DNA from: Geobacter sp. SVR
GTDB taxonomy: Bacteria > Desulfobacterota > Desulfuromonadia > Geobacterales > Pseudopelobacteraceae
Length of the DNA: 64,000 bases
Assembly: GCF_016865365.1 (NCBI RefSeq)
Contig: NZ_AP024469.1
Coordinates: 3,254,501 to 3,318,500 of the forward strand
Reading direction: 5' to 3'
Position 1 is the stretch's first letter. Every line of letters begins with the position of its first letter. Position numbers and translations under genes: made by a program. Below the pieces are notes generated by a model, which saw only the letters and a program-made list of their open reading frames with translations, was not told where the DNA came from and made no database searches. This document shows, in pieces, positions 1 through 64,000 of this stretch.

Positions 1-13
1 GCTTCAGAGGTTT

Positions 14-3000
14 ATGGGCGAAGCGGTTCCGAACGAAAACGGTTTCTCGATTTATGCCGATGATCCTGAGCTTATCCGCAAGGGGACGGAGCGCTATCAA
101 GAGGGGAAGATGATCTCCGAAACGATAGACGCGGAGAAGCCTCTCAAATCCTACGCCGGGAAGATCGTATCCAGCGCTCTGGAGAGTATCGGCTTCATGG
201 CTCCGGGGCTTGCCTTGGGTGCTGTATCTGGTCCGGCAGCTCCAGTTACTGCCTTGGGGACGATGGGGCTCCTGACGGGCGGTCAGGCTTACGGAGAGGC
301 ACGGGACAAGGGAATCACACGGCAGGACGCCACCGACAGCGCGGCGATTCAGGGGGCAACGGAGGTAGCAACCGAACTGCTCCCCTTCATGGCGCTGGCT
401 AAGTTCTTCAAGCCGGGGAAGTTGACGACCAAGCTCGCTCATTATTACCTGGCAGAAGTGCCGGGAGAGCACATCGCGACGGCTGTCCAGAACACGACTG
501 GGAAGGTGTTCGAGGAGGCAGATCCGGAGAAGCGGAAACAGGCGGCAATCGATTACTTCTTCTCGTCGGAACATGCTCAAGACCAGATTGATACCTTCTT
601 CACGACCATCGTCCAGGGCGCAATCCTCGGCGGCACGGCTGCGGGGGTCCACAAGGTCGGCAGTAGAAGCGATAAACAGATCCAGGCAGACGAAACGGCC
701 GGCTCCCTGGCTACGGCCGCTGCTCGTACCAATGCAACCAGTAAGCTGATGACATCGCTCGGGGAGATGGCGTCCTCTTCAAAGCTGAGAGAGCGGCTTC
801 CCGAAAAGTTTCAGGAGTTCATGCAGCAGGCGAAGGCGGAGGGCGGGGTCGATAACGTATATATTCCGGCGGACCGTTTCTCCACCTTCTTCCAAGAGCA
901 GGGCAAAAGCCCGGTGGAAATGGCCCAGGAATTGACCGGGGACCGTGCGGCATACATGGAGGCTATTGCTACTGGCGGAGACGTGGTCATTCCCCTGGAG
1001 GTTTACACGACGATCATCGCCCCTTCGGAATATCACCAGGAGCTTGCGAAGGACGTCCGCCTTCATCCTGGCGACATGACTCAAAGAGAGCTTGAGGAAT
1101 GGTCGGGGAAGATGCCGGAGGAATTCGATGCGATCTTCAAGGATCTGGAGACTGAGGGGAAGAACGTCCCCGGTGATCAGAAGGTTTATGACGCTGTTCT
1201 CGGGGAATTGATGGGTGTCGGGCGCGTCCGTGGCACGGCGGAGCGTGAGGCTATGCTCTGGCAGTCACGGTACAGGACCAGGGCAGAGCGCCTCGGGAAA
1301 GATGCCTGGGCGCTGTACGAAGAGAATCCGCTCAGAGTTCGCCGCCCGATGCCGGAGTTCATGACACGGCGAGATTTCGTCGATACTTCGATCGATCCAT
1401 TCCTCGACCGGATCAGGGCGAACGATGTTCCAACTGAATCTCAGGCGTTCGGTGAATCTCTCGGGGACTTCCTGAGAATGAGAGGCGTTCAGGACTCAGG
1501 CGGGGAACTCGCTTCAATAGGCGTCGATGAAGGCATCAAACCGTTTCAGCGGAAGATGGTTCAGGAAAACGGTCTCGCTCTGGATGAGGCTCGGGATTCT
1601 GCGATCAAAGCTGGCTATCTGCCGGAAGGTGCGACGACCAGAGACTTCATCGATGCGGTTGATAAGGAGGCACGGGGCAAGTCGGTATATTCTGCGGCGA
1701 ACCAGAACGAGAAGGCCGTAGGGCTGAAAATGGATCTGGAGCAGCTTCAGCAGTTCCTCAGCTCCCTCGACCTGGACGTCTCGATGATGACGAACGAAGA
1801 GATTCGGAAGGCGATTCAGGGTCAGTCGTTCGATCAGTCTGACGATCAGACCTACCTCGAAGTAAAGCGAGGCTCGATCACCTTCGTGCCTGGGTTCCGC
1901 AATATTGCCCTGCTGGAGAAGGCAGATCTCTCGACCTTCCTCCATGAATCCGGCCACGCTTGGCTTGAGGAAATGAAGCAGGACGCAACGATCAAAGAGG
2001 CGCCTGAACAACTCCGGCAGGATTGGGAGACTCTCGCCTCCTGGGGTGGCTTTGCGCCTGATACGTCTACGATACCTGTCGAAGCTCACGAGAAATTTGC
2101 TCGCGCTGTCGAAGCATACCTCATGGAAGGGAAAGCCCCATCGGTTGAGCTGCAACCGGCTTTCCAGCGCTTCAAGGCGTGGCTGTTCAGGATCTACCGC
2201 TCGATCAAGGGTCTTGATGTCGAGCTGACCGACGAGGTCAGACGTGTGCTAGACCGGATGCTCGCCACGGATGAGGAGATCAAACGGGCGGAAGATCTGC
2301 AATCCTTCCATCCACTCTTTGCCGATGCGGAAGCGGCCGGCATGACGGAGCGGGAGTTCAAGGCTTACCGGGCGGAGATCGAACGGGCCCACACAGAGGC
2401 GGAAACGCAGCTTCAGCAGAAGCTTATGAAGGAGATCACCAGGGAGCAAGAGGCGTGGTGGAAAGAGGAACGGGCAAAGTTGCTGACCGAAGTCCAGGCA
2501 GAAGCGCAGCAAGAGCCGGTTTATCAGGCTTTCAAGGCTCTGACCGATGGGACGGACTTTGAAGGCAACGCAGCGCCGGAAGGTTTTAAGCTCTCGAAGG
2601 ACGATCTCGTCCGCATGTACGGGAAGGAGTTCGTCAAGAAGCTTCCCCGCTCCTTCCGTTACCTCTATGCAAAAGAGGGGGGTCTCCATCCTGACGCAGT
2701 GGCTGAAGTCTTCGGCTTCTCCTCTGGCGACGAAATGATCCGCAAGATGGCGAACACTCCGCCGATGAAGAAGTTCGTCGAGGCGGAGACCGACGTCAGG
2801 ATGCGGCAGAAATACGGCGACATGCTGAATGACGGCACGGTCGCTGACGAGGCGCTGAAGGCTGTCCATTCCGACTATCAAGGGCAAGTCCTCCGGGCTG
2901 AATTGCGGGCGCTCAGGCGCAAGCAGAGAGAGGTTGCCCCCTTCGTCAAGGCCGAGAAAGACCAGGCGGCGGAGGCGCTCAAGCGGGAGAAGACGGAAAG

Positions 3001-5770
3001 GGAATATGAACGGCGGTGGCTGGATGCCGAAAAGAAACTCGCTCTTGAGATAGAACGGGGTGCGGCGGCTGAAGAACTGCGGAAGATTCGGGAGGAGATC
3101 CGCACCAATCGGGAGGGCGCTCGCCGGGCTCGTCTTGAGATGGAGGCGGGTATCCCTCCGCTTGAAGCCTTCAAGATGTGGGCGGCTCAGGCAATCGGCG
3201 CGAAGGCTCTCAAGGACATTACTCCAGGTGTCTATGCTCGGGCAGAGCAAAAAGCAGGAAAAGCGGCTTTTGAGGCAGCGTCAAAGGGAAAATTCGAGAA
3301 GGCAGGGGAAGAAAAACAGAAACAGCTACTCAACCATTACCTCTATATGGAGGCAGTCAAGGCAAAAGAGGACGCCGACAAGATCTACGATTATGCGAAG
3401 CGCCTTGAAAAGCCGGCGACTCAACAGAGGATCGGCAAGGCTGGCGGGGATTACCTCGAACAGATCAACGCAATACTGGAGCGGTACGAGTTTAAGCGGG
3501 TAACGCTGGAAACGCTGACGAAGCGGCGCTCTCTGCTGGAGTGGGCTCAGGAACAAGAGGAAATGGGGCTTGAGCCTTCCATTCCCGATGAGCTTCTCAA
3601 TGAGTCGAGCAAGCGCAATTACAAGGAGCTGACGATCGACGAGCTTCGGGCGATCAGGGATGCCCTGAAGAATATCGAGCATCTCTCCAAAGAGGTCAAC
3701 CGGATAAGAATCGACAATGAGGAGTTTGAGCTTGAGGAGGCGCTCAATGAATTGACAGCTTCGGTCACCCAAAACTTCGATGTGAAGAAGCTCCCGATTG
3801 ACAAGGAAACGCTGTCCTGGATCGAGAAGCAGGGGGAGAAGCTCTCCCGCCTCGACGCCTCGCTCATCAAAACGGAGCAGTTGATCGAATGGATGGACGG
3901 CGGAAAGATAGATGGCCCCTGGTCGCGGATGATCTTCCAGCCAATAGCGAAGGCAGAGTCCAACGAGCACAACATGACGCTGAAATATACAGCGAAGCTC
4001 GCAGACCTGGTTGAAGCATACGGAAAAGAGAAGAAAGCGGGTCTGATGGAGAAGGTCTTCATCTCCTCCCTGAATGAGTCCCTCACCAGACAGGCAGTGA
4101 TTGCCGTCGCTCTGAACACGGGTAACGAATCGAACCAGAAGAAACTGATGACCGGATACGGCTGGACCGATTACCAGCTTGACGAGATTCTCTCTCATCT
4201 CGACGCGCACGACTGGGACTTCGTGCAGCGGATATGGGACACGATTGAGGAGCTTTGGCCGGAGATCGCGGCAATGGAAAAGCGGATGACGGGTGTCGCG
4301 CCTGACAAGGTTCTCCCGCGGGAAGTGACCAACGAGTTTGGTTCCTGGCGCGGCGGCTACTATCCGGTTGTGTACGACTCGCTCCATTCGGCTGCAGGAG
4401 AAAAGCAGACCGACGCGAAAGGTGACCGGCTCTTCGAGAACACCTATGTCCGGGCAACCACGGAGAAGGGCCACACGAAGGCAAGGATAGAGGAGGCGGC
4501 TTTCCCGATTCTGCTCTCTCTGGAAGTCCTCCCTCAGCACATGGCGCAAGTCATCCATGACCTGACGCACCGGGAGGCGGTCGTCGCGGCGAATCGCCTA
4601 CTCGCGAACAGAGACATGAGGAGTACGCTTAATGCTACGATAGGCGCTCCCTATTACAAGATGCTGAAACAGTGGCTCGCGAACGTGGCAAACGATAGGA
4701 ACATCGACCGGACCGGGAATGAGTTCTGGACGCGTTTCATGGGTACACTACGGACGAATGCGACCATCGTCGGGATGGGCTTCAGGATGACAACCATGTT
4801 CTCTCAGCTCGCCGGCCTCTCTCAGTCGCTCGACATGGTCAAGGGGAAGTATCTCGGTACGGCTCTTCTCCGCTTCACACGACATCCCTTTGAATCGGCG
4901 GCATGGGTGGCGGAGAAGTCGGGGGAGATGAAGCACCGCCGGAACTCTCTCGACCGTGACATCCGCGACGGGGTCCGGAAGCTCATGGGCAAGCACGGTG
5001 CGAAGCAATGGATTCAAGCGAAGGCATTCGCCGGGGTAGCGCTCTTTGACGCGATGGTCTCGGTCCCTACCTGGATGGGAGCCTATGAACAAGCGAAGGC
5101 GGAGGGGCTCTCCGAAGGCGACTCGATCGCGGCGGCAGACCGGGCGGTCAGGCTCTCGCAGGGCTCCGGCGGAGCGAAGGACCTCGCTGCCGTTCAGCGG
5201 TCAAACGAGATGATGAAGCTCTTCACAATGTTCTACAGTTATTTCTCCGTGCTTTACAACCGGCTCCGCAACATGGGGCGGCTCAAGTCAATCGGAGAGA
5301 TCGGCTTTATGGATGTCGCATGGAAGAGCTTCGTCATGGTCATGGTCCCGGCGATTATGGGCGATCTGCTCGCCGGACGCGGTCCTGACGATGACGAAGA
5401 CAAGGCTCTTTGGGCGCTGCGGAAGATTCTGGTTTACCCGTCCCTGACGGTTCCGATCGTGAGAGACATCGGAAACAGTTTCGAATCGGGCCGGCCGTAT
5501 AGTCTGACACCGATGAGTCGTCTTCTGGAGATGACGGCGAAGCTCCCGGCGCAAGTCGAGGCGGTCGCTGAAAACAGGAAAGATCTCGACGACCTCATCT
5601 TCCAGAACTTCGACCTTTTGGGATACGCCTTCGGGCTCCCCACGGGGCAACCAAGAACAACGACAAAGTACATTTGGGATCTCACTGAAGGCGATGTCCG
5701 GGCTGAAGACCTCGGGGACGTCCTGAAAGGGCTCGCCTTCGGACACAAAAAGGAGGGGCATAAGCGATGA
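14..5770 (+). CDS. Very large phage virion / ejection-type protein (possibly 5'-partial)
   Basis: This 1918-residue frame has no stop between the window edge and its first ATG, so the true start may lie upstream. Near the N-terminus (about residues 55-95) is a Gly/Ala-rich hydrophobic stretch like those in podovirus ejection proteins. A zincin-like HESGH motif sits at residues 644-648, a charged coiled-coil region at about 780-1070, and a C-terminal part with an FYSYFSVLYNRLRN-type segment at about 1740. That ending is typical of polyvalent proteins of tailed phages. The ATG of the tail-fibre gene overlaps its stop (ATGA). Size, domain mix and position just before the tail fibre suggest an internal virion protein delivered with the DNA. 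The family assignment is inference; virion location and protease activity are unproven. Confidence 0.7.
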   Translation: MGEAVPNENGFSIYADDPELIRKGTERYQEGKMISETIDAEKPLKSYAGKIVSSALESIGFMAPGLALGAVSGPAAPVTALGTMGLLTGGQAYGEARDKGITRQDATDSAAIQGATEVATELLPFMALAKFFKPGKLTTKLAHYYLAEVPGEHIATAVQNTTGKVFEEADPEKRKQAAIDYFFSSEHAQDQIDTFFTTIVQGAILGGTAAGVHKVGSRSDKQIQADETAGSLATAAARTNATSKLMTSLGEMASSSKLRERLPEKFQEFMQQAKAEGGVDNVYIPADRFSTFFQEQGKSPVEMAQELTGDRAAYMEAIATGGDVVIPLEVYTTIIAPSEYHQELAKDVRLHPGDMTQRELEEWSGKMPEEFDAIFKDLETEGKNVPGDQKVYDAVLGELMGVGRVRGTAEREAMLWQSRYRTRAERLGKDAWALYEENPLRVRRPMPEFMTRRDFVDTSIDPFLDRIRANDVPTESQAFGESLGDFLRMRGVQDSGGELASIGVDEGIKPFQRKMVQENGLALDEARDSAIKAGYLPEGATTRDFIDAVDKEARGKSVYSAANQNEKAVGLKMDLEQLQQFLSSLDLDVSMMTNEEIRKAIQGQSFDQSDDQTYLEVKRGSITFVPGFRNIALLEKADLSTFLHESGHAWLEEMKQDATIKEAPEQLRQDWETLASWGGFAPDTSTIPVEAHEKFARAVEAYLMEGKAPSVELQPAFQRFKAWLFRIYRSIKGLDVELTDEVRRVLDRMLATDEEIKRAEDLQSFHPLFADAEAAGMTEREFKAYRAEIERAHTEAETQLQQKLMKEITREQEAWWKEERAKLLTEVQAEAQQEPVYQAFKALTDGTDFEGNAAPEGFKLSKDDLVRMYGKEFVKKLPRSFRYLYAKEGGLHPDAVAEVFGFSSGDEMIRKMANTPPMKKFVEAETDVRMRQKYGDMLNDGTVADEALKAVHSDYQGQVLRAELRALRRKQREVAPFVKAEKDQAAEALKREKTEREYERRWLDAEKKLALEIERGAAAEELRKIREEIRTNREGARRARLEMEAGIPPLEAFKMWAAQAIGAKALKDITPGVYARAEQKAGKAAFEAASKGKFEKAGEEKQKQLLNHYLYMEAVKAKEDADKIYDYAKRLEKPATQQRIGKAGGDYLEQINAILERYEFKRVTLETLTKRRSLLEWAQEQEEMGLEPSIPDELLNESSKRNYKELTIDELRAIRDALKNIEHLSKEVNRIRIDNEEFELEEALNELTASVTQNFDVKKLPIDKETLSWIEKQGEKLSRLDASLIKTEQLIEWMDGGKIDGPWSRMIFQPIAKAESNEHNMTLKYTAKLADLVEAYGKEKKAGLMEKVFISSLNESLTRQAVIAVALNTGNESNQKKLMTGYGWTDYQLDEILSHLDAHDWDFVQRIWDTIEELWPEIAAMEKRMTGVAPDKVLPREVTNEFGSWRGGYYPVVYDSLHSAAGEKQTDAKGDRLFENTYVRATTEKGHTKARIEEAAFPILLSLEVLPQHMAQVIHDLTHREAVVAANRLLANRDMRSTLNATIGAPYYKMLKQWLANVANDRNIDRTGNEFWTRFMGTLRTNATIVGMGFRMTTMFSQLAGLSQSLDMVKGKYLGTALLRFTRHPFESAAWVAEKSGEMKHRRNSLDRDIRDGVRKLMGKHGAKQWIQAKAFAGVALFDAMVSVPTWMGAYEQAKAEGLSEGDSIAAADRAVRLSQGSGGAKDLAAVQRSNEMMKLFTMFYSYFSVLYNRLRNMGRLKSIGEIGFMDVAWKSFVMVMVPAIMGDLLAGRGPDDDEDKALWALRKILVYPSLTVPIVRDIGNSFESGRPYSLTPMSRLLEMTAKLPAQVEAVAENRKDLDDLIFQNFDLLGYAFGLPTGQPRTTTKYIWDLTEGDVRAEDLGDVLKGLAFGHKKEGHKR

Positions 5771-6537
5771 CAGTCATGGTCACGGATAATTTCAAACGGT
5801 TTCACGGCTCAGGGGGGACCGGTCCTTTCACCTGGACCTGGCGCTTCCTGGCGAACGCAGACATTCAAGTCTATCTCATCGCAGAACCGGACGAGGATCA
5901 CCCCTCTCTTGAGGAGAAAACCCTACTTGTCGAGGGTGATGATTACTCTCTGACCGGCGCCGGGGGCTATGTCGGCGGAACCCTCACCCTGATCTCTGCC
6001 CTGGAAGTGGGCGCGGATCTCCTTGTCGAGCGCAACACTGAGCCGGTTCAGCGGGTATCGATCAGGAACCAGGGGAATAACTTCATCCCTTCGGTCCACG
6101 AGAACGTGTTCGATCGGCTCGCGATGATGAATCAGGATCAGTTGCGGCGAATTGTTGGCTTTGAGGAAATAGCCGCTGACCTGCGGGGCAGGGCGACAGA
6201 TCTCGAAGATCGGGTCACAGCTACAGAGGGGGACATTGCGACACTGTTCGCAAGAGTGACAACGGTGATCGTCACGCCTCCAGCCGGAGAATCGGGGGAT
6301 GTGGTCGTCCATCAGTCTGCTTTTGCTGGTGACACTTACATTGATGTAGTGGCCGCGAATGATCCAACGGCGCGGACGATGGTCATTGGTAAAACGGACA
6401 CAAGTGCAAATCTGGTCATCTTCCGTCCTACAGCCGGTAACGTGATGGGACTGACAGAGTACCCGATTGACGGTCAGAATGTTTATCGTCGGTTCATACC
6501 TCGCGCATCAGATAACACCTGGATCGTGAGCAACTAA
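5767..6537 (+). CDS. Phage tail-fibre protein, T7-type N-terminal adaptor domain
   Basis: A 256-residue protein. Its first about 130 residues match the pattern of the T7 gp17 tail-fibre attachment domain (early FxxFxGxGGTGPFTWTW-like stretch, VYLIAE, a Y-S-L-T-G turn, then RNTEPVQ and a helix with FDRLAMMNQDQLRR). A short coiled coil (residues about 140-160) and a small beta-rich end follow. In T7-like phages this domain docks the fibre to the virion; the short C-terminus suggests it is an adaptor carrying separate fibre or spike proteins, here the next two genes. The start codon overlaps the upstream stop by 4 nt. An ATG three codons further on is also possible. Confidence 0.8.
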   Translation: MTVMVTDNFKRFHGSGGTGPFTWTWRFLANADIQVYLIAEPDEDHPSLEEKTLLVEGDDYSLTGAGGYVGGTLTLISALEVGADLLVERNTEPVQRVSIRNQGNNFIPSVHENVFDRLAMMNQDQLRRIVGFEEIAADLRGRATDLEDRVTATEGDIATLFARVTTVIVTPPAGESGDVVVHQSAFAGDTYIDVVAANDPTARTMVIGKTDTSANLVIFRPTAGNVMGLTEYPIDGQNVYRRFIPRASDNTWIVSN

Positions 6538-6562
6538 AATGAAATGGGAGGAGGTGAACGGG

Positions 6563-7573
6563 ATGAAGAGAATAACAGGGTTTACGGTGTTTCTGTCCCT
6601 GTCGATTGTGTCGGCTTCAGCAATGGCGGACACGGCGGCGGATCAACTGCTCAACACGGCGCTTCGCAATACAGGCAACCTGCAGGACGGCAAGCTCGAT
6701 AAATCGGCAGTGGCGACAACGATATCCTCCCCAGGTTCGGATTTGAAAGTCCCTTCTGAAAAGGCAGCTCGGTCAGCAATAAATCTGCTTGTGCCGAAAA
6801 CAACGACTGTGAACGGTCATGGGCTTAGTGGCAATGTTACCGTGAATAAGGCAGATGTCGGACTCGGTAACGTCGATAACACGTCAGATGCAGCCAAGCC
6901 AATCAGCACGGCGACGCAGGCGGCGCTTGATGGAAAGGTAACTGGAAACGTGGCTATCACAGGGGCTACTAAAACTAAAATCACTTATGATGCAAAAGGC
7001 TTAGTCACTGCCGGGGCTGATGCTACAACTGCCGACATTGCCGACTCGACGAATAAGCGGTACGTGTCCGATGCCCAACTCGTAGTGATTGGTAATACGT
7101 CCGGCACAAACACCGGAGACGTGACAATCGGCACTGCCAACGGTCTGTCGCTCTCTGGCCAGCAGATCTCCCTACAAATTGCGACCGATAGTGTGCCGGG
7201 GGCGCTGACAGCGGCGGATCATGCGACTTTCGCCGCCAAGGCGGCAACCGCACTGGAGGCCATCACAGCGCCAGCGTTGCTGAACTCTTGGACGAATGTT
7301 GGTGGAGGTGAACAGCCAGCCCAGTATTATAAAGATAACTTCGGCATCGTTCACGTCGAGGGGTTGCTATCGACCAGCGGAACAAGCAGCGCAACGGTCG
7401 CCTTTAATTTGCCCGTGGGGTATCGGCCCGCTTCCAATCGTTATTTTTCTGGTTTTGTTGATGGTTCGTCACTTGGCAGTGGGAATATAGGAGTAACACC
7501 TGCGGGAGACGTATATGTATTTTATCCAGCAGGTGCCGGGAGTGTGGGTATTGAGTTTTCATTTAGACCATAA
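6563..7573 (+). CDS. Phage tail-fibre protein with an N-terminal signal-peptide-like segment
   Basis: I chose the ATG at 6563 because GGAGGAGGTG lies just upstream; an in-frame ATG at 6539 would add eight residues. The body has collagen-like tail-fibre repeat phrases (VGLGNVDNTSDAAKPIS, then TQAALDGKV) common in phage distal tail fibres, followed by a Gly/Ser/Thr-rich beta region and a globular C-terminus. The first about 22 residues (MKRITGFTVFLSLSIVSASA-MA) read as a Sec signal peptide with a charged start, hydrophobic core and small residues before a cleavage site. That is unusual for a virion protein. It sits between the fibre adaptor and the tailspike, so receptor recognition is the likely role. 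Confidence 0.75.
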   Translation: MKRITGFTVFLSLSIVSASAMADTAADQLLNTALRNTGNLQDGKLDKSAVATTISSPGSDLKVPSEKAARSAINLLVPKTTTVNGHGLSGNVTVNKADVGLGNVDNTSDAAKPISTATQAALDGKVTGNVAITGATKTKITYDAKGLVTAGADATTADIADSTNKRYVSDAQLVVIGNTSGTNTGDVTIGTANGLSLSGQQISLQIATDSVPGALTAADHATFAAKAATALEAITAPALLNSWTNVGGGEQPAQYYKDNFGIVHVEGLLSTSGTSSATVAFNLPVGYRPASNRYFSGFVDGSSLGSGNIGVTPAGDVYVFYPAGAGSVGIEFSFRP

Positions 7574-7589
7574 AGAAAGGAGATAAATA

Positions 7590-9362
7590 ATGATCATTCT
7601 GACTTTAAAATCCGGTGCTGTATACGCAAAAGCTACCATTACTGCACTCAACACGGATGCAGATGTCGCGAACGCAGCGAGGGTTGAGATCACCAGTAAC
7701 TATGCCATCAGCGACAATATGACACAGCGTAACGACGGCCCCCCCTGGACGTTCACAAAGGGTGGGGTGCTTACGGTTGCAAGCGGGAAAATTTTTACTT
7801 TCGCTGCTCAGCCTGACATACCCGGCAATTATCAAGTGTTTGCAGGAAGCGGGGCCGTTACAGGGCTTAAAGAGGCAAAAATAGATTGGTGGGGAACAAA
7901 CACGACCCCTGGCAGCACGGACATGTCTGGAGCCATGTCAAAAGCCCTTGAGTCTGGCGCGTCCATAGTTATCCCTCCTAACACTACATACTATTTTGGC
8001 AGTACGGTAACTCACACAGGCCGAGTTACTGTTATAGGTTCAGGGGTAACATCTCGAATTAAATCCGATGTTATGGCCTTGCGGATCATAAACGGGTCTG
8101 GTTCCCTGATTGATAATATTGATTTTAGTAACGTCACTGCCCCCTATCTTATCATCCGCGACCCTGCTAACTGGACTGCTTCGCCAACATTCTCAACAAC
8201 CAGCGCCGAGATTGGTTGGCAACCAACTGTAAATGATTATGACATTTGGAGTTCTTTAACTCTTGCTCAACAAAACCAGAATATCGGCCCTGAAATTAAT
8301 TTTACCGGGAATGCTTCGGATATCACCGTTAGCCGAATAACCGGAAACTTTGTGAATATAGTTCTGGAGTCGGCCACTAATTCAGTTGTGCGGGATTGTA
8401 ATATACGCGGTGGTAAAGGGTACGCGGGAACTATCGTGTTTTGGAATATCGATGGGCAGCAGGGAAATTCTAACCGCGCCATTAACAACGTGGTGCGCTT
8501 TCCTAGTTATTCGGGCATAGCCTTCAGCCGAAACTTCGATGGGCAGGTGGAGGGTAACTTAGTAAACAATGCAGGCGAAAGTGGGATCAAGCTCTGGTCG
8601 TTCAGTGCGAACAATGGGCACTGGGACACCCCAGATGGTCCAGACGTGTACTGCTATAATATGTCGATTGTAAATAACCGGACACAATTTGTATGGTTTG
8701 ATGGGTTTGACTTGGGTTCATCATACGCACAAGTGACCCTCCGAGAGTCCAGGCACATGATCACAGGCAATAAAACGCTGGGTAATGCCAGAACCGGTAT
8801 GGTGTCCGAAGGCATACACAACACTATCGTAGGGAATAGTGCCAAGAACTGCGGCACATTCGGGATGGCGTTTTACCGCACTGATAACAGCTTGATTAGC
8901 GATAATATGATGGAGAACAATGGTCTATTACCTGATACTCCAAATGTTTGGCATGAATTAGTGTTGGTAGGTAGCGGTAATACTGTTACCGGCAACCGTA
9001 TCGAACGCGGATCAGTCTACTCTGGCGCGGCCATATATGAGGAACTTAGCGTCAGCCCGACCAATTATATCGCACACAACCACGCGATAAACGCATCTTT
9101 TGCGTTTGCCGATGCTTCGGGTTTACACTCATCTGTACTGGTTGGTAATCACTCTTCTATTTCACCCAATATGGAGTTTGGGAATTACCTTATTTCAGCG
9201 TCTACACCAACTCCACAAGAATCTGATATCCCGGCAGGGACTAGCTACCCTTATGACGCTGTGGTGTGGACATATGATGACGTGGGTAATAATTTGATAG
9301 GCCGTGTCAAATACCGCAACGGGCAGGTGCGACGGGCTGTTGTTCCGTTAGTTTATCCATAA
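7590..9362 (+). CDS. Phage tailspike, right-handed parallel beta-helix protein
   Basis: A 590-residue protein with a clear AAGGAG ribosome site. After a roughly 100-residue head comes a pectate-lyase/NosD-like series of short repeats (NN.., ITGNxxxx, VxGNxxxN) from about residue 130 to 520, typical of tailspikes that bind or cut surface polysaccharide. The VIPPNTTYYFGSTV segment resembles the capping region at the start of such helices. It follows the fibre genes and precedes the endolysin, as expected for a podovirus tail module. Base composition is more AT-rich than the flanking host genes. Enzymatic activity on host polysaccharide is inferred; no catalytic residues can be assigned by eye. 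Confidence 0.8.
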   Translation: MIILTLKSGAVYAKATITALNTDADVANAARVEITSNYAISDNMTQRNDGPPWTFTKGGVLTVASGKIFTFAAQPDIPGNYQVFAGSGAVTGLKEAKIDWWGTNTTPGSTDMSGAMSKALESGASIVIPPNTTYYFGSTVTHTGRVTVIGSGVTSRIKSDVMALRIINGSGSLIDNIDFSNVTAPYLIIRDPANWTASPTFSTTSAEIGWQPTVNDYDIWSSLTLAQQNQNIGPEINFTGNASDITVSRITGNFVNIVLESATNSVVRDCNIRGGKGYAGTIVFWNIDGQQGNSNRAINNVVRFPSYSGIAFSRNFDGQVEGNLVNNAGESGIKLWSFSANNGHWDTPDGPDVYCYNMSIVNNRTQFVWFDGFDLGSSYAQVTLRESRHMITGNKTLGNARTGMVSEGIHNTIVGNSAKNCGTFGMAFYRTDNSLISDNMMENNGLLPDTPNVWHELVLVGSGNTVTGNRIERGSVYSGAAIYEELSVSPTNYIAHNHAINASFAFADASGLHSSVLVGNHSSISPNMEFGNYLISASTPTPQESDIPAGTSYPYDAVVWTYDDVGNNLIGRVKYRNGQVRRAVVPLVYP

Positions 9363-9405
9363 ATGCGGAGCTATTTATATTTTAGCAGCAGTAGGAGGGG
9401 ATGAA

Positions 9406-9891
9406 ATGGATCAGACCAGGCTATTAGATACACTGAAGCAGGATGAGGGCTTTTCCTCAAAATCCTATTGGGACAAGAAGCAATGGACCTATGGCTATGG
9501 CTGCAAGGCACCAGGCGAAGGCGCGACAATTACTAGAGAGGCGGCGAAACCGCTTCTGGAAGAACATCTCGACACGGCAATCGCCGGATTCAAGCGCATG
9601 TTTCGCGGCCACGAGTACAAATTCAACGAGGTGAGGGAAGAGGCGTTCATTCAGCTCATTTTCAACATGGGGACCGGCCGGCCGGATGGGAACGAAGGAC
9701 TTTATTCGTTCAAGAACACGCTTGGCTTCATCTTTAAGAATAGCGACGTCCCATGGGCTTCCGTAGCTGATGGGCTTCAGCGGTCGCTCTGGTTCCGACA
9801 GGTCGGCAAGTCGGGAGATCCTGACGGTCCAGGGCCGAAAGAAGGGCGCGGAGAGCGGATTGTGCGGCAGGTTCGTACAGGTGTTTTTTGA
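9406..9891 (+). CDS. Endolysin, GH24 lysozyme (T4 type)
   Basis: A 161-residue phage lysozyme that cleaves peptidoglycan during lysis. The T4-lysozyme catalytic signature is visible as E14 (DEGF), D23 and T28 in the order E-8-D-4-T, one residue shorter in the second gap than the common form, followed by YGYG. The region around residues 78-90 (FIQLIFNMGTG) matches the conserved GH24 core, and WFRQVG near residue 135 matches the late motif. No signal-anchor segment is present, so export would need a holin, and no clear holin is visible nearby. The start has AGGAGG upstream. Confidence 0.9.
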   Translation: MDQTRLLDTLKQDEGFSSKSYWDKKQWTYGYGCKAPGEGATITREAAKPLLEEHLDTAIAGFKRMFRGHEYKFNEVREEAFIQLIFNMGTGRPDGNEGLYSFKNTLGFIFKNSDVPWASVADGLQRSLWFRQVGKSGDPDGPGPKEGRGERIVRQVRTGVF

Positions 9892-9959
9892 TCGTAATTT
9901 CTACAACTGCCATAGGAGGTTACAAGTCACCTCCTGCATTCAGAGAAGGAGGGTATGCG

Positions 9960-10373
9960 ATGAAGGTTGAAAAGATCAAATACCGAGACGGGTATAAGTA
10001 TCAGCTTGCATCAGGCTACTCGATACAGGTCTCAGTATTCCCTACGAAGCACATCGCGACGGAATACATTGTTCTCAGTATGACCGGAGTTCTGATCATC
10101 AATGAAGGCTACGCCTGGGACGGTCCTTCAGGGCCCACTATCGACAGTAAGAATTTCATGCGGGGAAGTCTTGTCCATGATGCGCTTTACCAGCTCATGC
10201 GGGGTGGGCTTATATCTGAGCGATGGAGAGAACAGGCGGACAAGGAGCTTCAGAGGATCTGCATCGAGGATGGCATGTGGAAGATCAGGGCATGGTGGGT
10301 ATATCGAGCCGTGCGCGACTTTGGCGGCAGTTCGGCCGCTCGCTGTAAAACCCAAATATTGGAGGCACCATGA
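9960..10373 (+). CDS. DUF1353 family phage protein
   Basis: A 137-residue protein. The ATG at 9960 is preferred over an upstream alternative because AAGGAGGG ends six bases before it. It shows the DUF1353 pattern: a beta-rich first half, a GYAWDGPSGPT turn near residue 72, then VHDALYQLM and an amphipathic helix. Members are common in phage lysis and tail regions but have no proven function. It lies between the endolysin and a small lipoprotein whose ATG overlaps its stop, so the three probably form a lysis-end operon. Confidence 0.75.
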   Translation: MKVEKIKYRDGYKYQLASGYSIQVSVFPTKHIATEYIVLSMTGVLIINEGYAWDGPSGPTIDSKNFMRGSLVHDALYQLMRGGLISERWREQADKELQRICIEDGMWKIRAWWVYRAVRDFGGSSAARCKTQILEAP

Positions 10374-10534
10374 AAAAGGTATTTCTGCTGTGTTCTGTTC
10401 TTCTGGCCGGCTGCAGTACAGTCAACTGCAATTTCCACGGCGACAACAACAAGGTGACAATCGAGCAGCCGAAAACGATCTCTACATCACCGTCTGTAAC
10501 TGCGTCAGGGAACACGGTTCCGGTTCTACCTTAG
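10370..10534 (+). CDS. Small phage lipoprotein (54 aa), possible spanin-like protein
   Basis: A 54-residue peptide starting with a lysine-rich, hydrophobic signal and the lipobox LLAG-C (Cys15), followed by a short Ser/Thr/Pro-rich tail. Its ATG overlaps the stop of the DUF1353 gene, so translation is coupled. Small lipoproteins next to endolysins are often outer-membrane spanin subunits (Rz1-like), but no inner-membrane partner is visible and the tail is only mildly proline-rich, so the spanin role is a guess. The lipoprotein nature is well supported by sequence. Confidence 0.65.
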   Translation: MKKVFLLCSVLLAGCSTVNCNFHGDNNKVTIEQPKTISTSPSVTASGNTVPVLP

Positions 10535-10858
10535 GGGGTACTTATGGGGGCATTTCATAAAAAATAAATATGATAATTTATATAAAACAACAAATAGTTA
10601 TGCCTATAAATAGATTCCGACAAACGGCTCCACACCATTTTTCCAAGACGCCCCAATCTCTGCGAGGTTAGGGCGTTTTCCATTTCCGTCTTCACCACTA
10701 CCCGCTGAATCCCCGCGACTGTCCCTGCATTATGTACGGTGCGACTGTGACCGGGCTTACAGTTTCCCGCACATCAATCTGGTAGGTTCGTCTGGCCATA
10801 AATACCTGGTCACCACTACCCAAACCACCTCCCCCGGTAGAGGCTCTTGGAGAACATC
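10535..10858 (+). other. Prophage/host junction region without a clear gene
   Basis: These 324 bases separate the last phage gene from the chemoreceptor gene. The first about 80 bases are very AT-rich, unlike either side. At about 10,612-10,635 is a stretch ending in GGCTCCACACCA that resembles a decayed tRNA or tmRNA 3' end, followed by a terminator. This is where the right attachment site of the prophage would be expected. No open frame with a convincing ribosome site is present. Confidence 0.35.
10645..10679 (+). terminator. Rho-independent terminator
   Basis: The arms AAGACGCCC and GGGCGTTTT pair across a 17-base loop and end in a short T run. It sits about 110 bases after the last phage gene and would end the phage late transcript or mark the end of a disrupted RNA gene. 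Confidence 0.6.
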
Positions 10859-12481
10859 ATGAAAAATTTGAAGCTGGGAACGAAGTTGATCATAAGTTAC
10901 GTCATCGTAGCCTTGGTTGCCGGAATCGTCGGAATGGTCGGTGTCATAAAGATTCACCAAGTCAACGAAGCCGATACGGAACTCTACGAGAAGATCACCC
11001 TGCCCTTGGGCGAACTTGCCGGTATATCGGTGGACTTCCAGCGGGTGCGCATCAACCTGCGCGACGCCACTGAAACCAATGATCCGGCTGAAGTGAAAGC
11101 CGCCTGGGACACCATCACCACGCTGCGCAGCGAAATCAGTGCACGCGCCGAACGATTCGAGAAGACCATTCTGACCGATGAGGGGCGCAAACAGTTCGCC
11201 GAATTCAAGGAGGCCCGCAAGGCCTATGTCGGCTACATGGACCGGATTCGGGAGCTGGATCAGACAGGCAAGCATGACGAGGCTATGGCACTGATCCATG
11301 GCGACGCAAAAAAGGCGGCCCTGCATTACCAGGGGGTACTGAACAAGCTGATGGAATCGAAGCAGGCGCAAGCCAAGCAGACCTCCGACAGCAACGACAG
11401 GCAGGCCCGCACCGCATCCGCCATCATGATTGCGCTGAGCGTGATCGGCATCATCATGGCTGTCGGCTTTGGCCTGCTCGTCACCCGCACGATAACCGGG
11501 CCATTGAACGCGGCTGTTTCAGTAGCCGACCGGCTGGCCGCAGGGGATCTGTCCGTCACGGTCCAGGTGACCGGAACGGATGAAACCGGCCACTTGATGG
11601 CTGCCATGAAGAATATGGTCGCCAGCCTGCGCGATATCATCACCCGCACGGCGGATATCTCCAGCGGCATTGCCTCAGCATCCAATCAGCTCCACTCGAC
11701 TGCCAGCCAGATCGCCACCGGCACTGAGGAGGTGGCTGCCCAGACAAATACCGTGGCTACCGCCAGCGAGGAGATGTCCGCGACCTCCAGCGACATCGCC
11801 CGCAACTGCTCCATGGCTGCCGACGCTTCCCGGTCCACGACCGAATCGGCCAATATCGGGGCCGCAGTCGTGCAGGAGACCATCACCGGTATGAACGTCA
11901 TCGCCAACCGGGTACGCCAGACATCCAAGACCGTCGAGGCGCTCGGCACCCGCTCGGAACAGATCGGCGCCATCATCGGCACCATCGAGGACATCGCCGA
12001 TCAGACCAACCTGCTGGCCCTGAATGCCGCCATTGAGGCAGCCCGCGCCGGGGAGCAGGGACGCGGCTTTGCGGTGGTTGCGGACGAAGTGCGCGCCCTG
12101 GCGGAGCGGACCACCAAGGCCACCCGCGAGATCGGCGAGATGATCAAGGCCATCCAGGGCGAGACCCGCGAGGCGGTCAAGGCCATGGAAGAGGGGGTTT
12201 ACGAAGTGGAGAAGGGCGCGGTTTCCTCCCAGAAGTCAGGCCAGGCCCTGGAAGAGATCCTCAACCGGATCAACGAGGTCTCCATGCAGATCAATCAGAT
12301 TGCCACGGCAGCTGAAGAGCAGACCGCCACAACGAACGAAGTGACCGGCAATATCCAGCAGATTACCGAGGTGGTGCATCAGACCGCCCAGGGTGCGGAT
12401 GAGACGGCAAGCGCTGCGGCCCAGCTGGCGCGGCAGGCCCAGGATCTGCAGAGCCTCGTCAGCCGTTTCAGACTGACATAG
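10859..12481 (+). CDS. Methyl-accepting chemotaxis protein (4-helix-bundle sensor)
   Basis: A 540-residue membrane chemoreceptor. TM1 spans residues 10-31, a periplasmic helical sensor of the 4HB_MCP type 32-186, TM2 187-208, HAMP 209-262, then the coiled-coil signalling domain. The kinase-contact tip ([34 protein letters not shown]) is intact near residues 380-412. I chose the ATG at 10859 over a TTG four codons upstream because GGAG is well spaced from it. A cheW gene follows 17 bases later, so receptor and coupling protein are made together. No C-terminal pentapeptide tether is visible. The ligand is unknown. Confidence 0.93.
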
Positions 12482-12498
12482 GGAGAGAGAGGACGATC

Positions 12499-12996
12499 AT
12501 GAGCAATCTGCCTGTTGTTAAAAAAGAAGGTCAACGATCCAACGAAATCATACAGTTGGTCAGCTTCGAACTGGGTGGTGAGGAATATGGCGTTGACGTG
12601 CTGACGGTGCGGGAAATCATCCGCATGCCCTCCATCACCAAAATGCCCAATACCCCCGATTATGTGGACGGCATCATCAATCTACGGGGCATGGTGGTGC
12701 CGATCATCTCGCTGCGCAGGCGCTTCGCCCTGTCGGAGCGGGGGGAAGACCGCGACAGCCGTATCCTGGTAATGGAGGTGGGCTCGGGCCTGACCGGTTT
12801 CGTGGTTGACGCGGTGGCCGAGGTGATCAGGATATCTGCCGCAGAAATCCAGCCATCCCCACCTGTCGTGCAGGGTAATGCGGCCCAGGAATGCATCACC
12901 GGCGTAATCAACCATGGTGAGCGGCTGCTGATCGTGCTGGACATGGAGCGGCTGTTTACCGACGAGGAAAAACAACGCTTCGTGGCGCTGGAGTAG
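12499..12996 (+). CDS. cheW: CheW coupling protein
   Basis: A 165-residue CheW that bridges chemoreceptors and CheA. Visible family features include VSFELGGEEYGVDVLTVREI near the start, IINLRGMVVPIISLRRRF in the centre and GVINHGERLLIVLDMERLF at the end. It lies 17 bases after the receptor gene. No cheA is adjacent; the only kinase gene in the window is near 60.2 kb, so the two CheW proteins may serve the same or different signalling arrays. Confidence 0.93.
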   Translation: MSNLPVVKKEGQRSNEIIQLVSFELGGEEYGVDVLTVREIIRMPSITKMPNTPDYVDGIINLRGMVVPIISLRRRFALSERGEDRDSRILVMEVGSGLTGFVVDAVAEVIRISAAEIQPSPPVVQGNAAQECITGVINHGERLLIVLDMERLFTDEEKQRFVALE

Positions 12997-13086
12997 CACC
13001 ATCCTGCTGCCTTATCACGAGCGCACGTCATTATTGCCGGGTTCCTGCTCCATCTGTCGGCAGAAGCCCCCTCTTCCTCCCCATGA

Positions 13087-13127
13087 CCGGCAGAGGAGAT
13101 GCCCGCAAAGGCATCTTCTTCTGCCGG
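13087..13127. terminator. Strong hairpin between convergent genes
   Basis: The arms CCGGCAGAGGAGATGCC and GGCATCTTCTTCTGCCGG pair almost perfectly around a six-base loop, between the end of cheW and the end of the opposite hsp20 gene. There is no long T run on either side, so it may act as a bidirectional terminator or mRNA-end stabiliser. Confidence 0.5.
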
Positions 13128-13134
13128 GCTCTCC

Positions 13135-13632
13135 TTACCTGATAGTGATCTTCTTGACCTTTTCCCTGGCTTCCCGGCTCTTCGGAATCCGGATTTCCAG
13201 AATACCATCCTTGAAGGTTGCCGATGCCTGATCGGAATCCACCTCGGCCGGCAGCTGAATCATCCGGCTGAATGAGCCGTACGACCGCTCAAGACGATAA
13301 TAATCCTTGTTTTCGACCCTCTCTTCCTTTCTCTTTTCCCCGGAGATGCGGATGGTATTGTCACTGAACGTTACCTCCACATCCTCTTTCCGTATTCCGG
13401 GGATTTCCGCCTTGACAACGACATCCTCCTGTTCTTCATACACATCCACGCTCGGAATCGCAGGCTCCTCGAATTCCGGAAATGTCCGCAGCCAGCGGGC
13501 CGGGCTCAGAAAGGCATAGGGGCGTCTCCAGAAATCTTCGAACATTCTCTCCATTCTTTCCATTTCATGCAGGGGGGACAAGGGACGATGCGGCTCCTGC
13601 CTGGCCAGTTCCCGTGATTCTTTCTGCGCCAT
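13135..13632 (-). CDS. Hsp20 / alpha-crystallin small heat-shock protein
   Basis: A 165-residue ATP-independent holdase chaperone. A flexible N-terminus (residues 1-55, Arg/Glu/Met-rich) is followed by the alpha-crystallin domain (about 56-150) with the usual VDVYEEQEDVVVKAEIPG start, the ISGEKRKEE strand and the A.F.DGILEIRIPK end, and an I-x-I-type C-terminal tail (KKITIR). GGAGGTG lies directly upstream of the ATG. It is transcribed toward cheW and alone; a possible heat-shock promoter lies about 100 bases upstream. Confidence 0.95.
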   Translation of the reverse strand: MAQKESRELARQEPHRPLSPLHEMERMERMFEDFWRRPYAFLSPARWLRTFPEFEEPAIPSVDVYEEQEDVVVKAEIPGIRKEDVEVTFSDNTIRISGEKRKEERVENKDYYRLERSYGSFSRMIQLPAEVDSDQASATFKDGILEIRIPKSREAREKVKKITIR

Positions 13633-13729
13633 TCTGCACCTCCTCGATGAAGGTTGTTGCCGCCTTCAACAAGCGGGATCGCATCCGGCGGCATGATCTC
13701 GTGCCATTCCTCTCCTGCTGCAGTGGAGG

Positions 13730-13755
13730 CCATCAGGAAAGATATATACTTCAAG
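13730..13755 (-). promoter_or_regulatory. Possible sigma-32-like promoter for hsp20
   Basis: Read on the minus strand, CTTGAAG (13755-13749) is followed after 11 bases by CCTGATGG, loosely like the sigma-32 pattern. Its position about 100 bases before hsp20 is suitable, but the downstream element is a weak match. Confidence 0.3.
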
Positions 13756-13853
13756 TCTACGTTTGGGCCGGGAAGAGTCAAGAATGTGCGGGAGTGTTTC
13801 CGGCGGGAACGACGGACATGCGGGCATTTATTGCGGAGGTCCTCCAGGCGGAG

Positions 13854-13883
13854 TTTCCGACACAGGGGCCGAAATGGTACAAT
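13854..13883 (+). promoter_or_regulatory. Extended -10 promoter for a small cysteine-rich ORF
   Basis: TGGTACAAT (-10 at 13878-13883 with TGN extension) lies 18 bases after TTTCCG. It directly precedes the ribosome site and ATG at 13908. Confidence 0.45.
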
Positions 13884-13907
13884 GAAAGGGGAAAGAGGTG
13901 ACCACCA

Positions 13908-14042
13908 ATGAGGGAAACGAGTTGCGGCAGCATGAAGCACTACGAGCACATGTGTTCGCTCACACTGAACGGGTGCGCCATCGAGAAACTGCTCGCAACT
14001 GGAGATGCTGACATCGCTCCGTGCGGGGGACAGGGCTCATAA
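13908..14042 (+). CDS. Small cysteine-containing protein, 44 aa, unknown function
   Basis: A 44-residue frame (starts MRETSCGSMKHYEHMCSLTL) preceded by AGAGGTGA and an extended -10 promoter. It has four cysteines (positions 6, 16, 23, 39) and three His/Met-rich positions, a pattern seen in small metal-binding or redox peptides. I do not recognise a family. It stands alone between hsp20 and a minus-strand pair. Support is only promoter, ribosome site and composition, so it may not be real. Confidence 0.4.
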   Translation: MRETSCGSMKHYEHMCSLTLNGCAIEKLLATGDADIAPCGGQGS

Positions 14043-14130
14043 TCACCGATTCATCTGCACTCCCAGCCTGATCGGAACATGACATTCGCACCGGCATCCT
14101 TAAGACGCCAGGGCCAGGAAGCAGAGCGAG

Positions 14131-14170
14131 GGGGCTGCGCAGCCGCAGGCGCGGCCCTTTTCGCAGCCCC
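14131..14170. terminator. Hairpin between convergent transcripts
   Basis: GGGGCTGCG and CGCAGCCCC form a nine-pair stem around a 22-base loop, just beyond the stop of the minus-strand gene at 14184. There is no T tract, so termination is uncertain. Confidence 0.35.
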
Positions 14171-14183
14171 GCATCGGTAACCG

Positions 14184-14633
14184 CTACGGTACCCTGCGGT
14201 TCTCCTGCGCGACAGGTGGGCCGGGAGCCGGCGGTGATTGCTGCGGAAGATCGCCGCAAACCACCCTGGACAGACTCTCCGGCAGTGATGCCGGCTGAAT
14301 GTTCTTCCAGTCGCTCCCGTGATAGCTGATCGTTATGGCCAGGGAATTGTCCGTCGGGTAGGTTACCGTCAGAACCGCCCGATAGGCATGCCGGGCACAA
14401 TCGAATTCGGTCAGGGTCCGCACCTCGAAAATGCCCTTTGCCATATCCTCCCTGGTACCCAGGGTTCTTTCCCATACCTTGGCCATATCCCCATTGATGA
14501 CGATACTTTGGGGACTGTAAAAGTTCCTGGCGCCATCACTGCCGTTTGCATGGTATTCCCAGCGGGAGGCGTGTGCGGGAGAGACCACCATCCACGCCAC
14601 GGCGGCCGAGACAAGCCATAATACCGTTTTCAT
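14184..14633 (-). CDS. Exported protein, surface-adhesin E (Adhesin_E)-like
   Basis: A 149-residue protein taken from the ATG at 14633, which has GGGGAGGGG just upstream and begins a clear signal peptide (MKTVLWLVSAAVAWMVV...AHA). The mature part follows the Adhesin_E-like order: W-E-Y at the start, an NFYSPQSI segment, VWERTL strand, a central FDCARHAYR and a late C-G-D, giving two cysteines that could form a disulfide. A proline-rich tail ends the protein. It is the second gene of a two-gene minus-strand unit. The assignment is by pattern only; the role is probably an exported surface or periplasmic protein. Confidence 0.55.
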   Translation of the reverse strand: MKTVLWLVSAAVAWMVVSPAHASRWEYHANGSDGARNFYSPQSIVINGDMAKVWERTLGTREDMAKGIFEVRTLTEFDCARHAYRAVLTVTYPTDNSLAITISYHGSDWKNIQPASLPESLSRVVCGDLPQQSPPAPGPPVAQENRRVP

Positions 14634-14650
14634 CCCCCCTCCCCGCATCG

Positions 14651-15061
14651 TCAGCTGTCCCCGTTCCTGCCCAGCCAATACCTGAGCCGTACAAAGGGGT
14701 TGTCCACCGCCTGCTTGCAGACCGTCGCCCGATCGTCGATCAGGGTCGCCAGGTTGGAGATGTTTCCGGTCACTTTTTCCGTCATCTCCCTGAGCGAGGT
14801 TTCAACCCTTGCTTCCACAGTTGCCTTGCCCCCCATCATCAATGAATACTCCAGGGCCCGTTCGCGGGCATCCAGGGCCAGTGCATTTTCCGGGGCCGCG
14901 GCATCGTCGCGCTGGAGTGCCCAGTAGCAGACGGCATAATAGGCCGCACAATCGGCCAGCTCCAAGGCCTGGAGGCCCAGGGCGCGCTCGTAGTCGAGAG
15001 CCGGCGCGGCCGTTGCTGTCATGAACATCGAAGCCACCGCCATGGTCACGATGGTTTTCAT
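14651..15061 (-). CDS. Exported protein of unknown function (136 aa)
   Basis: Starts at 15061 after GGAGGATGT with a typical signal peptide (MKTIVTMAVASMFMTATA-APA). The mature part is helical and acidic, with four Cys residues (two in ADCAAYYAVCYW and one near VCKQ among them) and tandem hydrophobic faces. I do not recognise a family. It lies 17 bases upstream of the Adhesin_E-like gene and shares its promoter, so both products likely act in the periplasm or at the outer membrane. Confidence 0.6.
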   Translation of the reverse strand: MKTIVTMAVASMFMTATAAPALDYERALGLQALELADCAAYYAVCYWALQRDDAAAPENALALDARERALEYSLMMGGKATVEARVETSLREMTEKVTGNISNLATLIDDRATVCKQAVDNPFVRLRYWLGRNGDS

Positions 15062-15096
15062 ACATCCTCCAGTGTAAGCGCTCTATATTAAACACG

Positions 15097-15124
15097 ATTC
15101 TAGCAGCTATTGTTCCGCTGTCCA
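15097..15124 (-). promoter_or_regulatory. Sigma-70-type promoter for the minus-strand exported-protein pair
   Basis: On the minus strand TGGACA (15124-15119) and TAGAAT (15102-15097) are separated by 16 bases, about 35 bases before the start codon at 15061. Confidence 0.5.
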
Positions 15125-15224
15125 GCGACGGGCATTACCATGACCCGGCATCAGGTCAGGCGGCTCTTGACAAAGGGGCTTTTGCTGGAAAGATTAGTGT
15201 AACGACGAAATCGGGAAAACGAAT

Positions 15225-15722
15225 ATGCGCATCATCTTTTCAATCATCCTGGCGGCCTTTCTGCTGACGGGCTGCGCCTCGGTCATCAGCAACAAGTCTC
15301 AGCGCCTCGTTGACCGAAACATTTCCTTCACCCAGCTGCAGAAGGACCCGGAACGCTATAACGGGCATTTCGTCATGTTCGGCGGAGTCATCGTCTCCCT
15401 GTGGAACAAGAGCAATGGAGCGGACGAACTGGAGATGGTGCAGCTCAAGACAAACGAGCAGGGCGAAATCATCGATACGACCTCATCGGAGGGGCGCTTC
15501 TTCGCCATGAGCCCGACCTTCCTTGACCCGGCCATTTACCAGCCCGGCGTGATGGCGACACTGGTGGGAGAGGTACGGGGCACCAAGACCGTGCCGATCG
15601 GGGAGCGCGAATACATCTATCCGGTACTCCTCATCAAGGAGATCCATCTCTGGAAACCGGATCAGTCGCGCCCTCAGCCAACGTTCCAGTTCGGCGTCGG
15701 GATCGGTACCACCATCCATTGA
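15225..15722 (+). CDS. Slp-family outer-membrane lipoprotein
   Basis: A 165-residue lipoprotein: signal MRIIFSIILAAFLLTG with Cys17 in LLTGC, then the Slp domain with FTQLQKDPERYNGHFVMFGGVI, L-Q-L-K and a YIYPVLLIKEIHLW end. Slp proteins are outer-membrane lipoproteins raised in starvation and stress, without a proven activity. The residues just after Cys17 (ASV) contain no Asp at +2, consistent with sorting to the outer membrane. A TTGACA box lies about 45 bases upstream with a poor -10. It begins the envelope-lipid block. Confidence 0.85.
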   Translation: MRIIFSIILAAFLLTGCASVISNKSQRLVDRNISFTQLQKDPERYNGHFVMFGGVIVSLWNKSNGADELEMVQLKTNEQGEIIDTTSSEGRFFAMSPTFLDPAIYQPGVMATLVGEVRGTKTVPIGEREYIYPVLLIKEIHLWKPDQSRPQPTFQFGVGIGTTIH

Positions 15723-15872
15723 GCCTGGGAATGTTTTTTCCTCCGGCACCCGTTCCGGGCGAGCCGGTTTCTTCACCCCACCAGCAGGCGAATGAAGCAA
15801 AAGACGGAATACTGTGCGGAACCGCGCTTCGGGCCCGGGTCGCGGCCGCCGGTTCGCAAAAGGGGTCCTGGC

Positions 15873-17147
15873 ATGAAGTGCCTGATACAGTTGATGATCG
15901 TCTGCCTGATCCTGGTGCCGGCGCTCGCACCGGGGGCGGACGGGCAGTACGGGTACCCGATTCAGGACGCCTATGGGGCAACGATCCTGGGAACCCCGGC
16001 TAAACTCAAACCGGAGCTGCCCAAAAGCGTTCGCACGCGGGAACTGGTGCTGGACGTGGTTCCCGGCCGCCAGCGCCCCCCGATCTTCAATTACAACGAC
16101 GGCCTGCGCTGTACCGTTGCTTATCACAAACGGCGGGCGCCACTGGTGTTCCTGATCGCCGGCACCGGCGCCGGGAATCAGGCCCCCCACCAGGTCACCC
16201 TGATGAAGGCCCTGTACGTGGCCGGCTTTCACGTCATCACCCTCCCCTCCCCCACCACCCCCAACTTTATCATCTCCGCCTCCCGGAGCTGCGTACCGGG
16301 CGTCCCCTTCGATGACGCCGTGGATCTGTACCGGGCCATGGAAACCGCCTGGAACGCCGTTGCAAAGGATGTCGAGGTCTCCGACTTCTACCTTTCCGGC
16401 TACAGCCTGGGCGGCAGCCAAGCCGCCTTTGTGGCCAGGCTGGACGAGGAGCGCAAGGTGTTCAACTTCCGCAAGGTCCTGATGATCAACCCGGTCGTCA
16501 GCACCTACACGGCCGCCCAAAAGATCGAAGAGCTGTTGATGGCGATCCCCGGGGGGCCTTCTAAGGTGGGTTATTTTTTCAACCGGATGCTGGACAAGTT
16601 CAGCGAATACTACATCTACGGCAGCTTTGTCGCCATCAACGACGAATTCATATACGAAGTCTACAAGGAGAAACTGTTCTCCCGGGAAGAGGCCGGAGGA
16701 CTGATCGGCCTCGTCTTTCGGCTCAATTCGGCCGGCATGATCTTCACCTCCGACGTCATGACCAACAGCGGATATGTGGTCCCCAGAAACCGCGTCCTGA
16801 CAACCACCGATTCCCTGTACGACTACTTCCAGGTTTCCACCCATCTCAGCCTTTTCAATTACCTGGACGAACTCCTGTTCCCCTGGGTTCACCAGCAAAA
16901 ACCTGAGATCGGCAGGCAGGCCTTCATCGACTCCCTGAGCCTGAAAAGCATCGGCGACTACCTGAAATCGTCGGCCAAATTCGGTCTGATGACCAATGCC
17001 GACGACTTTTTGCTGACGCCGGACGATCTCGATTTCTTCAAAAGGACATTTTCCGAGCGTGCGACGATCTACCCCCGCGGGGGACATCTCGGCAACATTG
17101 AATACCGGGAGAACGTGGCCCACATGGTGGAGTTCTTCAAACGGTAA
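15873..17147 (+). CDS. Secreted alpha/beta hydrolase next to mlaA
   Basis: A 424-residue protein. I chose the ATG at 15873 because it starts a signal peptide (MKCLIQLMIVCLILVPALA); an earlier in-frame start would bury this. The alpha/beta fold is shown by PLVFLIAGTGAGN (oxyanion region), the nucleophile elbow GYSLGGSQA with Ser in G-x-S-x-G, and a late GGHLGN that can provide His. It lies ten bases upstream of mlaA, pointing to action in the periplasm on lipids or lipid-linked substrates. The substrate (phospholipid or lysophospholipid) is inference from neighbours only. Confidence 0.8.
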   Translation: MKCLIQLMIVCLILVPALAPGADGQYGYPIQDAYGATILGTPAKLKPELPKSVRTRELVLDVVPGRQRPPIFNYNDGLRCTVAYHKRRAPLVFLIAGTGAGNQAPHQVTLMKALYVAGFHVITLPSPTTPNFIISASRSCVPGVPFDDAVDLYRAMETAWNAVAKDVEVSDFYLSGYSLGGSQAAFVARLDEERKVFNFRKVLMINPVVSTYTAAQKIEELLMAIPGGPSKVGYFFNRMLDKFSEYYIYGSFVAINDEFIYEVYKEKLFSREEAGGLIGLVFRLNSAGMIFTSDVMTNSGYVVPRNRVLTTTDSLYDYFQVSTHLSLFNYLDELLFPWVHQQKPEIGRQAFIDSLSLKSIGDYLKSSAKFGLMTNADDFLLTPDDLDFFKRTFSERATIYPRGGHLGNIEYRENVAHMVEFFKR

Positions 17148-17156
17148 GGAGGGGGC

Positions 17157-17993
17157 ATGAAATCGGGGGAACCTTGCAGTCCCGCCCTTCGCGGCCGGTT
17201 GCTGTCCCTGCTGCTCGGGCCGTGCCTGGCAGCGGTGGTGGCCGGATGCGCCACAACCGCGCCCGTTACCGCCGAGGAAAAGCCGATGCACACGGTAAGC
17301 GAGTTCCGGGACCAGCGCTTCGGTTACGTGGACGACCCCTGGGAGTCCTTCAACCGCAGCATGTACAATTTCAACTACTACTTCGACAAATACTTTTTTC
17401 TTCCGGTCATAAGCGGTTACGAATTCATCACCCCCACCATTCTCCAGACCGGTATCTCGAACCTCTTCAGCAACCTGGGAGAGGTCCGCAATTTCACCAA
17501 CAATCTCCTGCAGGGAAAACCGGTAGATTCCCTGGCAACCCTCGGCCGTTTCGTGACCAACAGCACCATCGGGCTCGGAGGTCTGTTCGATCCTGCCACC
17601 CCGCTCGGGCTGGAGCGCCGGTACAATGACTTCGGATTGACCCTGGGCCACTGGGGCGCCGGTTCCGGTCCGTATCTGGTCATGCCGATCCTGGGTCCAT
17701 CCACCCTGCGCGATACCACCGGCTGGGCCGTGGACAGCGGCATGCGTTACGGGATCTACCACGCCATCGATCCCTTTGAAAGCACCAACCACGAGTTCGC
17801 CATCTCAGCCGGCATCGTCCTGCTGGAGGCGGTCGACAAGCGCCATCAGGAAAGCTTCCGCTACTACCAGAGCGACAATCCCTTCGAGTACTACATGGTG
17901 CGCTTCTTTTATCATCAGAAGCGCAATCTCGATGTCCTCAAGGGGCTGAAAAAGCCCGAGGAGGGGGAAGAGGAGAAGCGCGGAGCTGAATGA
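17157..17993 (+). CDS. mlaA: MlaA (VacJ) lipid-asymmetry lipoprotein
   Basis: A 278-residue outer-membrane lipoprotein that removes mislocalised phospholipid from the outer leaflet. A lipobox VVAG-C is at Cys31; then come the family core DPWESFNRSMYNFNYYFDKYFF, the N.F.NLGEVRNFTNN segment, the GRFVTNSTIGLGGLFDPA stretch and YLVMPILGPSTLRD. The acidic C-terminal tail is normal. AAGGAGG precedes the ATG and the secreted hydrolase ends ten bases before it. No mlaBCDEF genes are in the window. Confidence 0.93.
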   Translation: MKSGEPCSPALRGRLLSLLLGPCLAAVVAGCATTAPVTAEEKPMHTVSEFRDQRFGYVDDPWESFNRSMYNFNYYFDKYFFLPVISGYEFITPTILQTGISNLFSNLGEVRNFTNNLLQGKPVDSLATLGRFVTNSTIGLGGLFDPATPLGLERRYNDFGLTLGHWGAGSGPYLVMPILGPSTLRDTTGWAVDSGMRYGIYHAIDPFESTNHEFAISAGIVLLEAVDKRHQESFRYYQSDNPFEYYMVRFFYHQKRNLDVLKGLKKPEEGEEEKRGAE

Positions 17994-18147
17994 CACGGAG
18001 AAACGACAACTCCTTCCCTTCTCCTTTATGCCCTCTGGCCTCTCTTATGCCAAGAAGGGGGCGCACTGCATGGGCTTGTGCAAGAAATTACGACGATAGC
18101 ATTCCCAGCAGCACTCGTGACCGCGGGGATTCGAGAGCGGCTATCCA
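17994..18147 (+). other. Intergenic region after mlaA
   Basis: No gene or clear terminator is visible here. Open frames in this stretch lack ribosome sites and run through the repeat element that follows. Confidence 0.5.
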
Positions 18148-18318
18148 TGAATCCGTGAAGCATGGAAGCCGGAGCGAGCGTCATGCCGGGGCTCCATCGT
18201 CGCCGGCTCCGCTTCATGCCGGCATTGCCGCCCCACCGTCGACGAAATGCTGCCCATACGGAAATGCAAGAGCAGAGGCATGGGTAGCGAGTGCAGGCTG
18301 GAAGGCTTCACGGATTCA
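18148..18318. repeat. Dispersed 171-bp element with 13-bp terminal inverted repeats (copy C)
   Basis: Bounded by TGAATCCGTGAAG and its exact complement CTTCACGGATTCA. The interior contains GCCGGGGCTCCATCGTCGCC and a GACGAAATGCTGCCCATACG-like stretch plus GCAAGAGCAGAGGC, matching in order the interiors of the elements at 28835 and 42086. It has no coding sign and lies in a 490-bp gap. Confidence 0.7.
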
Positions 18319-18340
18319 GCCCCACCGGCAAATCCATCCC

Positions 18341-18388
18341 TGAATCCGTGAGGCATGGGTAGCGAGTGCGAAGGCTTCGCGGATTCAG
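18341..18388. repeat. Short internally deleted derivative of the dispersed element
   Basis: TGAATCCGTGAG and CTTCGCGGATTCA enclose GCATGGGTAGCGAGTGCGAAG, which also occurs near the right end of copy C. The central part of the long element is missing. Confidence 0.55.
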
Positions 18389-18485
18389 CTCATGCCTGCA
18401 CTGAAGGGTTCTGCCCCGACCGCTTTTACCATTGCCGGAGCAACGAAAATCGAGGATAATGCCCCCTCATCGAAGGGGAACTCGC

Positions 18486-20963
18486 ATGCGAACCTTGGTC
18501 GACCTGTTTGAGACATTCGCTTCCCGGGGCGATACAACAGCCTTTGTCAACCGCACCGGTGTGCGCCGCCAGGAGGTGTCCTACCGGCAGTTCAGCGAGC
18601 TGTCGCTGAAAATGGCCCGACTGCTGGCGGACAACGGCGTTCAGCCGGGTGACCGGGTGCTGCTCTGGGGTCCCAACTCATCCTGGTGGGGCATTGCCTA
18701 CTTCGGCATCATCCTGAGCGGAGCGGTCGCCGTTCCGGTGGATTTCATGTCAGGGCCGGAACGGGCGGATACCATCCGCACCCTCACCGAGGCACGCCTC
18801 GTCGTCCAGAGCAGATTCAAGGCCGAACGGCTCTCCTTTTCCCCCTCGCTGCTGCTGGAAGACCTGCACTTCCTGCTGGAGAACGTCGTCCCCCTCTCCA
18901 GCCCCCATCATCCGGCGCCCGGCGATATGGCCCAGCTGATCTACACCTCCGGCACCACCGGTAATCCCAAGGGGGTCATACTGACCCACGCCAACCTGAC
19001 CGCCAACATGATCCAGATCAACCAGGCGGTGCCGATCATCACCCCCTCCTTCACCTTTCTGTCGCTCCTGCCGCTCTCACACATGTTCGAGCAGATGGGG
19101 GGCTTTTTCACCCCGCTCTACCGCGGGGCAGGCATCGTCTATCTGCGCACCCTCAAGCCATCGGCCATCATGGAGGCGCTGGCCGAGGAAGACATCTACG
19201 TCATTATGTCGGTCCCCCGGCTGATGCAGCTTCTCAGAACCTCGATCGAGCAGGGGCTGGCCGAAAAGCATCTGGACGGAGCGGCACGCAGGCTCTTGCA
19301 ACTGGCCCCGCACCTGCCCCCTGCCCTGCGCCGGCTGCTCTTCTTTCCGGTCCACAAGGCCTTTGGCCGTCATTTCAGGCTCTTCGTCTCCGGCGGTGCG
19401 CCGCTCGACCCGGAGCTGCACTCCTTCTGGGACCGGCTCGGATTCACCCTGCTGGAGGGCTATGGACTGACCGAATGCTCGCCGGTCCTGACCGTCAACC
19501 GGATGGAGCGCCAGGTGCCCGGCTCGGTCGGCCCGGCCCTGCCGGGGGTTGAGCTGAAAATGGAACACCAGGAGGTCGTGGCCCGGGGAGACAATGTCTT
19601 TCCCGGTTATTACCGGAACGAGCAGGCCACCAGGGCCGCCTTCACCGCCGAGGGCTGGTTCAGGACCGGCGATCTGGGGGAGCTTGCCCCGGACGGCTGG
19701 CTGACCATCAAGGGACGTGAAAAGGAGCTGATCGTCACCGGCGCCGGGGTCAACGTCTATCCCGACGAGATCGAGGCCATCCTCAACAGGGTCGCCGGTG
19801 TCAGGGAATCATGCGTGATCGGCATGGACCGCGGCGGAGGGGAAGAGGTGCACGCGGTCCTGCTGCTGGATGGCGCCGGACAGTCCCCGGATGAGATCGT
19901 GCGCCAGGCCAACCTGCAGCTCGATACGCTGCACCAGATCAGCGGCGCCACGGTCTGGGACGAGGCGGAGTTTCCCAAGACCACCACCCTCAAGATCCAG
20001 AAGTTCCTGGTAAAGGAGCGGATCAGCAAAGGGCGGGAGCTGGGAGGAGGGACTGTTTCCGGTGACCGGCTGCTGGCCCTGCTGGCACGGATCACCGGCA
20101 CTCCGGCCGCAGAGATCGGGGAGGATGCGCTGCTGGTGGCGGACCTGGGGCTGACCTCCATCGGCCGGGTGGAACTGGTCAATTACCTGGAACAGGACTA
20201 CCGCCTCGACATCGAGGACTCCCGCATCGGGCCGCAGACGCGAGTCCGGGACCTGCGCCAGATCATTTCCAAACGCGAACGGGTGCAGAGCCGCGACCGT
20301 TTCAGGTTCTGGACCAACAGCACCCCGGTCAGGGGGCTCAGGATGCTGTGGGACGCCATCGTCCACTACCCGCTCTTCCGCAGCTTCGTCACCCTGGAGA
20401 CGCGCGGTGCGGAGCTGCTCGAAAACCTGGAAGGGCCGGTCTTCTTCGTATCCAACCACCTGAGTTACTTTGACCAGCCCTCCATCATGTTCTCCCTGCC
20501 GCGTCGGCTGCGGTACCGCACCGCCAGCGCCGCCTACGAGGAATTCTTTTCCAGCCCCTCCGCAGGTCCCCTGATGAGGATCTGGAAACGATTCACTTAC
20601 GAATACGGCACCTGGCTGCTCAATCTCTTTCCCCTGCCCCAGACGCGCGGATTCGGCGGCTCGATGCGCTTCATGGGTAGACTGGTCGATCACGGCGTCA
20701 ACATCCTGATCTTCCCGGAAGGGCAGCACTCCCGCGACGGCATGATGCTGCCCTTCAAGCCGGGGCTGGGGATCATGGTGAAGGAGCTGGGCATCCCGGT
20801 GGTGCCGGTCAAGATCAGCGGCACCTATCAGATCCTGCCGCACCACGCCAGCCGGCCGAAGCGGGGCACCGTGACCGTGACCTTCGGCGCGCCGCTGCGC
20901 TTCCGCTTCGAGGAACCGGCCGAGATCGTCAAAACGGCGCAAGCCGCAGTGGAGCGGCTGTAG
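18486..20963 (+). CDS. Aas-like fusion: acyl-AMP ligase, ACP domain and PlsC acyltransferase
   Basis: An 825-residue three-domain protein. Residues 1-505 are an AMP-forming acyl ligase: TSGTTGNPKG at 154-163, GYGLTECSP at about 325, TGDLG near 395 and a TTTLKIQK end with the catalytic Lys near 500. Residues about 520-590 form a carrier domain with DLGLTSIGR, Ser558 being the likely phosphopantetheine site. Residues 630-825 are a PlsC-type acyltransferase with NH658LSYFD663 and FPEG at 743-746. The protein can thus activate a fatty acid, hold it and transfer it, probably to a lysophospholipid at the inner membrane. E. coli Aas has the acyltransferase first and no ACP. The ATG at 18486 has AGGGGA upstream. 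Confidence 0.88.
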   Translation: MRTLVDLFETFASRGDTTAFVNRTGVRRQEVSYRQFSELSLKMARLLADNGVQPGDRVLLWGPNSSWWGIAYFGIILSGAVAVPVDFMSGPERADTIRTLTEARLVVQSRFKAERLSFSPSLLLEDLHFLLENVVPLSSPHHPAPGDMAQLIYTSGTTGNPKGVILTHANLTANMIQINQAVPIITPSFTFLSLLPLSHMFEQMGGFFTPLYRGAGIVYLRTLKPSAIMEALAEEDIYVIMSVPRLMQLLRTSIEQGLAEKHLDGAARRLLQLAPHLPPALRRLLFFPVHKAFGRHFRLFVSGGAPLDPELHSFWDRLGFTLLEGYGLTECSPVLTVNRMERQVPGSVGPALPGVELKMEHQEVVARGDNVFPGYYRNEQATRAAFTAEGWFRTGDLGELAPDGWLTIKGREKELIVTGAGVNVYPDEIEAILNRVAGVRESCVIGMDRGGGEEVHAVLLLDGAGQSPDEIVRQANLQLDTLHQISGATVWDEAEFPKTTTLKIQKFLVKERISKGRELGGGTVSGDRLLALLARITGTPAAEIGEDALLVADLGLTSIGRVELVNYLEQDYRLDIEDSRIGPQTRVRDLRQIISKRERVQSRDRFRFWTNSTPVRGLRMLWDAIVHYPLFRSFVTLETRGAELLENLEGPVFFVSNHLSYFDQPSIMFSLPRRLRYRTASAAYEEFFSSPSAGPLMRIWKRFTYEYGTWLLNLFPLPQTRGFGGSMRFMGRLVDHGVNILIFPEGQHSRDGMMLPFKPGLGIMVKELGIPVVPVKISGTYQILPHHASRPKRGTVTVTFGAPLRFRFEEPAEIVKTAQAAVERL

Positions 20964-20983
20964 AAGACGCCATGATAATAGAA

Positions 20984-21138
20984 CGCGGATGACGCGGACC
21001 GAGCGGATAACGCGGGTAAAAAACCGATCAGAACACGAATCCCGGCCGGCCCCATAGGCGCGGAGATAAGCACAAACTTTTATGGATAACTTCTTTCAAA
21101 CCACTCCGCGAAAATCCCGCCCAATCGCGTCATCCGCG
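20984..21138. repeat. Intergenic element with 13-bp perfect inverted ends
   Basis: CGCGGATGACGCG at 20984-20996 is repeated in inverse at 21126-21138, and a related GCGGATAACGCGGG lies just inside the left end. It fills the gap between the ligase fusion and the transporter gene and could form a long hairpin in the mRNA or be a mobile repeat. Confidence 0.6.
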
Positions 21139-21182
21139 GCCCATTGCCTTTTGATTTTTGATTTGAAGTTTCAGGGATATTC

Positions 21183-22448
21183 ATGACTACCGACACAACT
21201 TCACCTAACTATCGCCGCTACGCCCTGTCCATGCTGCTGGCGGTCAATCTGCTGAACTACATCGACCGCCAGGTGCTGTTCGCCGTGTTCCCGCTGCTCA
21301 AATCGGACCTGCAGTTGTCGGACACGGCCCTGGGTTTTCTGGGGAGCGTCTTCATGCTCAGCTACCTGATGACCGCCCCGCTGTTCGGCTGGCTGGGGGA
21401 CCACTGGAGCCGGCTGCGGCTGGCGGCCGGCGGCCTGGTGGTCTGGAGCCTGGCAACGGCCCTGGCCGGATTCGCCCCCGGCTACCGGACCCTGCTGGCG
21501 GCCCGGGCCGTGGTGGGGGTCGGCGAAGCCAGCTTCGGCACGGTCTCCCCCGGCCTGATCTCCGACTTTTTTCCGCGCGAACGGCGGGGGCGGGTGCTCT
21601 CCTGGTTCTACGTGGCCATCCCGGTCGGAAGCGCCCTGGGCTACCTGCTGGGGGGGATGCTGGGACACCGCTTCGGCTGGCACGCAGCCTTTCTGGTGGT
21701 CGGCGTGCCGGGACTGCTGCTGGCGCTGCCGATCGCGCTCATGAGGGAACCGCCCCGCGGGGGCCAGGATGCTGCACCGGACGATGAGCAGGAGGTGAAG
21801 ACCGGCGGGTATGCGGCCCTGTTCAGAAACCGCTCCTTCGTGCTCAACACCCTGGCCATGGCAGCCATGACCTTCGCCATCGGAGGGCTGGCCCAGTGGA
21901 TACCCTCCTTCCTCTACCGCACCCACGCCCTGGATGTGGAAAAGGCCAATACCCTCTTCGGCGCCGTAACCGTGCTGGCCGGCATTGCCGGGACCCTGAC
22001 CGGCGGCTGGCTCGGCGACCGCTGGCAGAAGCGCACCCCCCGGGGCTACCTGCTGGTATCGGGATGGGGATTCGTGATCGGCGCACCGCTGGCAGCCGCC
22101 GCCTTTCTCTCCACCAGCCTGCCCGGCTGCATGACCGCCATTTTTCTGGCCGAATTCTTCCTGTTTCTCAACACCGGCCCCCTCAACACCGTCATCGTCA
22201 ACGTCACCAACCCCGGCGTGCGTGCCATGGCCTTTGCGGTCAACATCTTCTTCATCCACGCCCTGGGGGATGCCATTTCCCCCTCGATTCTCGGTTGGCT
22301 CTCGGACCAATGGGGGCTGCGCCAGGCGCTTCTGGTCACTCCACTGGCAATGGGGCTGGCAGCCCTGTTCTGCTTCGCGTGCGGCAGACAGGTTGCGGCA
22401 GACATGTCCGTATCCAGTGATCGGGGACCAGGAACCGGTGATCAGTAA
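21183..22448 (+). CDS. Spinster-like MFS transporter
   Basis: A 421-residue, twelve-helix major-facilitator protein. The first helix carries NYIDRQ with D28-R29, a Spinster-family signature, followed by GFLGSVFMLSYL, GWLGDHWSRLRL (motif A), and GVGEASFGTVSPGLISDFFPRERRGR in helices 4-5. The final 15 residues are hydrophilic. Spinster proteins export lysophospholipids or sphingosine phosphate in animals, and bacterial homologues exist. Lying just downstream of an acyl-ligase/PlsC fusion, lysophospholipid transport is an attractive inference, in parallel with E. coli LplT-Aas. Drug or aromatic-acid transport cannot be excluded. Confidence 0.82.
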   Translation: MTTDTTSPNYRRYALSMLLAVNLLNYIDRQVLFAVFPLLKSDLQLSDTALGFLGSVFMLSYLMTAPLFGWLGDHWSRLRLAAGGLVVWSLATALAGFAPGYRTLLAARAVVGVGEASFGTVSPGLISDFFPRERRGRVLSWFYVAIPVGSALGYLLGGMLGHRFGWHAAFLVVGVPGLLLALPIALMREPPRGGQDAAPDDEQEVKTGGYAALFRNRSFVLNTLAMAAMTFAIGGLAQWIPSFLYRTHALDVEKANTLFGAVTVLAGIAGTLTGGWLGDRWQKRTPRGYLLVSGWGFVIGAPLAAAAFLSTSLPGCMTAIFLAEFFLFLNTGPLNTVIVNVTNPGVRAMAFAVNIFFIHALGDAISPSILGWLSDQWGLRQALLVTPLAMGLAALFCFACGRQVAADMSVSSDRGPGTGDQ

Positions 22449-22547
22449 AACCTTTAACACCAGAAACAAGACAAGATTTTGATGTTGCCGGCCCCTGATC
22501 CCCAGTCCCCACCCCAAGTTTACCCGCCCCTCACCCTCAGGCCGTTG

Positions 22548-22556
22548 TGCTATAAT
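22548..22556 (+). promoter_or_regulatory. Extended -10 promoter for the two-component cluster
   Basis: TGCTATAAT is a perfect extended -10 box, about 115 bases before the histidine kinase start at 22673. No good -35 is seen, which extended -10 promoters do not need. A 5' leader of about 110 bases would result. Confidence 0.55.
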
Positions 22557-22672
22557 GATGTCGTAGTATCCTTTGAAAAAGGGGGTGGCGTCCCGCGCCG
22601 CAGGCAGGCTCATCCGGGGCCGGACATGGCCGATGGATGCAATGCGATGCCACATCAGTCGGGGATGCGATC

Positions 22673-24223
22673 ATGGCTGATAAAAAACAGCAGGATCAGG
22701 AATCTGTCGTAATCCCGGGCGCCGGTGCCAAGGCTGCGGTCAGCGACGAGCAGCTCCGATCCATGGTCCAGAACGTCACCAACCATGCCCTCTACATTAT
22801 CGACCCCGAGGGGCGGATCATTTCCTGGAACGCCGGTGCTGAAAGGATCATCGGTTACCGGGCCGATGAAATCATGGGCCGGCACTTCTCGATCCTGTTT
22901 CCCAAGGAAGATATACGGGCCGGGACCCCGCAGCGGGAGCTGAAACGGGCCCTGGCGCACGGCAGGATCGAGGTCGAGGGCTGGCGCGTACGCAAGGACG
23001 GCAGTCGCTACTGGGCCAATGTCACCAGCATTCCGCTGCTCGACGAGCAGGGGGGGGTGACCGGTTTCGGCAAGATAGTCCGCGATGCGACCGAGCAACG
23101 CAACCATGACGAACAACTTCACAAGAGCCGCAACATGTTCGAGCGGCTTTTCGAACATGCGCCGGATGCCGTGGTGGTGGTAGATAACCGCGGAACGATC
23201 CGCAAGGTCAATCTGCAGGTCGAAACCATATTCGGCTACCAGCGCGACGAACTGATCGGACATCGCGTGGAAAAACTGATCCCCGCGCGTTTCCATACGA
23301 TTCACCGGCAGCACCGCAAGACCTACTTCGCCGATCCGCGCACCCGCAAGATGGGGGCAGGCCTCGATCTGTACGGTCGCACCCGCAACGGCGACGAAGT
23401 GCCGGTCGACATCATGCTCAGTCCGGTTGAAACCGAGAATGGCACCTGGGCTTTTGCCGTCATACGGGATGTCACCCAGCGCAAGCAGGACGAACGGGCC
23501 ATTACGGAGCTGAACGACCTGCTCAAACGGCAGGTCGGCCAACTGGCCGCCACCAACCGGGAGCTGGAGGCCTTTTCCTATTCGGTATCCCATGACCTGC
23601 GCGCTCCCTTGCGCGCCCTGGACGGCATCAGCCTGGCGCTGCTGGAGGACTACGCCGAAAAGCTGGACAAGACCGGCCGGGACTTCCTGCATCGCATCAG
23701 GAGCGCCGCCCAGGCCATGGGGGAATTGATCGACCATCTGCTGACCTTGTCGCGGCTGGCGCGCACCGAGTTGCTGATCGAGCGGGTCGACCTGAGCGAA
23801 ATGGCGCACCAGGTAGCCGAGGAACTCCGCCAGCAGGATCCCGGCCGCACCGTGGAGTTCGTGATCACCCCCGACATGATCGACAGCGGTGACAGCAACC
23901 TGCTGAGGGTGGCGATCACCAACCTGCTCGGCAATGCCTGGAAATTCACCTCCAAAAAGGACACCGCCAGGATCGAATTCGGCGTGCAGCAGGATCAGGA
24001 GGGGAAAATCTATTTTGTCAGGGACAACGGCGCCGGTTTCAACCAGGCGTATGCCGAAAACCTTTTCAAACCTTTCCAGCGCCTGCACGCCGTGGGAGAA
24101 TTTCCGGGTACGGGCATCGGGCTGGCAACGGTGCACCGGGTCATCAGCCGCCACGGGGGAAGCATCTGGGCCGAAGGGGGCGACCAGGGGGCCACCTTCT
24201 ATTTCCGGCTTGCCGCGGCCTGA
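22673..24223 (+). CDS. PAS-PAS sensor histidine kinase (soluble)
   Basis: A 516-residue kinase without membrane segments. PAS1 is at about 28-140 (SWNAGAERIIGYRADEIMG), PAS2 at 150-275 (VNLQVETIFGYQRDELIGHRVEKLIP), followed by a short coiled coil. The HisKA H-box FSYSVSHDLRAPLRALDG carries His307, and the ATPase domain shows LLGNAWKFTSKK, RDNGAGF and GTGIGLATVHRV. This is the bacteriophytochrome-type H-box typical of soluble kinases that signal to single-domain receivers. The next gene is such a receiver. The start at 22673 is supported by GGGGA. Confidence 0.92.
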   Translation: MADKKQQDQESVVIPGAGAKAAVSDEQLRSMVQNVTNHALYIIDPEGRIISWNAGAERIIGYRADEIMGRHFSILFPKEDIRAGTPQRELKRALAHGRIEVEGWRVRKDGSRYWANVTSIPLLDEQGGVTGFGKIVRDATEQRNHDEQLHKSRNMFERLFEHAPDAVVVVDNRGTIRKVNLQVETIFGYQRDELIGHRVEKLIPARFHTIHRQHRKTYFADPRTRKMGAGLDLYGRTRNGDEVPVDIMLSPVETENGTWAFAVIRDVTQRKQDERAITELNDLLKRQVGQLAATNRELEAFSYSVSHDLRAPLRALDGISLALLEDYAEKLDKTGRDFLHRIRSAAQAMGELIDHLLTLSRLARTELLIERVDLSEMAHQVAEELRQQDPGRTVEFVITPDMIDSGDSNLLRVAITNLLGNAWKFTSKKDTARIEFGVQQDQEGKIYFVRDNGAGFNQAYAENLFKPFQRLHAVGEFPGTGIGLATVHRVISRHGGSIWAEGGDQGATFYFRLAAA

Positions 24224-24248
24224 GCCGTCACCGCAGAGGAGAAAATGA

Positions 24249-24692
24249 ATGAAAGATAAAATGATTCTGCTGGTGGAAGACAATCCCGACGATGAATTGC
24301 TGGTCCTGCGCGCACTGAAAAAGGCCAATGTCCTCAACCAGGTCATTGTGGCGCACGACGGGGCCGAGGCGCTCGATTACCTTTTCGGCACCGGCGTCTA
24401 TGCCGGCCGCGACATCAACGACACACCGGCCATTACGCTGCTCGATCTCAAACTGCCCAAGATCGACGGTCTGGGGGTGCTGCGCAGGATCCGGGCCGAT
24501 GAACGGCTTGGAAGGCTGCCGGTAGTGGTCCTGACCTCCTCGCGGGAGCAGGAGGACATACTCAAGAGTTACGAACTCGGCGCCAACAGTTATGTGCGTA
24601 AACCGGTGGAGTTCAACAGTTTTGCCGATGCGGTGCGTCAGCTCGGCCTGTACTGGCTGGTACTGAACGAACCGCTCCCCCTCCAACGTTGA
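24249..24692 (+). CDS. Single-domain response regulator (Rcp1-like)
   Basis: A 147-residue receiver with no output domain. Acidic pocket E10-D11, phosphoacceptor D66 (LLDLKLPKIDG), the switch Ser/Thr in VVLTSS and Lys in YVRKPVEF are all present. The DYLFGTGVYAGRD insertion between beta2 and beta3 is typical of Rcp1-type receivers that pair with phytochrome-like kinases. It lies 25 bases after the PAS-PAS kinase and 18 before a second kinase, so it likely shuttles phosphate between these. Confidence 0.92.
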   Translation: MKDKMILLVEDNPDDELLVLRALKKANVLNQVIVAHDGAEALDYLFGTGVYAGRDINDTPAITLLDLKLPKIDGLGVLRRIRADERLGRLPVVVLTSSREQEDILKSYELGANSYVRKPVEFNSFADAVRQLGLYWLVLNEPLPLQR

Positions 24693-24710
24693 TCGACCGG
24701 GAGGACTGAC

Positions 24711-25523
24711 ATGGCAAACACTGCCGAAAAGGAGTCATTTGCCGGACCGGCTGCCGCAGATGCCGGCGACGAACTGCGGGATCTGCAGCAACGACTGCAG
24801 GCGGCCGAGCTGCATGCCAGTGAAGTCGACCGGGAAATGGACCAGCTCAGCTATGCCATCTCCCACGATCTGCGTGCCCCTTTGCGCGCCGTGGACGGCT
24901 TTTCGGAGATACTCCTGGAGGATTATGCCGACAGGCTCGACGACCAGGGCAAACACTACCTGCAGGTGATACGGAACAATGCCCGCACGCTGGGTGCAGG
25001 CATCGAGGCACTGCTCGCCCTGGCACGGGTCGGCCGGCGCGCACTGCAGCGCGTGGATCTCGATATGAACCTGCTCTTCTCCCAGGTCCGCACCGAACTC
25101 ATGGCAGCCGATCCGGAGCGCAGCCTTGCATTCGAGATCGGCAGCCTGCCCCACGCCTTCGGAGACCGGGATATGGTGCACGATGTCATTCGCGAGCTGG
25201 CAGGCAATTCTGTCAAGTTCACCCGCCCCAGGGAAACGGGGGTCGTCACGATTTCCGGGGAGAGCGACGGCAGGGAATGCCGGTATACCATCAGCGACAA
25301 TGGCATCGGATTCGACATGCAGTATGCGGACAGGCTGTTCGGCCTGTTTCAGAGGCTGAACGGCTCCGAGAGTTTCGAAGGCCAGGGGACCGGGCTGGCC
25401 CGGGTCCGGCGGATACTGGACCGGCTCGGGGGAAAAATATGGGCCCAGGGGGAGGACACAGGAGCGGTGTTCTCTTTTACCCTGCCCGCCGCCGGCGGCA
25501 CACCGGGGACTGGGGACCGGTGA
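24711..25523 (+). CDS. Soluble histidine kinase without sensor domain
   Basis: A 270-residue kinase: a helical 40-residue lead, H-box QLSYAISHDLRAPLRAVDGF with His52, then an ATPase domain with ELAGNSVKFTRPR, SDNGIGFDMQY and GQGTGLARVRRI. It has no PAS, GAF or membrane domain, so input probably comes through protein contact, for example with the preceding receiver. It may work as a phosphotransfer or phosphatase partner in a branched relay. AGGAC precedes the ATG. Confidence 0.88.
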   Translation: MANTAEKESFAGPAAADAGDELRDLQQRLQAAELHASEVDREMDQLSYAISHDLRAPLRAVDGFSEILLEDYADRLDDQGKHYLQVIRNNARTLGAGIEALLALARVGRRALQRVDLDMNLLFSQVRTELMAADPERSLAFEIGSLPHAFGDRDMVHDVIRELAGNSVKFTRPRETGVVTISGESDGRECRYTISDNGIGFDMQYADRLFGLFQRLNGSESFEGQGTGLARVRRILDRLGGKIWAQGEDTGAVFSFTLPAAGGTPGTGDR

Positions 25524-25612
25524 TCGGGGACCGGTGACTTCCAAAACCTCAGGCTCAGCCGTTTTCCCCTTTGCCGTGTGCAGGCGAAGGGCAATGCAAC
25601 CGGAACTTTTAC

Positions 25613-28075
25613 ATGGACACTGAACTGCGTATCCTCATCCTGGAAGACAGTGCCACCGATGCCGAGCTGGTGCAGCATGCCCTGCGCAGGGAAGGCTTCA
25701 CGTTCGACATGCGCCGGGTCGAAACCGGGGAGGAGTTCGGCGCCGCCCTCCTGGACTACGGACCGGGCCTGATTCTCTCCGATTACTCCCTGCCCTCCTT
25801 CGACGGCCTGACGGCGCTCAGGCTGGCCCAGGAGACCCTGCCGGACGTTCCCTTCATTTTCATCAGCGGCACCCTCGGCGAGGAGCGGGCCATAGAAATA
25901 CTCAAGATGGGGGCCACCGACTACGTGCTGAAGGACCGGCTGTCGCGTCTGGCACCGATCGTTCACAGGGCCCTTCAGGAGGCACGGGAACGGATAGTCC
26001 ACAGGAGAACGCAGGAAGCGCTCAGAAAAAGCGAAGAGATCTACCGCCGGATCGTGGAGACGGCCCAGGAGGGAGTCTGGATCGTCAATACCGAGGGGGA
26101 GACGATTTTCGTGAACAGCCGCATGTCGGAGATTCTCGGCTATACCGACATGGAATTCAGGGGATTCCGGATGGTCGAGCTGATGGATGCCTCGGCGCGG
26201 CATAGGGCGTCGATCGACCTGGAACGGCAGGCGGGACGGGTGGAACACGAGCTCAGACTGCGGCATCGCGACGGCTCCCTGCGCTGGGTTTCCATGGCGA
26301 CCAGCCCACTTTTCGACGACAGGAACCGGCAGATCGGCGTGCTTTCGATGATCAATGACGTCACGGCCAGAAAACAGGCCGAGGATGAGCGCAACAAGCT
26401 GTGGGCCGCGGTGGAGACGGGGGGTGACTGGGTGCTGATCACCGATATCCGTGGCACTGTGGAATACGCGAATCGCGCGGTGGAGCATATCTCGGGGTAC
26501 GGCAAGGACGAAATACTCGGCCGGAACACCAGGATGTTCAAATCGGAGAAACAGGATGACTCGCTCTACCGCCAGATGTGGAAAGATATCCTGGCCGGCA
26601 AATCCTTCAGATCAATGGTCGTCAACCGCAAGAAGGACAACAACGTCTTTCACCTGGATCTGACCATAACACCGCTCATGGACGAGAGCGGCACCATCGT
26701 CAACTTTGTGGCCACCGGCAAGGACATCAGCGAAAAAAAACTGATGGAAGAACGCCTGAACTACCTGGCCTACAACGACCTGCTCACCGGCCTGGCAAAC
26801 AGGAGCCTGTTCTTCGACCGCCTTCAGCAGGCCATCACCATCACAAACCCCGGCAAAAAACTGGTCTTTGCCGCCATTATCGACCTGCAGCGCTTCAAGT
26901 ACATAAACGAAACCTTCGGTGTCAGCGCCGGCGACGAAATCCTGAAGGAAGTTGCCAGACGGCTGACCGATGCGGTGCGGCCCGGAGATACCGTTGCCCG
27001 TTACGGCGGTAATTCGTTCGGGGTGATCCTGCCCGAAATCGGCGAAACGCGCGACGGCATCCTGATCATCGAGAGAGTGATCACCCACCTGTCCAGGCCC
27101 TATCAGTGCGGCCACGAAGAGCTGATCAACACCTTCAGCGTGGGCATAGCCATCGCTCCCACCGACAGCAACGCGCCCCAGGTGCTCATGCGGCATGCCG
27201 AGGCGGCGCTCTTCAGGGCCAAGGACAAGAAGGGGAACAGCTATCGCTTCTACACTCCGGGCATGAACATCATTGCCACCGATTTCCTGGCAATGGAGAA
27301 GAACCTCTATCACGCCCTGGAAGCCAACGAGTTCGTTCTGCAGTATCAACCCTATTTCGACATACGCAGCGGCGAGCTGAAAGGCATGGAGGCACTGATC
27401 AGATGGCGTCAGAAGGACGGCAGCCTGATCCTGCCCGGCGACTTCATCCCGATCCTGGAGGAAACCGGCCAGATTGTGGCTGTCGGCGACTGGGTCATAA
27501 AAACCGCCTGCGAGCAGATCGCTGCCTGGCGCAGCGCAGGCATCCCCCTGGCACCGGTGTCGGTGAACCTCTCGCCGACCCAGTTCCGGCAGGAAAACCT
27601 GGTTTCCCAGATAATAGCCCATCTGGCCGCCTACGATGTGCCCACCGGACTCATAACGATAGAAATCACCGAAAACATCTTCATCCGGGACATCGACTAT
27701 ACCCGCCAGATCTTCGAACAGTTCCGGGCACTGGGCATACACCTCTCCATCGACGACTTCGGCACCGGCTACTCTTCGCTCAGCTACCTGGCCCGCTTGC
27801 CCCTCGACAACCTCAAGATCGACATCTCCTTCATCGTCAATCTCGTCAGGGACCCCAAGGCCTTTTCCATCGCCAAGGTCATCATCACCATGGCCCATGA
27901 GCTGGGGATGAAAACCATAGCCGAAGGAGTCGAAACCGCCGAGCAGCTGGCCATTCTGAAGCAGCTCGGCTGTGACCTGGTGCAGGGTTTCTTTCACCAC
28001 AGGAGTCTGACCGGGGACGAGATGGGGGCCCTGCTGCGGGAAGGGCGCAGCGCACACCTGCCGACAAACCCATGA
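25613..28075 (+). CDS. REC-PAS-PAS-GGDEF-EAL c-di-GMP protein
   Basis: An 820-residue protein. The receiver (1-125) has phosphosite D57; PAS1 is at about 145-260, PAS2 265-385, a GGDEF-type domain 395-555 and an EAL domain 570-815. The cyclase signature is degenerate, GGNSF at 465-469, so synthesis is unlikely. The EAL domain keeps E593AL, N in SVNLSP, E in IEITE, the DDFGTGYSS loop, LKIDISF and Q in LVQGF, so it should hydrolyse c-di-GMP. A TTG 14 codons upstream is an alternative start. The kinase-receiver cluster upstream probably controls it. Its stop overlaps the cobO start. Confidence 0.93.
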   Translation: MDTELRILILEDSATDAELVQHALRREGFTFDMRRVETGEEFGAALLDYGPGLILSDYSLPSFDGLTALRLAQETLPDVPFIFISGTLGEERAIEILKMGATDYVLKDRLSRLAPIVHRALQEARERIVHRRTQEALRKSEEIYRRIVETAQEGVWIVNTEGETIFVNSRMSEILGYTDMEFRGFRMVELMDASARHRASIDLERQAGRVEHELRLRHRDGSLRWVSMATSPLFDDRNRQIGVLSMINDVTARKQAEDERNKLWAAVETGGDWVLITDIRGTVEYANRAVEHISGYGKDEILGRNTRMFKSEKQDDSLYRQMWKDILAGKSFRSMVVNRKKDNNVFHLDLTITPLMDESGTIVNFVATGKDISEKKLMEERLNYLAYNDLLTGLANRSLFFDRLQQAITITNPGKKLVFAAIIDLQRFKYINETFGVSAGDEILKEVARRLTDAVRPGDTVARYGGNSFGVILPEIGETRDGILIIERVITHLSRPYQCGHEELINTFSVGIAIAPTDSNAPQVLMRHAEAALFRAKDKKGNSYRFYTPGMNIIATDFLAMEKNLYHALEANEFVLQYQPYFDIRSGELKGMEALIRWRQKDGSLILPGDFIPILEETGQIVAVGDWVIKTACEQIAAWRSAGIPLAPVSVNLSPTQFRQENLVSQIIAHLAAYDVPTGLITIEITENIFIRDIDYTRQIFEQFRALGIHLSIDDFGTGYSSLSYLARLPLDNLKIDISFIVNLVRDPKAFSIAKVIITMAHELGMKTIAEGVETAEQLAILKQLGCDLVQGFFHHRSLTGDEMGALLREGRSAHLPTNP

Positions 28076-28650
28076 CGGACGGAAAGGCGGCACCTGAGAT
28101 GCAGCACCTCGAACAGCACACAACAGTCGGCCTGATCGTCGTACTGACCGGGAACGGCAAGGGTAAAACCAGCTCGGCCCTGGGGATGGCGCTACGGGCC
28201 AGCGGTCACAGGAAGCGGGTCTGCATCATCCAGTTCATGAAGGGGGATCTCTACAGCGGGGAGATCGACGGCCTGAAATCGCTGCGCACCCTGGTCGAGT
28301 TCCATCAGACCGGCAAGGGTTTCTGCGGCATCCAGGGCAATCCCTACCCCTACCACGAGCATCGCGCCAATGCCCAGACCGCCATCGAACTCTCCCGAGA
28401 GAAGATCCGCTCGGGCCACTTCGATATCGTCATCCTGGATGAGATCAACAACGCCCTGAAACTCAGGCTGGTGGACCTGCCCCAGGTGCTGGAACTGATC
28501 GACAACAAGCCGCCGGAACTGCACCTGGTGCTTACCGGCAGGGACGCCCACCCGGAGGTCTGCGAGCGGGCCCATACCGTGACCGAAATGCGGGAAATTA
28601 AGCATGCCTATCGGGAGGGGATCGAACCGCAGGCTGGTATCGATTACTAG
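28072..28650 (+). CDS. cobO: Cob(I)alamin adenosyltransferase CobO/BtuR
   Basis: A 192-residue ATP:corrinoid adenosyltransferase that makes the upper ligand of coenzyme B12. It shows the P-loop TGNGKGKTSSA (26-36), IIQFMKG, FHQTGKGF, the LDEINNAL acidic strand and the LTGRDAHPEV end. Its ATG overlaps the stop of the EAL gene by four bases, so the two are translationally coupled, although no functional link is known. Other B12-dependent proteins, two radical SAM enzymes, are encoded later in the window. Confidence 0.95.
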   Translation: MTDGKAAPEMQHLEQHTTVGLIVVLTGNGKGKTSSALGMALRASGHRKRVCIIQFMKGDLYSGEIDGLKSLRTLVEFHQTGKGFCGIQGNPYPYHEHRANAQTAIELSREKIRSGHFDIVILDEINNALKLRLVDLPQVLELIDNKPPELHLVLTGRDAHPEVCERAHTVTEMREIKHAYREGIEPQAGIDY

Positions 28651-28652
28651 AA

Positions 28653-28772
28653 GGTTGTTGAAAAACGGGCATCTCGCCGCCGTCCTCGTCAGCCCTCTTG
28701 TGCGGCGTAGCGCTGCTACGCCTCCGCGGGACTTTCTGCGGGTGCGACGATCTACCCATTTTTGAACAACCC
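28653..28772. repeat. Inverted-repeat intergenic element
   Basis: GGTTGTTGAAAAACGGGCAT at the left and its near-complement ending in CCATTTTTGAACAACC at the right bound a 120-bp GC-rich segment with an inner GGCGTAGCGCTGCTACGCC hairpin. It lies right after the cobO stop and looks like a REP-type element. Confidence 0.55.
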
Positions 28773-28781
28773 GAGAATTTC

Positions 28782-28807
28782 AACAGTCTGCTAAGAGGCT
28801 GTTTTTT
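28782..28807 (+). terminator. Rho-independent terminator of the signalling-cobO operon
   Basis: AACAGTCT pairs with AGGCTGTT (one G-T pair) around the loop GCTAAG, followed by TTTTTT. It ends transcription from the kinase-EAL-cobO cluster. Confidence 0.8.
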
Positions 28808-28834
28808 TGCGCGACAGCAGGTTCAGGTAACTGT

Positions 28835-29011
28835 GCCGGAATCCGTGGCGCCGGACTGCCGGGGCGCCTGAAAGAAGCCGGGGCCCCAACGTCGCCGGGA
28901 TGCCTGGGTTATCGTAACGGCAGGCCCTCCGCCGAAATGTTCCAAACCGGCCGAAGAGCAAGGGCAGAGGCCTTTCAGGCGCTCCGGCGGGGAGGCGTCG
29001 CGGATTCCGGC
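28835..29011. repeat. Dispersed 177-bp element with terminal inverted repeats (copy A)
   Basis: Bounded by GCCGGAATCCG and CGGATTCCGGC. The interior has TGAAAGAAGCCGGGGCCCC and AACGTCGCCGGGATGC, then GCAAGGGCAGAGGCCTTTC, shared with the element at 42086 in opposite orientation and more loosely with the one at 18148. It has no coding potential. Confidence 0.75.
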
Positions 29012-29039
29012 GCGCCGGGAAAAAGCCGAGAGAGATCTT

Positions 29040-30173
29040 TCAAGCCCCGGCCTTCAGGCACAGTGCTGCATAGATCCGGGCCGCCGCAACCACCTCCTCG
29101 AATACCACCTGCTCATCAGGCGTATGGGCCGTCTCCAGTGATCCCGGCCCCAGGATCAGTGGCTTGACTCCGGCCGCATGGAACAGGTTGCCGTCCGAAT
29201 GGGAACGGAAGGCGTCCAGACGCAGGGGCAGTTCCAGCTGGGAATAGATATCGCCCAGGACCCGCGCCAGCAGGTTGTCCGTGCCCAGGCTGTAGCCGCG
29301 GGATGCGAAATCGAAGCTGACCTTCAGATCGAGGCCGGGGATGTGGTTGCCCGCTGTGGCGGCGATATCGGCAACGTCTCTCTGGAATGCCAGCGGATCC
29401 CTGTCCGGGGGCAGATGCAGATCGATCCAGGCCTCGCAGCGGTCCGGCACAACAAAACCTCCCCGCGACGAACTCAGCTCGCGGATCGAATAGACCACCT
29501 CCGATCGCTCCCGGTCGAACATGGCATGACGTCCGACATGCAGAAGCACCCTCAGCATCGATTCCACCGCATTGTGCCCCAGCTCGGGCAGGGATGAGTG
29601 GCTGCGGCGGCCCCGGGTAACAAAGCCGGCCTCCAGGTAGCCGTAATGGGCGAAACAGGCTGCCAGGCCGGTGGGTTCGCCGATCACAACGCAGGGGGGG
29701 CGGCAGGCCTGCAGAAAGGTGGCGCTGCCGTCGCCGTTCTCCTCCTCCCCCACCACCAGCAGAAGACCCACCGAAGGAAGCTCGTGCGCGGGGAGAGCCT
29801 CTGCCAGCGCCAGCCAGGCCTCCACCATGGCGGCGCAGCCCCCCTTCATGTCGCAACTGCCCAATCCGCGAACAAGGCCGTTTTCCTCACGGGGACCGAG
29901 CTCGTCCAGATCCCAGGCGGTCACCGTATCCACATGCCCCACCAGGTAAAGCCGCGGCTCCCCCTGCCCCATGGTCACCTGCAGATTGTAGCGGCCCTGT
30001 TCCACCTCCTGGCGTTCCACCCGGAAGCCCGCCCCGGTCAGCAGCGTCTCCAGGTAGAGCTGGACATCCTCCTCCTTACCCGAGGGGGAATAGATCTCCA
30101 GCATCTCCAGCAGGGTTTTCCTGAGCCTGCCCGGATCGACCGCTCCCCACAGTTTTTCGAGTTCGGCTGTCAC
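29040..30173 (-). CDS. M20 family metallopeptidase (ArgE/DapE/CPG2-like)
   Basis: A 377-residue zinc-dependent amidohydrolase. Metal and catalytic residues are visible: H80-V-D82 in VGHVDTV, D108 in GSCDMKGG, the GEEEN general base at 143-145, GEPTGL and a late His in ETAHTPDE. The central dimerisation domain lies at about residues 185-290. The substrate cannot be read from sequence; N-acetylated or aminoacylated amino acids are common in this family. Its start overlaps the end of the GNAT gene (four bases), suggesting acetylation and deacetylation of related metabolites. Confidence 0.88.
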   Translation of the reverse strand: MTAELEKLWGAVDPGRLRKTLLEMLEIYSPSGKEEDVQLYLETLLTGAGFRVERQEVEQGRYNLQVTMGQGEPRLYLVGHVDTVTAWDLDELGPREENGLVRGLGSCDMKGGCAAMVEAWLALAEALPAHELPSVGLLLVVGEEENGDGSATFLQACRPPCVVIGEPTGLAACFAHYGYLEAGFVTRGRRSHSSLPELGHNAVESMLRVLLHVGRHAMFDRERSEVVYSIRELSSSRGGFVVPDRCEAWIDLHLPPDRDPLAFQRDVADIAATAGNHIPGLDLKVSFDFASRGYSLGTDNLLARVLGDIYSQLELPLRLDAFRSHSDGNLFHAAGVKPLILGPGSLETAHTPDEQVVFEEVVAAARIYAALCLKAGA

Positions 30174-30682
30174 GCCCGTTTTTCCGACCGTTTCTTGGGT
30201 TTCAGAGACAGGTTGAGAGTCATGTAGACATGTTCCTGGATATGCCCGAATCCCTGTTTCTCGAAGAAATTGATGGCAGGCCGGTTGTCGGCCGACGTAT
30301 CGATGATAATCATCCGCACCCCCTGCTCTTTCATGCGGCGCTTGATCTCCCGGAACAGCCGGCTGCCCACCTGCCCCTTCTGGATGTCCGGGCGCACGCC
30401 CAGCCAGATCAGGTAGCCGTACTTCCAGGAGGAGCGCTGTTTTTTCACGGTGGTGCCCAGAGCGAATCCGAGAATCATGTCACCGGCTTCGGCCACGACA
30501 CACAGTTCGTTGTCCGTATTGAACAGCGTGGTGATCTCGTACTCGTCCCAGGTGCGGTAGAGGCTTTGGGAGTAGTTGGCGGTAAAAACCTGCTCCCCTA
30601 TGTGGAACACCTCCGGGATGTCGTCGATCGACATCTCACGGATGCGGGTGGTCTCGTCCCCCGCTGACAGCGCATCTGCCAT
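30170..30682 (-). CDS. GNAT-family N-acetyltransferase (RimI-like)
   Basis: A 170-residue acetyltransferase. The acetyl-CoA site is the WLGVRPDIQKGQVGSRLF stretch (motif A, Q-x-x-G-x-G/A type), followed by MIIIDTSADNRPAINFFEKQGF (motif B). The charged C-terminus (KPKKRSEKRA) may bind acidic partners. It is first in a two-gene unit with an M20 peptidase, whose start overlaps its stop. The substrate, a protein amino terminus, amino acid or small amine, is unknown. Confidence 0.88.
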   Translation of the reverse strand: MADALSAGDETTRIREMSIDDIPEVFHIGEQVFTANYSQSLYRTWDEYEITTLFNTDNELCVVAEAGDMILGFALGTTVKKQRSSWKYGYLIWLGVRPDIQKGQVGSRLFREIKRRMKEQGVRMIIIDTSADNRPAINFFEKQGFGHIQEHVYMTLNLSLKPKKRSEKRA

Positions 30683-30740
30683 GGCATGACCTCGTCGGAT
30701 GAATTGTGCCTTTGGCCCGCATCTGCGAATCCATTCTACA

Positions 30741-30768
30741 AGTATACCCTCTGATCGACCGCTGTCAT
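30741..30768 (-). promoter_or_regulatory. Sigma-70 promoter of the GNAT-peptidase operon
   Basis: On the minus strand ATGACA (30768-30763) and TATACT (30746-30741) are separated by 16 bases, about 55 bases before the GNAT start. Confidence 0.55.
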
Positions 30769-30913
30769 GGCGTCAGAGCATTCCGGCCGGCGATCTGCGG
30801 CACGGCAGCCGTACCCCATCCATGGCCGGAGGCTTTCCACTTCCGGGCGGCACAGCTCCGGAATACCGGCCAATTCCGCCTTTTTGCATGCATGGTCTCT
30901 GCCACCCCTCTCC

Positions 30914-30941
30914 TTGACCATAGCGCGGAAGTTGGTACCAT
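30914..30941 (+). promoter_or_regulatory. Sigma-70 promoter for the proline-rich outer-membrane protein
   Basis: TTGACC and TACCAT are separated by 16 bases. The start codon at 31062 lies about 120 bases downstream. Confidence 0.5.
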
Positions 30942-31061
30942 TTGGATAGAGGTGAAGACTGCGACCGGCGGCGTCAGCAATTACCGGAGCTGTCACCACG
31001 GCCGTTGCCGGCATGCTGTCCCGATACATCCGCACCACATGCCATGTACAAGGAGACCGTC

Positions 31062-31973
31062 ATGAAACTCACCCGTCCGCAATCGCTGCTGATCCTGCTT
31101 CTCGCCGCCGCCCTGACCGTCACTGCCCCAGCGGGCATGCGTGCTCAGGAGCAGTCCGCCCCGGGAGGAGCCGTTCAGGATGAGTATACCCCGACCCAAC
31201 CGCCGGAAGAGTCCGCGCCGGGCTCACTCATGGAAGAGCCCGGGCAGGCGCCCTCCATCAACGAACCGCCCCTGGCACCCACCCCCATACCTCCCTCGGA
31301 GGAATCGGCGCCCGGGTCCCCGCTGAACGAACCGGCTCCTGCTCCGCTTGCACCTGTCCCGGAACCGGCACCGGTGCCTGCACCGGCCCCTCTCACCCCT
31401 GCGCCCGGCTCCATGGATGAGGCAGCACCCGGGTCCGCCGTGCCGGAGGAAACCAAGGAAGAGTCGCCGCACCGGCCGAAACCGACCAGCTACCTGCTGC
31501 TCAAGGGTGGCTTCTACGCCCCCAAGCATGGGGTGGCAATGGACAAACTGGGTGGTGCGGGTGAACTTGCGGTCGGTCAGTACATCCTGCCGGCACTGGC
31601 CGTGGAACTCGGTGCCGGTTACTTCCAAACCAAGAACTCACCGGCTGCGCCTCAAGGCACGCTGCTGCGGATCGTGCCGGTCGTGGCGACCGGCAAGGCG
31701 ATCCTGCCGCTCGGCGCCTTCGAACCGTACGGCCTGTTCGGCATCGGCGCTTACATCGCGGACCTGGATGTACACGGAACTGTAAACAATTTTTCAGGAT
31801 CGACCGAAGTCGCCTTCGGCCTGCACGCCGGCGGCGGTTTCAACCTCGACGTCGCCAGGAACATGTTCGTGGGTGCAGAAGGCAAATACCTCTGGTCCAA
31901 GCCTGAATTCGGAGGCCGGGACATCAGGCTGGACGGCTTCATCAGCACGCTGAACGTCGGATTCAGGTTCTGA
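31062..31973 (+). CDS. Exported protein with Pro-rich repeats and outer-membrane barrel
   Basis: A 303-residue protein starting at the ATG after AAGGAGACC. A signal peptide (residues 1-29, ending AGMRA-Q) is followed by about 110 residues rich in Pro, Glu and Ala, with repeated SAPG[GS] and EESAPGS phrases and a run of P-A-P-x units. The last about 160 residues form alternating strands typical of an eight-stranded OmpA/OmpX-like barrel, ending FISTLNVGFRF with terminal Phe. The Pro-rich segment may span the periplasm or surface. No OmpA-type peptidoglycan domain is present. Function is unknown. Confidence 0.75.
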   Translation: MKLTRPQSLLILLLAAALTVTAPAGMRAQEQSAPGGAVQDEYTPTQPPEESAPGSLMEEPGQAPSINEPPLAPTPIPPSEESAPGSPLNEPAPAPLAPVPEPAPVPAPAPLTPAPGSMDEAAPGSAVPEETKEESPHRPKPTSYLLLKGGFYAPKHGVAMDKLGGAGELAVGQYILPALAVELGAGYFQTKNSPAAPQGTLLRIVPVVATGKAILPLGAFEPYGLFGIGAYIADLDVHGTVNNFSGSTEVAFGLHAGGGFNLDVARNMFVGAEGKYLWSKPEFGGRDIRLDGFISTLNVGFRF

Positions 31974-32043
31974 TGAACAGCCCGTCCGGCAGCATGGAGG
32001 CGGCTCGCCGTAAAACCATCGGGCCGCCGGAAAGGAGAATCAC

Positions 32044-32193
32044 ATGTTGTGGACCATTGTCGTAGTACTGCTGGTCCTGTGGGCAATCGGGCTGGTGACG
32101 AGCTACACCATGGGCGGCTTGATTCATATCCTGCTGGTGGTTGCCATCATCGTGGTGCTGCTCAACGTTATCCAGGGAAGACGCCCTTTGTGA
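32044..32193 (+). CDS. lmo0937-family small membrane protein (49 aa)
   Basis: A 49-residue protein with two hydrophobic helices (3-20 and 26-42) around SYTMGGLIH, ending IQGRRPL. This is the recognisable lmo0937/DUF5670 pattern: MLWTI, LVTSYTMGG, IHILLV and a basic end. AAAGGAGA precedes the ATG. Such proteins are widespread, often linked to stress or outer-membrane genes, and have no proven role. It lies 70 bases after the proline-rich barrel gene. Confidence 0.85.
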   Translation: MLWTIVVVLLVLWAIGLVTSYTMGGLIHILLVVAIIVVLLNVIQGRRPL

Positions 32194-32288
32194 CGCACCT
32201 TCCCGCTCTTTCGCTCCGGGGAGCATTCCCCCCGGAGCCATCAAGGCATGAAGGCAATAGCCAGCGGGCTCACGACCGCTGGACGGCC

Positions 32289-32654
32289 ATGAAAGACATC
32301 GCATGCGCGGCAGCGGCTGCAGTGGTGCTGGGGGCGGCCTCCGGGCCGGCGGCCGTCCCCGGCGGATTCCCCACCCCGGATGCCGGCCGCTCGATACGGC
32401 AGCCGGCACTTTATGCATACGAAGCCTACAGCAGCGGAAGCAGGTATTACATCGACCACAGGGGAATAGCGCCTGGAACCGGGAGCGTCCCCGACGCCAC
32501 GGATTCGGGGACGCTGCCGCACCAGGAGCCCCTGCCCCACCAGGAACCGCTGCCCCGCCAGGCGCCGCTGCCGTCCCAGGCACCGCTGCCCTCCCAACCG
32601 CAGACACAGCCACCCGGGCCACCCGGCGGCGGATACCCACCACGCGGGCAGTAG
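32289..32654 (+). CDS. Proline/glutamine-rich exported protein with tandem repeats
   Basis: A 121-residue product beginning with an Ala-rich signal-like segment (MKDIACAAAAAVVLGAASG). The mature part carries an ALYAYEAYSSGSRYYIDHRG segment and then five tandem six-residue repeats of the form P-L-P-x-Q-x, ending in Gly/Pro. A ribosome site is weak, so the start is uncertain. No family is recognised. The repeats suggest an extended, possibly surface-associated linker. Confidence 0.5.
   Translation: MKDIACAAAAAVVLGAASGPAAVPGGFPTPDAGRSIRQPALYAYEAYSSGSRYYIDHRGIAPGTGSVPDATDSGTLPHQEPLPHQEPLPRQAPLPSQAPLPSQPQTQPPGPPGGGYPPRGQ
32513..32602 (+). repeat. Five tandem 18-bp coding repeats
   Basis: Units of the type CTGCCGCACCAGGAGCCC, in frame, each encoding L-P-x-Q-x-P. 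The copies differ at third positions, so they are not a fresh expansion. Confidence 0.7.
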
Positions 32655-32699
32655 CCTTTTTTTGTCCCCGGCATGGGGCAGCCTCCTGAAGGAGCCATT

Positions 32700-32729
32700 A
32701 TGCATGGCCAACACGGTAACCGACGATGA
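32700..32729 (+). CDS. Possible 9-aa leader peptide overlapping the next gene
   Basis: AAGGAG is spaced five bases from ATG at 32700. The frame encodes MHGQHGNRR and its TGA overlaps the ATG at 32726 (ATGA). The downstream gene has no ribosome site of its own, so it may depend on this leader by reinitiation. Confidence 0.35.
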   Translation: MHGQHGNRR

Positions 32730-33220
32730 AGCTCTCCGGTATGGCGCGGGAAAACCGTTCCGGTGCGGCGAGCGGAAAAACGACAGCGGTTCCCTATGTG
32801 AGGCGTCGCTGTCGCCTGCTCGCCTATGGAGCGGTACTGTTGGCGCAGGTTACCGCGGTTTCTGCCATGGATCGCTCCATCTGCGCTCCGGATTCGGGAG
32901 TCACGCTGCATCCGGACGGGCAGCTCAATTCCTGCGTTGCCCGGGAGCCGGTCACCGTAAAGGATGTCAAATGCAACAGCTACTCCCTGATCAGTTTTCA
33001 TGAGAACGGCCAGCTCAGGCATTGCGTCCTGCGTGAGAACTACTCCTACGGCCCGATCGTCTGCAACCAGCCCGCCACCATCAGTTTCTACAGCTCCGGC
33101 CAGCTGGAAACCTGCGACCTGGCCAAGCCGGTGCAGATCGAGGGGGTCGACTGCAACCAGGGTGAAACCATCTCGTTTTTCGAAAACGGAACGTTGCGAT
33201 CGTGCGGCCGGCCTTTATGA
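32726..33220 (+). CDS. Exported protein with four cysteine-ended FxxxGxLxxC repeats
   Basis: A 164-residue protein. After a basic lead (about 30 residues) and a hydrophobic signal (LLAYGAVLLAQVTAVSA) come four copies of a 28-30-residue repeat, each ending in the phrase [FY/L]-x-x-x-G-x-L-x-x-C: LHPDGQLNSC, FHENGQLRHC, FYSSGQLETC, FFENGTLRSC. The spacers carry another Cys (KC, VC, DC), giving a regular two-Cys pattern per repeat. It recalls MORN-like repeats but is exported. Function is unknown. Confidence 0.6.
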   Translation: MKLSGMARENRSGAASGKTTAVPYVRRRCRLLAYGAVLLAQVTAVSAMDRSICAPDSGVTLHPDGQLNSCVAREPVTVKDVKCNSYSLISFHENGQLRHCVLRENYSYGPIVCNQPATISFYSSGQLETCDLAKPVQIEGVDCNQGETISFFENGTLRSCGRPL

Positions 33221-33257
33221 TTCGGTACAATGCAGCAGGTGGGAACGGACTGAGGGG

Positions 33258-35270
33258 CTATATCGCCTGGAGCACCTTTGACGACAGGAATACCCGTACG
33301 ACCTGTGGATCGAAATGGATACCCGCCAGCGAACGGAGATGCGCCCTGACCTTTTTGACCGGCCAGGTATCCCGGTAGGGACGGTCGGACCGGAGGGCGT
33401 CCCAGGCATCCACCACCGAAAAGATGCGGGCGGCCAGCGGGATCTGCTCCCCCTTGAGGCCAAAGGGATAGCCGCTCCCGTCCCACCGTTCGTGATGGTG
33501 ATAGGGGATGTCCAGCGCCGATCGAAGGTAGCGGATCGGAGCCAGCATCTCGTAGGCCAATATGGGATGGCGTTTCATCACTTCCCACTCCTCCTCGGTC
33601 AATTTGCCGGGCTTGAGCAGGATTCCATCAGGAATGCCCATCTTGCCGATATCGTGTAAAAGAGCGCCCCAGCGGACATGCACCAGCTCGGCCTCGGTCA
33701 TTCCGAAACCGCGCGCCAATTCGACGGTGATATTGGTCACCCGCTGCGAATGCCCCTCGGTTTCCCGATCGCGCATATCCAGGGCGCGCGACCACCCCTC
33801 GATGGTGGCGTCATAGGCCAGGGCAAGCTCGGTGTTGGAACGCTGCAGGTGGTCGAACATCAGGGCGTTGTCTATGGCAATGGCTGCCTGTTCCGCCAGG
33901 GCACCGAGGTATTCGAACCAGTCCTCGTGGCGCCCCAGGTGAGTACGGTGGAAAATTTCCAGCACCCCCTTGACCTCTCCTTTTGCTATCAGCGGCACGC
34001 CGAAATAGCTGGTGAAGTTCTCTTCGGCCAGCTCGCGCTTGCTGAAGAGATCCTCCCCCGATTCGTTCAGATCGGGCACGTTCACGATTTCGCGTTCCAG
34101 TGCCGCCACCCCGGCGTAGCCCTCCCCCAGCCGTAATTTGGACTGTTCATAGCCGGTGGTGTGAAATCCGCGCCCTGCGGCGTACTCCAGGGTCTGGGAG
34201 GTGGGTTTGAACAGCAGCACGCCGGCCGCATCCACCCGCAGCTGGGCTAACAGATGGGTGAGCAGGGTGGAAAGGCTGATACGCATGTCAAAGCTGGAGG
34301 TGATGGCCCGGTCGATCTCGCTCAAGGCCTTCAGATATTCCACCTGGCGCCGGACCCTTTTTTCAGCCCTTTTCAAACTGCTGATATCGGCATACGTCAC
34401 CACCACCTGCCGCAACTGGTCTTCTTCTCCGTACAGCGGGTAAGCGTTCACCAGCATCCAGTGGTCCTCACTTTCGCCGCTGTCCAGCCCCATGATAAAA
34501 TTTTTCAGCACCTCGCCGCTGGTGGCCACCCTGTTGACCGGCAGTTCCCTAGCCGGCATTGGGGTGCCGTCTTCGCGCAGGAAATGCCAGGCAGGATCGT
34601 CGGCGTCTCTGCCCAGCATCTGGTCCGGCGTAAATCCCAGCAGCAGCGAAGCCTCGGGGTTGCACAGCCGGATGCTGGAATCGGCCGCATGCACGACCAC
34701 GCCCACCGGAAGGTGCTCGAACAACAGCCAGTGTTCCTTTTCGCGGGCCCACAGGGCCGCCTCGGCCAGCTTCCGGTCGGTGATGTCGCGGATGTTGCAC
34801 TGGATGACCTTTTCGTCACCCACCCGATAGACGTTGCTGACGAACTCCACCTGCACCAGATGGCCGTCCCTGGCCCTGAGGGGGAGGTTGTCGTAGCGGA
34901 GGTAACCCTCTTTCCTGAGCTTTTCAAAGGCCAGGTTGCATGCCTCGACATCCTCGAAAGGGCCGATCTCGCACAAGTGCTTGTGCAAGACCTCGTCGAG
35001 CGTATAGCCCAACAGCTCCAGCAGGTAGGGATTGGCGTCGGTGATGGTGCTCGTGTCGGGGTCGAGAATCAGGATGCCGTCCTGCGCCGTCTCGAACAGG
35101 CGGCGATACCTGAGCTCCGACCACTCCAGGGCCTGCTCCGGCGTGGGTCCTTTGCCGCTCCGTTTCAACGCCGGAGAGGCCGGCTGTTCGTGTTCCTTGC
35201 CCCCCCTGCCCGGCGTCTGGCTCCTGCCGGAGGACCTGCCAGTGCGAGTGGAACGTACTGGTCGCTTCAT
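33258..35270 (-). CDS. PAS-PAS-GAF-HD-GYP cyclic-dinucleotide phosphodiesterase
   Basis: A 670-residue soluble protein. A basic, low-complexity N-terminus (1-45) is followed by PAS1 at about 50-170, PAS2 175-305, GAF 320-480 and HD-GYP 495-665. The catalytic set is intact: H539-D540 in [11 protein letters not shown], then [13 protein letters not shown] with G600-Y601-P602 and [15 protein letters not shown]. This class hydrolyses c-di-GMP or, in some Geobacter relatives, related cyclic dinucleotides. It is transcribed alone. Its likely inputs are the ligands of the PAS and GAF domains, which cannot be named. Confidence 0.92.
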
Positions 35271-35299
35271 GCTTTCTCCCGGTTCCTGCTCGTTCGGGT

Positions 35300-35326
35300 G
35301 GCCCGAAGGAGATCACCCTTCGGGCC
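35300..35326. terminator. Perfect 10-bp hairpin upstream of the HD-GYP gene
   Basis: GGCCCGAAGG and CCTTCGGGCC flank a seven-base loop. It lies between the stop of a small minus-strand ORF and the start of the HD-GYP gene. There is no T run on either strand, so it may be a regulatory hairpin instead. Confidence 0.45.
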
Positions 35327-35336
35327 GCTATCGGCA

Positions 35337-35513
35337 TCAGCGGGTGAGCTCGCTTCTGGCCCGTACCCTCACCACCCAGGCGTGTCCGGTCTCTTTCCGG
35401 TGATTGGTTCCGGCCTGGTCCGCCACGGTCTTGCTCTGCAGCCAGTCAGTCAGCGCCCCGCATCCGTCCGTGCACTCGGGAAGGTATTCATGATCGGTAT
35501 TATCGAGATCCAT
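35337..35513 (-). CDS. Small protein, 58 aa, unknown function
   Basis: Begins at 35513 after CAGGAGCG. It encodes a polar peptide with C-x-x-x-C (CTDGC at 14-18) in an acidic lead, then a basic end (KETGHAWVVRVRARSELTR). No family is recognised. It follows another small cysteine-containing ORF in the same direction, and both could belong to one transcript. The ribosome site and conserved-looking composition support it, but nothing else does. Confidence 0.45.
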   Translation of the reverse strand: MDLDNTDHEYLPECTDGCGALTDWLQSKTVADQAGTNHRKETGHAWVVRVRARSELTR

Positions 35514-35550
35514 GATTTCGCTCCTGCAGATCCGAACCGGCCATCCGTTT

Positions 35551-35763
35551 TCACGGTTCGCCGCGGGGGTTGCTCATGTTCGAAGATTTGATCGGTTCCA
35601 GGGGATTGCTGTCGTCCTCCTGGGGCCAGCGCCGCAGGCAGTAGAGACACTCCTTGGCCCCGTGCGGAATGGTGTCCCGCAGCTGCTCGTGTTCCCTGAG
35701 CTCTCCGCATCGCTTCGGCACCGGATACTGATGGACAGTGCCGTTCTTGACGAAATACATCAT
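35551..35763 (-). CDS. Small CxxC-containing protein, 70 aa
   Basis: A 70-residue frame with GGAGG five bases before tandem ATG codons at 35763. It begins MMYFVKNGTVHQYPVPKRCG and contains a CLYC motif at 39-42 plus Cys19, which could bind a metal ion. The C-terminal 25 residues are polar. I do not recognise a family. It lies downstream of the YqjD/YqjE-like operon but beyond a terminator, so it is probably expressed on its own. Confidence 0.5.
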   Translation of the reverse strand: MMYFVKNGTVHQYPVPKRCGELREHEQLRDTIPHGAKECLYCLRRWPQEDDSNPLEPIKSSNMSNPRGEP

Positions 35764-35848
35764 GGTGGCCTCCTGGGTATCGCCGTTGTGCCATGTACCA
35801 CTCCGGATCCGGTCCGCCATACCGGCAGACCGTCCTGGTGCGCGGCAG

Positions 35849-35876
35849 AAAGACAAAGGGGGCAGAAAATGCCCCC
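35849..35876 (-). terminator. Terminator of the YqjD/YqjE-like operon
   Basis: Read on the minus strand: GGGGGCA, loop TTTTC, TGCCCCC, then TTTGTCTTT. It lies about 105 bases after the last gene of that operon. Confidence 0.65.
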
Positions 35877-35981
35877 GATGTTCCAGACCTCACATCAGCT
35901 GTAAAGGTGAGTCATGGCAGCAATGGCGGGAGAAGAAACGTCTGCAGATGATCGGTCGCTGTTCACCCGGCCGCTCCGCTC

Positions 35982-36323
35982 TCAGCGGAAGTATTCCCGA
36001 GCCACATCGCTCAGCGCATTGACGATGGGCTGGGCGTAACGGTTGGTCGGACGTGCCTGGCGGGTGACGGAACCCAGCAGGAGGCCTACACCCAGTCCGG
36101 TTCCCAGGGCAATCAGCGTTGTTTTGCCCGGATTTTCGCGACTGTACACCATCAACTGGTCGTACCTTCCGCTTACCTCGCGGGAGGTCTTTTCATAGGC
36201 TTCACTCACGGCCCGTCTGGTTTTATCGTACATGTCCGATGCCTGCTGCTGCACCCTCTGTCCAGCTTCCATGGTTTCCTCCTTGGTGGGGAATGGTGAT
36301 GGGGATCTCTGTTCAGTTTCCAT
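35982..36323 (-). CDS. YqjD/ElaB-like (DUF883) membrane protein
   Basis: A 113-residue product with a helical charged front (QQASDMYDKTRRAVSEAYEKTSREVSGRYDQLMVYSRENPGKTTL) and a single C-terminal glycine-zipper membrane helix (IALGTGLGVGLLLGSV), then an amphipathic tail. This is the ElaB/YqjD layout; such proteins tether stationary-phase ribosomes or stress factors to the inner membrane in E. coli. Two in-frame ATGs, at 36323 and 36272, each have an almost identical AAGGAG(G)AAACC site, so two forms of 113 and 96 residues are possible. It is last in a four-gene unit. Confidence 0.7.
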   Translation of the reverse strand: METEQRSPSPFPTKEETMEAGQRVQQQASDMYDKTRRAVSEAYEKTSREVSGRYDQLMVYSRENPGKTTLIALGTGLGVGLLLGSVTRQARPTNRYAQPIVNALSDVAREYFR

Positions 36324-36378
36324 GGTTTCTCCTTATGAAAGGAAGGTAGCTCTTCGGGCCGAGAGAGCCCGAGAGAGG

Positions 36379-36819
36379 TTACGCGGCGTCCTCCGGCAGA
36401 TCGGAGTGCGCCCGTGATCCAGCGGCTTGACCTCTGGTGGCAACCGCCTCGGAAACCGCATTTTCCAACCAGGCCGTCGCTACCCTGGCGGTAGCGCCGA
36501 ACAGGATAGTTTTGATGAGACTTTGTTCCTGGGCCTTCCGCAACGGTTTTCTGGCAGACTTCACCAGGCGCTCCACCGGCGTGCTCTTCCTGAACAGGGC
36601 CGAGGCAAGCAGTCCGATTCCGGCCGCCGCACCAAGGGCCATGTAGGGGGAACGCCGTATGTAACTGCGCCATTCGAGCTTTTCCTGCAAACGCGTGCCG
36701 AGTTGGTCGACCGTCTCGGCGAGCATCTGCCGTTCGGTGACGATATCCAGCCTGATCTCGTCCGAACTGCGCCGGACCGGTAGTGCGCCGTGGGGGGTCA
36801 GACCCTCTCTTTCAGCCAT
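36379..36819 (-). CDS. DUF3618/YqjD-like membrane protein
   Basis: A 146-residue protein. I use the ATG at 36819, preceded by GGAGGG, which overlaps the YqjE-like gene by 22 bases. Residues 18-55 match the DUF3618 type (R-R-S-S-D-E-I-R-L-D-I, then TVDQLGTRLQEK), followed by a glycine-rich membrane segment YMALGAAAGIGLLASALF. The C-terminal half holds a second weak hydrophobic stretch (TILFGATARVATAWLENAV). It probably forms a membrane complex with its neighbours. Confidence 0.65.
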   Translation of the reverse strand: MAEREGLTPHGALPVRRSSDEIRLDIVTERQMLAETVDQLGTRLQEKLEWRSYIRRSPYMALGAAAGIGLLASALFRKSTPVERLVKSARKPLRKAQEQSLIKTILFGATARVATAWLENAVSEAVATRGQAAGSRAHSDLPEDAA

Positions 36820-37175
36820 TGCTTGCCCTCCTTGAGTGTCTGAATCGTCTTGCGCGGCTTCAGGCTTGTTTTTTTGAGGCGGGCAACGCCGGCCACGGCC
36901 AGAAGTCCCCCTGCCAGAGCGAGCGCCAGGCCGGTCACCAGCGCGGCCACACCCGGCGGCATGCGGGAAGCGAGGGCAAAGACCACGGCCAGGCAGAGGA
37001 TCAGAAAAGCGCAAAAACCGACCACCGCGCCTATGGCGATCAGGAGCGATCCGCCGGCAACGGCTGTCAGCGACTCGCGCGCTTCCTGCTTTGCCAGCTC
37101 GATTTCATCCCTCATCAGGGTGGCGGATTTGGTGGCCAGTTGCCCCAGCAATTCCCCCAGCGTTTCATTGGGCAT
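36798..37175 (-). CDS. YqjE-like protein of the phage-holin_3_6 family
   Basis: A 125-residue protein. An amphipathic start (GELLGQLATKSATLMRDEIELAKQEARES) is followed by two membrane helices (about 38-66 and 72-97) and a basic tail. This is the layout of the PF07332 family (YqjE in E. coli). In this chromosomal context, with YqjD-like genes on either side, a lysis role is unlikely; a stress-linked membrane role fits better. Confidence 0.75.
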   Translation of the reverse strand: MPNETLGELLGQLATKSATLMRDEIELAKQEARESLTAVAGGSLLIAIGAVVGFCAFLILCLAVVFALASRMPPGVAALVTGLALALAGGLLAVAGVARLKKTSLKPRKTIQTLKEGKQWLKERV

Positions 37176-37203
37176 GGGATACCCCCGTCGATGGATGGGT
37201 TCA

Positions 37204-37557
37204 CTATCTGCTGCGGCGCAGGATGACGCCGATAATCAGGCCGGCTGCCCCGGCCATCAATATGCTGCGCCCCGGGCTCTGCCTGACATAATCGCGGAAT
37301 TTCGCATCAGTGGCGGCATAGTCGAATGTACGCACGCATTCGGCCGATTTTTCCAACCACTCCGATGCCTGACCGGCATAATGGGAAACCTTGGGCTGCC
37401 CCTCCAGCTCCGCAGCCTTGCGGGCCAGCGTCTCCGCCGTACCGTGCAGCGTATCGGCAATGACATTCCTGATATTCTCGATACAGCACTTTACATCGGC
37501 GCATGCCTCCTGCGCTGTCCTGCCGGGATTGTTCGCAGCCAGATTCTCGGTTTCCAT
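37204..37557 (-). CDS. YqjD/ElaB-like (DUF883) membrane protein, first in operon
   Basis: A 117-residue product taken from the ATG at 37557, with GGAGGG upstream. The layout is a helical polar segment with Cys22 and Cys28-29 (ACADVKCCIENIRN), a coiled region, the signature YVRQSPGRSILMAGAAGLIIGVILRRSR, that is, one glycine-rich membrane helix and a basic end. It heads the four-gene unit with the YqjE-like, DUF3618-like and second DUF883-like genes, similar to E. coli yqjD-yqjE-yqjK. Confidence 0.75.
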   Translation of the reverse strand: METENLAANNPGRTAQEACADVKCCIENIRNVIADTLHGTAETLARKAAELEGQPKVSHYAGQASEWLEKSAECVRTFDYAATDAKFRDYVRQSPGRSILMAGAAGLIIGVILRRSR

Positions 37558-37854
37558 ATGTATCCCTCCGTGTCGTATATGGCCATGACGCATACGCTGG
37601 CGCCAGGTGCGGCTCGCCTCATCCCCAAGCAGCATTCATGCCGTTTGCCGCGCACCTTCCGGCTGCTTGATTTTCAACATCTTGAGCTGCTTATCGAAAC
37701 CGGCCCCTTCCGGAAACGGTAAATTTATTCACCCCAAGGGGAGCCCTGCCAGGAACAATCGCCGCAGAATCCGCGGCCATGCGCCTGCCGCTCCCCCTCC
37801 ATTTTTTTGCCCGCGGCAATTTTTTTGCGGTCCCGCCTGTAACCGCACATCAAC

Positions 37855-38358
37855 CTACATCCCGATCAATTTAAGCGTTTCGCGCAGGAAATCAGGCAGA
37901 TCAGCAGGCTCACGGGAGGTCACCAGGTTGCCGTCCACCACCACCGGGCTGTCCTCATACTGCACGCCCGCCTCGCGCAGCTCGCCGGCTACCTCCTTGT
38001 AACAGGTTGCCCGGCGCCCCCGGATGACACCGGCGCTGATCAGGATCTGTGGACCGTGACATATGGCGGCGACCGGCTTTTTCCGTTCGAAGAAACTCCT
38101 GGCGATCTCCAGTGCCTTGGGTTCCTGACGGACTTTCTGCGGCGCCTTGCCCCCCGGCAGCACCAGCAGGCCGTATTCGTCCGGGTTGACACTGTCCAGC
38201 GCCCTGTTCACGCTTATCTCGTAGCCATGTTTGCCCTTGATGGCACCTGACTGGGCCGAAGCGACATCTATGTCGAGACCGGCTTCCTTCAACCGGTAGA
38301 ACGGCACCAGCAGCTCCAGATCTTCGAAACCGTCCGCGCTGATGAACAATGCCTTCAT
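37855..38358 (-). CDS. DJ-1/PfpI family protein (YhbO-like)
   Basis: A 167-residue stress protein. I use the ATG at 38358 with GGAGAAAC upstream. The nucleophile elbow AICHGPQILISAG with the reactive Cys, the VLPGGKAPQKVRQ turn and the GFEDLELLVPFYRLKEAG start are all present. Members act in defence against glycation, or as peptidase-like or deglycase-type enzymes; the precise reaction is debated. It has its own strong promoter about 260 bases upstream and therefore a long leader. Confidence 0.9.
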   Translation of the reverse strand: MKALFISADGFEDLELLVPFYRLKEAGLDIDVASAQSGAIKGKHGYEISVNRALDSVNPDEYGLLVLPGGKAPQKVRQEPKALEIARSFFERKKPVAAICHGPQILISAGVIRGRRATCYKEVAGELREAGVQYEDSPVVVDGNLVTSREPADLPDFLRETLKLIGM

Positions 38359-38614
38359 ATAGTTTCTCCTCTCTGCGCCGGAATTGACGGCAGCCGCCAG
38401 ATGCCGGCACCTGCAGCCGATCTTCGGGCAGGGTCCGCCCATGATGGCTGAAAATGCTGACGCCCTAATACCCGGGGCGGGATGAGCCGGTGGCCGCACG
38501 GCAGGTGCAGCAGTTGTATACCGGGGAGTCCGCTGCAGAAGCGCTCCATGCGCCGGAAGGACTGTCGTCGCGGCACGCTGTCATGGAGGCGTCGCTGATT
38601 CGGTACTTATTTCA

Positions 38615-38642
38615 AGTATAAAACCGGGCGATGAGGTGTCAA
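38615..38642 (-). promoter_or_regulatory. Strong sigma-70 promoter of the PfpI gene
   Basis: On the minus strand TTGACA (38642-38637) and TATACT (38620-38615) are separated by 16 bases. The start codon lies about 250 bases downstream. Confidence 0.65.
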
Positions 38643-38674
38643 CGCCGCCTCCTGCCGCGCCGGGACCGGCCTGC

Positions 38675-38702
38675 TTGCAAAAACGACTCCCCCTTTTATA
38701 CT
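38675..38702 (+). promoter_or_regulatory. Promoter of the sigma-54 activator gene
   Basis: TTGCAA and TATACT with a 16-base spacer. It is divergent from the PfpI promoter, the two -35 boxes being about 30 bases apart. Confidence 0.55.
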
Positions 38703-38783
38703 TAAACATGTCCAAAACGTGTGTTACAGCCGCTCAGCGCACCTCCGGCAACCGGCAGCGGCAGACCAGGCGGAGACGACCAG

Positions 38784-40484
<1,701 letters not shown>

Positions 40485-40584
40485 TGCCCTTCCTCTCCGG
40501 CAGGAGACGATCGATAGCTGCACGAACAAGAGGCACGCTTAACCGACGCATCAGGCTCCGCTGCTCGTCGCAGGAGCCGTTATC

Positions 40585-42063
40585 ATGAACATACTGCTGA
40601 TATATCCGCGCTATCCCGATTCTTTCTGGAGCTTCAGGCACGCCATGAGATTCATCGGCCGCAAGGCCAGCTTCCCCCCTCTCGGGCTGCTGACGGTGGC
40701 GGCCATGCTTCCGCAATCCTGGCAAAAACGGCTCGTGGATCTGAATGTGCGTCCCCTGACCGACCAGGACCTCGCCTGGGCCGACTGCGTATTCATCAGC
40801 GCCATGACGATACAGCGGGGCTCGGCCCGGGAAGTGATCGCCCGCTGCCGGGAGCTGGGGATCAGAACCGTGGCCGGCGGACCGCTGTTCACCACCTTCC
40901 ACCAGGATTTCCCCGAGGTGGACCACCTGGTGCTGGGAGAGGGTGAGATCACGCTGCCCCTGTTCCTGCGGGACCTGGAGCTGGGGCGGCCGCAACGCCT
41001 GTATGAGGCCGAGCAGCGGGCTCACCTGCGCGACAGCCCGACTCCCCTGTGGGAACTGATCGATCCCCGTTCCTACGCGGCCATGAATATCCAGTATTCG
41101 CGGGGATGCCCCTTTGACTGCGAGTTCTGCGACATCACGGTCCTGTTCGGACGCAAGCCGCGCACCAAACCGCTCGGCCAGCTGATCGCCGAACTCGACA
41201 GCCTGTACCGCCTGGGGTGGCGCGGGGCGGTTTTCTTCGTGGACGACAATTTCATCGGCGACCGCCGGAAATTGAAAGAGGAGGTCCTGCCGGTGCTGAT
41301 CGAGTGGATGGAAGCCAGGAAGCATCCTTTTTACTTTTACACCGAGGCCTCCATCGACCTGGCCGACGACGACCGCCTGATGGAGCAGATGGTCAGGGCC
41401 GGCTTCGAAGAGGTCTTCATCGGCATCGAGACACCTCACGAAGAGGGGTTGGCCGAGACCGGCAAGATGCAGAACATAAACCGCAATCTGCTGGTTTCGG
41501 TCAGGCGGATCCAGCGGGCAGGCCTGCAGGTGCACGGCGGTTTCATCGTCGGCTTCGACAGCGACACGCCGGCGATCTTCGGCACGCAGATGCGTTTCAT
41601 CCAGGAGAGCGGCATCGTCACCGCCATGGTGGGGGTGCTGTCAGCCATGCGCGGAACGCGGCTCCACCAGCGCCTGGAGCGCGAAGGGCGGCTCCTGGGA
41701 GAGGCATCGGGCAGCAATACCTCCGTTGACCTCAACTTCGTCCCCCGCATGGACAGCGAACTGCTGATCAGCGGCTACCGCGAAATCCTGTCTTTCATCT
41801 ACGCCCCCCGGGAGTACTATCAGCGGGTGATGCACCTGCTCCGGGAGTACCGCCCCCGTGCCAAGGCCCGCTTCCACCTGCAGCCCGGCTATGTGGGCGC
41901 TCTGGTCAAATCGATGCTGTTCCTGGGGGTGATCGGCAGGGAGCGCCTGCATTACTGGAAGCTCTTCATCTGGACCCTTCTCCGCAAACCGCGGCTGTTC
42001 CCCCTGGCCATCACCTACGCCATCTACGGCTTCCACTTCAGGAAGGTTTCGGAAAAGATCTGA
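40585..42063 (+). CDS. B12-binding radical SAM protein with DUF4070-like end
   Basis: A 492-residue enzyme. A cobalamin-binding fold is at 1-140, without the canonical DxHxxG motif. The radical SAM core has the 4Fe-4S motif C175-x3-C179-x2-C182 (RGCPFDCEFC) and further VDDNF, EASIDLADD and IGIETP. The C-terminal 130 residues resemble DUF4070, including a hydrophobic basic helix pair (KLFIWTLLRKPRLFPLAITYAIYGFHF) that may bind the membrane. Such enzymes often methylate or couple unreactive carbons in lipids. The next genes encode an acyltransferase and another such enzyme. Confidence 0.88.
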   Translation: MNILLIYPRYPDSFWSFRHAMRFIGRKASFPPLGLLTVAAMLPQSWQKRLVDLNVRPLTDQDLAWADCVFISAMTIQRGSAREVIARCRELGIRTVAGGPLFTTFHQDFPEVDHLVLGEGEITLPLFLRDLELGRPQRLYEAEQRAHLRDSPTPLWELIDPRSYAAMNIQYSRGCPFDCEFCDITVLFGRKPRTKPLGQLIAELDSLYRLGWRGAVFFVDDNFIGDRRKLKEEVLPVLIEWMEARKHPFYFYTEASIDLADDDRLMEQMVRAGFEEVFIGIETPHEEGLAETGKMQNINRNLLVSVRRIQRAGLQVHGGFIVGFDSDTPAIFGTQMRFIQESGIVTAMVGVLSAMRGTRLHQRLEREGRLLGEASGSNTSVDLNFVPRMDSELLISGYREILSFIYAPREYYQRVMHLLREYRPRAKARFHLQPGYVGALVKSMLFLGVIGRERLHYWKLFIWTLLRKPRLFPLAITYAIYGFHFRKVSEKI

Positions 42064-42085
42064 TCCAAGGAACGGACACCGGAAT

Positions 42086-42265
42086 GGATCCGGAACGGTG
42101 ATGCCTCCCTGCCGGAGCGCCTGAAAGGCCTCTGCCCTTGCATCGCTGCGGTTTGGAGCATTTCGACGGAGGGCCGGCAGATGCAGCGGCCGCAGCATCC
42201 TGGCGACGTTGGGGCCCCGGCTTCTTTCAGACACTCCGACAGTCCGGCATCACCGTTCCGGATCC
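42086..42265. repeat. Dispersed 180-bp element with 20-bp perfect terminal inverted repeats (copy B)
   Basis: The left end GGATCCGGAACGGTGATGCC is the exact complement of the right end. The interior, read on the minus strand, matches copy A: TGAAAGAAGCCGGGGCCCC, AACGTCGCC, GGCCCTCCGTCGAAATGCTC and GCAAGGGCAGAGGCCTTTC. It lies in a 302-bp gap between radical SAM and acyltransferase genes. Confidence 0.8.
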
Positions 42266-42365
42266 CCACTATTGACGCGCAACCGCACCTTGTGCCGTAA
42301 GGCTTGATTTCGCCCTCAATTACCGGCAAAGTAGGCGACCAACCGACAAGGCACGAGGAGACACC

Positions 42366-43265
42366 GTGGCGCTCTACAGCAGCATCAATCTGTTCTTCAT
42401 CTCACTCTTCACCAGACTGGTGCCGCGCTGCCTTCACGCCCCCTTCGCCCTCTTCACCGGCGGGCTGTTCTACCTGCTGAAACGGGAACAACGACGGGGA
42501 GTCAGGGCCAACCTGCGGGTGGTGACCGGGCAGGAACGGGTCGAACTCCTGGTGCTGAAAACCTTCTACAAATTCGCCCGCAACTGGACCGACATCATGC
42601 TGACCATGCGGCTACGGGGGGAACGGCTGTTCTCCCTGATCGGCCGGACCTCGGACGACCGGCCGCTGGTGGAGGCGCTGGCCCGCGGCAACGGCGCCAT
42701 CCTGTGCGCCCCCCACCTCGGCAACTGGGAACTGGGGGGGCTGGGGCTGGCGGATCGCGGCTATCCGATCAACGTGCTCACCTTCCGCGAGCCGGATGAG
42801 AAGGTCAATGCCCAGCGGGAGCTGCTGCGCCGCGAACGGGGCATCCGCTTCATCTACGTGGATCGCGACGACACCTCGCCCCTGGCCATCATCGAAGCGG
42901 TCAACGCCCTGCGCCGCAACGAGGTGCTGGCGATCCTGGGGGACCGGGACGGTTCCTCGCACACCCGCACCATGGAATTTTTCGGCCGTCCCACCCCCAT
43001 TCCCCTGGGAGCGTCCTACCTGGCCCTGGCCAGCGGGGCGCCGGTCATCCCGGTCTTCGTGCTGCTGGAAGGGGGGCGCTACGCCACCATCATGGAGAAA
43101 GCGATCAGCTTCGGCAACGGCTCCGGCCGGGACGAAGCCATCCGCACCGGTATGGAGCGGCTGCTGCGGGTGTTCGAAGACTACATCCGGCGCTATCCCG
43201 ACCAGTGGTACAACTTTTTCGATTACTGGGGCAAACAGGCCGCGAACGGGAGGAAAACCGAATGA
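42366..43265 (+). CDS. LpxL/HtrB-type lipid acyltransferase
   Basis: A 299-residue membrane-anchored acyltransferase starting with GTG after GAGGAGACACC. An N-terminal hydrophobic helix (about 5-40) and the H117LGNWE122 catalytic motif are clear, followed by GDRDGSS and the FFGRPTPIPLGASYLALASGAPVIPVFV segment of the LpxL family. The family transfers late acyl chains to lipid A or acylates other lipids. The downstream radical SAM gene starts inside its stop codon, so the pair probably acts on the same lipid. Confidence 0.88.
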   Translation: MALYSSINLFFISLFTRLVPRCLHAPFALFTGGLFYLLKREQRRGVRANLRVVTGQERVELLVLKTFYKFARNWTDIMLTMRLRGERLFSLIGRTSDDRPLVEALARGNGAILCAPHLGNWELGGLGLADRGYPINVLTFREPDEKVNAQRELLRRERGIRFIYVDRDDTSPLAIIEAVNALRRNEVLAILGDRDGSSHTRTMEFFGRPTPIPLGASYLALASGAPVIPVFVLLEGGRYATIMEKAISFGNGSGRDEAIRTGMERLLRVFEDYIRRYPDQWYNFFDYWGKQAANGRKTE

Positions 43266-44566
43266 AACCGACCGCCGCTCCCGGGCAGGCCGCCCCCCGC
43301 TTGCTCCTGATCTATCCCGCCACCCACCGGCTCGGCTGGGAACGGCACTTCCAACTGCCCAATCACTCCCTGCAGCAGGTCGCCGCGGCAACGCCCCCTC
43401 CCTGGCAGGTAACCCTGATCGACGAACTGCAGGACGAGATCCCCTTCGGCACCGGGTACGACCTGGTCGGCATCACCTCCATGACCCACCAGGCTGCCCG
43501 GGCCTACCGGATCGCCGACCGTTTCCGGTCCCTGGGAGTGCCGGTCATCCTGGGGGGCATGCATCCCACCGTACTGCCCGAGGAGGCCCTGGAACATGCC
43601 GATGCGGTGGTGATCGGCGAAGCGGAGCCGGTCATGGCCACCCTGCTGGAGGATTTTCTGGCCGGTCGCCTAGCCCCCTTCTACCGCTCGACGCTTCCGG
43701 CCGGGGACCTGCTCTCGGTCCCCTGGGCCCGCCGCGACATCCTGGAGGGCAAACGCTACCTGACCACGCAGACCATCCAGGCCACCCGCGGCTGCCCCTA
43801 CAACTGCGACTTCTGCACCGTTACCCCCTATTTCGGCAACCGCTTCCGCTACCGCGACCCGGCCGACATTCTGGCCCAGATCCGCTCCTTCCCGCGCAAG
43901 CTGGTGGTGTTCCTGGACGACAATCTGCTGGGGGACCCGCACCGGGCGCGGCCGATCCTGGAAGGGATGGCCGACATGGACATCCGCTGGGGCTCCCAGA
44001 CCAGCCTGCGCTTTGCCGAGGACCCGGAGCTGCTCAGGCTGGTGGCCCGCTCCGGCTGCATCGGCCTGTTCGTGGGGATCGAGTCCATCACCGGCGCCTA
44101 TGCCCGCATCGCCAAATCGTCGGGCCGCTCCAACCAGACCGACCTGATCAAGCGGGTCTGCGATGCCGGCATAATGCTGGAGGCATCCTTTGTCTTCGGC
44201 TTCGACGACCACGACCGGAGCGTTTTCGAGCGGACCCTGGCCTTTGTCAGGGACTGTTCCCCCTGCGTGCCGACCTTCAACCTGCTGACCCCCTATCCCG
44301 GTACCGCGGTCTTCCGGCAGTTCGAGGAACAGGGACGCCTGCTGCACCGCGACTGGAGCCGCTACAATCATGCAGAAGTGGTCTTCCACCCCCGCCTGAT
44401 GTCTCCGGAACAGCTCAAGGCAGGCTGGCAGGAGGCACGCCGGGAGGCATACCGCTGGCCGCCCATTCTCGACCGGGTCTGGAAATCTCCCGGCAGCCGC
44501 CTCACCCGCCTGGCCTACAACGTCCTGCGTAAAGGGCCGAACAGCCGTTCCGGGGCGGCATCCTGA
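43262..44566 (+). CDS. B12-binding radical SAM protein coupled to the acyltransferase
   Basis: A 434-residue enzyme. The B12-binding fold is at about 10-135 (LLLIYPATH, GITSMTHQAARAYRIAD, VILGGMHPTVLPEEA). The radical SAM motif is RGCPYNCDFC with C178, C182, C185, followed by VFLDDNLLGD and FVGIESI. The C-terminus is short and basic. Its ATG overlaps the stop of the LpxL-type gene (ATGA), giving tight coupling. It is similar in plan to the enzyme at 40585 but lacks its long C-terminal extension. Lipid-chain modification is inferred from context. Confidence 0.88.
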   Translation: MKPTAAPGQAAPRLLLIYPATHRLGWERHFQLPNHSLQQVAAATPPPWQVTLIDELQDEIPFGTGYDLVGITSMTHQAARAYRIADRFRSLGVPVILGGMHPTVLPEEALEHADAVVIGEAEPVMATLLEDFLAGRLAPFYRSTLPAGDLLSVPWARRDILEGKRYLTTQTIQATRGCPYNCDFCTVTPYFGNRFRYRDPADILAQIRSFPRKLVVFLDDNLLGDPHRARPILEGMADMDIRWGSQTSLRFAEDPELLRLVARSGCIGLFVGIESITGAYARIAKSSGRSNQTDLIKRVCDAGIMLEASFVFGFDDHDRSVFERTLAFVRDCSPCVPTFNLLTPYPGTAVFRQFEEQGRLLHRDWSRYNHAEVVFHPRLMSPEQLKAGWQEARREAYRWPPILDRVWKSPGSRLTRLAYNVLRKGPNSRSGAAS

Positions 44567-44930
44567 ACAGCCCGCTCCCCCGGCTGCCGAGGACCCGGGT
44601 GAAGACCGGCCGCCGGCTTACCACCGTTGCGCGGAAAAGTACGGGTTACCCGTCGCATGCAACGGTTCCGTTAAATACGGCGCCCCCCGTGGCGGGTTCC
44701 CGGTACTGCGGGCGGGATGCCTTCCCGGCTGCTCCCGAATTGCCGCGGTTTGCGGCGCATTGCCCGTCCGTCCTCCGCTGGCACGCACTTTGAAAACAAG
44801 GGAGCAGGGGGAGTTGTCCGGCAGCGGCCGACAGCCCGAACAGGGATCACGGAGGACAATAAGTTTTCGTTTATATTGAGGTTGTGGTACAAGCTATCGT
44901 GTGGACAAACCCAAAAAGGAGGACTCGATC
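44567..44930 (+). other. Intergenic region with a sigma-54-like site
   Basis: No gene is visible in these 364 bases. The GC-rich first 200 bases hold no clear terminator. The part near 44,779 carries a possible sigma-54 promoter and the last 60 bases are AT-rich before the ribosome site. Confidence 0.4.
44779..44794 (+). promoter_or_regulatory. Sigma-54-like promoter for the small barrel gene
   Basis: TGGCACG, four bases, TTGAA: the -24 element is perfect and the -12 element has GA in place of the usual GC. It lies about 150 bases before the start at 44931. Confidence 0.4.
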
Positions 44931-45527
44931 ATGAAAAAGCTTATTGCACTGGCCGGCCTGGCGGCACTCCTGTCCATATCAGCCGGTACAGCCACGGCTG
45001 ACAGCATCAGGGGAAAACTCGCACTGACCGGTAAAATCGGTATAATCAACCCCGGCGACAGCGATGTGGCGGACTTCAGGGTCGAGCCGGATATCGGCCT
45101 GATCGGCGGCGGCGGTTTACTGTACGGCATCGATGACTATTGGGCGGCAGAATTCGATATCACCCGCGCGACCTACGGGTCCGAGACACCCAGCCATAGA
45201 GATACGGGCGATTTCGGCATCACCAACATCTCCTTCGGCGGGCAATACCGTTTCCATCTGCCCCAGAACCCCAAACTGGTGCCGTACGCCGGAGCGGGCC
45301 TCGACATCCTGCTCAACAGCTACGACCACGGCGACGTCGACACGGTGGTGGGTGTCCATGCCAGCGGCGGTGTGGATTACTTCTTTTACAAGCAACTGGC
45401 CCTGACCGCGGAGATCAAAGGGGTGCTGGCACCGGATGCCGATATCAAAAACAGCGGTGGAAAAATCGGAAACTTCAATCCATCCAGCTTCTCCTCGACC
45501 GTGGGGGTTCGCTTTTTCTTCTTCTGA
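44931..45527 (+). CDS. OmpW-like small outer-membrane barrel protein
   Basis: A 198-residue protein starting after AAAGGAGG. A signal peptide (MKKLIALAGLAALLSISAGTATA) is followed by alternating beta strands, with RGKLALTGKIGIINPGDSD at the start, then WAAEFDITRATYG, GGQYRFHLPQ, VPYAGAGLDILL and the terminal strand ending VGVRFFFF, which has the C-terminal Phe used by the BAM complex. Eight strands are plausible, as in OmpW/OmpX. Such barrels may pass hydrophobic compounds. The ligand is unknown. Confidence 0.78.
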   Translation: MKKLIALAGLAALLSISAGTATADSIRGKLALTGKIGIINPGDSDVADFRVEPDIGLIGGGGLLYGIDDYWAAEFDITRATYGSETPSHRDTGDFGITNISFGGQYRFHLPQNPKLVPYAGAGLDILLNSYDHGDVDTVVGVHASGGVDYFFYKQLALTAEIKGVLAPDADIKNSGGKIGNFNPSSFSSTVGVRFFFF

Positions 45528-45675
45528 CACGCGCCCGCAGCACCGGAGCGCCGTAACGGAACGTCGGAGCTGACCGCCGCCCATGCCGGAATCTGCCGGC
45601 AGCGACGGTCGCCTCCGTTGTTCTGTCTCATAGTCCCGGAAGCGCGTGATAACGCCGGGCTTCCGGCAACAACAT

Positions 45676-45715
45676 GCAGGCAGGGTTCCCGAAGCCCGCC
45701 TGTATGCGCTTTTTT
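45676..45715 (+). terminator. Probable terminator after the barrel gene
   Basis: GCAGGC-A-GGG pairs with CCC-GCCTGT with one bulge; T6 follows after seven bases. The remaining parts of this 311-bp gap show no gene. Confidence 0.5.
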
Positions 45716-45838
45716 ATTCAGGCAGCCTTCCCGGAGAATTCCGGGCAGTGAAGGCCCGGGGCAGAAGCCGCTCGGGCCTGCACGGCATGTGGCGCCGCCC
45801 ATTCGGGAATCCATTGAAACAGGGGGGACAAGAATCCG

Positions 45839-46912
45839 ATGGACAAGAAGATTTACCTGAGCATCGTCGCGGCTCTCGCAACCGCAGCCGCGGTCTGGCT
45901 GCTGGCCCTTCTGGCCGAACCGATCGCGCTGCCGCTGGCCTGGGCCCTGATCATCGGCATCGCCACCCTGCCGCATCACGAGCGGCTGGTACGAAGATTC
46001 CCCGACCGGCCCGGCCGGGCAGCCGGGCTGATGGTGCTGGCAGTGACGGTCTGCTTCATCCTGCCGGTGGCGGGCCTGGCGGTCGCCATTGCCCAGAACG
46101 CCCCCCAATGGTTCCACGAGGCCCAGGGGCTGGTACGGTCGTTCGCGGAGGACGGGAGTGCCACGCTTAGCCGCATCCCCTATTTCAACAAGTTTGCCGG
46201 ACTGGCCGACAGGGCCGGCGTCGATCTGGCGGGCTATGCCCAGAAGTTCGCCGGAGCGGCCTCGGGCCTGATCATCCAGGCAGCCACCAATACCGCCAAA
46301 GGGCTGGCGCAGCTGATGTTCATCCTGGTACTGGCGCTGTTCATCCTGTTTTTCATCTATCGCGACGGCGAACGCATGGTCTCCCGGGGACTTGAACGCT
46401 TTGCCGGCGACCGCCCCCGCATCCGCCGCTACCTTTCCGGGATACGCTCGACCATCACGGCCGTCACGGTCGGCACGATCTACACCTGTATCGCCCAGGG
46501 CATCACCGCCGGTGTCGGCTACTTTTTCGCCGGCGTCCCCGCCGCGGTCCTGTGGGGGGCCCTGACCGCCCTGGCCGCGCTGGTGCCGGTGGTGGGCACC
46601 GCCATCATCTGGGTGCCGCTGGTGATCTTCGTGGCCCTGCAGGGCACCTACCTCAAAGCGGGACTGCTCGCCCTGTGGTGCATCCTGTTCGTCGGCCTGG
46701 CCGACAACGCCATACGGCCGCTGGCCGTGGGCGCCCAGGCGGATATCCCCGTTGCGGCGATCGTGCTGGGTGCGATCTGCGGGGTGACCGCCATGGGGGT
46801 GCTGGGGCTGATTCTCGGGCCGGTGGTGTTCGCCTCCCTGATCACCTTCTGGCACGAGATCACCGAACAGCCGCTGGAACAACCGGAAAACAGCACATCC
46901 CGCCCGGAATGA
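45839..46912 (+). CDS. AI-2E family transporter (PerM/YdiK-like permease)
   Basis: A 357-residue inner-membrane protein with about eight helices. Family marks are the paired helices near the start (AAAVWLLALLAEPIALPLAWALIIGIATLPHHERLVRR), a large soluble-looking loop at 95-150, FILFFIYRDGERM, the VGTIYTCIAQGITAGVGYFFAGVPAAVLWG block and the late LGAICGVTAMGVLGLILGPVV. Members have been linked to AI-2 export, Na/H exchange and more; no substrate can be read. It precedes the TamA-TamB genes by 50 bases. Confidence 0.88.
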   Translation: MDKKIYLSIVAALATAAAVWLLALLAEPIALPLAWALIIGIATLPHHERLVRRFPDRPGRAAGLMVLAVTVCFILPVAGLAVAIAQNAPQWFHEAQGLVRSFAEDGSATLSRIPYFNKFAGLADRAGVDLAGYAQKFAGAASGLIIQAATNTAKGLAQLMFILVLALFILFFIYRDGERMVSRGLERFAGDRPRIRRYLSGIRSTITAVTVGTIYTCIAQGITAGVGYFFAGVPAAVLWGALTALAALVPVVGTAIIWVPLVIFVALQGTYLKAGLLALWCILFVGLADNAIRPLAVGAQADIPVAAIVLGAICGVTAMGVLGLILGPVVFASLITFWHEITEQPLEQPENSTSRPE

Positions 46913-46964
46913 TTCCTTAACCCCCATGAGGCGCAACCATGCCTGATCGAACCCTGCATCCGTG

Positions 46965-48749
46965 ATGCCTTTCCCTCCCCGTCTGCCCGGCATGACAGCC
47001 GGACTGCGTTTGATGATCTGGGCCCTGCTGGCGCTGGCCTGGCCCCTTTCTCCCTGCGCGGCCGCAGAACCGGTCACCGTCGTGGTGGAGGGCATCGAAG
47101 GGGATCCCCTCAAAAACGTGACCCAAGCGGTTACCCTGCCGCCGGGACTGGTGCACGACGGCAGCGTGGACCGGCTCTGGCTGGAACGCTTCGCCCGCCA
47201 GTCGGAGGAAAAGGTCCGGACCGCGCTGGAACCCTTCGGCTATTACAATGCCCGCATCGGCACAAGGCTTGAAACCGTCGCCCCGGGCGTCTATCGCTTG
47301 CTGGTCACAATCGAGCCCGGCGAACCGGTGCGGGTGACCGCAGTGCAGGTGACGGTTCAGGGCGCTGGCCGGCAGGAGGAACAGCTGCAGGAACAGGTGC
47401 GCGCCTTCCCGCTGCAGGAAGGGGACATACTCCTGCAGCCTGCCTACGATCATGCCAGGGACAACCTCAGGGCCCGCGCCCGGGAGCTGGGCTACCTGGA
47501 TGCCGAGTTCTCGCGGCACGAGATCCGCGTGGACCCCGAGGCAGCCAGCGCCAGGATCGAACTGGTCCTGGAAACCGGCGAGCAGTACCGTTTCGACGGG
47601 GTGACCATCAGCGGGGCCCCCGACTATCCCGAGCCCTTCCTGCGGCGCTACCTGTCCTTCAAGACCGGCGAAACCTTCTCCTACGCCAAGCTGGGTGAAA
47701 CGCAGCTCAACTTCACCAACTCCGAACGCTTCAAGGAAGTCGTCATCGTCCCGGACAAACAGCAGGCCGAAGAGCTCAAGGTCCCGGTACGGGTCCAGCT
47801 GAAGCCGGCCCCGCGCAGAAGTCTGCGTCCCGGCATCGGATACGGCACCGACACCGGCGCCCGTTTTTCCATCCGCTACCGCGACCTGAACCTGTTCCAC
47901 CTGGGGCATGAATTGAACATGCAGCTGTATATCGCCGAGCGCCTGCAGGGGCTGGCCAGCGGCTACATCATGCCGGACACCAGGGACATGAAGAGCGCCA
48001 CCAGCCTGCAGTTGAACCTTCAGCGGGAGGAGATCACCACCTATTTCAGCCGGCTGGGAGCCCTGGAGCTGGCCCGGCACCGCAGCTTTGGCACAGGGCA
48101 GCTGGGCACGGTCTACCTGCGGCTGCAGCACGAGGAATTCACCATTGCGGATCAGACATCCATTTCGCGGCTGGTGCTGCCCGGCCTGCGCTTCGTGGAG
48201 AACCGCTACGAAAACCTGATTCGCCCCACCCATGGCTACCGTTACGGGCTCGAAGTGCGGGGCACCAGCCATGTGTTCGGTTCGGACACCGGCTTTCTGC
48301 AGGTGATTGCCGAAGGGAGCCACCTGCAGCCGTTGCCGTGGCGGTTCTCGCTGTACACCAGGGTCAACACGGGCCTCACCATGCTGAGCGGCCTGAGCGA
48401 ACTGCCCCCCTCGGTCCGTTTTTTCGCCGGCGGCGACCAGAGCGTGCGCGGCTATGACTACAAATCCCTGGGCCCGCGCGATGCCAACGGCAATGTGGTG
48501 GGGGGCAAGAACCTGATGACCGGCAGCATCGAACTGGAGCGGGCGCTGTTCGCCAAGTGGGGGCTGTCGCTGTTTTACGATGCGGGCAACGCCTTCAACA
48601 CCTTCGACGAGTTCAAGGTTTTCCAGGGGATGGGGATCGGCCTGCACTATTACACTCCGGTGGGGGGGCTGAATCTGGCCGTGGCCCGCCAGATCGGGGT
48701 GGAGCATCCCGGTTACCACATCCATTTCACGGTGGGGTTCGAGCTGTGA
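46965..48749 (+). CDS. tamA: TamA, BamA-family outer-membrane assembly protein
   Basis: A 594-residue outer-membrane protein. A signal peptide lies within the first about 38 residues (the ATG at 46992 could also be the start). POTRA-type domains extend to about 270 (GDILLQPAYDHARDNLRARARELGYLDAEFSRHEIRV is a typical POTRA helix), and a 16-strand barrel follows, with the lid-lock motif VRGYDYKSLGPRD and final strand YHIHFTVGFEL. With TamB it forms the translocation and assembly module that moves proteins or phospholipids across the envelope. tamB starts in its stop codon. Confidence 0.9.
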   Translation: MPFPPRLPGMTAGLRLMIWALLALAWPLSPCAAAEPVTVVVEGIEGDPLKNVTQAVTLPPGLVHDGSVDRLWLERFARQSEEKVRTALEPFGYYNARIGTRLETVAPGVYRLLVTIEPGEPVRVTAVQVTVQGAGRQEEQLQEQVRAFPLQEGDILLQPAYDHARDNLRARARELGYLDAEFSRHEIRVDPEAASARIELVLETGEQYRFDGVTISGAPDYPEPFLRRYLSFKTGETFSYAKLGETQLNFTNSERFKEVVIVPDKQQAEELKVPVRVQLKPAPRRSLRPGIGYGTDTGARFSIRYRDLNLFHLGHELNMQLYIAERLQGLASGYIMPDTRDMKSATSLQLNLQREEITTYFSRLGALELARHRSFGTGQLGTVYLRLQHEEFTIADQTSISRLVLPGLRFVENRYENLIRPTHGYRYGLEVRGTSHVFGSDTGFLQVIAEGSHLQPLPWRFSLYTRVNTGLTMLSGLSELPPSVRFFAGGDQSVRGYDYKSLGPRDANGNVVGGKNLMTGSIELERALFAKWGLSLFYDAGNAFNTFDEFKVFQGMGIGLHYYTPVGGLNLAVARQIGVEHPGYHIHFTVGFEL

Positions 48750-51700
48750 AGCGTACCGTTGCCATACTGCTGGCAGTTCTCCTTGCGGCTCTGCTGGTGC
48801 TGGCGGCAGCCCTGGCCTGGGTCGCCGGCACCACCGCCGGAACGCGCTGGCTGTTGGATACGGCTTCCCGCCACGCCCCGCTGCAGATCGGGGAGGTCCG
48901 GGGACGCCTGGCTGACCGGCTGCGTCTCGACCGGGTCAAGGTCTCACAGGCGCAGCAGACCGTGGAGCTGGAAAGTCTGGAACTGAGCTGGAAGCCGCTG
49001 CTCCTGCTGACCGGCACGGTCGGAATCCGAGAGATCTCCCTGAAGGGGCTGCGCATCCACGCTCTCTCCCCCCCCTCGGCGCAGCCCCTCTCCCTGGCCT
49101 GGCCCCGGATGCCGGTCCGGGCCTCCCTGCTGGATGTCTCCATTGCACGCCTGAGCATCGATCACCTGAGCTACCGCCGCAGGGAGGACAAGCCGCAGGA
49201 GTTGGGGCCCCTGACCGCGGCCGTGGAATGGCACGACGGGCAGCTTTCGCTGCGGGATCTGGATCTGGCCACCCCGACCGGCAGGATTGCCGGCAGCCTG
49301 GACGCCGGATTCCGGCTTCCCTCCCTGGCGAGCAACCTGACCGTCACCATGCCGCAACCGCTGGCAGGCATGCAGCACTTCAGCCTGACCACCCGGCTGT
49401 TTCCCGCCAAAAGCCCCGAACAGCTGGCAGGTGCCGTCGCCCTGCACGGCTCCGGAAAAACAGCCGGCGCGGCGCCGCGTCTGGAGCTGTCAGGGGTGCT
49501 GGGGGTGACCCGCAGCGGTTTCAATCTGCGCAACCTGGTCCTGACCAGGCCGGGGCGGAGCGGCCGGATCACTGCCGACGGTTCCCTCGATCTGGCGGCG
49601 CGGGAACCGCGGCTGACGCTGCAGATGCGGGTCGCGGACCTGAACCTGGCGCCTGAGGTGAACCTGCCGACCGATCTGACCGGTCACCTGAACCTGAGCG
49701 GCAGCCTGGACAGCTACCGCGGCAATTTCGCCTTCAGCAACCGGGACAAGGGCTGGCGGGCCATCACCCTGGCAGCCGACTACCAGGGCAGCCGCACCGC
49801 CATAAAACTGACCCGCCTGAACGGAGCGCTGCTGGACGGCACTCTGCAGGGGGAACTGGAGGCCGGGTGGAGCGAAGGACTGGCGCTGAGCGGAGAGCTG
49901 CACGGCAGACGCCTTAACCCGGCCCGGATCACACCCCAGTGGCAGGGCTCGGCCAACTTCGATCTGTCCGGCACGCTGACCCGCTCCCGCACCGGAACAC
50001 TGCAGGGGAAGATCGGCGCTATCCTGCTGGAAAGCCGGCTGCACGGCCAGCCCCTGACCGGAGAGCTGCAGGCCGATCTTTCGGGCGACAACCTGCGGAT
50101 CGGCCGGCTGCTCCTGCACGGCAGGGGCTTTGACCTGGAAGGATCGGGGCAGCTGGATTCGCGGCTCAACCTCTCCGCACGGATCAGCGATCTCTCCCGC
50201 CTGCTGCCGGGCACGGCCGGGGAACTGCAGGCCACCGGGTGGCTGCGCCGTCGACAGGGGCAGTTGGCTGGCGCCCTCACGGCCCGCGGACGCGGGCTGG
50301 CCGGTGGCGGCGCCGGCGCCTCCTCGGCAGCCGTGGAGGCCAGCATCGCGGAAGGTGCCGGTCATCCGCTGCACCTGGCCCTGAACCTGGCCGGGGTAGC
50401 GTATGGTTCCCTACGGAGCGACGCGGTCGTCCTGGAGGGGGATGGCACCCTTGCACGCCACACGCTCCGGGCCACCCTGCGCGCCAATGGGGACGAGGCG
50501 CATCTGGGGCTTTCCGGCGGATACGCCGAGGGCGCCTGGCAGGGGGCGATCACGCACCTGTCGGGGGGGGACGGCATCGGGCCCTGGTCACTGGCCAAGC
50601 CGGCGCCGCTGACAATGACGAGCGATCAGGTCACGCTGGCGCCGCTGGTCCTTGCCGGTGCGGCGGGCGAACGGATCGAGGTGGCCGGCCGGCTGGCGCG
50701 TCAACCTCTGGGGGGCACGCTGCGGGCCGAGTGGGACCGGCTGAACCTGGCACGGGCCAATGCCTGGCTGCCTGACATGAAGCTTTCAGGCACCACCGGC
50801 GGCACCATCAGGGGCGAACTGGAGGCACCGGATCGCCTGACCCTGACCGGCAAGGCCACCATGCAGGGCACGGTCGCCGCCCAGGGGCGCACGCTGTCGG
50901 TGCGGCAAAGCGAGCTGAGCCTGGATAGCGGACGGCAGGGGGGACGAGCGACCATGGAGGTGCAATTGACGGACGGCACCCAGGTACGGGGCAGCTTCGT
51001 TTCGAACGCCCCCCTTCGGCCGGCGCTGCCGGAATCAGGCGATTTTTCCGCGGAATGGAATCTGCCGGACCTGTCGCTCCTCAGCGCCTGGGTGCCGGCT
51101 GAAAACCTGCAGGGGCAACTGGCCGGGCAGATCGACGGCCGCCTCCTGCCGGGCCGGCAGGTTGAGATGAAGGGGCGCGCCTCCCTGACGCAGGCCAGAC
51201 TCGGCCTGAAAAGGCCGGAGGGGGAGCTGGACCTGACCCCGCTCACGGCGGCGCTCTCCTTTGACTGGCGCCGGGAAAAACTGACACTGAACGGCCAGGC
51301 CACCACCCGGGGAACGGTCATTGCCAAGGGGCGGAAACTGACGGTGCAGCAGGCTGAGCTGAGCCTGGATGGCGGGCGGCAGGGCATGCAGGCAGCGGTG
51401 GAAGTGCAGCTGACGGACGGTTCCCGCGTGCGGACCCGCTTTGCTTCGACCTCCCCTCTCCGGCCGACCGTTCCCGAAACAGGCCGTTTTTCAGCCGAGT
51501 GGCACCTGCCGGACCTGTCGCTCCTCAGTCCCTGGCTGCCGGCTGAAAACCTGCAGGGGCAACTTGACGGGCAGATCGACGGCCGCCTCCTGCCGAACCG
51601 GCAGTTCGAGCTGAAGGGGCGCACTGGTTTGTCGCAGGCCAGACTCACGCTGAAAAAGCCGGAAGGGGAGCTGAACTTCAATCTGCGCAAGGCTGCGCTC

Positions 51701-53176
51701 ACCCTTGACTGGCACGGGCAGGAGCTGAAGGGGGACCTGGATCTGGCCCTGGCCGAACAGGGCCAGGCCCGCGCCCGGCTCCAACTGCCGCTGCCGGCGC
51801 GCATTCCTGTGGCCTTCGATCCCAAAGGGGAACTCAAGGGGTCCATTACCGGCAAAGTGCAGGAAAAAGGGGTTCTGACAGCACTCTTTCCCGGCATGCT
51901 GCAGGAGAGCCACGGCGAGCTGACCACGGACCTGCGGGTGGGGGGCACGTGGGAGCAGCCGCGCTTCGAAGGGCTGCTGCAGCTGGCCGGTGCCGGAGCC
52001 TACCTGCCGACCGCCGGCATCCGCCTCAGGGATCTCCAGCTCACCGCGCATCTCGAAAAAGACCTGATCAGGATCGACACCTTCCGGGCCGCCTCCGGGC
52101 CCGGCCATATCGAAGGAAGCGGCCTGCTGCGCCTGAAGGGATGGCAGCCGGTGAGCTACAGCGGCCGCATCGACGGTGAGAACTTCCAGACGGTCCACTT
52201 CCCGGAGATCGAGATCCAGAGCACGCCCAAGCTCACCTTCGAAGGGACGCCGGAAAAGCTGTCCGTGCAGGGGGAGGTGCGTCTGCCGGTACTGCGCATC
52301 ACCGCGCCGCCGTTGCAGGCCCCCATTGGGCCCAGCAAGGACGTGATCGTGGTGGGGCGCCGGCCCGCGCCGGAAAAGGGGCTCCCGCTGGCCGTGGACG
52401 CCCGCATCCGCCTGGTGCTGGGGGACCGGGTGCTGGTCAAGATGTCGGGGATCGATGCGCAGTTGGGAGGGGCCATGGACCTGACCATGCGGGGCATGGA
52501 CAAGATCACCAGCAGCGGGGAGATCCGGGTGGTCAAGGGGCGCTACCAGACCTACGGGGTCACGCTGGACATCGTCCGCGGCCGTCTGTATTACGGAGGG
52601 GGCCCCATCAACCAGCCGACCCTGGACATCCTGGCCCTGCGCACGTCGGGTGACGTGAAGGCCGGCGTAACCATCGGCGGCACGCTCCAGGCGCCGGTAA
52701 CCAAGCTCTATTCGGAGCCCCCCATGCCGGACGTGGATATCCTGGCCTATGTGGTGCTGGGGCATCCGCTGGGGAGCAGCGGTGAGCAGGCAGGCCTGCT
52801 GGCCCAGGCGGCCGGGGCGCTGCTCTCGGCCGGCCAGTCCGCCTCGCTGCAGGATCAGATCAAGAGCCGGCTGGGGCTGAGCACCCTGGAGATCCAGTCC
52901 GCACCCGGAGCGACAACCGGCCACATGGGCTACAAACCGATGACATCCACGCCCCCCGGCACCGCGCCGACTGTCCAGCCGGGAGGCCTGTCCCAGACCA
53001 TGGTGACCATCGGCAAGTACCTGACCCCGCAGATCTACGTCAGCTACGGCCGTTCGCTCTTCACCAACAACAACCTGTTCCTGCTGCGCTACGACATCAC
53101 CCGGCGCTGGCAGATCGAAACCCAGACCGGCGAGGCCAGCGGTCTCGACGTGTATTACAAGATCGAGTTCAATTGA
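48746..53176 (+). CDS. tamB: TamB, AsmA-like envelope-spanning protein with internal duplication
   Basis: A 1476-residue protein starting at GTG that overlaps the tamA stop (GTGA). A single N-terminal anchor (KRTVAILLAVLLAALLVLAAALAWVAG) is followed by a very long beta-taco region and the conserved C-terminal DUF490/TamB domain (from about 1170: VVKGRYQTYGVTLDIVRGRLYYGGGPINQPTLDILALR, ...DVDILAYVVLGHPLGSS..., VSYGRSLFTNNN). Members form a hydrophobic groove that shuttles phospholipids between membranes. Residues about 698-992 consist of two tandem copies of a 147-residue unit, lengthening the groove. Confidence 0.92.
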   Translation: MKRTVAILLAVLLAALLVLAAALAWVAGTTAGTRWLLDTASRHAPLQIGEVRGRLADRLRLDRVKVSQAQQTVELESLELSWKPLLLLTGTVGIREISLKGLRIHALSPPSAQPLSLAWPRMPVRASLLDVSIARLSIDHLSYRRREDKPQELGPLTAAVEWHDGQLSLRDLDLATPTGRIAGSLDAGFRLPSLASNLTVTMPQPLAGMQHFSLTTRLFPAKSPEQLAGAVALHGSGKTAGAAPRLELSGVLGVTRSGFNLRNLVLTRPGRSGRITADGSLDLAAREPRLTLQMRVADLNLAPEVNLPTDLTGHLNLSGSLDSYRGNFAFSNRDKGWRAITLAADYQGSRTAIKLTRLNGALLDGTLQGELEAGWSEGLALSGELHGRRLNPARITPQWQGSANFDLSGTLTRSRTGTLQGKIGAILLESRLHGQPLTGELQADLSGDNLRIGRLLLHGRGFDLEGSGQLDSRLNLSARISDLSRLLPGTAGELQATGWLRRRQGQLAGALTARGRGLAGGGAGASSAAVEASIAEGAGHPLHLALNLAGVAYGSLRSDAVVLEGDGTLARHTLRATLRANGDEAHLGLSGGYAEGAWQGAITHLSGGDGIGPWSLAKPAPLTMTSDQVTLAPLVLAGAAGERIEVAGRLARQPLGGTLRAEWDRLNLARANAWLPDMKLSGTTGGTIRGELEAPDRLTLTGKATMQGTVAAQGRTLSVRQSELSLDSGRQGGRATMEVQLTDGTQVRGSFVSNAPLRPALPESGDFSAEWNLPDLSLLSAWVPAENLQGQLAGQIDGRLLPGRQVEMKGRASLTQARLGLKRPEGELDLTPLTAALSFDWRREKLTLNGQATTRGTVIAKGRKLTVQQAELSLDGGRQGMQAAVEVQLTDGSRVRTRFASTSPLRPTVPETGRFSAEWHLPDLSLLSPWLPAENLQGQLDGQIDGRLLPNRQFELKGRTGLSQARLTLKKPEGELNFNLRKAALTLDWHGQELKGDLDLALAEQGQARARLQLPLPARIPVAFDPKGELKGSITGKVQEKGVLTALFPGMLQESHGELTTDLRVGGTWEQPRFEGLLQLAGAGAYLPTAGIRLRDLQLTAHLEKDLIRIDTFRAASGPGHIEGSGLLRLKGWQPVSYSGRIDGENFQTVHFPEIEIQSTPKLTFEGTPEKLSVQGEVRLPVLRITAPPLQAPIGPSKDVIVVGRRPAPEKGLPLAVDARIRLVLGDRVLVKMSGIDAQLGGAMDLTMRGMDKITSSGEIRVVKGRYQTYGVTLDIVRGRLYYGGGPINQPTLDILALRTSGDVKAGVTIGGTLQAPVTKLYSEPPMPDVDILAYVVLGHPLGSSGEQAGLLAQAAGALLSAGQSASLQDQIKSRLGLSTLEIQSAPGATTGHMGYKPMTSTPPGTAPTVQPGGLSQTMVTIGKYLTPQIYVSYGRSLFTNNNLFLLRYDITRRWQIETQTGEASGLDVYYKIEFN
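50839..51720 (+). repeat. Tandem 441-bp in-frame duplication inside tamB
   Basis: The unit at about 50839-51279 is repeated at 51280-51720 with a shift of 441 bp. Long blocks are nearly identical, for example GCTGAAAACCTGCAGGGGCA and CAGATCGACGGCCGCCTCCT in both. The encoded phrases LPDLSLLS, AENLQGQL and GQIDGRLLP recur. Confidence 0.85.
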
Positions 53177-53498
53177 ACGGCGGAACAACCGCCCAAGCCC
53201 TGCCAGCCCATCCTCGCATGCCCCGCCCCGGCCGCCCGCCCGGGAAAAGAGCACTCACATACCGGCCGATCTTCCGCGATCCATCCTTCCCCGGTGATCA
53301 GGCGTCTGGATAGCGGGAAACCGGCACCCGTCCAAAGAAGGGGGGCGCCCCGTTCCGGCCGGGATGGCTCCGGCAGCGGCTTCGCAATTCGGGCTTGATC
53401 TTGTGAGCATGGTCTGGAGTACAATTCGTACCTCGTGCCGGGCCTGGGGGCCGCCGCGCTTTTCCGCCGACAGGGAACTGAAAGGGACTGACTGACAC
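53177..53498 (+). other. Intergenic region upstream of the PAS-GAF kinase
   Basis: No gene is visible in these 322 bases. A possible -10 box TACAAT is at 53420-53425 with TTGATC 19 bases upstream, a weak pair. There is no clear terminator after tamB. Confidence 0.35.
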
Positions 53499-55514
53499 AT
53501 GGTACAGGACATATCTTCAAACCATTGCCACCTGGAGCGGCACAACGAGTTCGAACGATTCTTCGGCCTGATCGGCGATCCGGCATGCATTGCCTCGACC
53601 GAAGGGTATTTCCTCAAGGTAAACCCCGCCTGGGAAACCACCCTGGGTTACAGCATGGACGAACTCAGCGGGGTACGGTTCGAGACGTTCATTCACCCTG
53701 ATGACCGGGAAACCTCAAGGAAGGGGCTCACGCTGCAGCGCGCCGGCACCGCCACGACCAACTTCATCAACCGGTTCCGCCACAAAAACGGCTCCTACCG
53801 CTGGTTCGAATGGAATACGACTCCGGCTGCGGATGAAAAACTGCTGTTCGCCACTGCCCGGGACATTACCGAACGGAGACTGGTCGAATTCGAGCGCGAA
53901 ATCACCATCGCCTTTCTCAGCCTTGTCAACACCAGCAAAAACCTGACGGAACTCCTCACCGGCGCGGCAGCCTTTTTCCGGAAGCAATCCGGCTGCAGGG
54001 CCATCGGGGTCCGGACCGTGGAAGGGGACCGGTTCCCCTTTACCACGCTGATCGGCCCCGACGAAAGTTTCCGGATATGCCGCCTCGAGGACGGCGCCGT
54101 GAAAACGTGCCTGTGCGGCACCATCGCCAGTGGCAGCCATGACGGCACAAGGCCGCGCTTTGTCGGGGCAGGATCATTCTGGACCAACAGCGTGCCCGAA
54201 CCGGGGAGTACCGCCTGCTGCCCGGCCGATGAAACCGACGGGCCGATTCCGGAATGCTGCCAACGGGAGGGGCACCGGTCCATGGCGATTATCCCCCTGC
54301 GGAACAGGGGGGCCTGCATTGGGTTGCTCCACATAAGCGACCGCGCAGCCGGAAGATTCTCCGTGGAGCTGATCGGCGCCTGGGAACGCATTGCCGGGCA
54401 TCTGGCCATCGCCATGGCAAAGCTGTCGGCAAAAGAACAGCTGCACACAAGCCGGGAGCTGATGCAGGCGCTCTATGACTCGACTCCGGACATCATATTC
54501 GTCATCGACGCCGATAACCGTTTCATTACGGTGAACAGAGCCATGGCAGCCTTTGCCGGCCGGGAGGCGGGCGATTTCCCGGGCAAACCGCTCGATTTCT
54601 GTTTTCCGGCGCATCCACCCCTGTTTCTGGAAGAGAACAGGCAGATCATGGCTTCCGGGAAGATGACCACCGTTACCCAGCAGGTGGCAAGCCATACCGG
54701 CGACGTGCTGACGTTCCGCACGACCAAGGGCCCGCTCTACGATTCCAGCGGCGGCATAACCGGACTCTTTGGCGTGGCACGGAACATCACGGGAGCGATC
54801 CGGGCCAGGGAGACGTTCTCGAAGTATGAGGAGCAACTGTCCTCCCTTGCCGTCCAACTCTGCCGCGTCGAGGAGAAAGAGCGGAGACGGATAGCCTCCC
54901 AGCTCCATGACCACATAGGGCAGAACCTGGCCTTTGCCCGGATGCAGCTCGGACGGGTGGACACGGAGCAACCGCTGCCGGATTGCAGAAAAATGCTGCG
55001 GTCGGTCGCGGCATTGCTTGACGAGGCGATCCGGCAGGTCCGCACCCTGACATTCGAACTGATTCCGCCGTTGCTGCACGAAGTCGGTCTCGGGGCCGCC
55101 CTCGAGTGGCTGGGTGAGCATTTCAGGGAAAGACACCAGGCGCAAATCAGCGTCTCCCGGAACGACGATCTGCAGGACCTGTGCGAGGAGGCCAGGGGAA
55201 CCCTGTTCCAGGCGGCACGGGAACTGCTGACGAACGTGATCAAGCACGCGGATGCGAAAGAGGCGTCCGTTACGATAGTCAGGGGCACAGAGGGCCTGGT
55301 TCTCAGCGTAGCCGACCGCGGAGCCGGTTTCGACGCCGATGCGGAAAAAAAGAGGCCGGGCGGGAACGGGTTCGGGCTGTTCAACATTCAGCAGCGGATA
55401 ATGCACCTGGGCGGAACGGTCGCCATACGGTCCGCGCCGGGAGCAGGGACCACGGTAACGATCACCGTGCCGCTCCCGGACCCGGAAACGGAAGAAGGGC
55501 GGACGGACCGATGA
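53499..55514 (+). CDS. PAS-GAF-PAS histidine kinase of the NarX/LiaS type
   Basis: A 671-residue soluble kinase. PAS1 at about 15-125 is followed by a GAF-like domain at 135-310 unusually rich in cysteine (C204-x-C206, C240-C241, C253-C254), PAS2 at 320-435 and a HisKA_3 core with His470 in ERRRIASQLHDHIGQN. The ATPase domain shows ELLTNVIKHADAKE, ADRGAGFD and GNGFGLFNIQQRI. The CLCG plus CCxxEGHRSMAIIPLR arrangement could hold a metal centre or redox switch. The partner regulator starts in its stop codon. Confidence 0.92.
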   Translation: MVQDISSNHCHLERHNEFERFFGLIGDPACIASTEGYFLKVNPAWETTLGYSMDELSGVRFETFIHPDDRETSRKGLTLQRAGTATTNFINRFRHKNGSYRWFEWNTTPAADEKLLFATARDITERRLVEFEREITIAFLSLVNTSKNLTELLTGAAAFFRKQSGCRAIGVRTVEGDRFPFTTLIGPDESFRICRLEDGAVKTCLCGTIASGSHDGTRPRFVGAGSFWTNSVPEPGSTACCPADETDGPIPECCQREGHRSMAIIPLRNRGACIGLLHISDRAAGRFSVELIGAWERIAGHLAIAMAKLSAKEQLHTSRELMQALYDSTPDIIFVIDADNRFITVNRAMAAFAGREAGDFPGKPLDFCFPAHPPLFLEENRQIMASGKMTTVTQQVASHTGDVLTFRTTKGPLYDSSGGITGLFGVARNITGAIRARETFSKYEEQLSSLAVQLCRVEEKERRRIASQLHDHIGQNLAFARMQLGRVDTEQPLPDCRKMLRSVAALLDEAIRQVRTLTFELIPPLLHEVGLGAALEWLGEHFRERHQAQISVSRNDDLQDLCEEARGTLFQAARELLTNVIKHADAKEASVTIVRGTEGLVLSVADRGAGFDADAEKKRPGGNGFGLFNIQQRIMHLGGTVAIRSAPGAGTTVTITVPLPDPETEEGRTDR

Positions 55515-56149
55515 GGGTGATCATAGCCGACGACCACCGGATAGTGCGCGACGGGATCAGGCAGATCCTCGAAGCGGAGGCGGACATCACCGTGGTGGCG
55601 GATGCCGACAATGGCGCGGCCGCCGTGGAGCTGGCCGGTTCGCTGGCCCCGGATGTCATCGTGATGGACATGACCATGCCGGGCATGAACGGTATCCATG
55701 CCACGCGAAAGATCCTCGAAGGCCCCTTGAAAACGCGGGTACTGATCCTTTCGATGCATTCGGACCGCCGGTTCGTCATCCAGGCGCTGCAGGCGGGCGC
55801 CAACGGCTACATCCTCAAGGATTGCCCGGCCGATGAGCTGGTACGGGCGGTCCGGACGGTCGCGGACGCGGAATTGTACTTCTGCAGGGAGATCATCCGC
55901 ATCATTGTCAGTGATTATATGAAGAGGATCGCAGTGGAGTTCCGCACTTACGATCTGTCGCCCAGGGAGCTGGAAACCCTGCGCCTGATCGCAAACGGCA
56001 GAAACACGAAGGAAATAGCTTTTGAAATGGGTCTCAATCCCAAAACCGTGGAGTCTCACCGCCGCAACATCATGAACAAGCTGAAGCTGCACACCGTCGC
56101 CGAACTCACCAGATTCGCGGTCCGGGAAGGTTTCACTTCCCTGAACTGA
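55511..56149 (+). CDS. NarL/FixJ-type response regulator
   Basis: A 212-residue regulator. The receiver has acidic D7-D8, phosphosite D53 (VMDMTMPGMNG), Ser in ILSMHS and Lys in YILKDCPAD. The LuxR-type helix-turn-helix follows (LSPRELETLRLIANGRNTKEIAFEMGLNPKTVESHRRNIMNKL). Its ATG overlaps the stop of the cysteine-rich kinase gene, so it is the cognate output. Targets are unknown; the cluster of signalling genes downstream is a candidate. Confidence 0.94.
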   Translation: MRVIIADDHRIVRDGIRQILEAEADITVVADADNGAAAVELAGSLAPDVIVMDMTMPGMNGIHATRKILEGPLKTRVLILSMHSDRRFVIQALQAGANGYILKDCPADELVRAVRTVADAELYFCREIIRIIVSDYMKRIAVEFRTYDLSPRELETLRLIANGRNTKEIAFEMGLNPKTVESHRRNIMNKLKLHTVAELTRFAVREGFTSLN

Positions 56150-56308
56150 TCACACCCCGCATTTTCCCGCATTGGCATTTCCCTTATTCCCGTCTCAGGA
56201 TCTTACCAATAAAAATTATCTTCCGTGTCTGTTATCTATAGCGAACGGCCGGTGTCTCATTAAGGCACGATTGCGCGGTCGGAAGCCGCCATCAGATCGG
56301 AAGACAGA

Positions 56309-56989
56309 ATGAATTGCCGCATAATACTCGCGGACCGGCATGTCATGGTCAGGGCCGGCCTGCGAAAAATCCTGGAGGCATCGGGGATATCCGTCATTGC
56401 GGAAGCCTACAGGGGCGAAGAGGTGGTCGACCTTGCACGCAGGCTCAAGCCCGACCTGGTCGTGACCGAGGTGGACCTGGTCGGAAAGAGCGGAATAGAG
56501 GCGACCCGGGACATCCTGTCGCACAAGGCTGGGATCAAGGTTCTGGTGCTCTCGGCTCATGCGGGTGCCCGGCACAGGGCCGAGGCGATCGGAGCGGGCG
56601 CCGTGGGATACCTGTCCAAGGAATGTTCGTCGGAGGCGCTTGTGGCGGCCATAGCGAAAGCCCGCGAAGTGGGACGGGAGACAGCAAGCGACGACGCCGA
56701 CGGATGCGATCGGGGCAAACGGAAAATACCGGGCCTCACGGCGCGCGAGGTTCAGATACTCCGGCTTCTGGCAGAGGGAAAAACGACGGGGGAGATCGCC
56801 TCGACCTCGCGCATCTCGGCCAAAACCGTGATAGCCCACCGGGCCAATATCATGAAAAAGCTTTCCATCACGGAAATAGCCACCTTGACGAAATACGCCA
56901 TCAGGGAAGGTTTCATCCCGCTCATGTGGTCGGCGACCGTCTCTTTGTATGACGCACTGTCAGTCTCGACCCCCAATCCCTTCACATAA
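56309..56989 (+). CDS. NarL-type regulator with Glu in place of the phosphoacceptor Asp
   Basis: A 226-residue protein with the receiver plus LuxR-type DNA-binding domain (LTAREVQILRLLAEGKTTGEIASTSRISAKTVIAHRANIMKKL). In the receiver the beta3 end reads DLVVTEVDLVGKSG, so the phosphosite position is E54, and the acidic pair is reduced to ADR (one Asp). Switch Ser (VLVLSAH) and Lys (YLSKECS) remain. It may be a constitutively active or phosphorylation-independent regulator. It lies 160 bases after the kinase-regulator pair and has a longer C-terminus than its neighbour. It has a weak ribosome site. Confidence 0.88.
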   Translation: MNCRIILADRHVMVRAGLRKILEASGISVIAEAYRGEEVVDLARRLKPDLVVTEVDLVGKSGIEATRDILSHKAGIKVLVLSAHAGARHRAEAIGAGAVGYLSKECSSEALVAAIAKAREVGRETASDDADGCDRGKRKIPGLTAREVQILRLLAEGKTTGEIASTSRISAKTVIAHRANIMKKLSITEIATLTKYAIREGFIPLMWSATVSLYDALSVSTPNPFT

Positions 56990-57123
56990 CCTTCTGACGT
57001 TCCACACGACAGATATTCAGGTTCAGGGCCGTCACGTACCGCCGGTCTTTCCGCAGGCTGCCGGCCCGGAAAAGGGGATTTTCGCCCCGGAACAGGGAAA
57101 TCCACATCGGAAGAGGAGAGCAT

Positions 57124-57603
57124 ATGGCAAACGGACAGGCAGATTCCCGTCAGTATCTCACGTTCATGCTGGGCGAAGAGGTTTTCGCCCTGGACATCGA
57201 AAAAGTACGCGAGGTGATCGACTACACCACGGTGACCAAGGTCCCGCAGACCCCCGACTTCATGCGCGGGGTGATCAACCTGCGCGGAAACGTCGTGCCG
57301 GTGGTGGATCTACGGCTCAAGTTCGGGATGTCCATGACGGAAAAGACGGTCAATACCTGCGTGATATTCACCGAGGTGGCGCTGGGGGGCGAAACCGTGC
57401 TTCTGGGAGCCATGGCGGACTCGGTGCGGGAAGTGCTGGACCTCGAATCGGAGGAGATCGAGCCTCCGCCGCACTTCGGCGCCCGGCTGAGCACCGAGTT
57501 CATCCGCGGGATGGGCAAACACGAAGACCAGTTCATCATCATCCTCGACATAGACAAGATCTTCGCAACCGGTGAATTGGACCTCATGGCCGACGCCGCC
57601 TGA
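57124..57603 (+). CDS. cheW: CheW coupling protein (second copy)
   Basis: A 159-residue CheW with YLTFMLGEEVFALDIEKVREVIDY at the start, VINLRGNVVPVVDLRLKFGM in the middle and FIIILDIDKIF at the end. GAGGAG precedes the ATG. It opens the operon CheW-MCP-STAS-CheA-receiver-CheY and likely links the following receptor to that CheA. Its sequence is clearly different from the CheW at 12499. Confidence 0.94.
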   Translation: MANGQADSRQYLTFMLGEEVFALDIEKVREVIDYTTVTKVPQTPDFMRGVINLRGNVVPVVDLRLKFGMSMTEKTVNTCVIFTEVALGGETVLLGAMADSVREVLDLESEEIEPPPHFGARLSTEFIRGMGKHEDQFIIILDIDKIFATGELDLMADAA

Positions 57604-57663
57604 GGCTCGTTTCAACCTGCCGATGAAATCTGCGCTCAATTACGCCAACGCAAGGAGAGCATC

Positions 57664-59778
57664 ATGGAATTTTTCAGGAATTTCACCATCAGCAAAAAGT
57701 TGACCATTTCCTTCCTGATTCTGGCTGCCATAACCGCAACCGTGGGTTTTGTCGGCATCACGAACATGTCCAGGATCAGCGACCTGGCCGATCAGATGTA
57801 TCAAAAGGAGTTGATGGGCCTTTCGTACATCAAGGAGGCCAATATCGATCTTCTGTACGTGGCACGGGCCGAAAAGAACATTGTACTTGCCACGACCAAA
57901 GCGGACCGGGAAAAATTCCTCAAACTGCATGCGGAAGGGATCAAGCTGTTGCAGGAGAATATTGACAAGGCCAAGCCGCTGTTTCACTCGGAAAAGGGCA
58001 AGGCGGCGCTGGCAAAGCTCGAAAAGGCCCTGGACGAATACCGGCCCGTGACGCAGAAGGTCGTTGAAACGGCCCTGTCGGAGGAACTTTCCAAGAGCAA
58101 GGCCTCCATCGAGCTGTCCATGGGGCTGGCCCGGGAAAAGATCGGCGTGGCCGACGACCTGATGACCGAGCTGTCGAAGTTCAAAGAAGAAAACTCCCGG
58201 GATCTCTCCAACCTGACCACCAAGATGTACGACCAGAGCAAGATCTTCATGATCTCCCTGATGATCGGCTCCGTTCTTTTCGGCGTAGGCATCGGCATCT
58301 ACCTGGCCCGCAACATCGGCAGCATCCTGAAGGCCCTGCTGAGTGAGACCGCGCGCCTCAGCGAGGCGGCGGTCAACGGCCAGTGGAGCGTGCGCGGCGA
58401 GGTCGACAAGATCAATTTCGAGTTCCGCGACATCCTGGCCGGAATGAACAAGACCCTCGATGCGGTCATAGGTCCCCTGAGCGTGACCTCCACCTACCTC
58501 GACCGGATCAGCAGGGGGGATGTCCCGCCCAAGATCACGGAGGAATACCGTGGCGACTTCAACACCATCAAGGTCAGCGTCAACGACTGCATCGACACCA
58601 TGCAGTCGCTGCTGGAACAGACCGAGGTGGTGATCCAGGCGGCAGCCAACGGAGAACTGGACCGCCGGGCCAATGCTGCCGTCTTCCAGGGCGCCTGGGG
58701 CAAGGTCATAATCGGCCTGAATCAGGCGCTCGACGCCATCGTCGGTCCCCTGGGCGTGACGTCGGAGTACCTGTCCAAGGTGGCCTCCGGAAACATTCCC
58801 CCCGAGATCACCACCCAGTACAAAGGGGATTTCGAGAAGATCAAGAACGACATCAACAACATGGTCCGCAAACTGGCCGAGGTCATCATCGAGGTCAAAG
58901 CCGCGGCCGACAACGTTGCCTCGGGAAGCCAGGAGCTTTCCACCAGTTCGGCGCAGATGTCCCAGGGGGCAACGGAACAGGCGGCGGCAGCCGAAGAGGC
59001 CTCCGCCAGCATGGAGCAGATGAGCGCAAACATCCGCCAGAATGCCGACAACGCCCTGCAGACCGAAAAAATAGCCATAAAGTCGGCGGACGATGCCCGG
59101 CAGGGGGGCACAGCGGTTGAGGAAACGGTTCATGCCATGAAGGAGATCGCCGGCAAGATCTCGATCATCGAGGAGATCGCGCGCCAGACCAACCTGCTGG
59201 CCCTGAACGCCGCCATCGAGGCGGCCCGGGCCGGAGAGCACGGCAAGGGGTTTGCCGTAGTGGCCTCCGAGGTTCGCAAGCTGGCGGAACGTTCCCAGAA
59301 GGCGGCCGCCGAGATCAGCAACCTATCCTCGACCAGCGTGGAGGTTGCGGTCAAGGCAGGTGACCTGCTGTCGAAGATGGTGCCGGATATCCAGAAAACA
59401 GCGGAGCTGGTCCAGGAGATCTCGGCCGCTTCGCGCGAGCAGGATACCGGCGCGGAACAGATCAACAAGGCGATCCAGCAGTTGGATTCCGTCATCCAGC
59501 AGAACGCCTCGGCCAGCGAGCAGATGTCGGCCACCGCGGAGGAGCTTGCCTCCCAGGCGGACCAGTTGCAGCAGAGCATCGAGTTCTTCAGGATCGACGA
59601 CCGCCTCCAGGGCAGGCGGCTGGCTGACAGCCCGCAACCCCGGCAGAAGATGCAGCCGAAAAAAACGGTTGCCCATATCCCCCTGACAAACGGACACCAC
59701 CAGCCCCAGAAGCTCACCAGCGGCGTGCAGATGGACATGGGGCGGGACACCCTGGATATGGAATTCGAGCACTACTGA
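57664..59778 (+). CDS. Methyl-accepting chemotaxis protein with HAMP tandem
   Basis: A 704-residue receptor. TM1 is at about 13-34, a helical periplasmic sensor 35-190 (4HB type), TM2 at 194-217, then several HAMP-like units. Two homologous segments, about 270-310 and 359-400, each read GPLxVTSxYLxxIxxGxxPPxIT..Y.GDF..IK, indicating a stacked HAMP series. The signalling hairpin contains [35 protein letters not shown] 65-residue polar tail without pentapeptide ends it. It lies directly between cheW and STAS-cheA genes. Confidence 0.93.
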
Positions 59779-59833
59779 TCGAAACGGCACCGCCTTATCT
59801 CCAGGGTATGGCGGTGCCTCGCAGGGAGGGCAT

Positions 59834-60226
59834 ATGAACGGCTTTGCCGGAATAATCTCGGGAACCGGTTCCGACAGGGTCCTGGAGTTGACGGGGCACC
59901 TGACGATCGAGTTCGGCCAGGAGATCCTGAACCAGTTGCGGGAGGCCTTTGACGGAGCCGAAAGAATCTGGTGCGAGGTCGGCCGGGTCACGGAAATCGA
60001 CCTGATCGGCCTGCAGCTCCTGTGCGCCGCCCATCGGACAGCAATGAAGCAGAACAAGTTCTTCGGCATCTGCGGAGACAAGCCCGGGGCAATCAGGTCA
60101 TCCATGGATGCGGCAGGATTGACGCGGCACACCGGCTGCAGCTTCGACAGGGACAGGACCTGCATCTGGACCGATCCGCCCCGTGCCGGCGAACACCAGC
60201 CGGGCACCACAGGGGCGCCGAGATGA
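59834..60226 (+). CDS. STAS-domain protein coupled to CheA
   Basis: A 130-residue protein. Residues 8-100 match the STAS fold (VLELTGHLTIEFGQEILNQLREAF, then RIWCEVGRVTEIDLIGLQLLCAAHRTA and a final GLTRHTG). The phosphorylatable Ser of classic anti-sigma antagonists (D-S-S-G) is replaced: D-L-I-G here. The last 30 residues are polar and probably disordered. The CheA start overlaps its stop. It may act as a scaffold or a phosphorylation-independent partner of the kinase array. Confidence 0.78.
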   Translation: MNGFAGIISGTGSDRVLELTGHLTIEFGQEILNQLREAFDGAERIWCEVGRVTEIDLIGLQLLCAAHRTAMKQNKFFGICGDKPGAIRSSMDAAGLTRHTGCSFDRDRTCIWTDPPRAGEHQPGTTGAPR

Positions 60227-62271
60227 TGGATCACCACGTGCAACTCTTCAAGGAGGAGGCCCACGAACGGCTTGCGGAACTGGAGACCTCGCTGCTGGCC
60301 CTGGAGGACAACCCCACGGACCATGAAACCGTCAGCAGGGTGTTCAGGGCCATGCACACCATCAAGGGCTCCGGGGCCATGTTCGGCTTCGACGAGATCG
60401 CCCGGTTCACCCACGAGGTCGAGACCGTCTTCGATCTGGTGAGAAACGGCGCAATCGCGGTTACCGGAGAGCTGATAAACCTGGCCCTTCAGTCGCGGGA
60501 CCACATCAGGAACATGCTGGACGCATCGGACGGAGCGCCGCCGGTCGACGCCGCGGTCACGGAAGCACTCATTGCCGGATTCAGAATGTTTCTGGCCAAA
60601 GATCACACGCCTGCCGGAGAGTCCCGCAGCCTACCGCCCCCCGCGCTGGTCCGCCCGGAAGAGGGCTCTGCCACCTACAGAATCCGCTTCAGTCCGGCAC
60701 CGGGGATCATCGCCAACGGCACGAATCCGCTCACCCTTATCAGGGAGCTGTCCGAACTGGGCGAATACCGGGTAACTGCCCGGACCTGCGAAATTCCCTG
60801 CCTGGACGAGATCACGCCCGAACAGTGTCATCTGTCGTGGGATATCACCCTGACTACCGACCGCGGCCTGAATGCCGTTCAGGATGTATTCATCTTCGTC
60901 ATGGATGACGGTGACATTGCAATAGAGGAAATCGGCTGCGGCGGGATTTCCACGGAAACCGGCGATCCGGCGCGGGAAGAGGTGAACTGCGCGCTGCTGC
61001 AGCGCTCCCCCGACGAACCGGGCCGGGCTGCGGCTCCCGGCGGCGTGTCAACAGGGGCTGCCGGGCAGGATCAGGCACAGGAGAACCGGCAGGGCCGGCA
61101 GCCGCAGGATGCGGCGGGCAACAGCATCAGGGTGCCGGCCGGCAAGCTCGATACCCTGGTCAACCTGGTGGGCGAACTGGTCACGGTCCAGGCGCGGCTG
61201 ACCCAGACGGCGCTGCTGCGGGATGACGACGAGCTGATGGCCATTGCGGAGGATGTGGAACGGCTGTCGTCCGAACTGCGGGACAATGCGCTGAATATCA
61301 GGATGCTCCCCATCGGCATGACCTTCAGCAAATTCCAGCGCCTTGTACGCGACCTCTCCTGCGAGCTCGGCAAAGAAATCGAAATGACCACTGCGGGGGC
61401 TGAAACCGAACTCGACAAAACCGTAATCGAGCGTCTGGGCGACCCTCTGGTGCATATCATTCGCAACAGCATCGATCACGGCATCGAGTTCCCGGATGAG
61501 CGGGAAGCGGCCGGCAAACCGGGCAAAGGGACCATACACCTGTCCGCCGTCCATGCGGGGGAAAACGTCGTCATCTCCATTGCCGATAACGGGGCCGGCC
61601 TCGACAGCGAGGCGATCCGCGTCAGGGGGATTGAACGGGGGCTGATCCAGCACACGGCCGAGCTTTCGGAAAAGGAGATCCATGCCCTGATCTTTGCCCC
61701 CGGATTTTCCACGGCCAAGCGCATCACCAGCGTCTCCGGTCGGGGTGTCGGCATGGATGTGGTCAAGCGCTCCATCGAGGCATTACGGGGAAGCATCGAG
61801 ATAGCCAGCCGCCGCGGTGTCGGCACCACCATCACGATCAGGATACCGTTGACCCTGGCGATTATCGAAAGTCTGCTGGTCAAGGTCGATGGCGACTGTT
61901 TCGTGATCCCGCTTTCCGTGGTGAACGAGTGCATCGAGCTGACCCCCGCCGACATCGACCGGTCCCATGGCAGGCATTTCGCCAATGTCCGTGGAAGGCT
62001 CGTCCCCTACATCCCGCTCCGCGAGCGGTTCGACCGGTCCGGAGATCCGCCGGAGATCCAGCAGATCGTGGTCACCGAGGTCAACGGCATGATGGTCGGT
62101 TTTGTGGTCGATCATGTCATCGGCGAACATCAGACGGTCATCAAGTCGCTGGGCAAGGCATACCGAAGTGCCGAGGGTGTTTCCGGGGCAACAATTCTGG
62201 GCGACGGCAGCGTGGCTCTTATTCTCGATACGCAGCACCTTGTCCGGGAAGTGGCCTCCACGCCGCAATAA
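60223..62271 (+). CDS. cheA: Chemotaxis histidine kinase CheA
   Basis: A 682-residue kinase. The P1 phosphotransfer domain has His45 in FRAMHTIKGSGAMFGF; a P2-like region is at about 145-255 (YRIRFSPAPGII..., CHLSWDITLTTD); a Gln/Gly-rich linker is at 270-300. The P3 dimerisation domain starts near IRVPAGKLDTLVNLVGELV; P4 shows HIIRNSIDHGIE, IADNGAGLD, GFSTAKRITSVSGRGVGMDVV; P5 is the CheW-like end. Tandem ATGs lie at 60223 and 60226, overlapping the STAS stop. It receives input from the preceding receptor and passes phosphate to the receivers downstream. Confidence 0.95.
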   Translation: MMDHHVQLFKEEAHERLAELETSLLALEDNPTDHETVSRVFRAMHTIKGSGAMFGFDEIARFTHEVETVFDLVRNGAIAVTGELINLALQSRDHIRNMLDASDGAPPVDAAVTEALIAGFRMFLAKDHTPAGESRSLPPPALVRPEEGSATYRIRFSPAPGIIANGTNPLTLIRELSELGEYRVTARTCEIPCLDEITPEQCHLSWDITLTTDRGLNAVQDVFIFVMDDGDIAIEEIGCGGISTETGDPAREEVNCALLQRSPDEPGRAAAPGGVSTGAAGQDQAQENRQGRQPQDAAGNSIRVPAGKLDTLVNLVGELVTVQARLTQTALLRDDDELMAIAEDVERLSSELRDNALNIRMLPIGMTFSKFQRLVRDLSCELGKEIEMTTAGAETELDKTVIERLGDPLVHIIRNSIDHGIEFPDEREAAGKPGKGTIHLSAVHAGENVVISIADNGAGLDSEAIRVRGIERGLIQHTAELSEKEIHALIFAPGFSTAKRITSVSGRGVGMDVVKRSIEALRGSIEIASRRGVGTTITIRIPLTLAIIESLLVKVDGDCFVIPLSVVNECIELTPADIDRSHGRHFANVRGRLVPYIPLRERFDRSGDPPEIQQIVVTEVNGMMVGFVVDHVIGEHQTVIKSLGKAYRSAEGVSGATILGDGSVALILDTQHLVREVASTPQ

Positions 62272-62305
62272 CAGGGCCGCTGCCCATATCCGGCAGAGGC
62301 ACGGC

Positions 62306-62842
62306 ATGGACCCCACACTGACACAGACGGAACCCTGTTCACCCGCACCCGCCATCCTGGTGGCCGAGGACGACACGGATGTGAGGACGGTGATTTCGAA
62401 GATCCTGTCCTATGGGGGCTACCGGGTTATCGAGGCGGAAAACGGCGAAGAAGCCGTGGCGAAATTCATACAGCATAAAGATGCCGTTCGCCTGGTTGTC
62501 ATGGACGTGATCATGCCGAAGAAGAACGGCGATGACGCCTATTTGCAGATGCGCCGGCAGGCCCCGGACGTCAGGGTCCTTTTTGTCACCGGTTATCCGG
62601 ATCATGTCATCTCCGGACATGCCGTGCCCGGGGACAGGATCAATCTCATGAAAAAGCCGTTTACAACGGATGAGCTGCTGCAGCAGGTCGGGAAGATGCT
62701 GCCTGGCGAAGGTCGGGAGGATGATTGCGTATGCAGGAAGAATTATCGGGGAGCGCAGGATGTCAAAAGTGATCATGACAGCGGACGATTCGGCCAGTGT
62801 GCGGCAGATGGTGGTCTTTACGCTGAGGCAGAGCGGATATGA
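62306..62842 (+). CDS. Receiver-domain response regulator with odd C-terminal extension
   Basis: A 178-residue frame. Residues 15-135 are a normal receiver: E21-D22-D23, phosphosite D67 (VVMDVIMPKKNG), T in VLFVTGYPD and K in LMKKPFTTDE. After LPGEG (about residue 137) the frame continues for 40 residues with no domain-like pattern (five Cys/Asp-rich turns) and overlaps cheY by 83 bases. A one-base shift near 62715 would end it at a TGA just there. Either the overlap is real or the tail is due to a frameshift. It follows cheA by 35 bases. Confidence 0.75.
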   Translation: MDPTLTQTEPCSPAPAILVAEDDTDVRTVISKILSYGGYRVIEAENGEEAVAKFIQHKDAVRLVVMDVIMPKKNGDDAYLQMRRQAPDVRVLFVTGYPDHVISGHAVPGDRINLMKKPFTTDELLQQVGKMLPGEGREDDCVCRKNYRGAQDVKSDHDSGRFGQCAADGGLYAEAERI

Positions 62843-63113
62843 AGTTATCGAGGCAACAGACGGCAGGGATGCACTGACCAAGCTGGGCAAGCAGAAGGTC
62901 GACATGCTGATCACCGACTTGAACATGCCCCATCTGGACGGCATCGGACTCATCAAGGGCGTCCGGTCAGGCGCTCACAACCGCTTCATCCCGATCATCA
63001 TGCTGACCACGGAATCCCAGGAGTCGCGCAAGGCCGCCGGAGCAACGGGATGGATCGTCAAGCCGTTCAAGCCGGAACAGTTGCTGGCGGTTGCGAGGAA
63101 GGTGCTGGGGTAG
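62760..63113 (+). CDS. cheY: CheY-like single-domain receiver
   Basis: A 117-residue receiver: acidic D9-D10, phosphosite D53 (LITDLNMPHLDG), T in IIMLTTES, and K in GWIVKPFKPEQLLAVARKVL, all as in CheY. GGAG lies about ten bases before the ATG. It is the most probable phosphate acceptor of the CheA encoded upstream. No flagellar genes are near, so the output may be a motor elsewhere or another process, for example type IV pili. Confidence 0.93.
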   Translation: MSKVIMTADDSASVRQMVVFTLRQSGYEVIEATDGRDALTKLGKQKVDMLITDLNMPHLDGIGLIKGVRSGAHNRFIPIIMLTTESQESRKAAGATGWIVKPFKPEQLLAVARKVLG

Positions 63114-63155
63114 CGGATCGCCGGGTGGTACTCGAAACTTATCAATGTCCGCACG

Positions 63156-63191
63156 GTCTCTATCGCCGCCAGTCCCGGAGACTGACGGATC
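63156..63191 (-). repeat. Degenerate terminal CRISPR repeat
   Basis: Only the distal half of the repeat is preserved here (CCAGTCCCGGAGACTGACGG, one base missing). A 37-bp spacer-like segment follows before the first full repeat. This is expected at the leader-distal end of an array. Confidence 0.65.
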
Positions 63192-63228
63192 GACATTCTT
63201 TACAATTTTCATGGGGCTATGACCAGAC

Positions 63229-63985
63229 GTTTCAATCCACGCCAGTCCTGGAGAACTGGCGGATCGCTGCAGAACGCCTGCGGGACGGGCGCTTTACGGT
63301 GTTCCAATCCACGTCAGTCCCGAAGAACTGACGGATCCCGGTGGGGTCGCTCCAGGTTTTGCCCATGACCAGGTTTCAATCCACGTCAGTTCCGGAGAAC
63401 TGACGGATCCGATGCCTGGATGCAGGGCTGGCGCAATCTGAAGGTTTCAATCCACGTCAGTCCCGGAGAACTGACGGATCAAATTGACGATATCTGCCTC
63501 TTCCCGCCGCTTCCTCTCTGGTTTCAATCCACGTCAGTCCCGAAGAACTGACGGATCAATACGCAGTGATGTTCGAGTCCGACCTGAACAAGTTTCAATC
63601 CACGTCAACCCCGAAGAACTGACGGATTTCGATGGGCTACACGATCCACATCCAGGACTACACCGTTTCAATCCACATCAGTTCCGGAGAACTGGCGGAT
63701 CGCCGCTTTACTTTCAGGGCGGCCAATAGTTTCTCGTTTCAATCCACGTCAGTCCCGAAGAACTAACGGATCCGCTGCAGCCGGGGGAGCGTCCGCGGGA
63801 TCTGCCTGTTTCAATCCACGTCAGTTCCGGAGAACTGACGGATCGAACCAGCGACAGGCTCGATGTGATGCCATTCAGGTTTCAATCCACGTCAGTCCCG
63901 GAGAACTGACGAATCGGAAATGGTGATGTCGCTGCTCGGGGCGTTCATGTTTCAATCCACGTCAGTTCCGGAGAACTGAGGGATC
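63229..63985 (-). CRISPR. CRISPR array, 11 repeats of 37 bp and 10 spacers, continues past the window
   Basis: Repeats start at 63229, 63301, 63373, 63444, 63521, 63592, 63665, 63736, 63808, 63879 and 63949. Each begins GTTTCAATCCACGTCAGT and ends GAGAACTGACGGATC with minor changes. Spacers are 33-40 bp, the fourth being 40. Read on the minus strand, repeats end in ATTGAAAC, the usual 3' handle of type I and III arrays, so transcription should run right to left, with the leader beyond the right edge. Left repeats are the most degenerate, which agrees. No cas gene is in the window. Several spacers (5 and 6 among them) are open in one frame, compatible with phage origin. Confidence 0.93.
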
Positions 63986-64000
63986 CTAACGAAATAGGTA

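Follow-up and report, generated by a model that had tools for sequence, protein, structure and literature searches.

In Pseudomonas aeruginosa, MlaY and MlaZ (PA3238/PA3239) make up a periplasmic phospholipase system whose activity restores outer-membrane asymmetry (Guest et al. 2023, as represented in the passages of PMC11977310 and PMC11131202 that cite it), and MlaZ-type MlaA proteins have been reported to hand lipid over to the phospholipase. The literature found on MlaYZ describes removal and cleavage of misplaced phospholipid, and names no dedicated transporter or enzyme that reclaims the products. In Escherichia coli, the LplT-Aas system places an MFS flippase beside an enzyme that joins acyl activation to a PlsC-type acyltransferase (PMC11416262). 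Animal SPNS1 serves a lysosomal salvage route, in which phospholipid breakdown outside the cytosol is followed by proton-driven lysolipid transport and cytosolic re-esterification (PMC10115416).

We analysed a window of 64,000 nucleotides, the whole stretch of Geobacter sp. SVR DNA considered here, in which a sequence-only reading (the original prediction) had placed a secreted hydrolase, MlaA, a ligase-ACP-PlsC fusion and a Spinster-type transporter at 15873-22448. Coordinates and domain searches located all four genes there, each on the + strand:

15873..17147, + strand: mlaY-type predicted periplasmic phospholipase (alpha/beta hydrolase) with an N-terminal signal helix and predicted triad Ser178-Asp378-His405
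17157..17993, + strand: mlaZ-type MlaA-family outer-membrane lipoprotein (PF04333, E 3.8e-67)
18486..20963, + strand: acyl ligase-ACP-PlsC acyltransferase fusion (the ORF opens with TTG at 18432; ATG 18486 is in frame)
18510..19613, + strand: AMP-binding (acyl ligase) domain of the fusion (PF00501, residues 27-394, E 8.3e-72)
20064..20228, + strand: acyl carrier protein domain of the fusion (PF00550, PP-binding, residues 545-599, E 3.5e-7)
20406..20819, + strand: PlsC acyltransferase domain of the fusion, with NHxxYxD and FPEG motifs (PF01553, residues 659-796, E 5.6e-17)
21183..22448, + strand: Spinster (Spns) MFS transporter with network residues Asp28, Arg29, Arg108 and Glu115

We propose, with a probability of roughly two in three, that this block encodes a salvage line for outer-membrane phospholipid in which MlaZ, MlaY, Spns and the re-acylating fusion act in series. 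The intergenic gaps are 9, 438 and 219 bp, the middle one widening to 492 bp if the fusion starts at 18486. Gaps of this size do not support a single tight four-gene operon at the host locus, and with 438 and 219 bp between genes co-transcription is uncertain; several relatives have far shorter gaps than the host genome. Promoter and terminator scans of the 64-kb window returned no more matches than shuffled sequence. The mlaZ-fusion interval contains an ORF (17990-18343) that was rejected as a gene: it has no Pfam match, and in relatives the corresponding interval can be as short as 18-153 bp.

For the predicted secreted hydrolase, the gene and a signal-like N-terminal helix stand, and the protein can now be given a more specific identity. 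Pfam and PDB sequence searches left it unclassified, with only weak alpha/beta-hydrolase matches. MlaY was taken as a candidate from the literature and then checked by sequence comparison, which revealed 40% identity to P. aeruginosa MlaY over 404 aa and alignment of Ser178, Asp378 and His405 with the published triad residues Ser187, Asp388 and His415. This triad is invariant in 41 homologues. The AlphaFold model (pLDDT 91.9), which also contains the signal-like helix, matched esterases and lipases in a Foldseek comparison with the PDB, evidence for an alpha/beta-hydrolase fold that is silent on substrate. From sequence, we assign the protein as MlaY, with predicted periplasmic phospholipase activity.

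The neighbouring protein does belong to the MlaA family, as predicted, and is the only such protein found in the whole host genome, but it is better described as MlaZ. It shares 49% identity with P. aeruginosa MlaZ, and in a tree all 32 hydrolase-paired MlaA proteins, P. aeruginosa MlaZ included, formed one clade (support 100/99) apart from 12 solo MlaA proteins, among them that of E. coli. This single MlaZ clade, spread across several phyla, extends the range of MlaYZ well past Pseudomonas. Pairing with the hydrolase is tight: within the host order the two genes are adjacent at 84/84 places. Named genomes of Desulfuromonadales, Syntrophales, Methylomirabilota, Nitrosomonas and Gammaproteobacteria supplied a further 80 loci, of which 79 show the same adjacency and the last stops at a contig edge. 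They overlap by 4 bp in one locus (L068) and are fused into a single ORF in three genomes (L042, L043 and L044). The host pair has the same two proteins, order, triad and MlaZ clade as PA3238/PA3239. Unlike the P. aeruginosa pair, which lacks an adjacent Spns or ligase-ACP-PlsC gene, the host pair has a recycling arm attached. Elsewhere in the host genome lie mlaE, an mlaF-like ATPase gene, mlaD and mlaC; a search of the same genome for PldA gave no match.

All three domains claimed for the fusion were recovered by Pfam. The protein has matches in 86 of the 117 genomes of the host order, most of them starting at query residue 8-19, and ATG 18486 suits the homologues better as a start than TTG 18432. 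Among 22 orthologues, the YTSGTTGNPKG motif of the AMP-binding domain is largely invariant, and the phosphopantetheine serine of the ACP (LGLTSI), the His and Asp of the PlsC HX4D motif and FPEG are invariant. Lysophosphatidic acid is a further possible acceptor for PlsC domains. The description "Aas-like" holds insofar as acyl-activating and PlsC domains with intact motifs share one protein, but the order is reversed and a carrier is built in: E. coli Aas runs PlsC-ligase with no ACP domain, whereas the host protein runs ligase-ACP-PlsC and can be regarded as a reversed, ACP-containing version of Aas.

The Spinster identity of the transporter was likewise upheld. In phmmer comparisons with solved structures, the best matches were SPNS1 (2e-58), SPNS2 and entry 6e8j, which we take to be Hyphomonas Spns, followed by DgoT at 3e-13. 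A tree grouped the transporter with human SPNS1 and SPNS2, known lysolipid carriers (support 99/97), and apart from E. coli DgoT, GlpT, UhpT, NanT, MhpT, GalP, EmrD and LplT, which argues against a place among non-lipid MFS families and leaves LplT outside the Spns clade. HnSpns has a membrane-embedded, proton-associated residue network formed by an Asp-Arg pair in TM1 and by Arg and Glu in TM4 (PMC13192786). The corresponding D28, R29, R108 and E115 are invariant in 28 orthologues and identical in human SPNS1/2, and three of the four are missing from E. coli LplT. However, the network alone is not Spns-specific, since E. coli DgoT possesses all four residues.

Conservation of the neighbourhood, which the original prediction had singled out as a check, extends to nine genera, with all four genes clustered on one strand in 24 of the 117 genomes of the host order. 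MlaYZ, the fusion and Spns are all present in 37 genomes, including these 24, and the clusters come in two gene orders, Aas-Spns-Y-Z and Y-Z-Aas-Spns. The fusion and a close-clade Spns lie within 12 kb on one strand in 45 of 53 genomes holding both, and at one locus (L063) their genes overlap by 4 bp. Nearby opposite-strand pairs were not found among the four genes in genomes of the host order; with the 45/53 figure, this indicates an arrangement exceeding chance. Where distant homologues of Spns and the fusion occur in the phylum's other families, their gene neighbours are mixed. One gene that recurs beside Spns of another clade (c34) appeared by eye to be nitrite/sulfite-reductase-like, and looks unrelated.

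Overall, the identities of the four proteins, their intact catalytic motifs and the conserved neighbourhood come from sequence, whereas MlaYZ activity, lysolipid transport by SPNS1 and the LplT-Aas principle are carried over from the literature on homologues. In the proposed line, MlaZ would take stray outer-leaflet phospholipid and hand it to MlaY, which would cleave it in the periplasm, releasing a free fatty acid and lysophospholipid. Proton-driven transport by the Spinster protein would flip the lysophospholipid inward through the inner membrane. In the cytoplasm, the ligase domain would use ATP to activate the free fatty acid and load it onto the ACP of the same chain, from which the PlsC domain would rejoin it to the lysophospholipid. 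Support for this pathway is entirely genomic, because we infer the Spns substrate (from its neighbours) and direction, the PlsC acceptor and the operation of the two halves in series.

We give somewhat better than even odds to a self-contained cycle, in which the fusion rejoins both MlaYZ products and Spns replaces LplT as importer, as a bacterial counterpart of lysosomal SPNS1 salvage. The setting differs, being the bacterial envelope with a dedicated ligase-ACP-PlsC enzyme and a putative lysolipid substrate rather than the lysosome; relative to LplT-Aas, the host transporter is Spns and the block is tied to MlaYZ. A lipid cycle had already been suggested for these genes; that idea gains from the recognition of the first two as MlaY-MlaZ, a known phospholipase system, and is modified by the MlaZ type and the reversed, ACP-bearing Aas. 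The component kinds are already known, and the new element is the joining of MlaYZ to a recycling arm with a Spinster protein in LplT's place. The conserved locus offers a testable route for recovering MlaYZ products. If the proposal is correct, it would name the fate of those products, give a bacterial Spns member a substrate and a task, and constitute a non-orthologous replacement of LplT by Spns.

The salvage line has to be weighed against readings in which the genes are neighbours with separate functions. Coupling of MlaYZ to the recycling arm is evidently not obligatory, given that Geomonas-like genomes carry MlaYZ and the fusion-Spns pair at separate sites, and that MlaYZ occurs without fusion or Spns alongside in Nitrosomonas, Methylophagaceae and P. 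aeruginosa. In several relatives, envelope and stress genes intervene between the modules, namely an OmpA/DUF4398 lipoprotein and a BrkB family member, together with a mechanosensitive channel and MacAB-TolC recognized by eye. MlaYZ could thus degrade outer-leaflet phospholipid while fusion-Spns performs another lipid task, such as uptake or remodelling of environmental lysolipids or fatty acids, in a shared envelope-stress neighbourhood. We consider this unlikely in view of the close, single-strand clustering, seen in two alternative gene orders across nine genera, the finding that only the Spns and MlaY clades nearest the host proteins occur near the fusion, and a chemistry that suits operation in series. 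Less probable again is an ordinary MlaA of the MlaFEDC route with the hydrolase as bystander: with mlaE, the mlaF-like gene, mlaD and mlaC present and a second MlaA-family protein absent, the protein may also serve MlaC, but its invariable hydrolase pairing, the natural fusions and its MlaZ clade membership speak against this reading.

Family membership of the transporter fixes neither substrate nor direction, since a mycobacterial Spns member has been reported to move drugs, to respond to lipids and to work in both directions; human SPNS2, moreover, exports S1P. Spns might then be an exporter or a drug or metabolite carrier, with the fusion making an acylated product for export and MlaYZ acting as unrelated quality control. 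This we regard as improbable: the clustered loci contain no other recurring biosynthetic gene beside the transporter, and its genomic neighbours are often phospholipid genes. Besides the fusion and MlaYZ, these include stand-alone PlsC-like genes, which adjoin a Spns orthologue in 11 other loci, often overlapping it, and eight of which were confirmed by Pfam.

Gene calls and Pfam searches recovered all four genes of the original prediction (hydrolase, MlaA, ligase-ACP-PlsC and Spinster MFS genes, 15873-22448), each on the + strand of the window, which corresponds to G000:C1:3254501-3318500 in a one-contig, 4.72-Mb genome:

15873-17147, + strand, MlaY-type hydrolase (sub-threshold alpha/beta-hydrolase Pfam match only)
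17157-17993, + strand, MlaZ-type MlaA-family protein (Pfam MlaA, 3.8e-67)
18432-20963, + strand, ligase-ACP-PlsC fusion, ATG at 18486 preferred (Pfam AMP-binding, PP-binding and Acyltransferase)
21183-22448, + strand, Spinster-type (Spns) transporter (Pfam MFS)

The first three keep this order in a same-genus relative (G001:C17). Just ahead of mlaY, in the same orientation, is a gene for an Slp-family outer-membrane lipoprotein (15225-15722; PF03843, 3.1e-36).

PMC11131202, PMC11977310 and PMC12569750 describe P. aeruginosa MlaY (PA3238) as a lipase whose triad is Ser187/Asp388/His415, and MlaZ (PA3239) as an MlaA homologue reported to hand outer-leaflet phospholipid to MlaY; MlaYZ removes and cuts this lipid. 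One stretch common to two P. aeruginosa plasmids carries an alpha/beta hydrolase gene followed by a VacJ lipoprotein gene. The window hydrolase shares 40% identity over 404 aa with that of locus L221, whose Ser, Asp and His fall exactly at 187, 388 and 415, and its own Ser178, Asp378 and His405 align with these residues, a triad invariant in 41 homologues. Its AlphaFold model is confident (pLDDT 91.9), with alpha/beta hydrolases as PDB matches. In a 44-row MlaA-family tree, all 32 hydrolase-paired proteins, including P. aeruginosa MlaZ, separate from all 12 solo proteins, including E. coli MlaA, with branch support 100/99. The predicted hydrolase and MlaA-family genes are both present, and sequence identifies the products as MlaY and, by the tree split and 49% identity to P. 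aeruginosa MlaZ, as MlaZ rather than plain MlaA.

This pair is a fixed unit. Hydrolase and MlaA genes adjoin at 84/84 places in the 117 genomes of the order and at 79 of 80 loci among named genomes, the remaining locus ending at a contig edge. They overlap by 4 bp in L068, and three genomes encode both in one ORF of 701-764 aa (L042:1317-3611, L043:2799-5060, L044:3201-5306), where MlaZ forms the C-terminal half, a position that leaves it unable to bear an N-terminal lipid anchor of its own. At L077:2575-4505, two MlaA-family genes stand in tandem behind mlaY, and only the first falls in the MlaZ clade. The window MlaZ is the sole MlaA-family protein of its genome. A row elsewhere (G000:C1:4121500-4132500; L241:1196-5686) comprises mlaE, an mlaF-like ATPase gene, mlaD, an outer-membrane efflux gene (TolC-type, PF02321) and mlaC, with no MlaA-family gene; a TolC-type protein within an mla row is, to our knowledge, unusual. 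Since a search for PldA found no match in this genome, its main outer-membrane phospholipase may be MlaY.

The ligase-ACP-PlsC enzyme resembles Aas in parts, not in plan. Both predicted Aas-like parts matched E. coli Aas, the ligase at 27% identity (E 6e-32) and PlsC at 26% (E 3e-9), but in reverse order: PlsC is N-terminal and the ligase C-terminal in Aas, whereas the window fusion begins with the ligase and ends with PlsC, and an ACP domain lies between them. Across 22 orthologues there is no variation at the phosphopantetheine serine, at the His and Asp of HX4D, or in FPEG. Matches are common in the order (86/117 genomes); among 297 genomes sampled across the phylum, only two outside the order reach 1e-110 (36-37% identity).

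The transporter is, by sequence matches to solved proteins and by phylogeny, a Spinster protein, as originally proposed. The closest proteins of known structure are SPNS1 (2e-58) and SPNS2, followed by entry 6e8j; DgoT ranks well below these. In a 50-row MFS tree, whose deeper branching order is unsure because of long branches, the window transporter and orthologues group with human SPNS1/SPNS2 (support 99/97), apart from E. coli LplT and seven further MFS proteins of that species. In the window protein, Asp28, Arg29, Arg108 and Glu115 match the proton network reported for HnSpns (PMC13192786), and none of them varies among 28 orthologues; DgoT has all four as well, whereas three are missing from LplT.

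Gene positions in the 117 genomes, joined by script, bore out the expected conservation. The fusion and close Spns (at least 72% identity to the window) share a strand within 12 kb in 45 of 53 genomes holding both, and within 1 kb in 35; they overlap by 4 bp in L063. All parts form one cluster in 24 of 37 genomes having the fusion, close Spns and close MlaY (at least 57%), spanning nine genera and three families. The order is fusion-Spns-MlaY-MlaZ in 17 and MlaY-MlaZ-fusion-Spns, as in the window, in seven; no close-by pair lay on opposite strands in the 117 genomes. Moreover, a stand-alone PlsC-like gene adjoins the Spns orthologue in 11 loci where Spns lies elsewhere, many overlapping or abutting (eight confirmed as PF01553), providing a second link between transporter and acyl transfer. 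These genomes, being related, do not count as independent samples; the strongest safeguard against plain inheritance is the existence of two gene orders together with this PlsC link. The halves also occur apart: MlaYZ lacks the fusion and Spns in Nitrosomonas mobilis, Methylophagaceae and P. aeruginosa, and the fusion-Spns pair occurs without MlaYZ nearby.

SPNS1 carries lysophospholipids from lysosomes by proton coupling for re-esterification (PMC10115416), and LplT flips lysophospholipid inward for re-acylation by Aas (PMC11416262). As the block has one protein per step, a phospholipid salvage line in series is its simplest reading: MlaZ and MlaY would take out and cut outer-leaflet phospholipid, Spns would, like LplT, carry lysophospholipid inward, and the ligase-ACP-PlsC enzyme would, like Aas, re-acylate it. 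Identity by sequence, intact motifs and conserved clustering are established for the components of the originally proposed removal and re-acylation cycle; we infer the substrate and direction of Spns, the acyl acceptor of PlsC, and flow from the MlaYZ half to the fusion-Spns half. The literature searched, with most subscription journals outside its scope, yielded no paper tying MlaYZ or Aas-like enzymes to bacterial Spns.

Other genes lie beside or near block genes in other genomes. A DUF748 gene, which we take to be AsmA-like, adjoins one or other block gene in seven genomes (L043:5068-6693, L044:5303-6937, L033:7311-8921, L057:7446-9050, L058:5946-7592, L059:4745-6364, L185:8336-9862), and a TamB-domain gene follows mlaYZ on a Skermanella rosea plasmid (L223:6538-10215); neither type lies close to the window's block genes. 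Because AsmA-like and TamB-type proteins have been tied to supplying the outer membrane with phospholipid, such a protein may be a further partner. A small lipoprotein gene (~90 aa), a candidate component without a Pfam match and absent from the window, lies between Spns and mlaY in ~20 genomes (L034:4849-5118, L053:3423-3740, L057:10285-10611, L064:4346-4621 and others). Two relatives carry, judged by eye, an oleate hydratase-like gene near the block (L054:9421-10992, L035:1-684).
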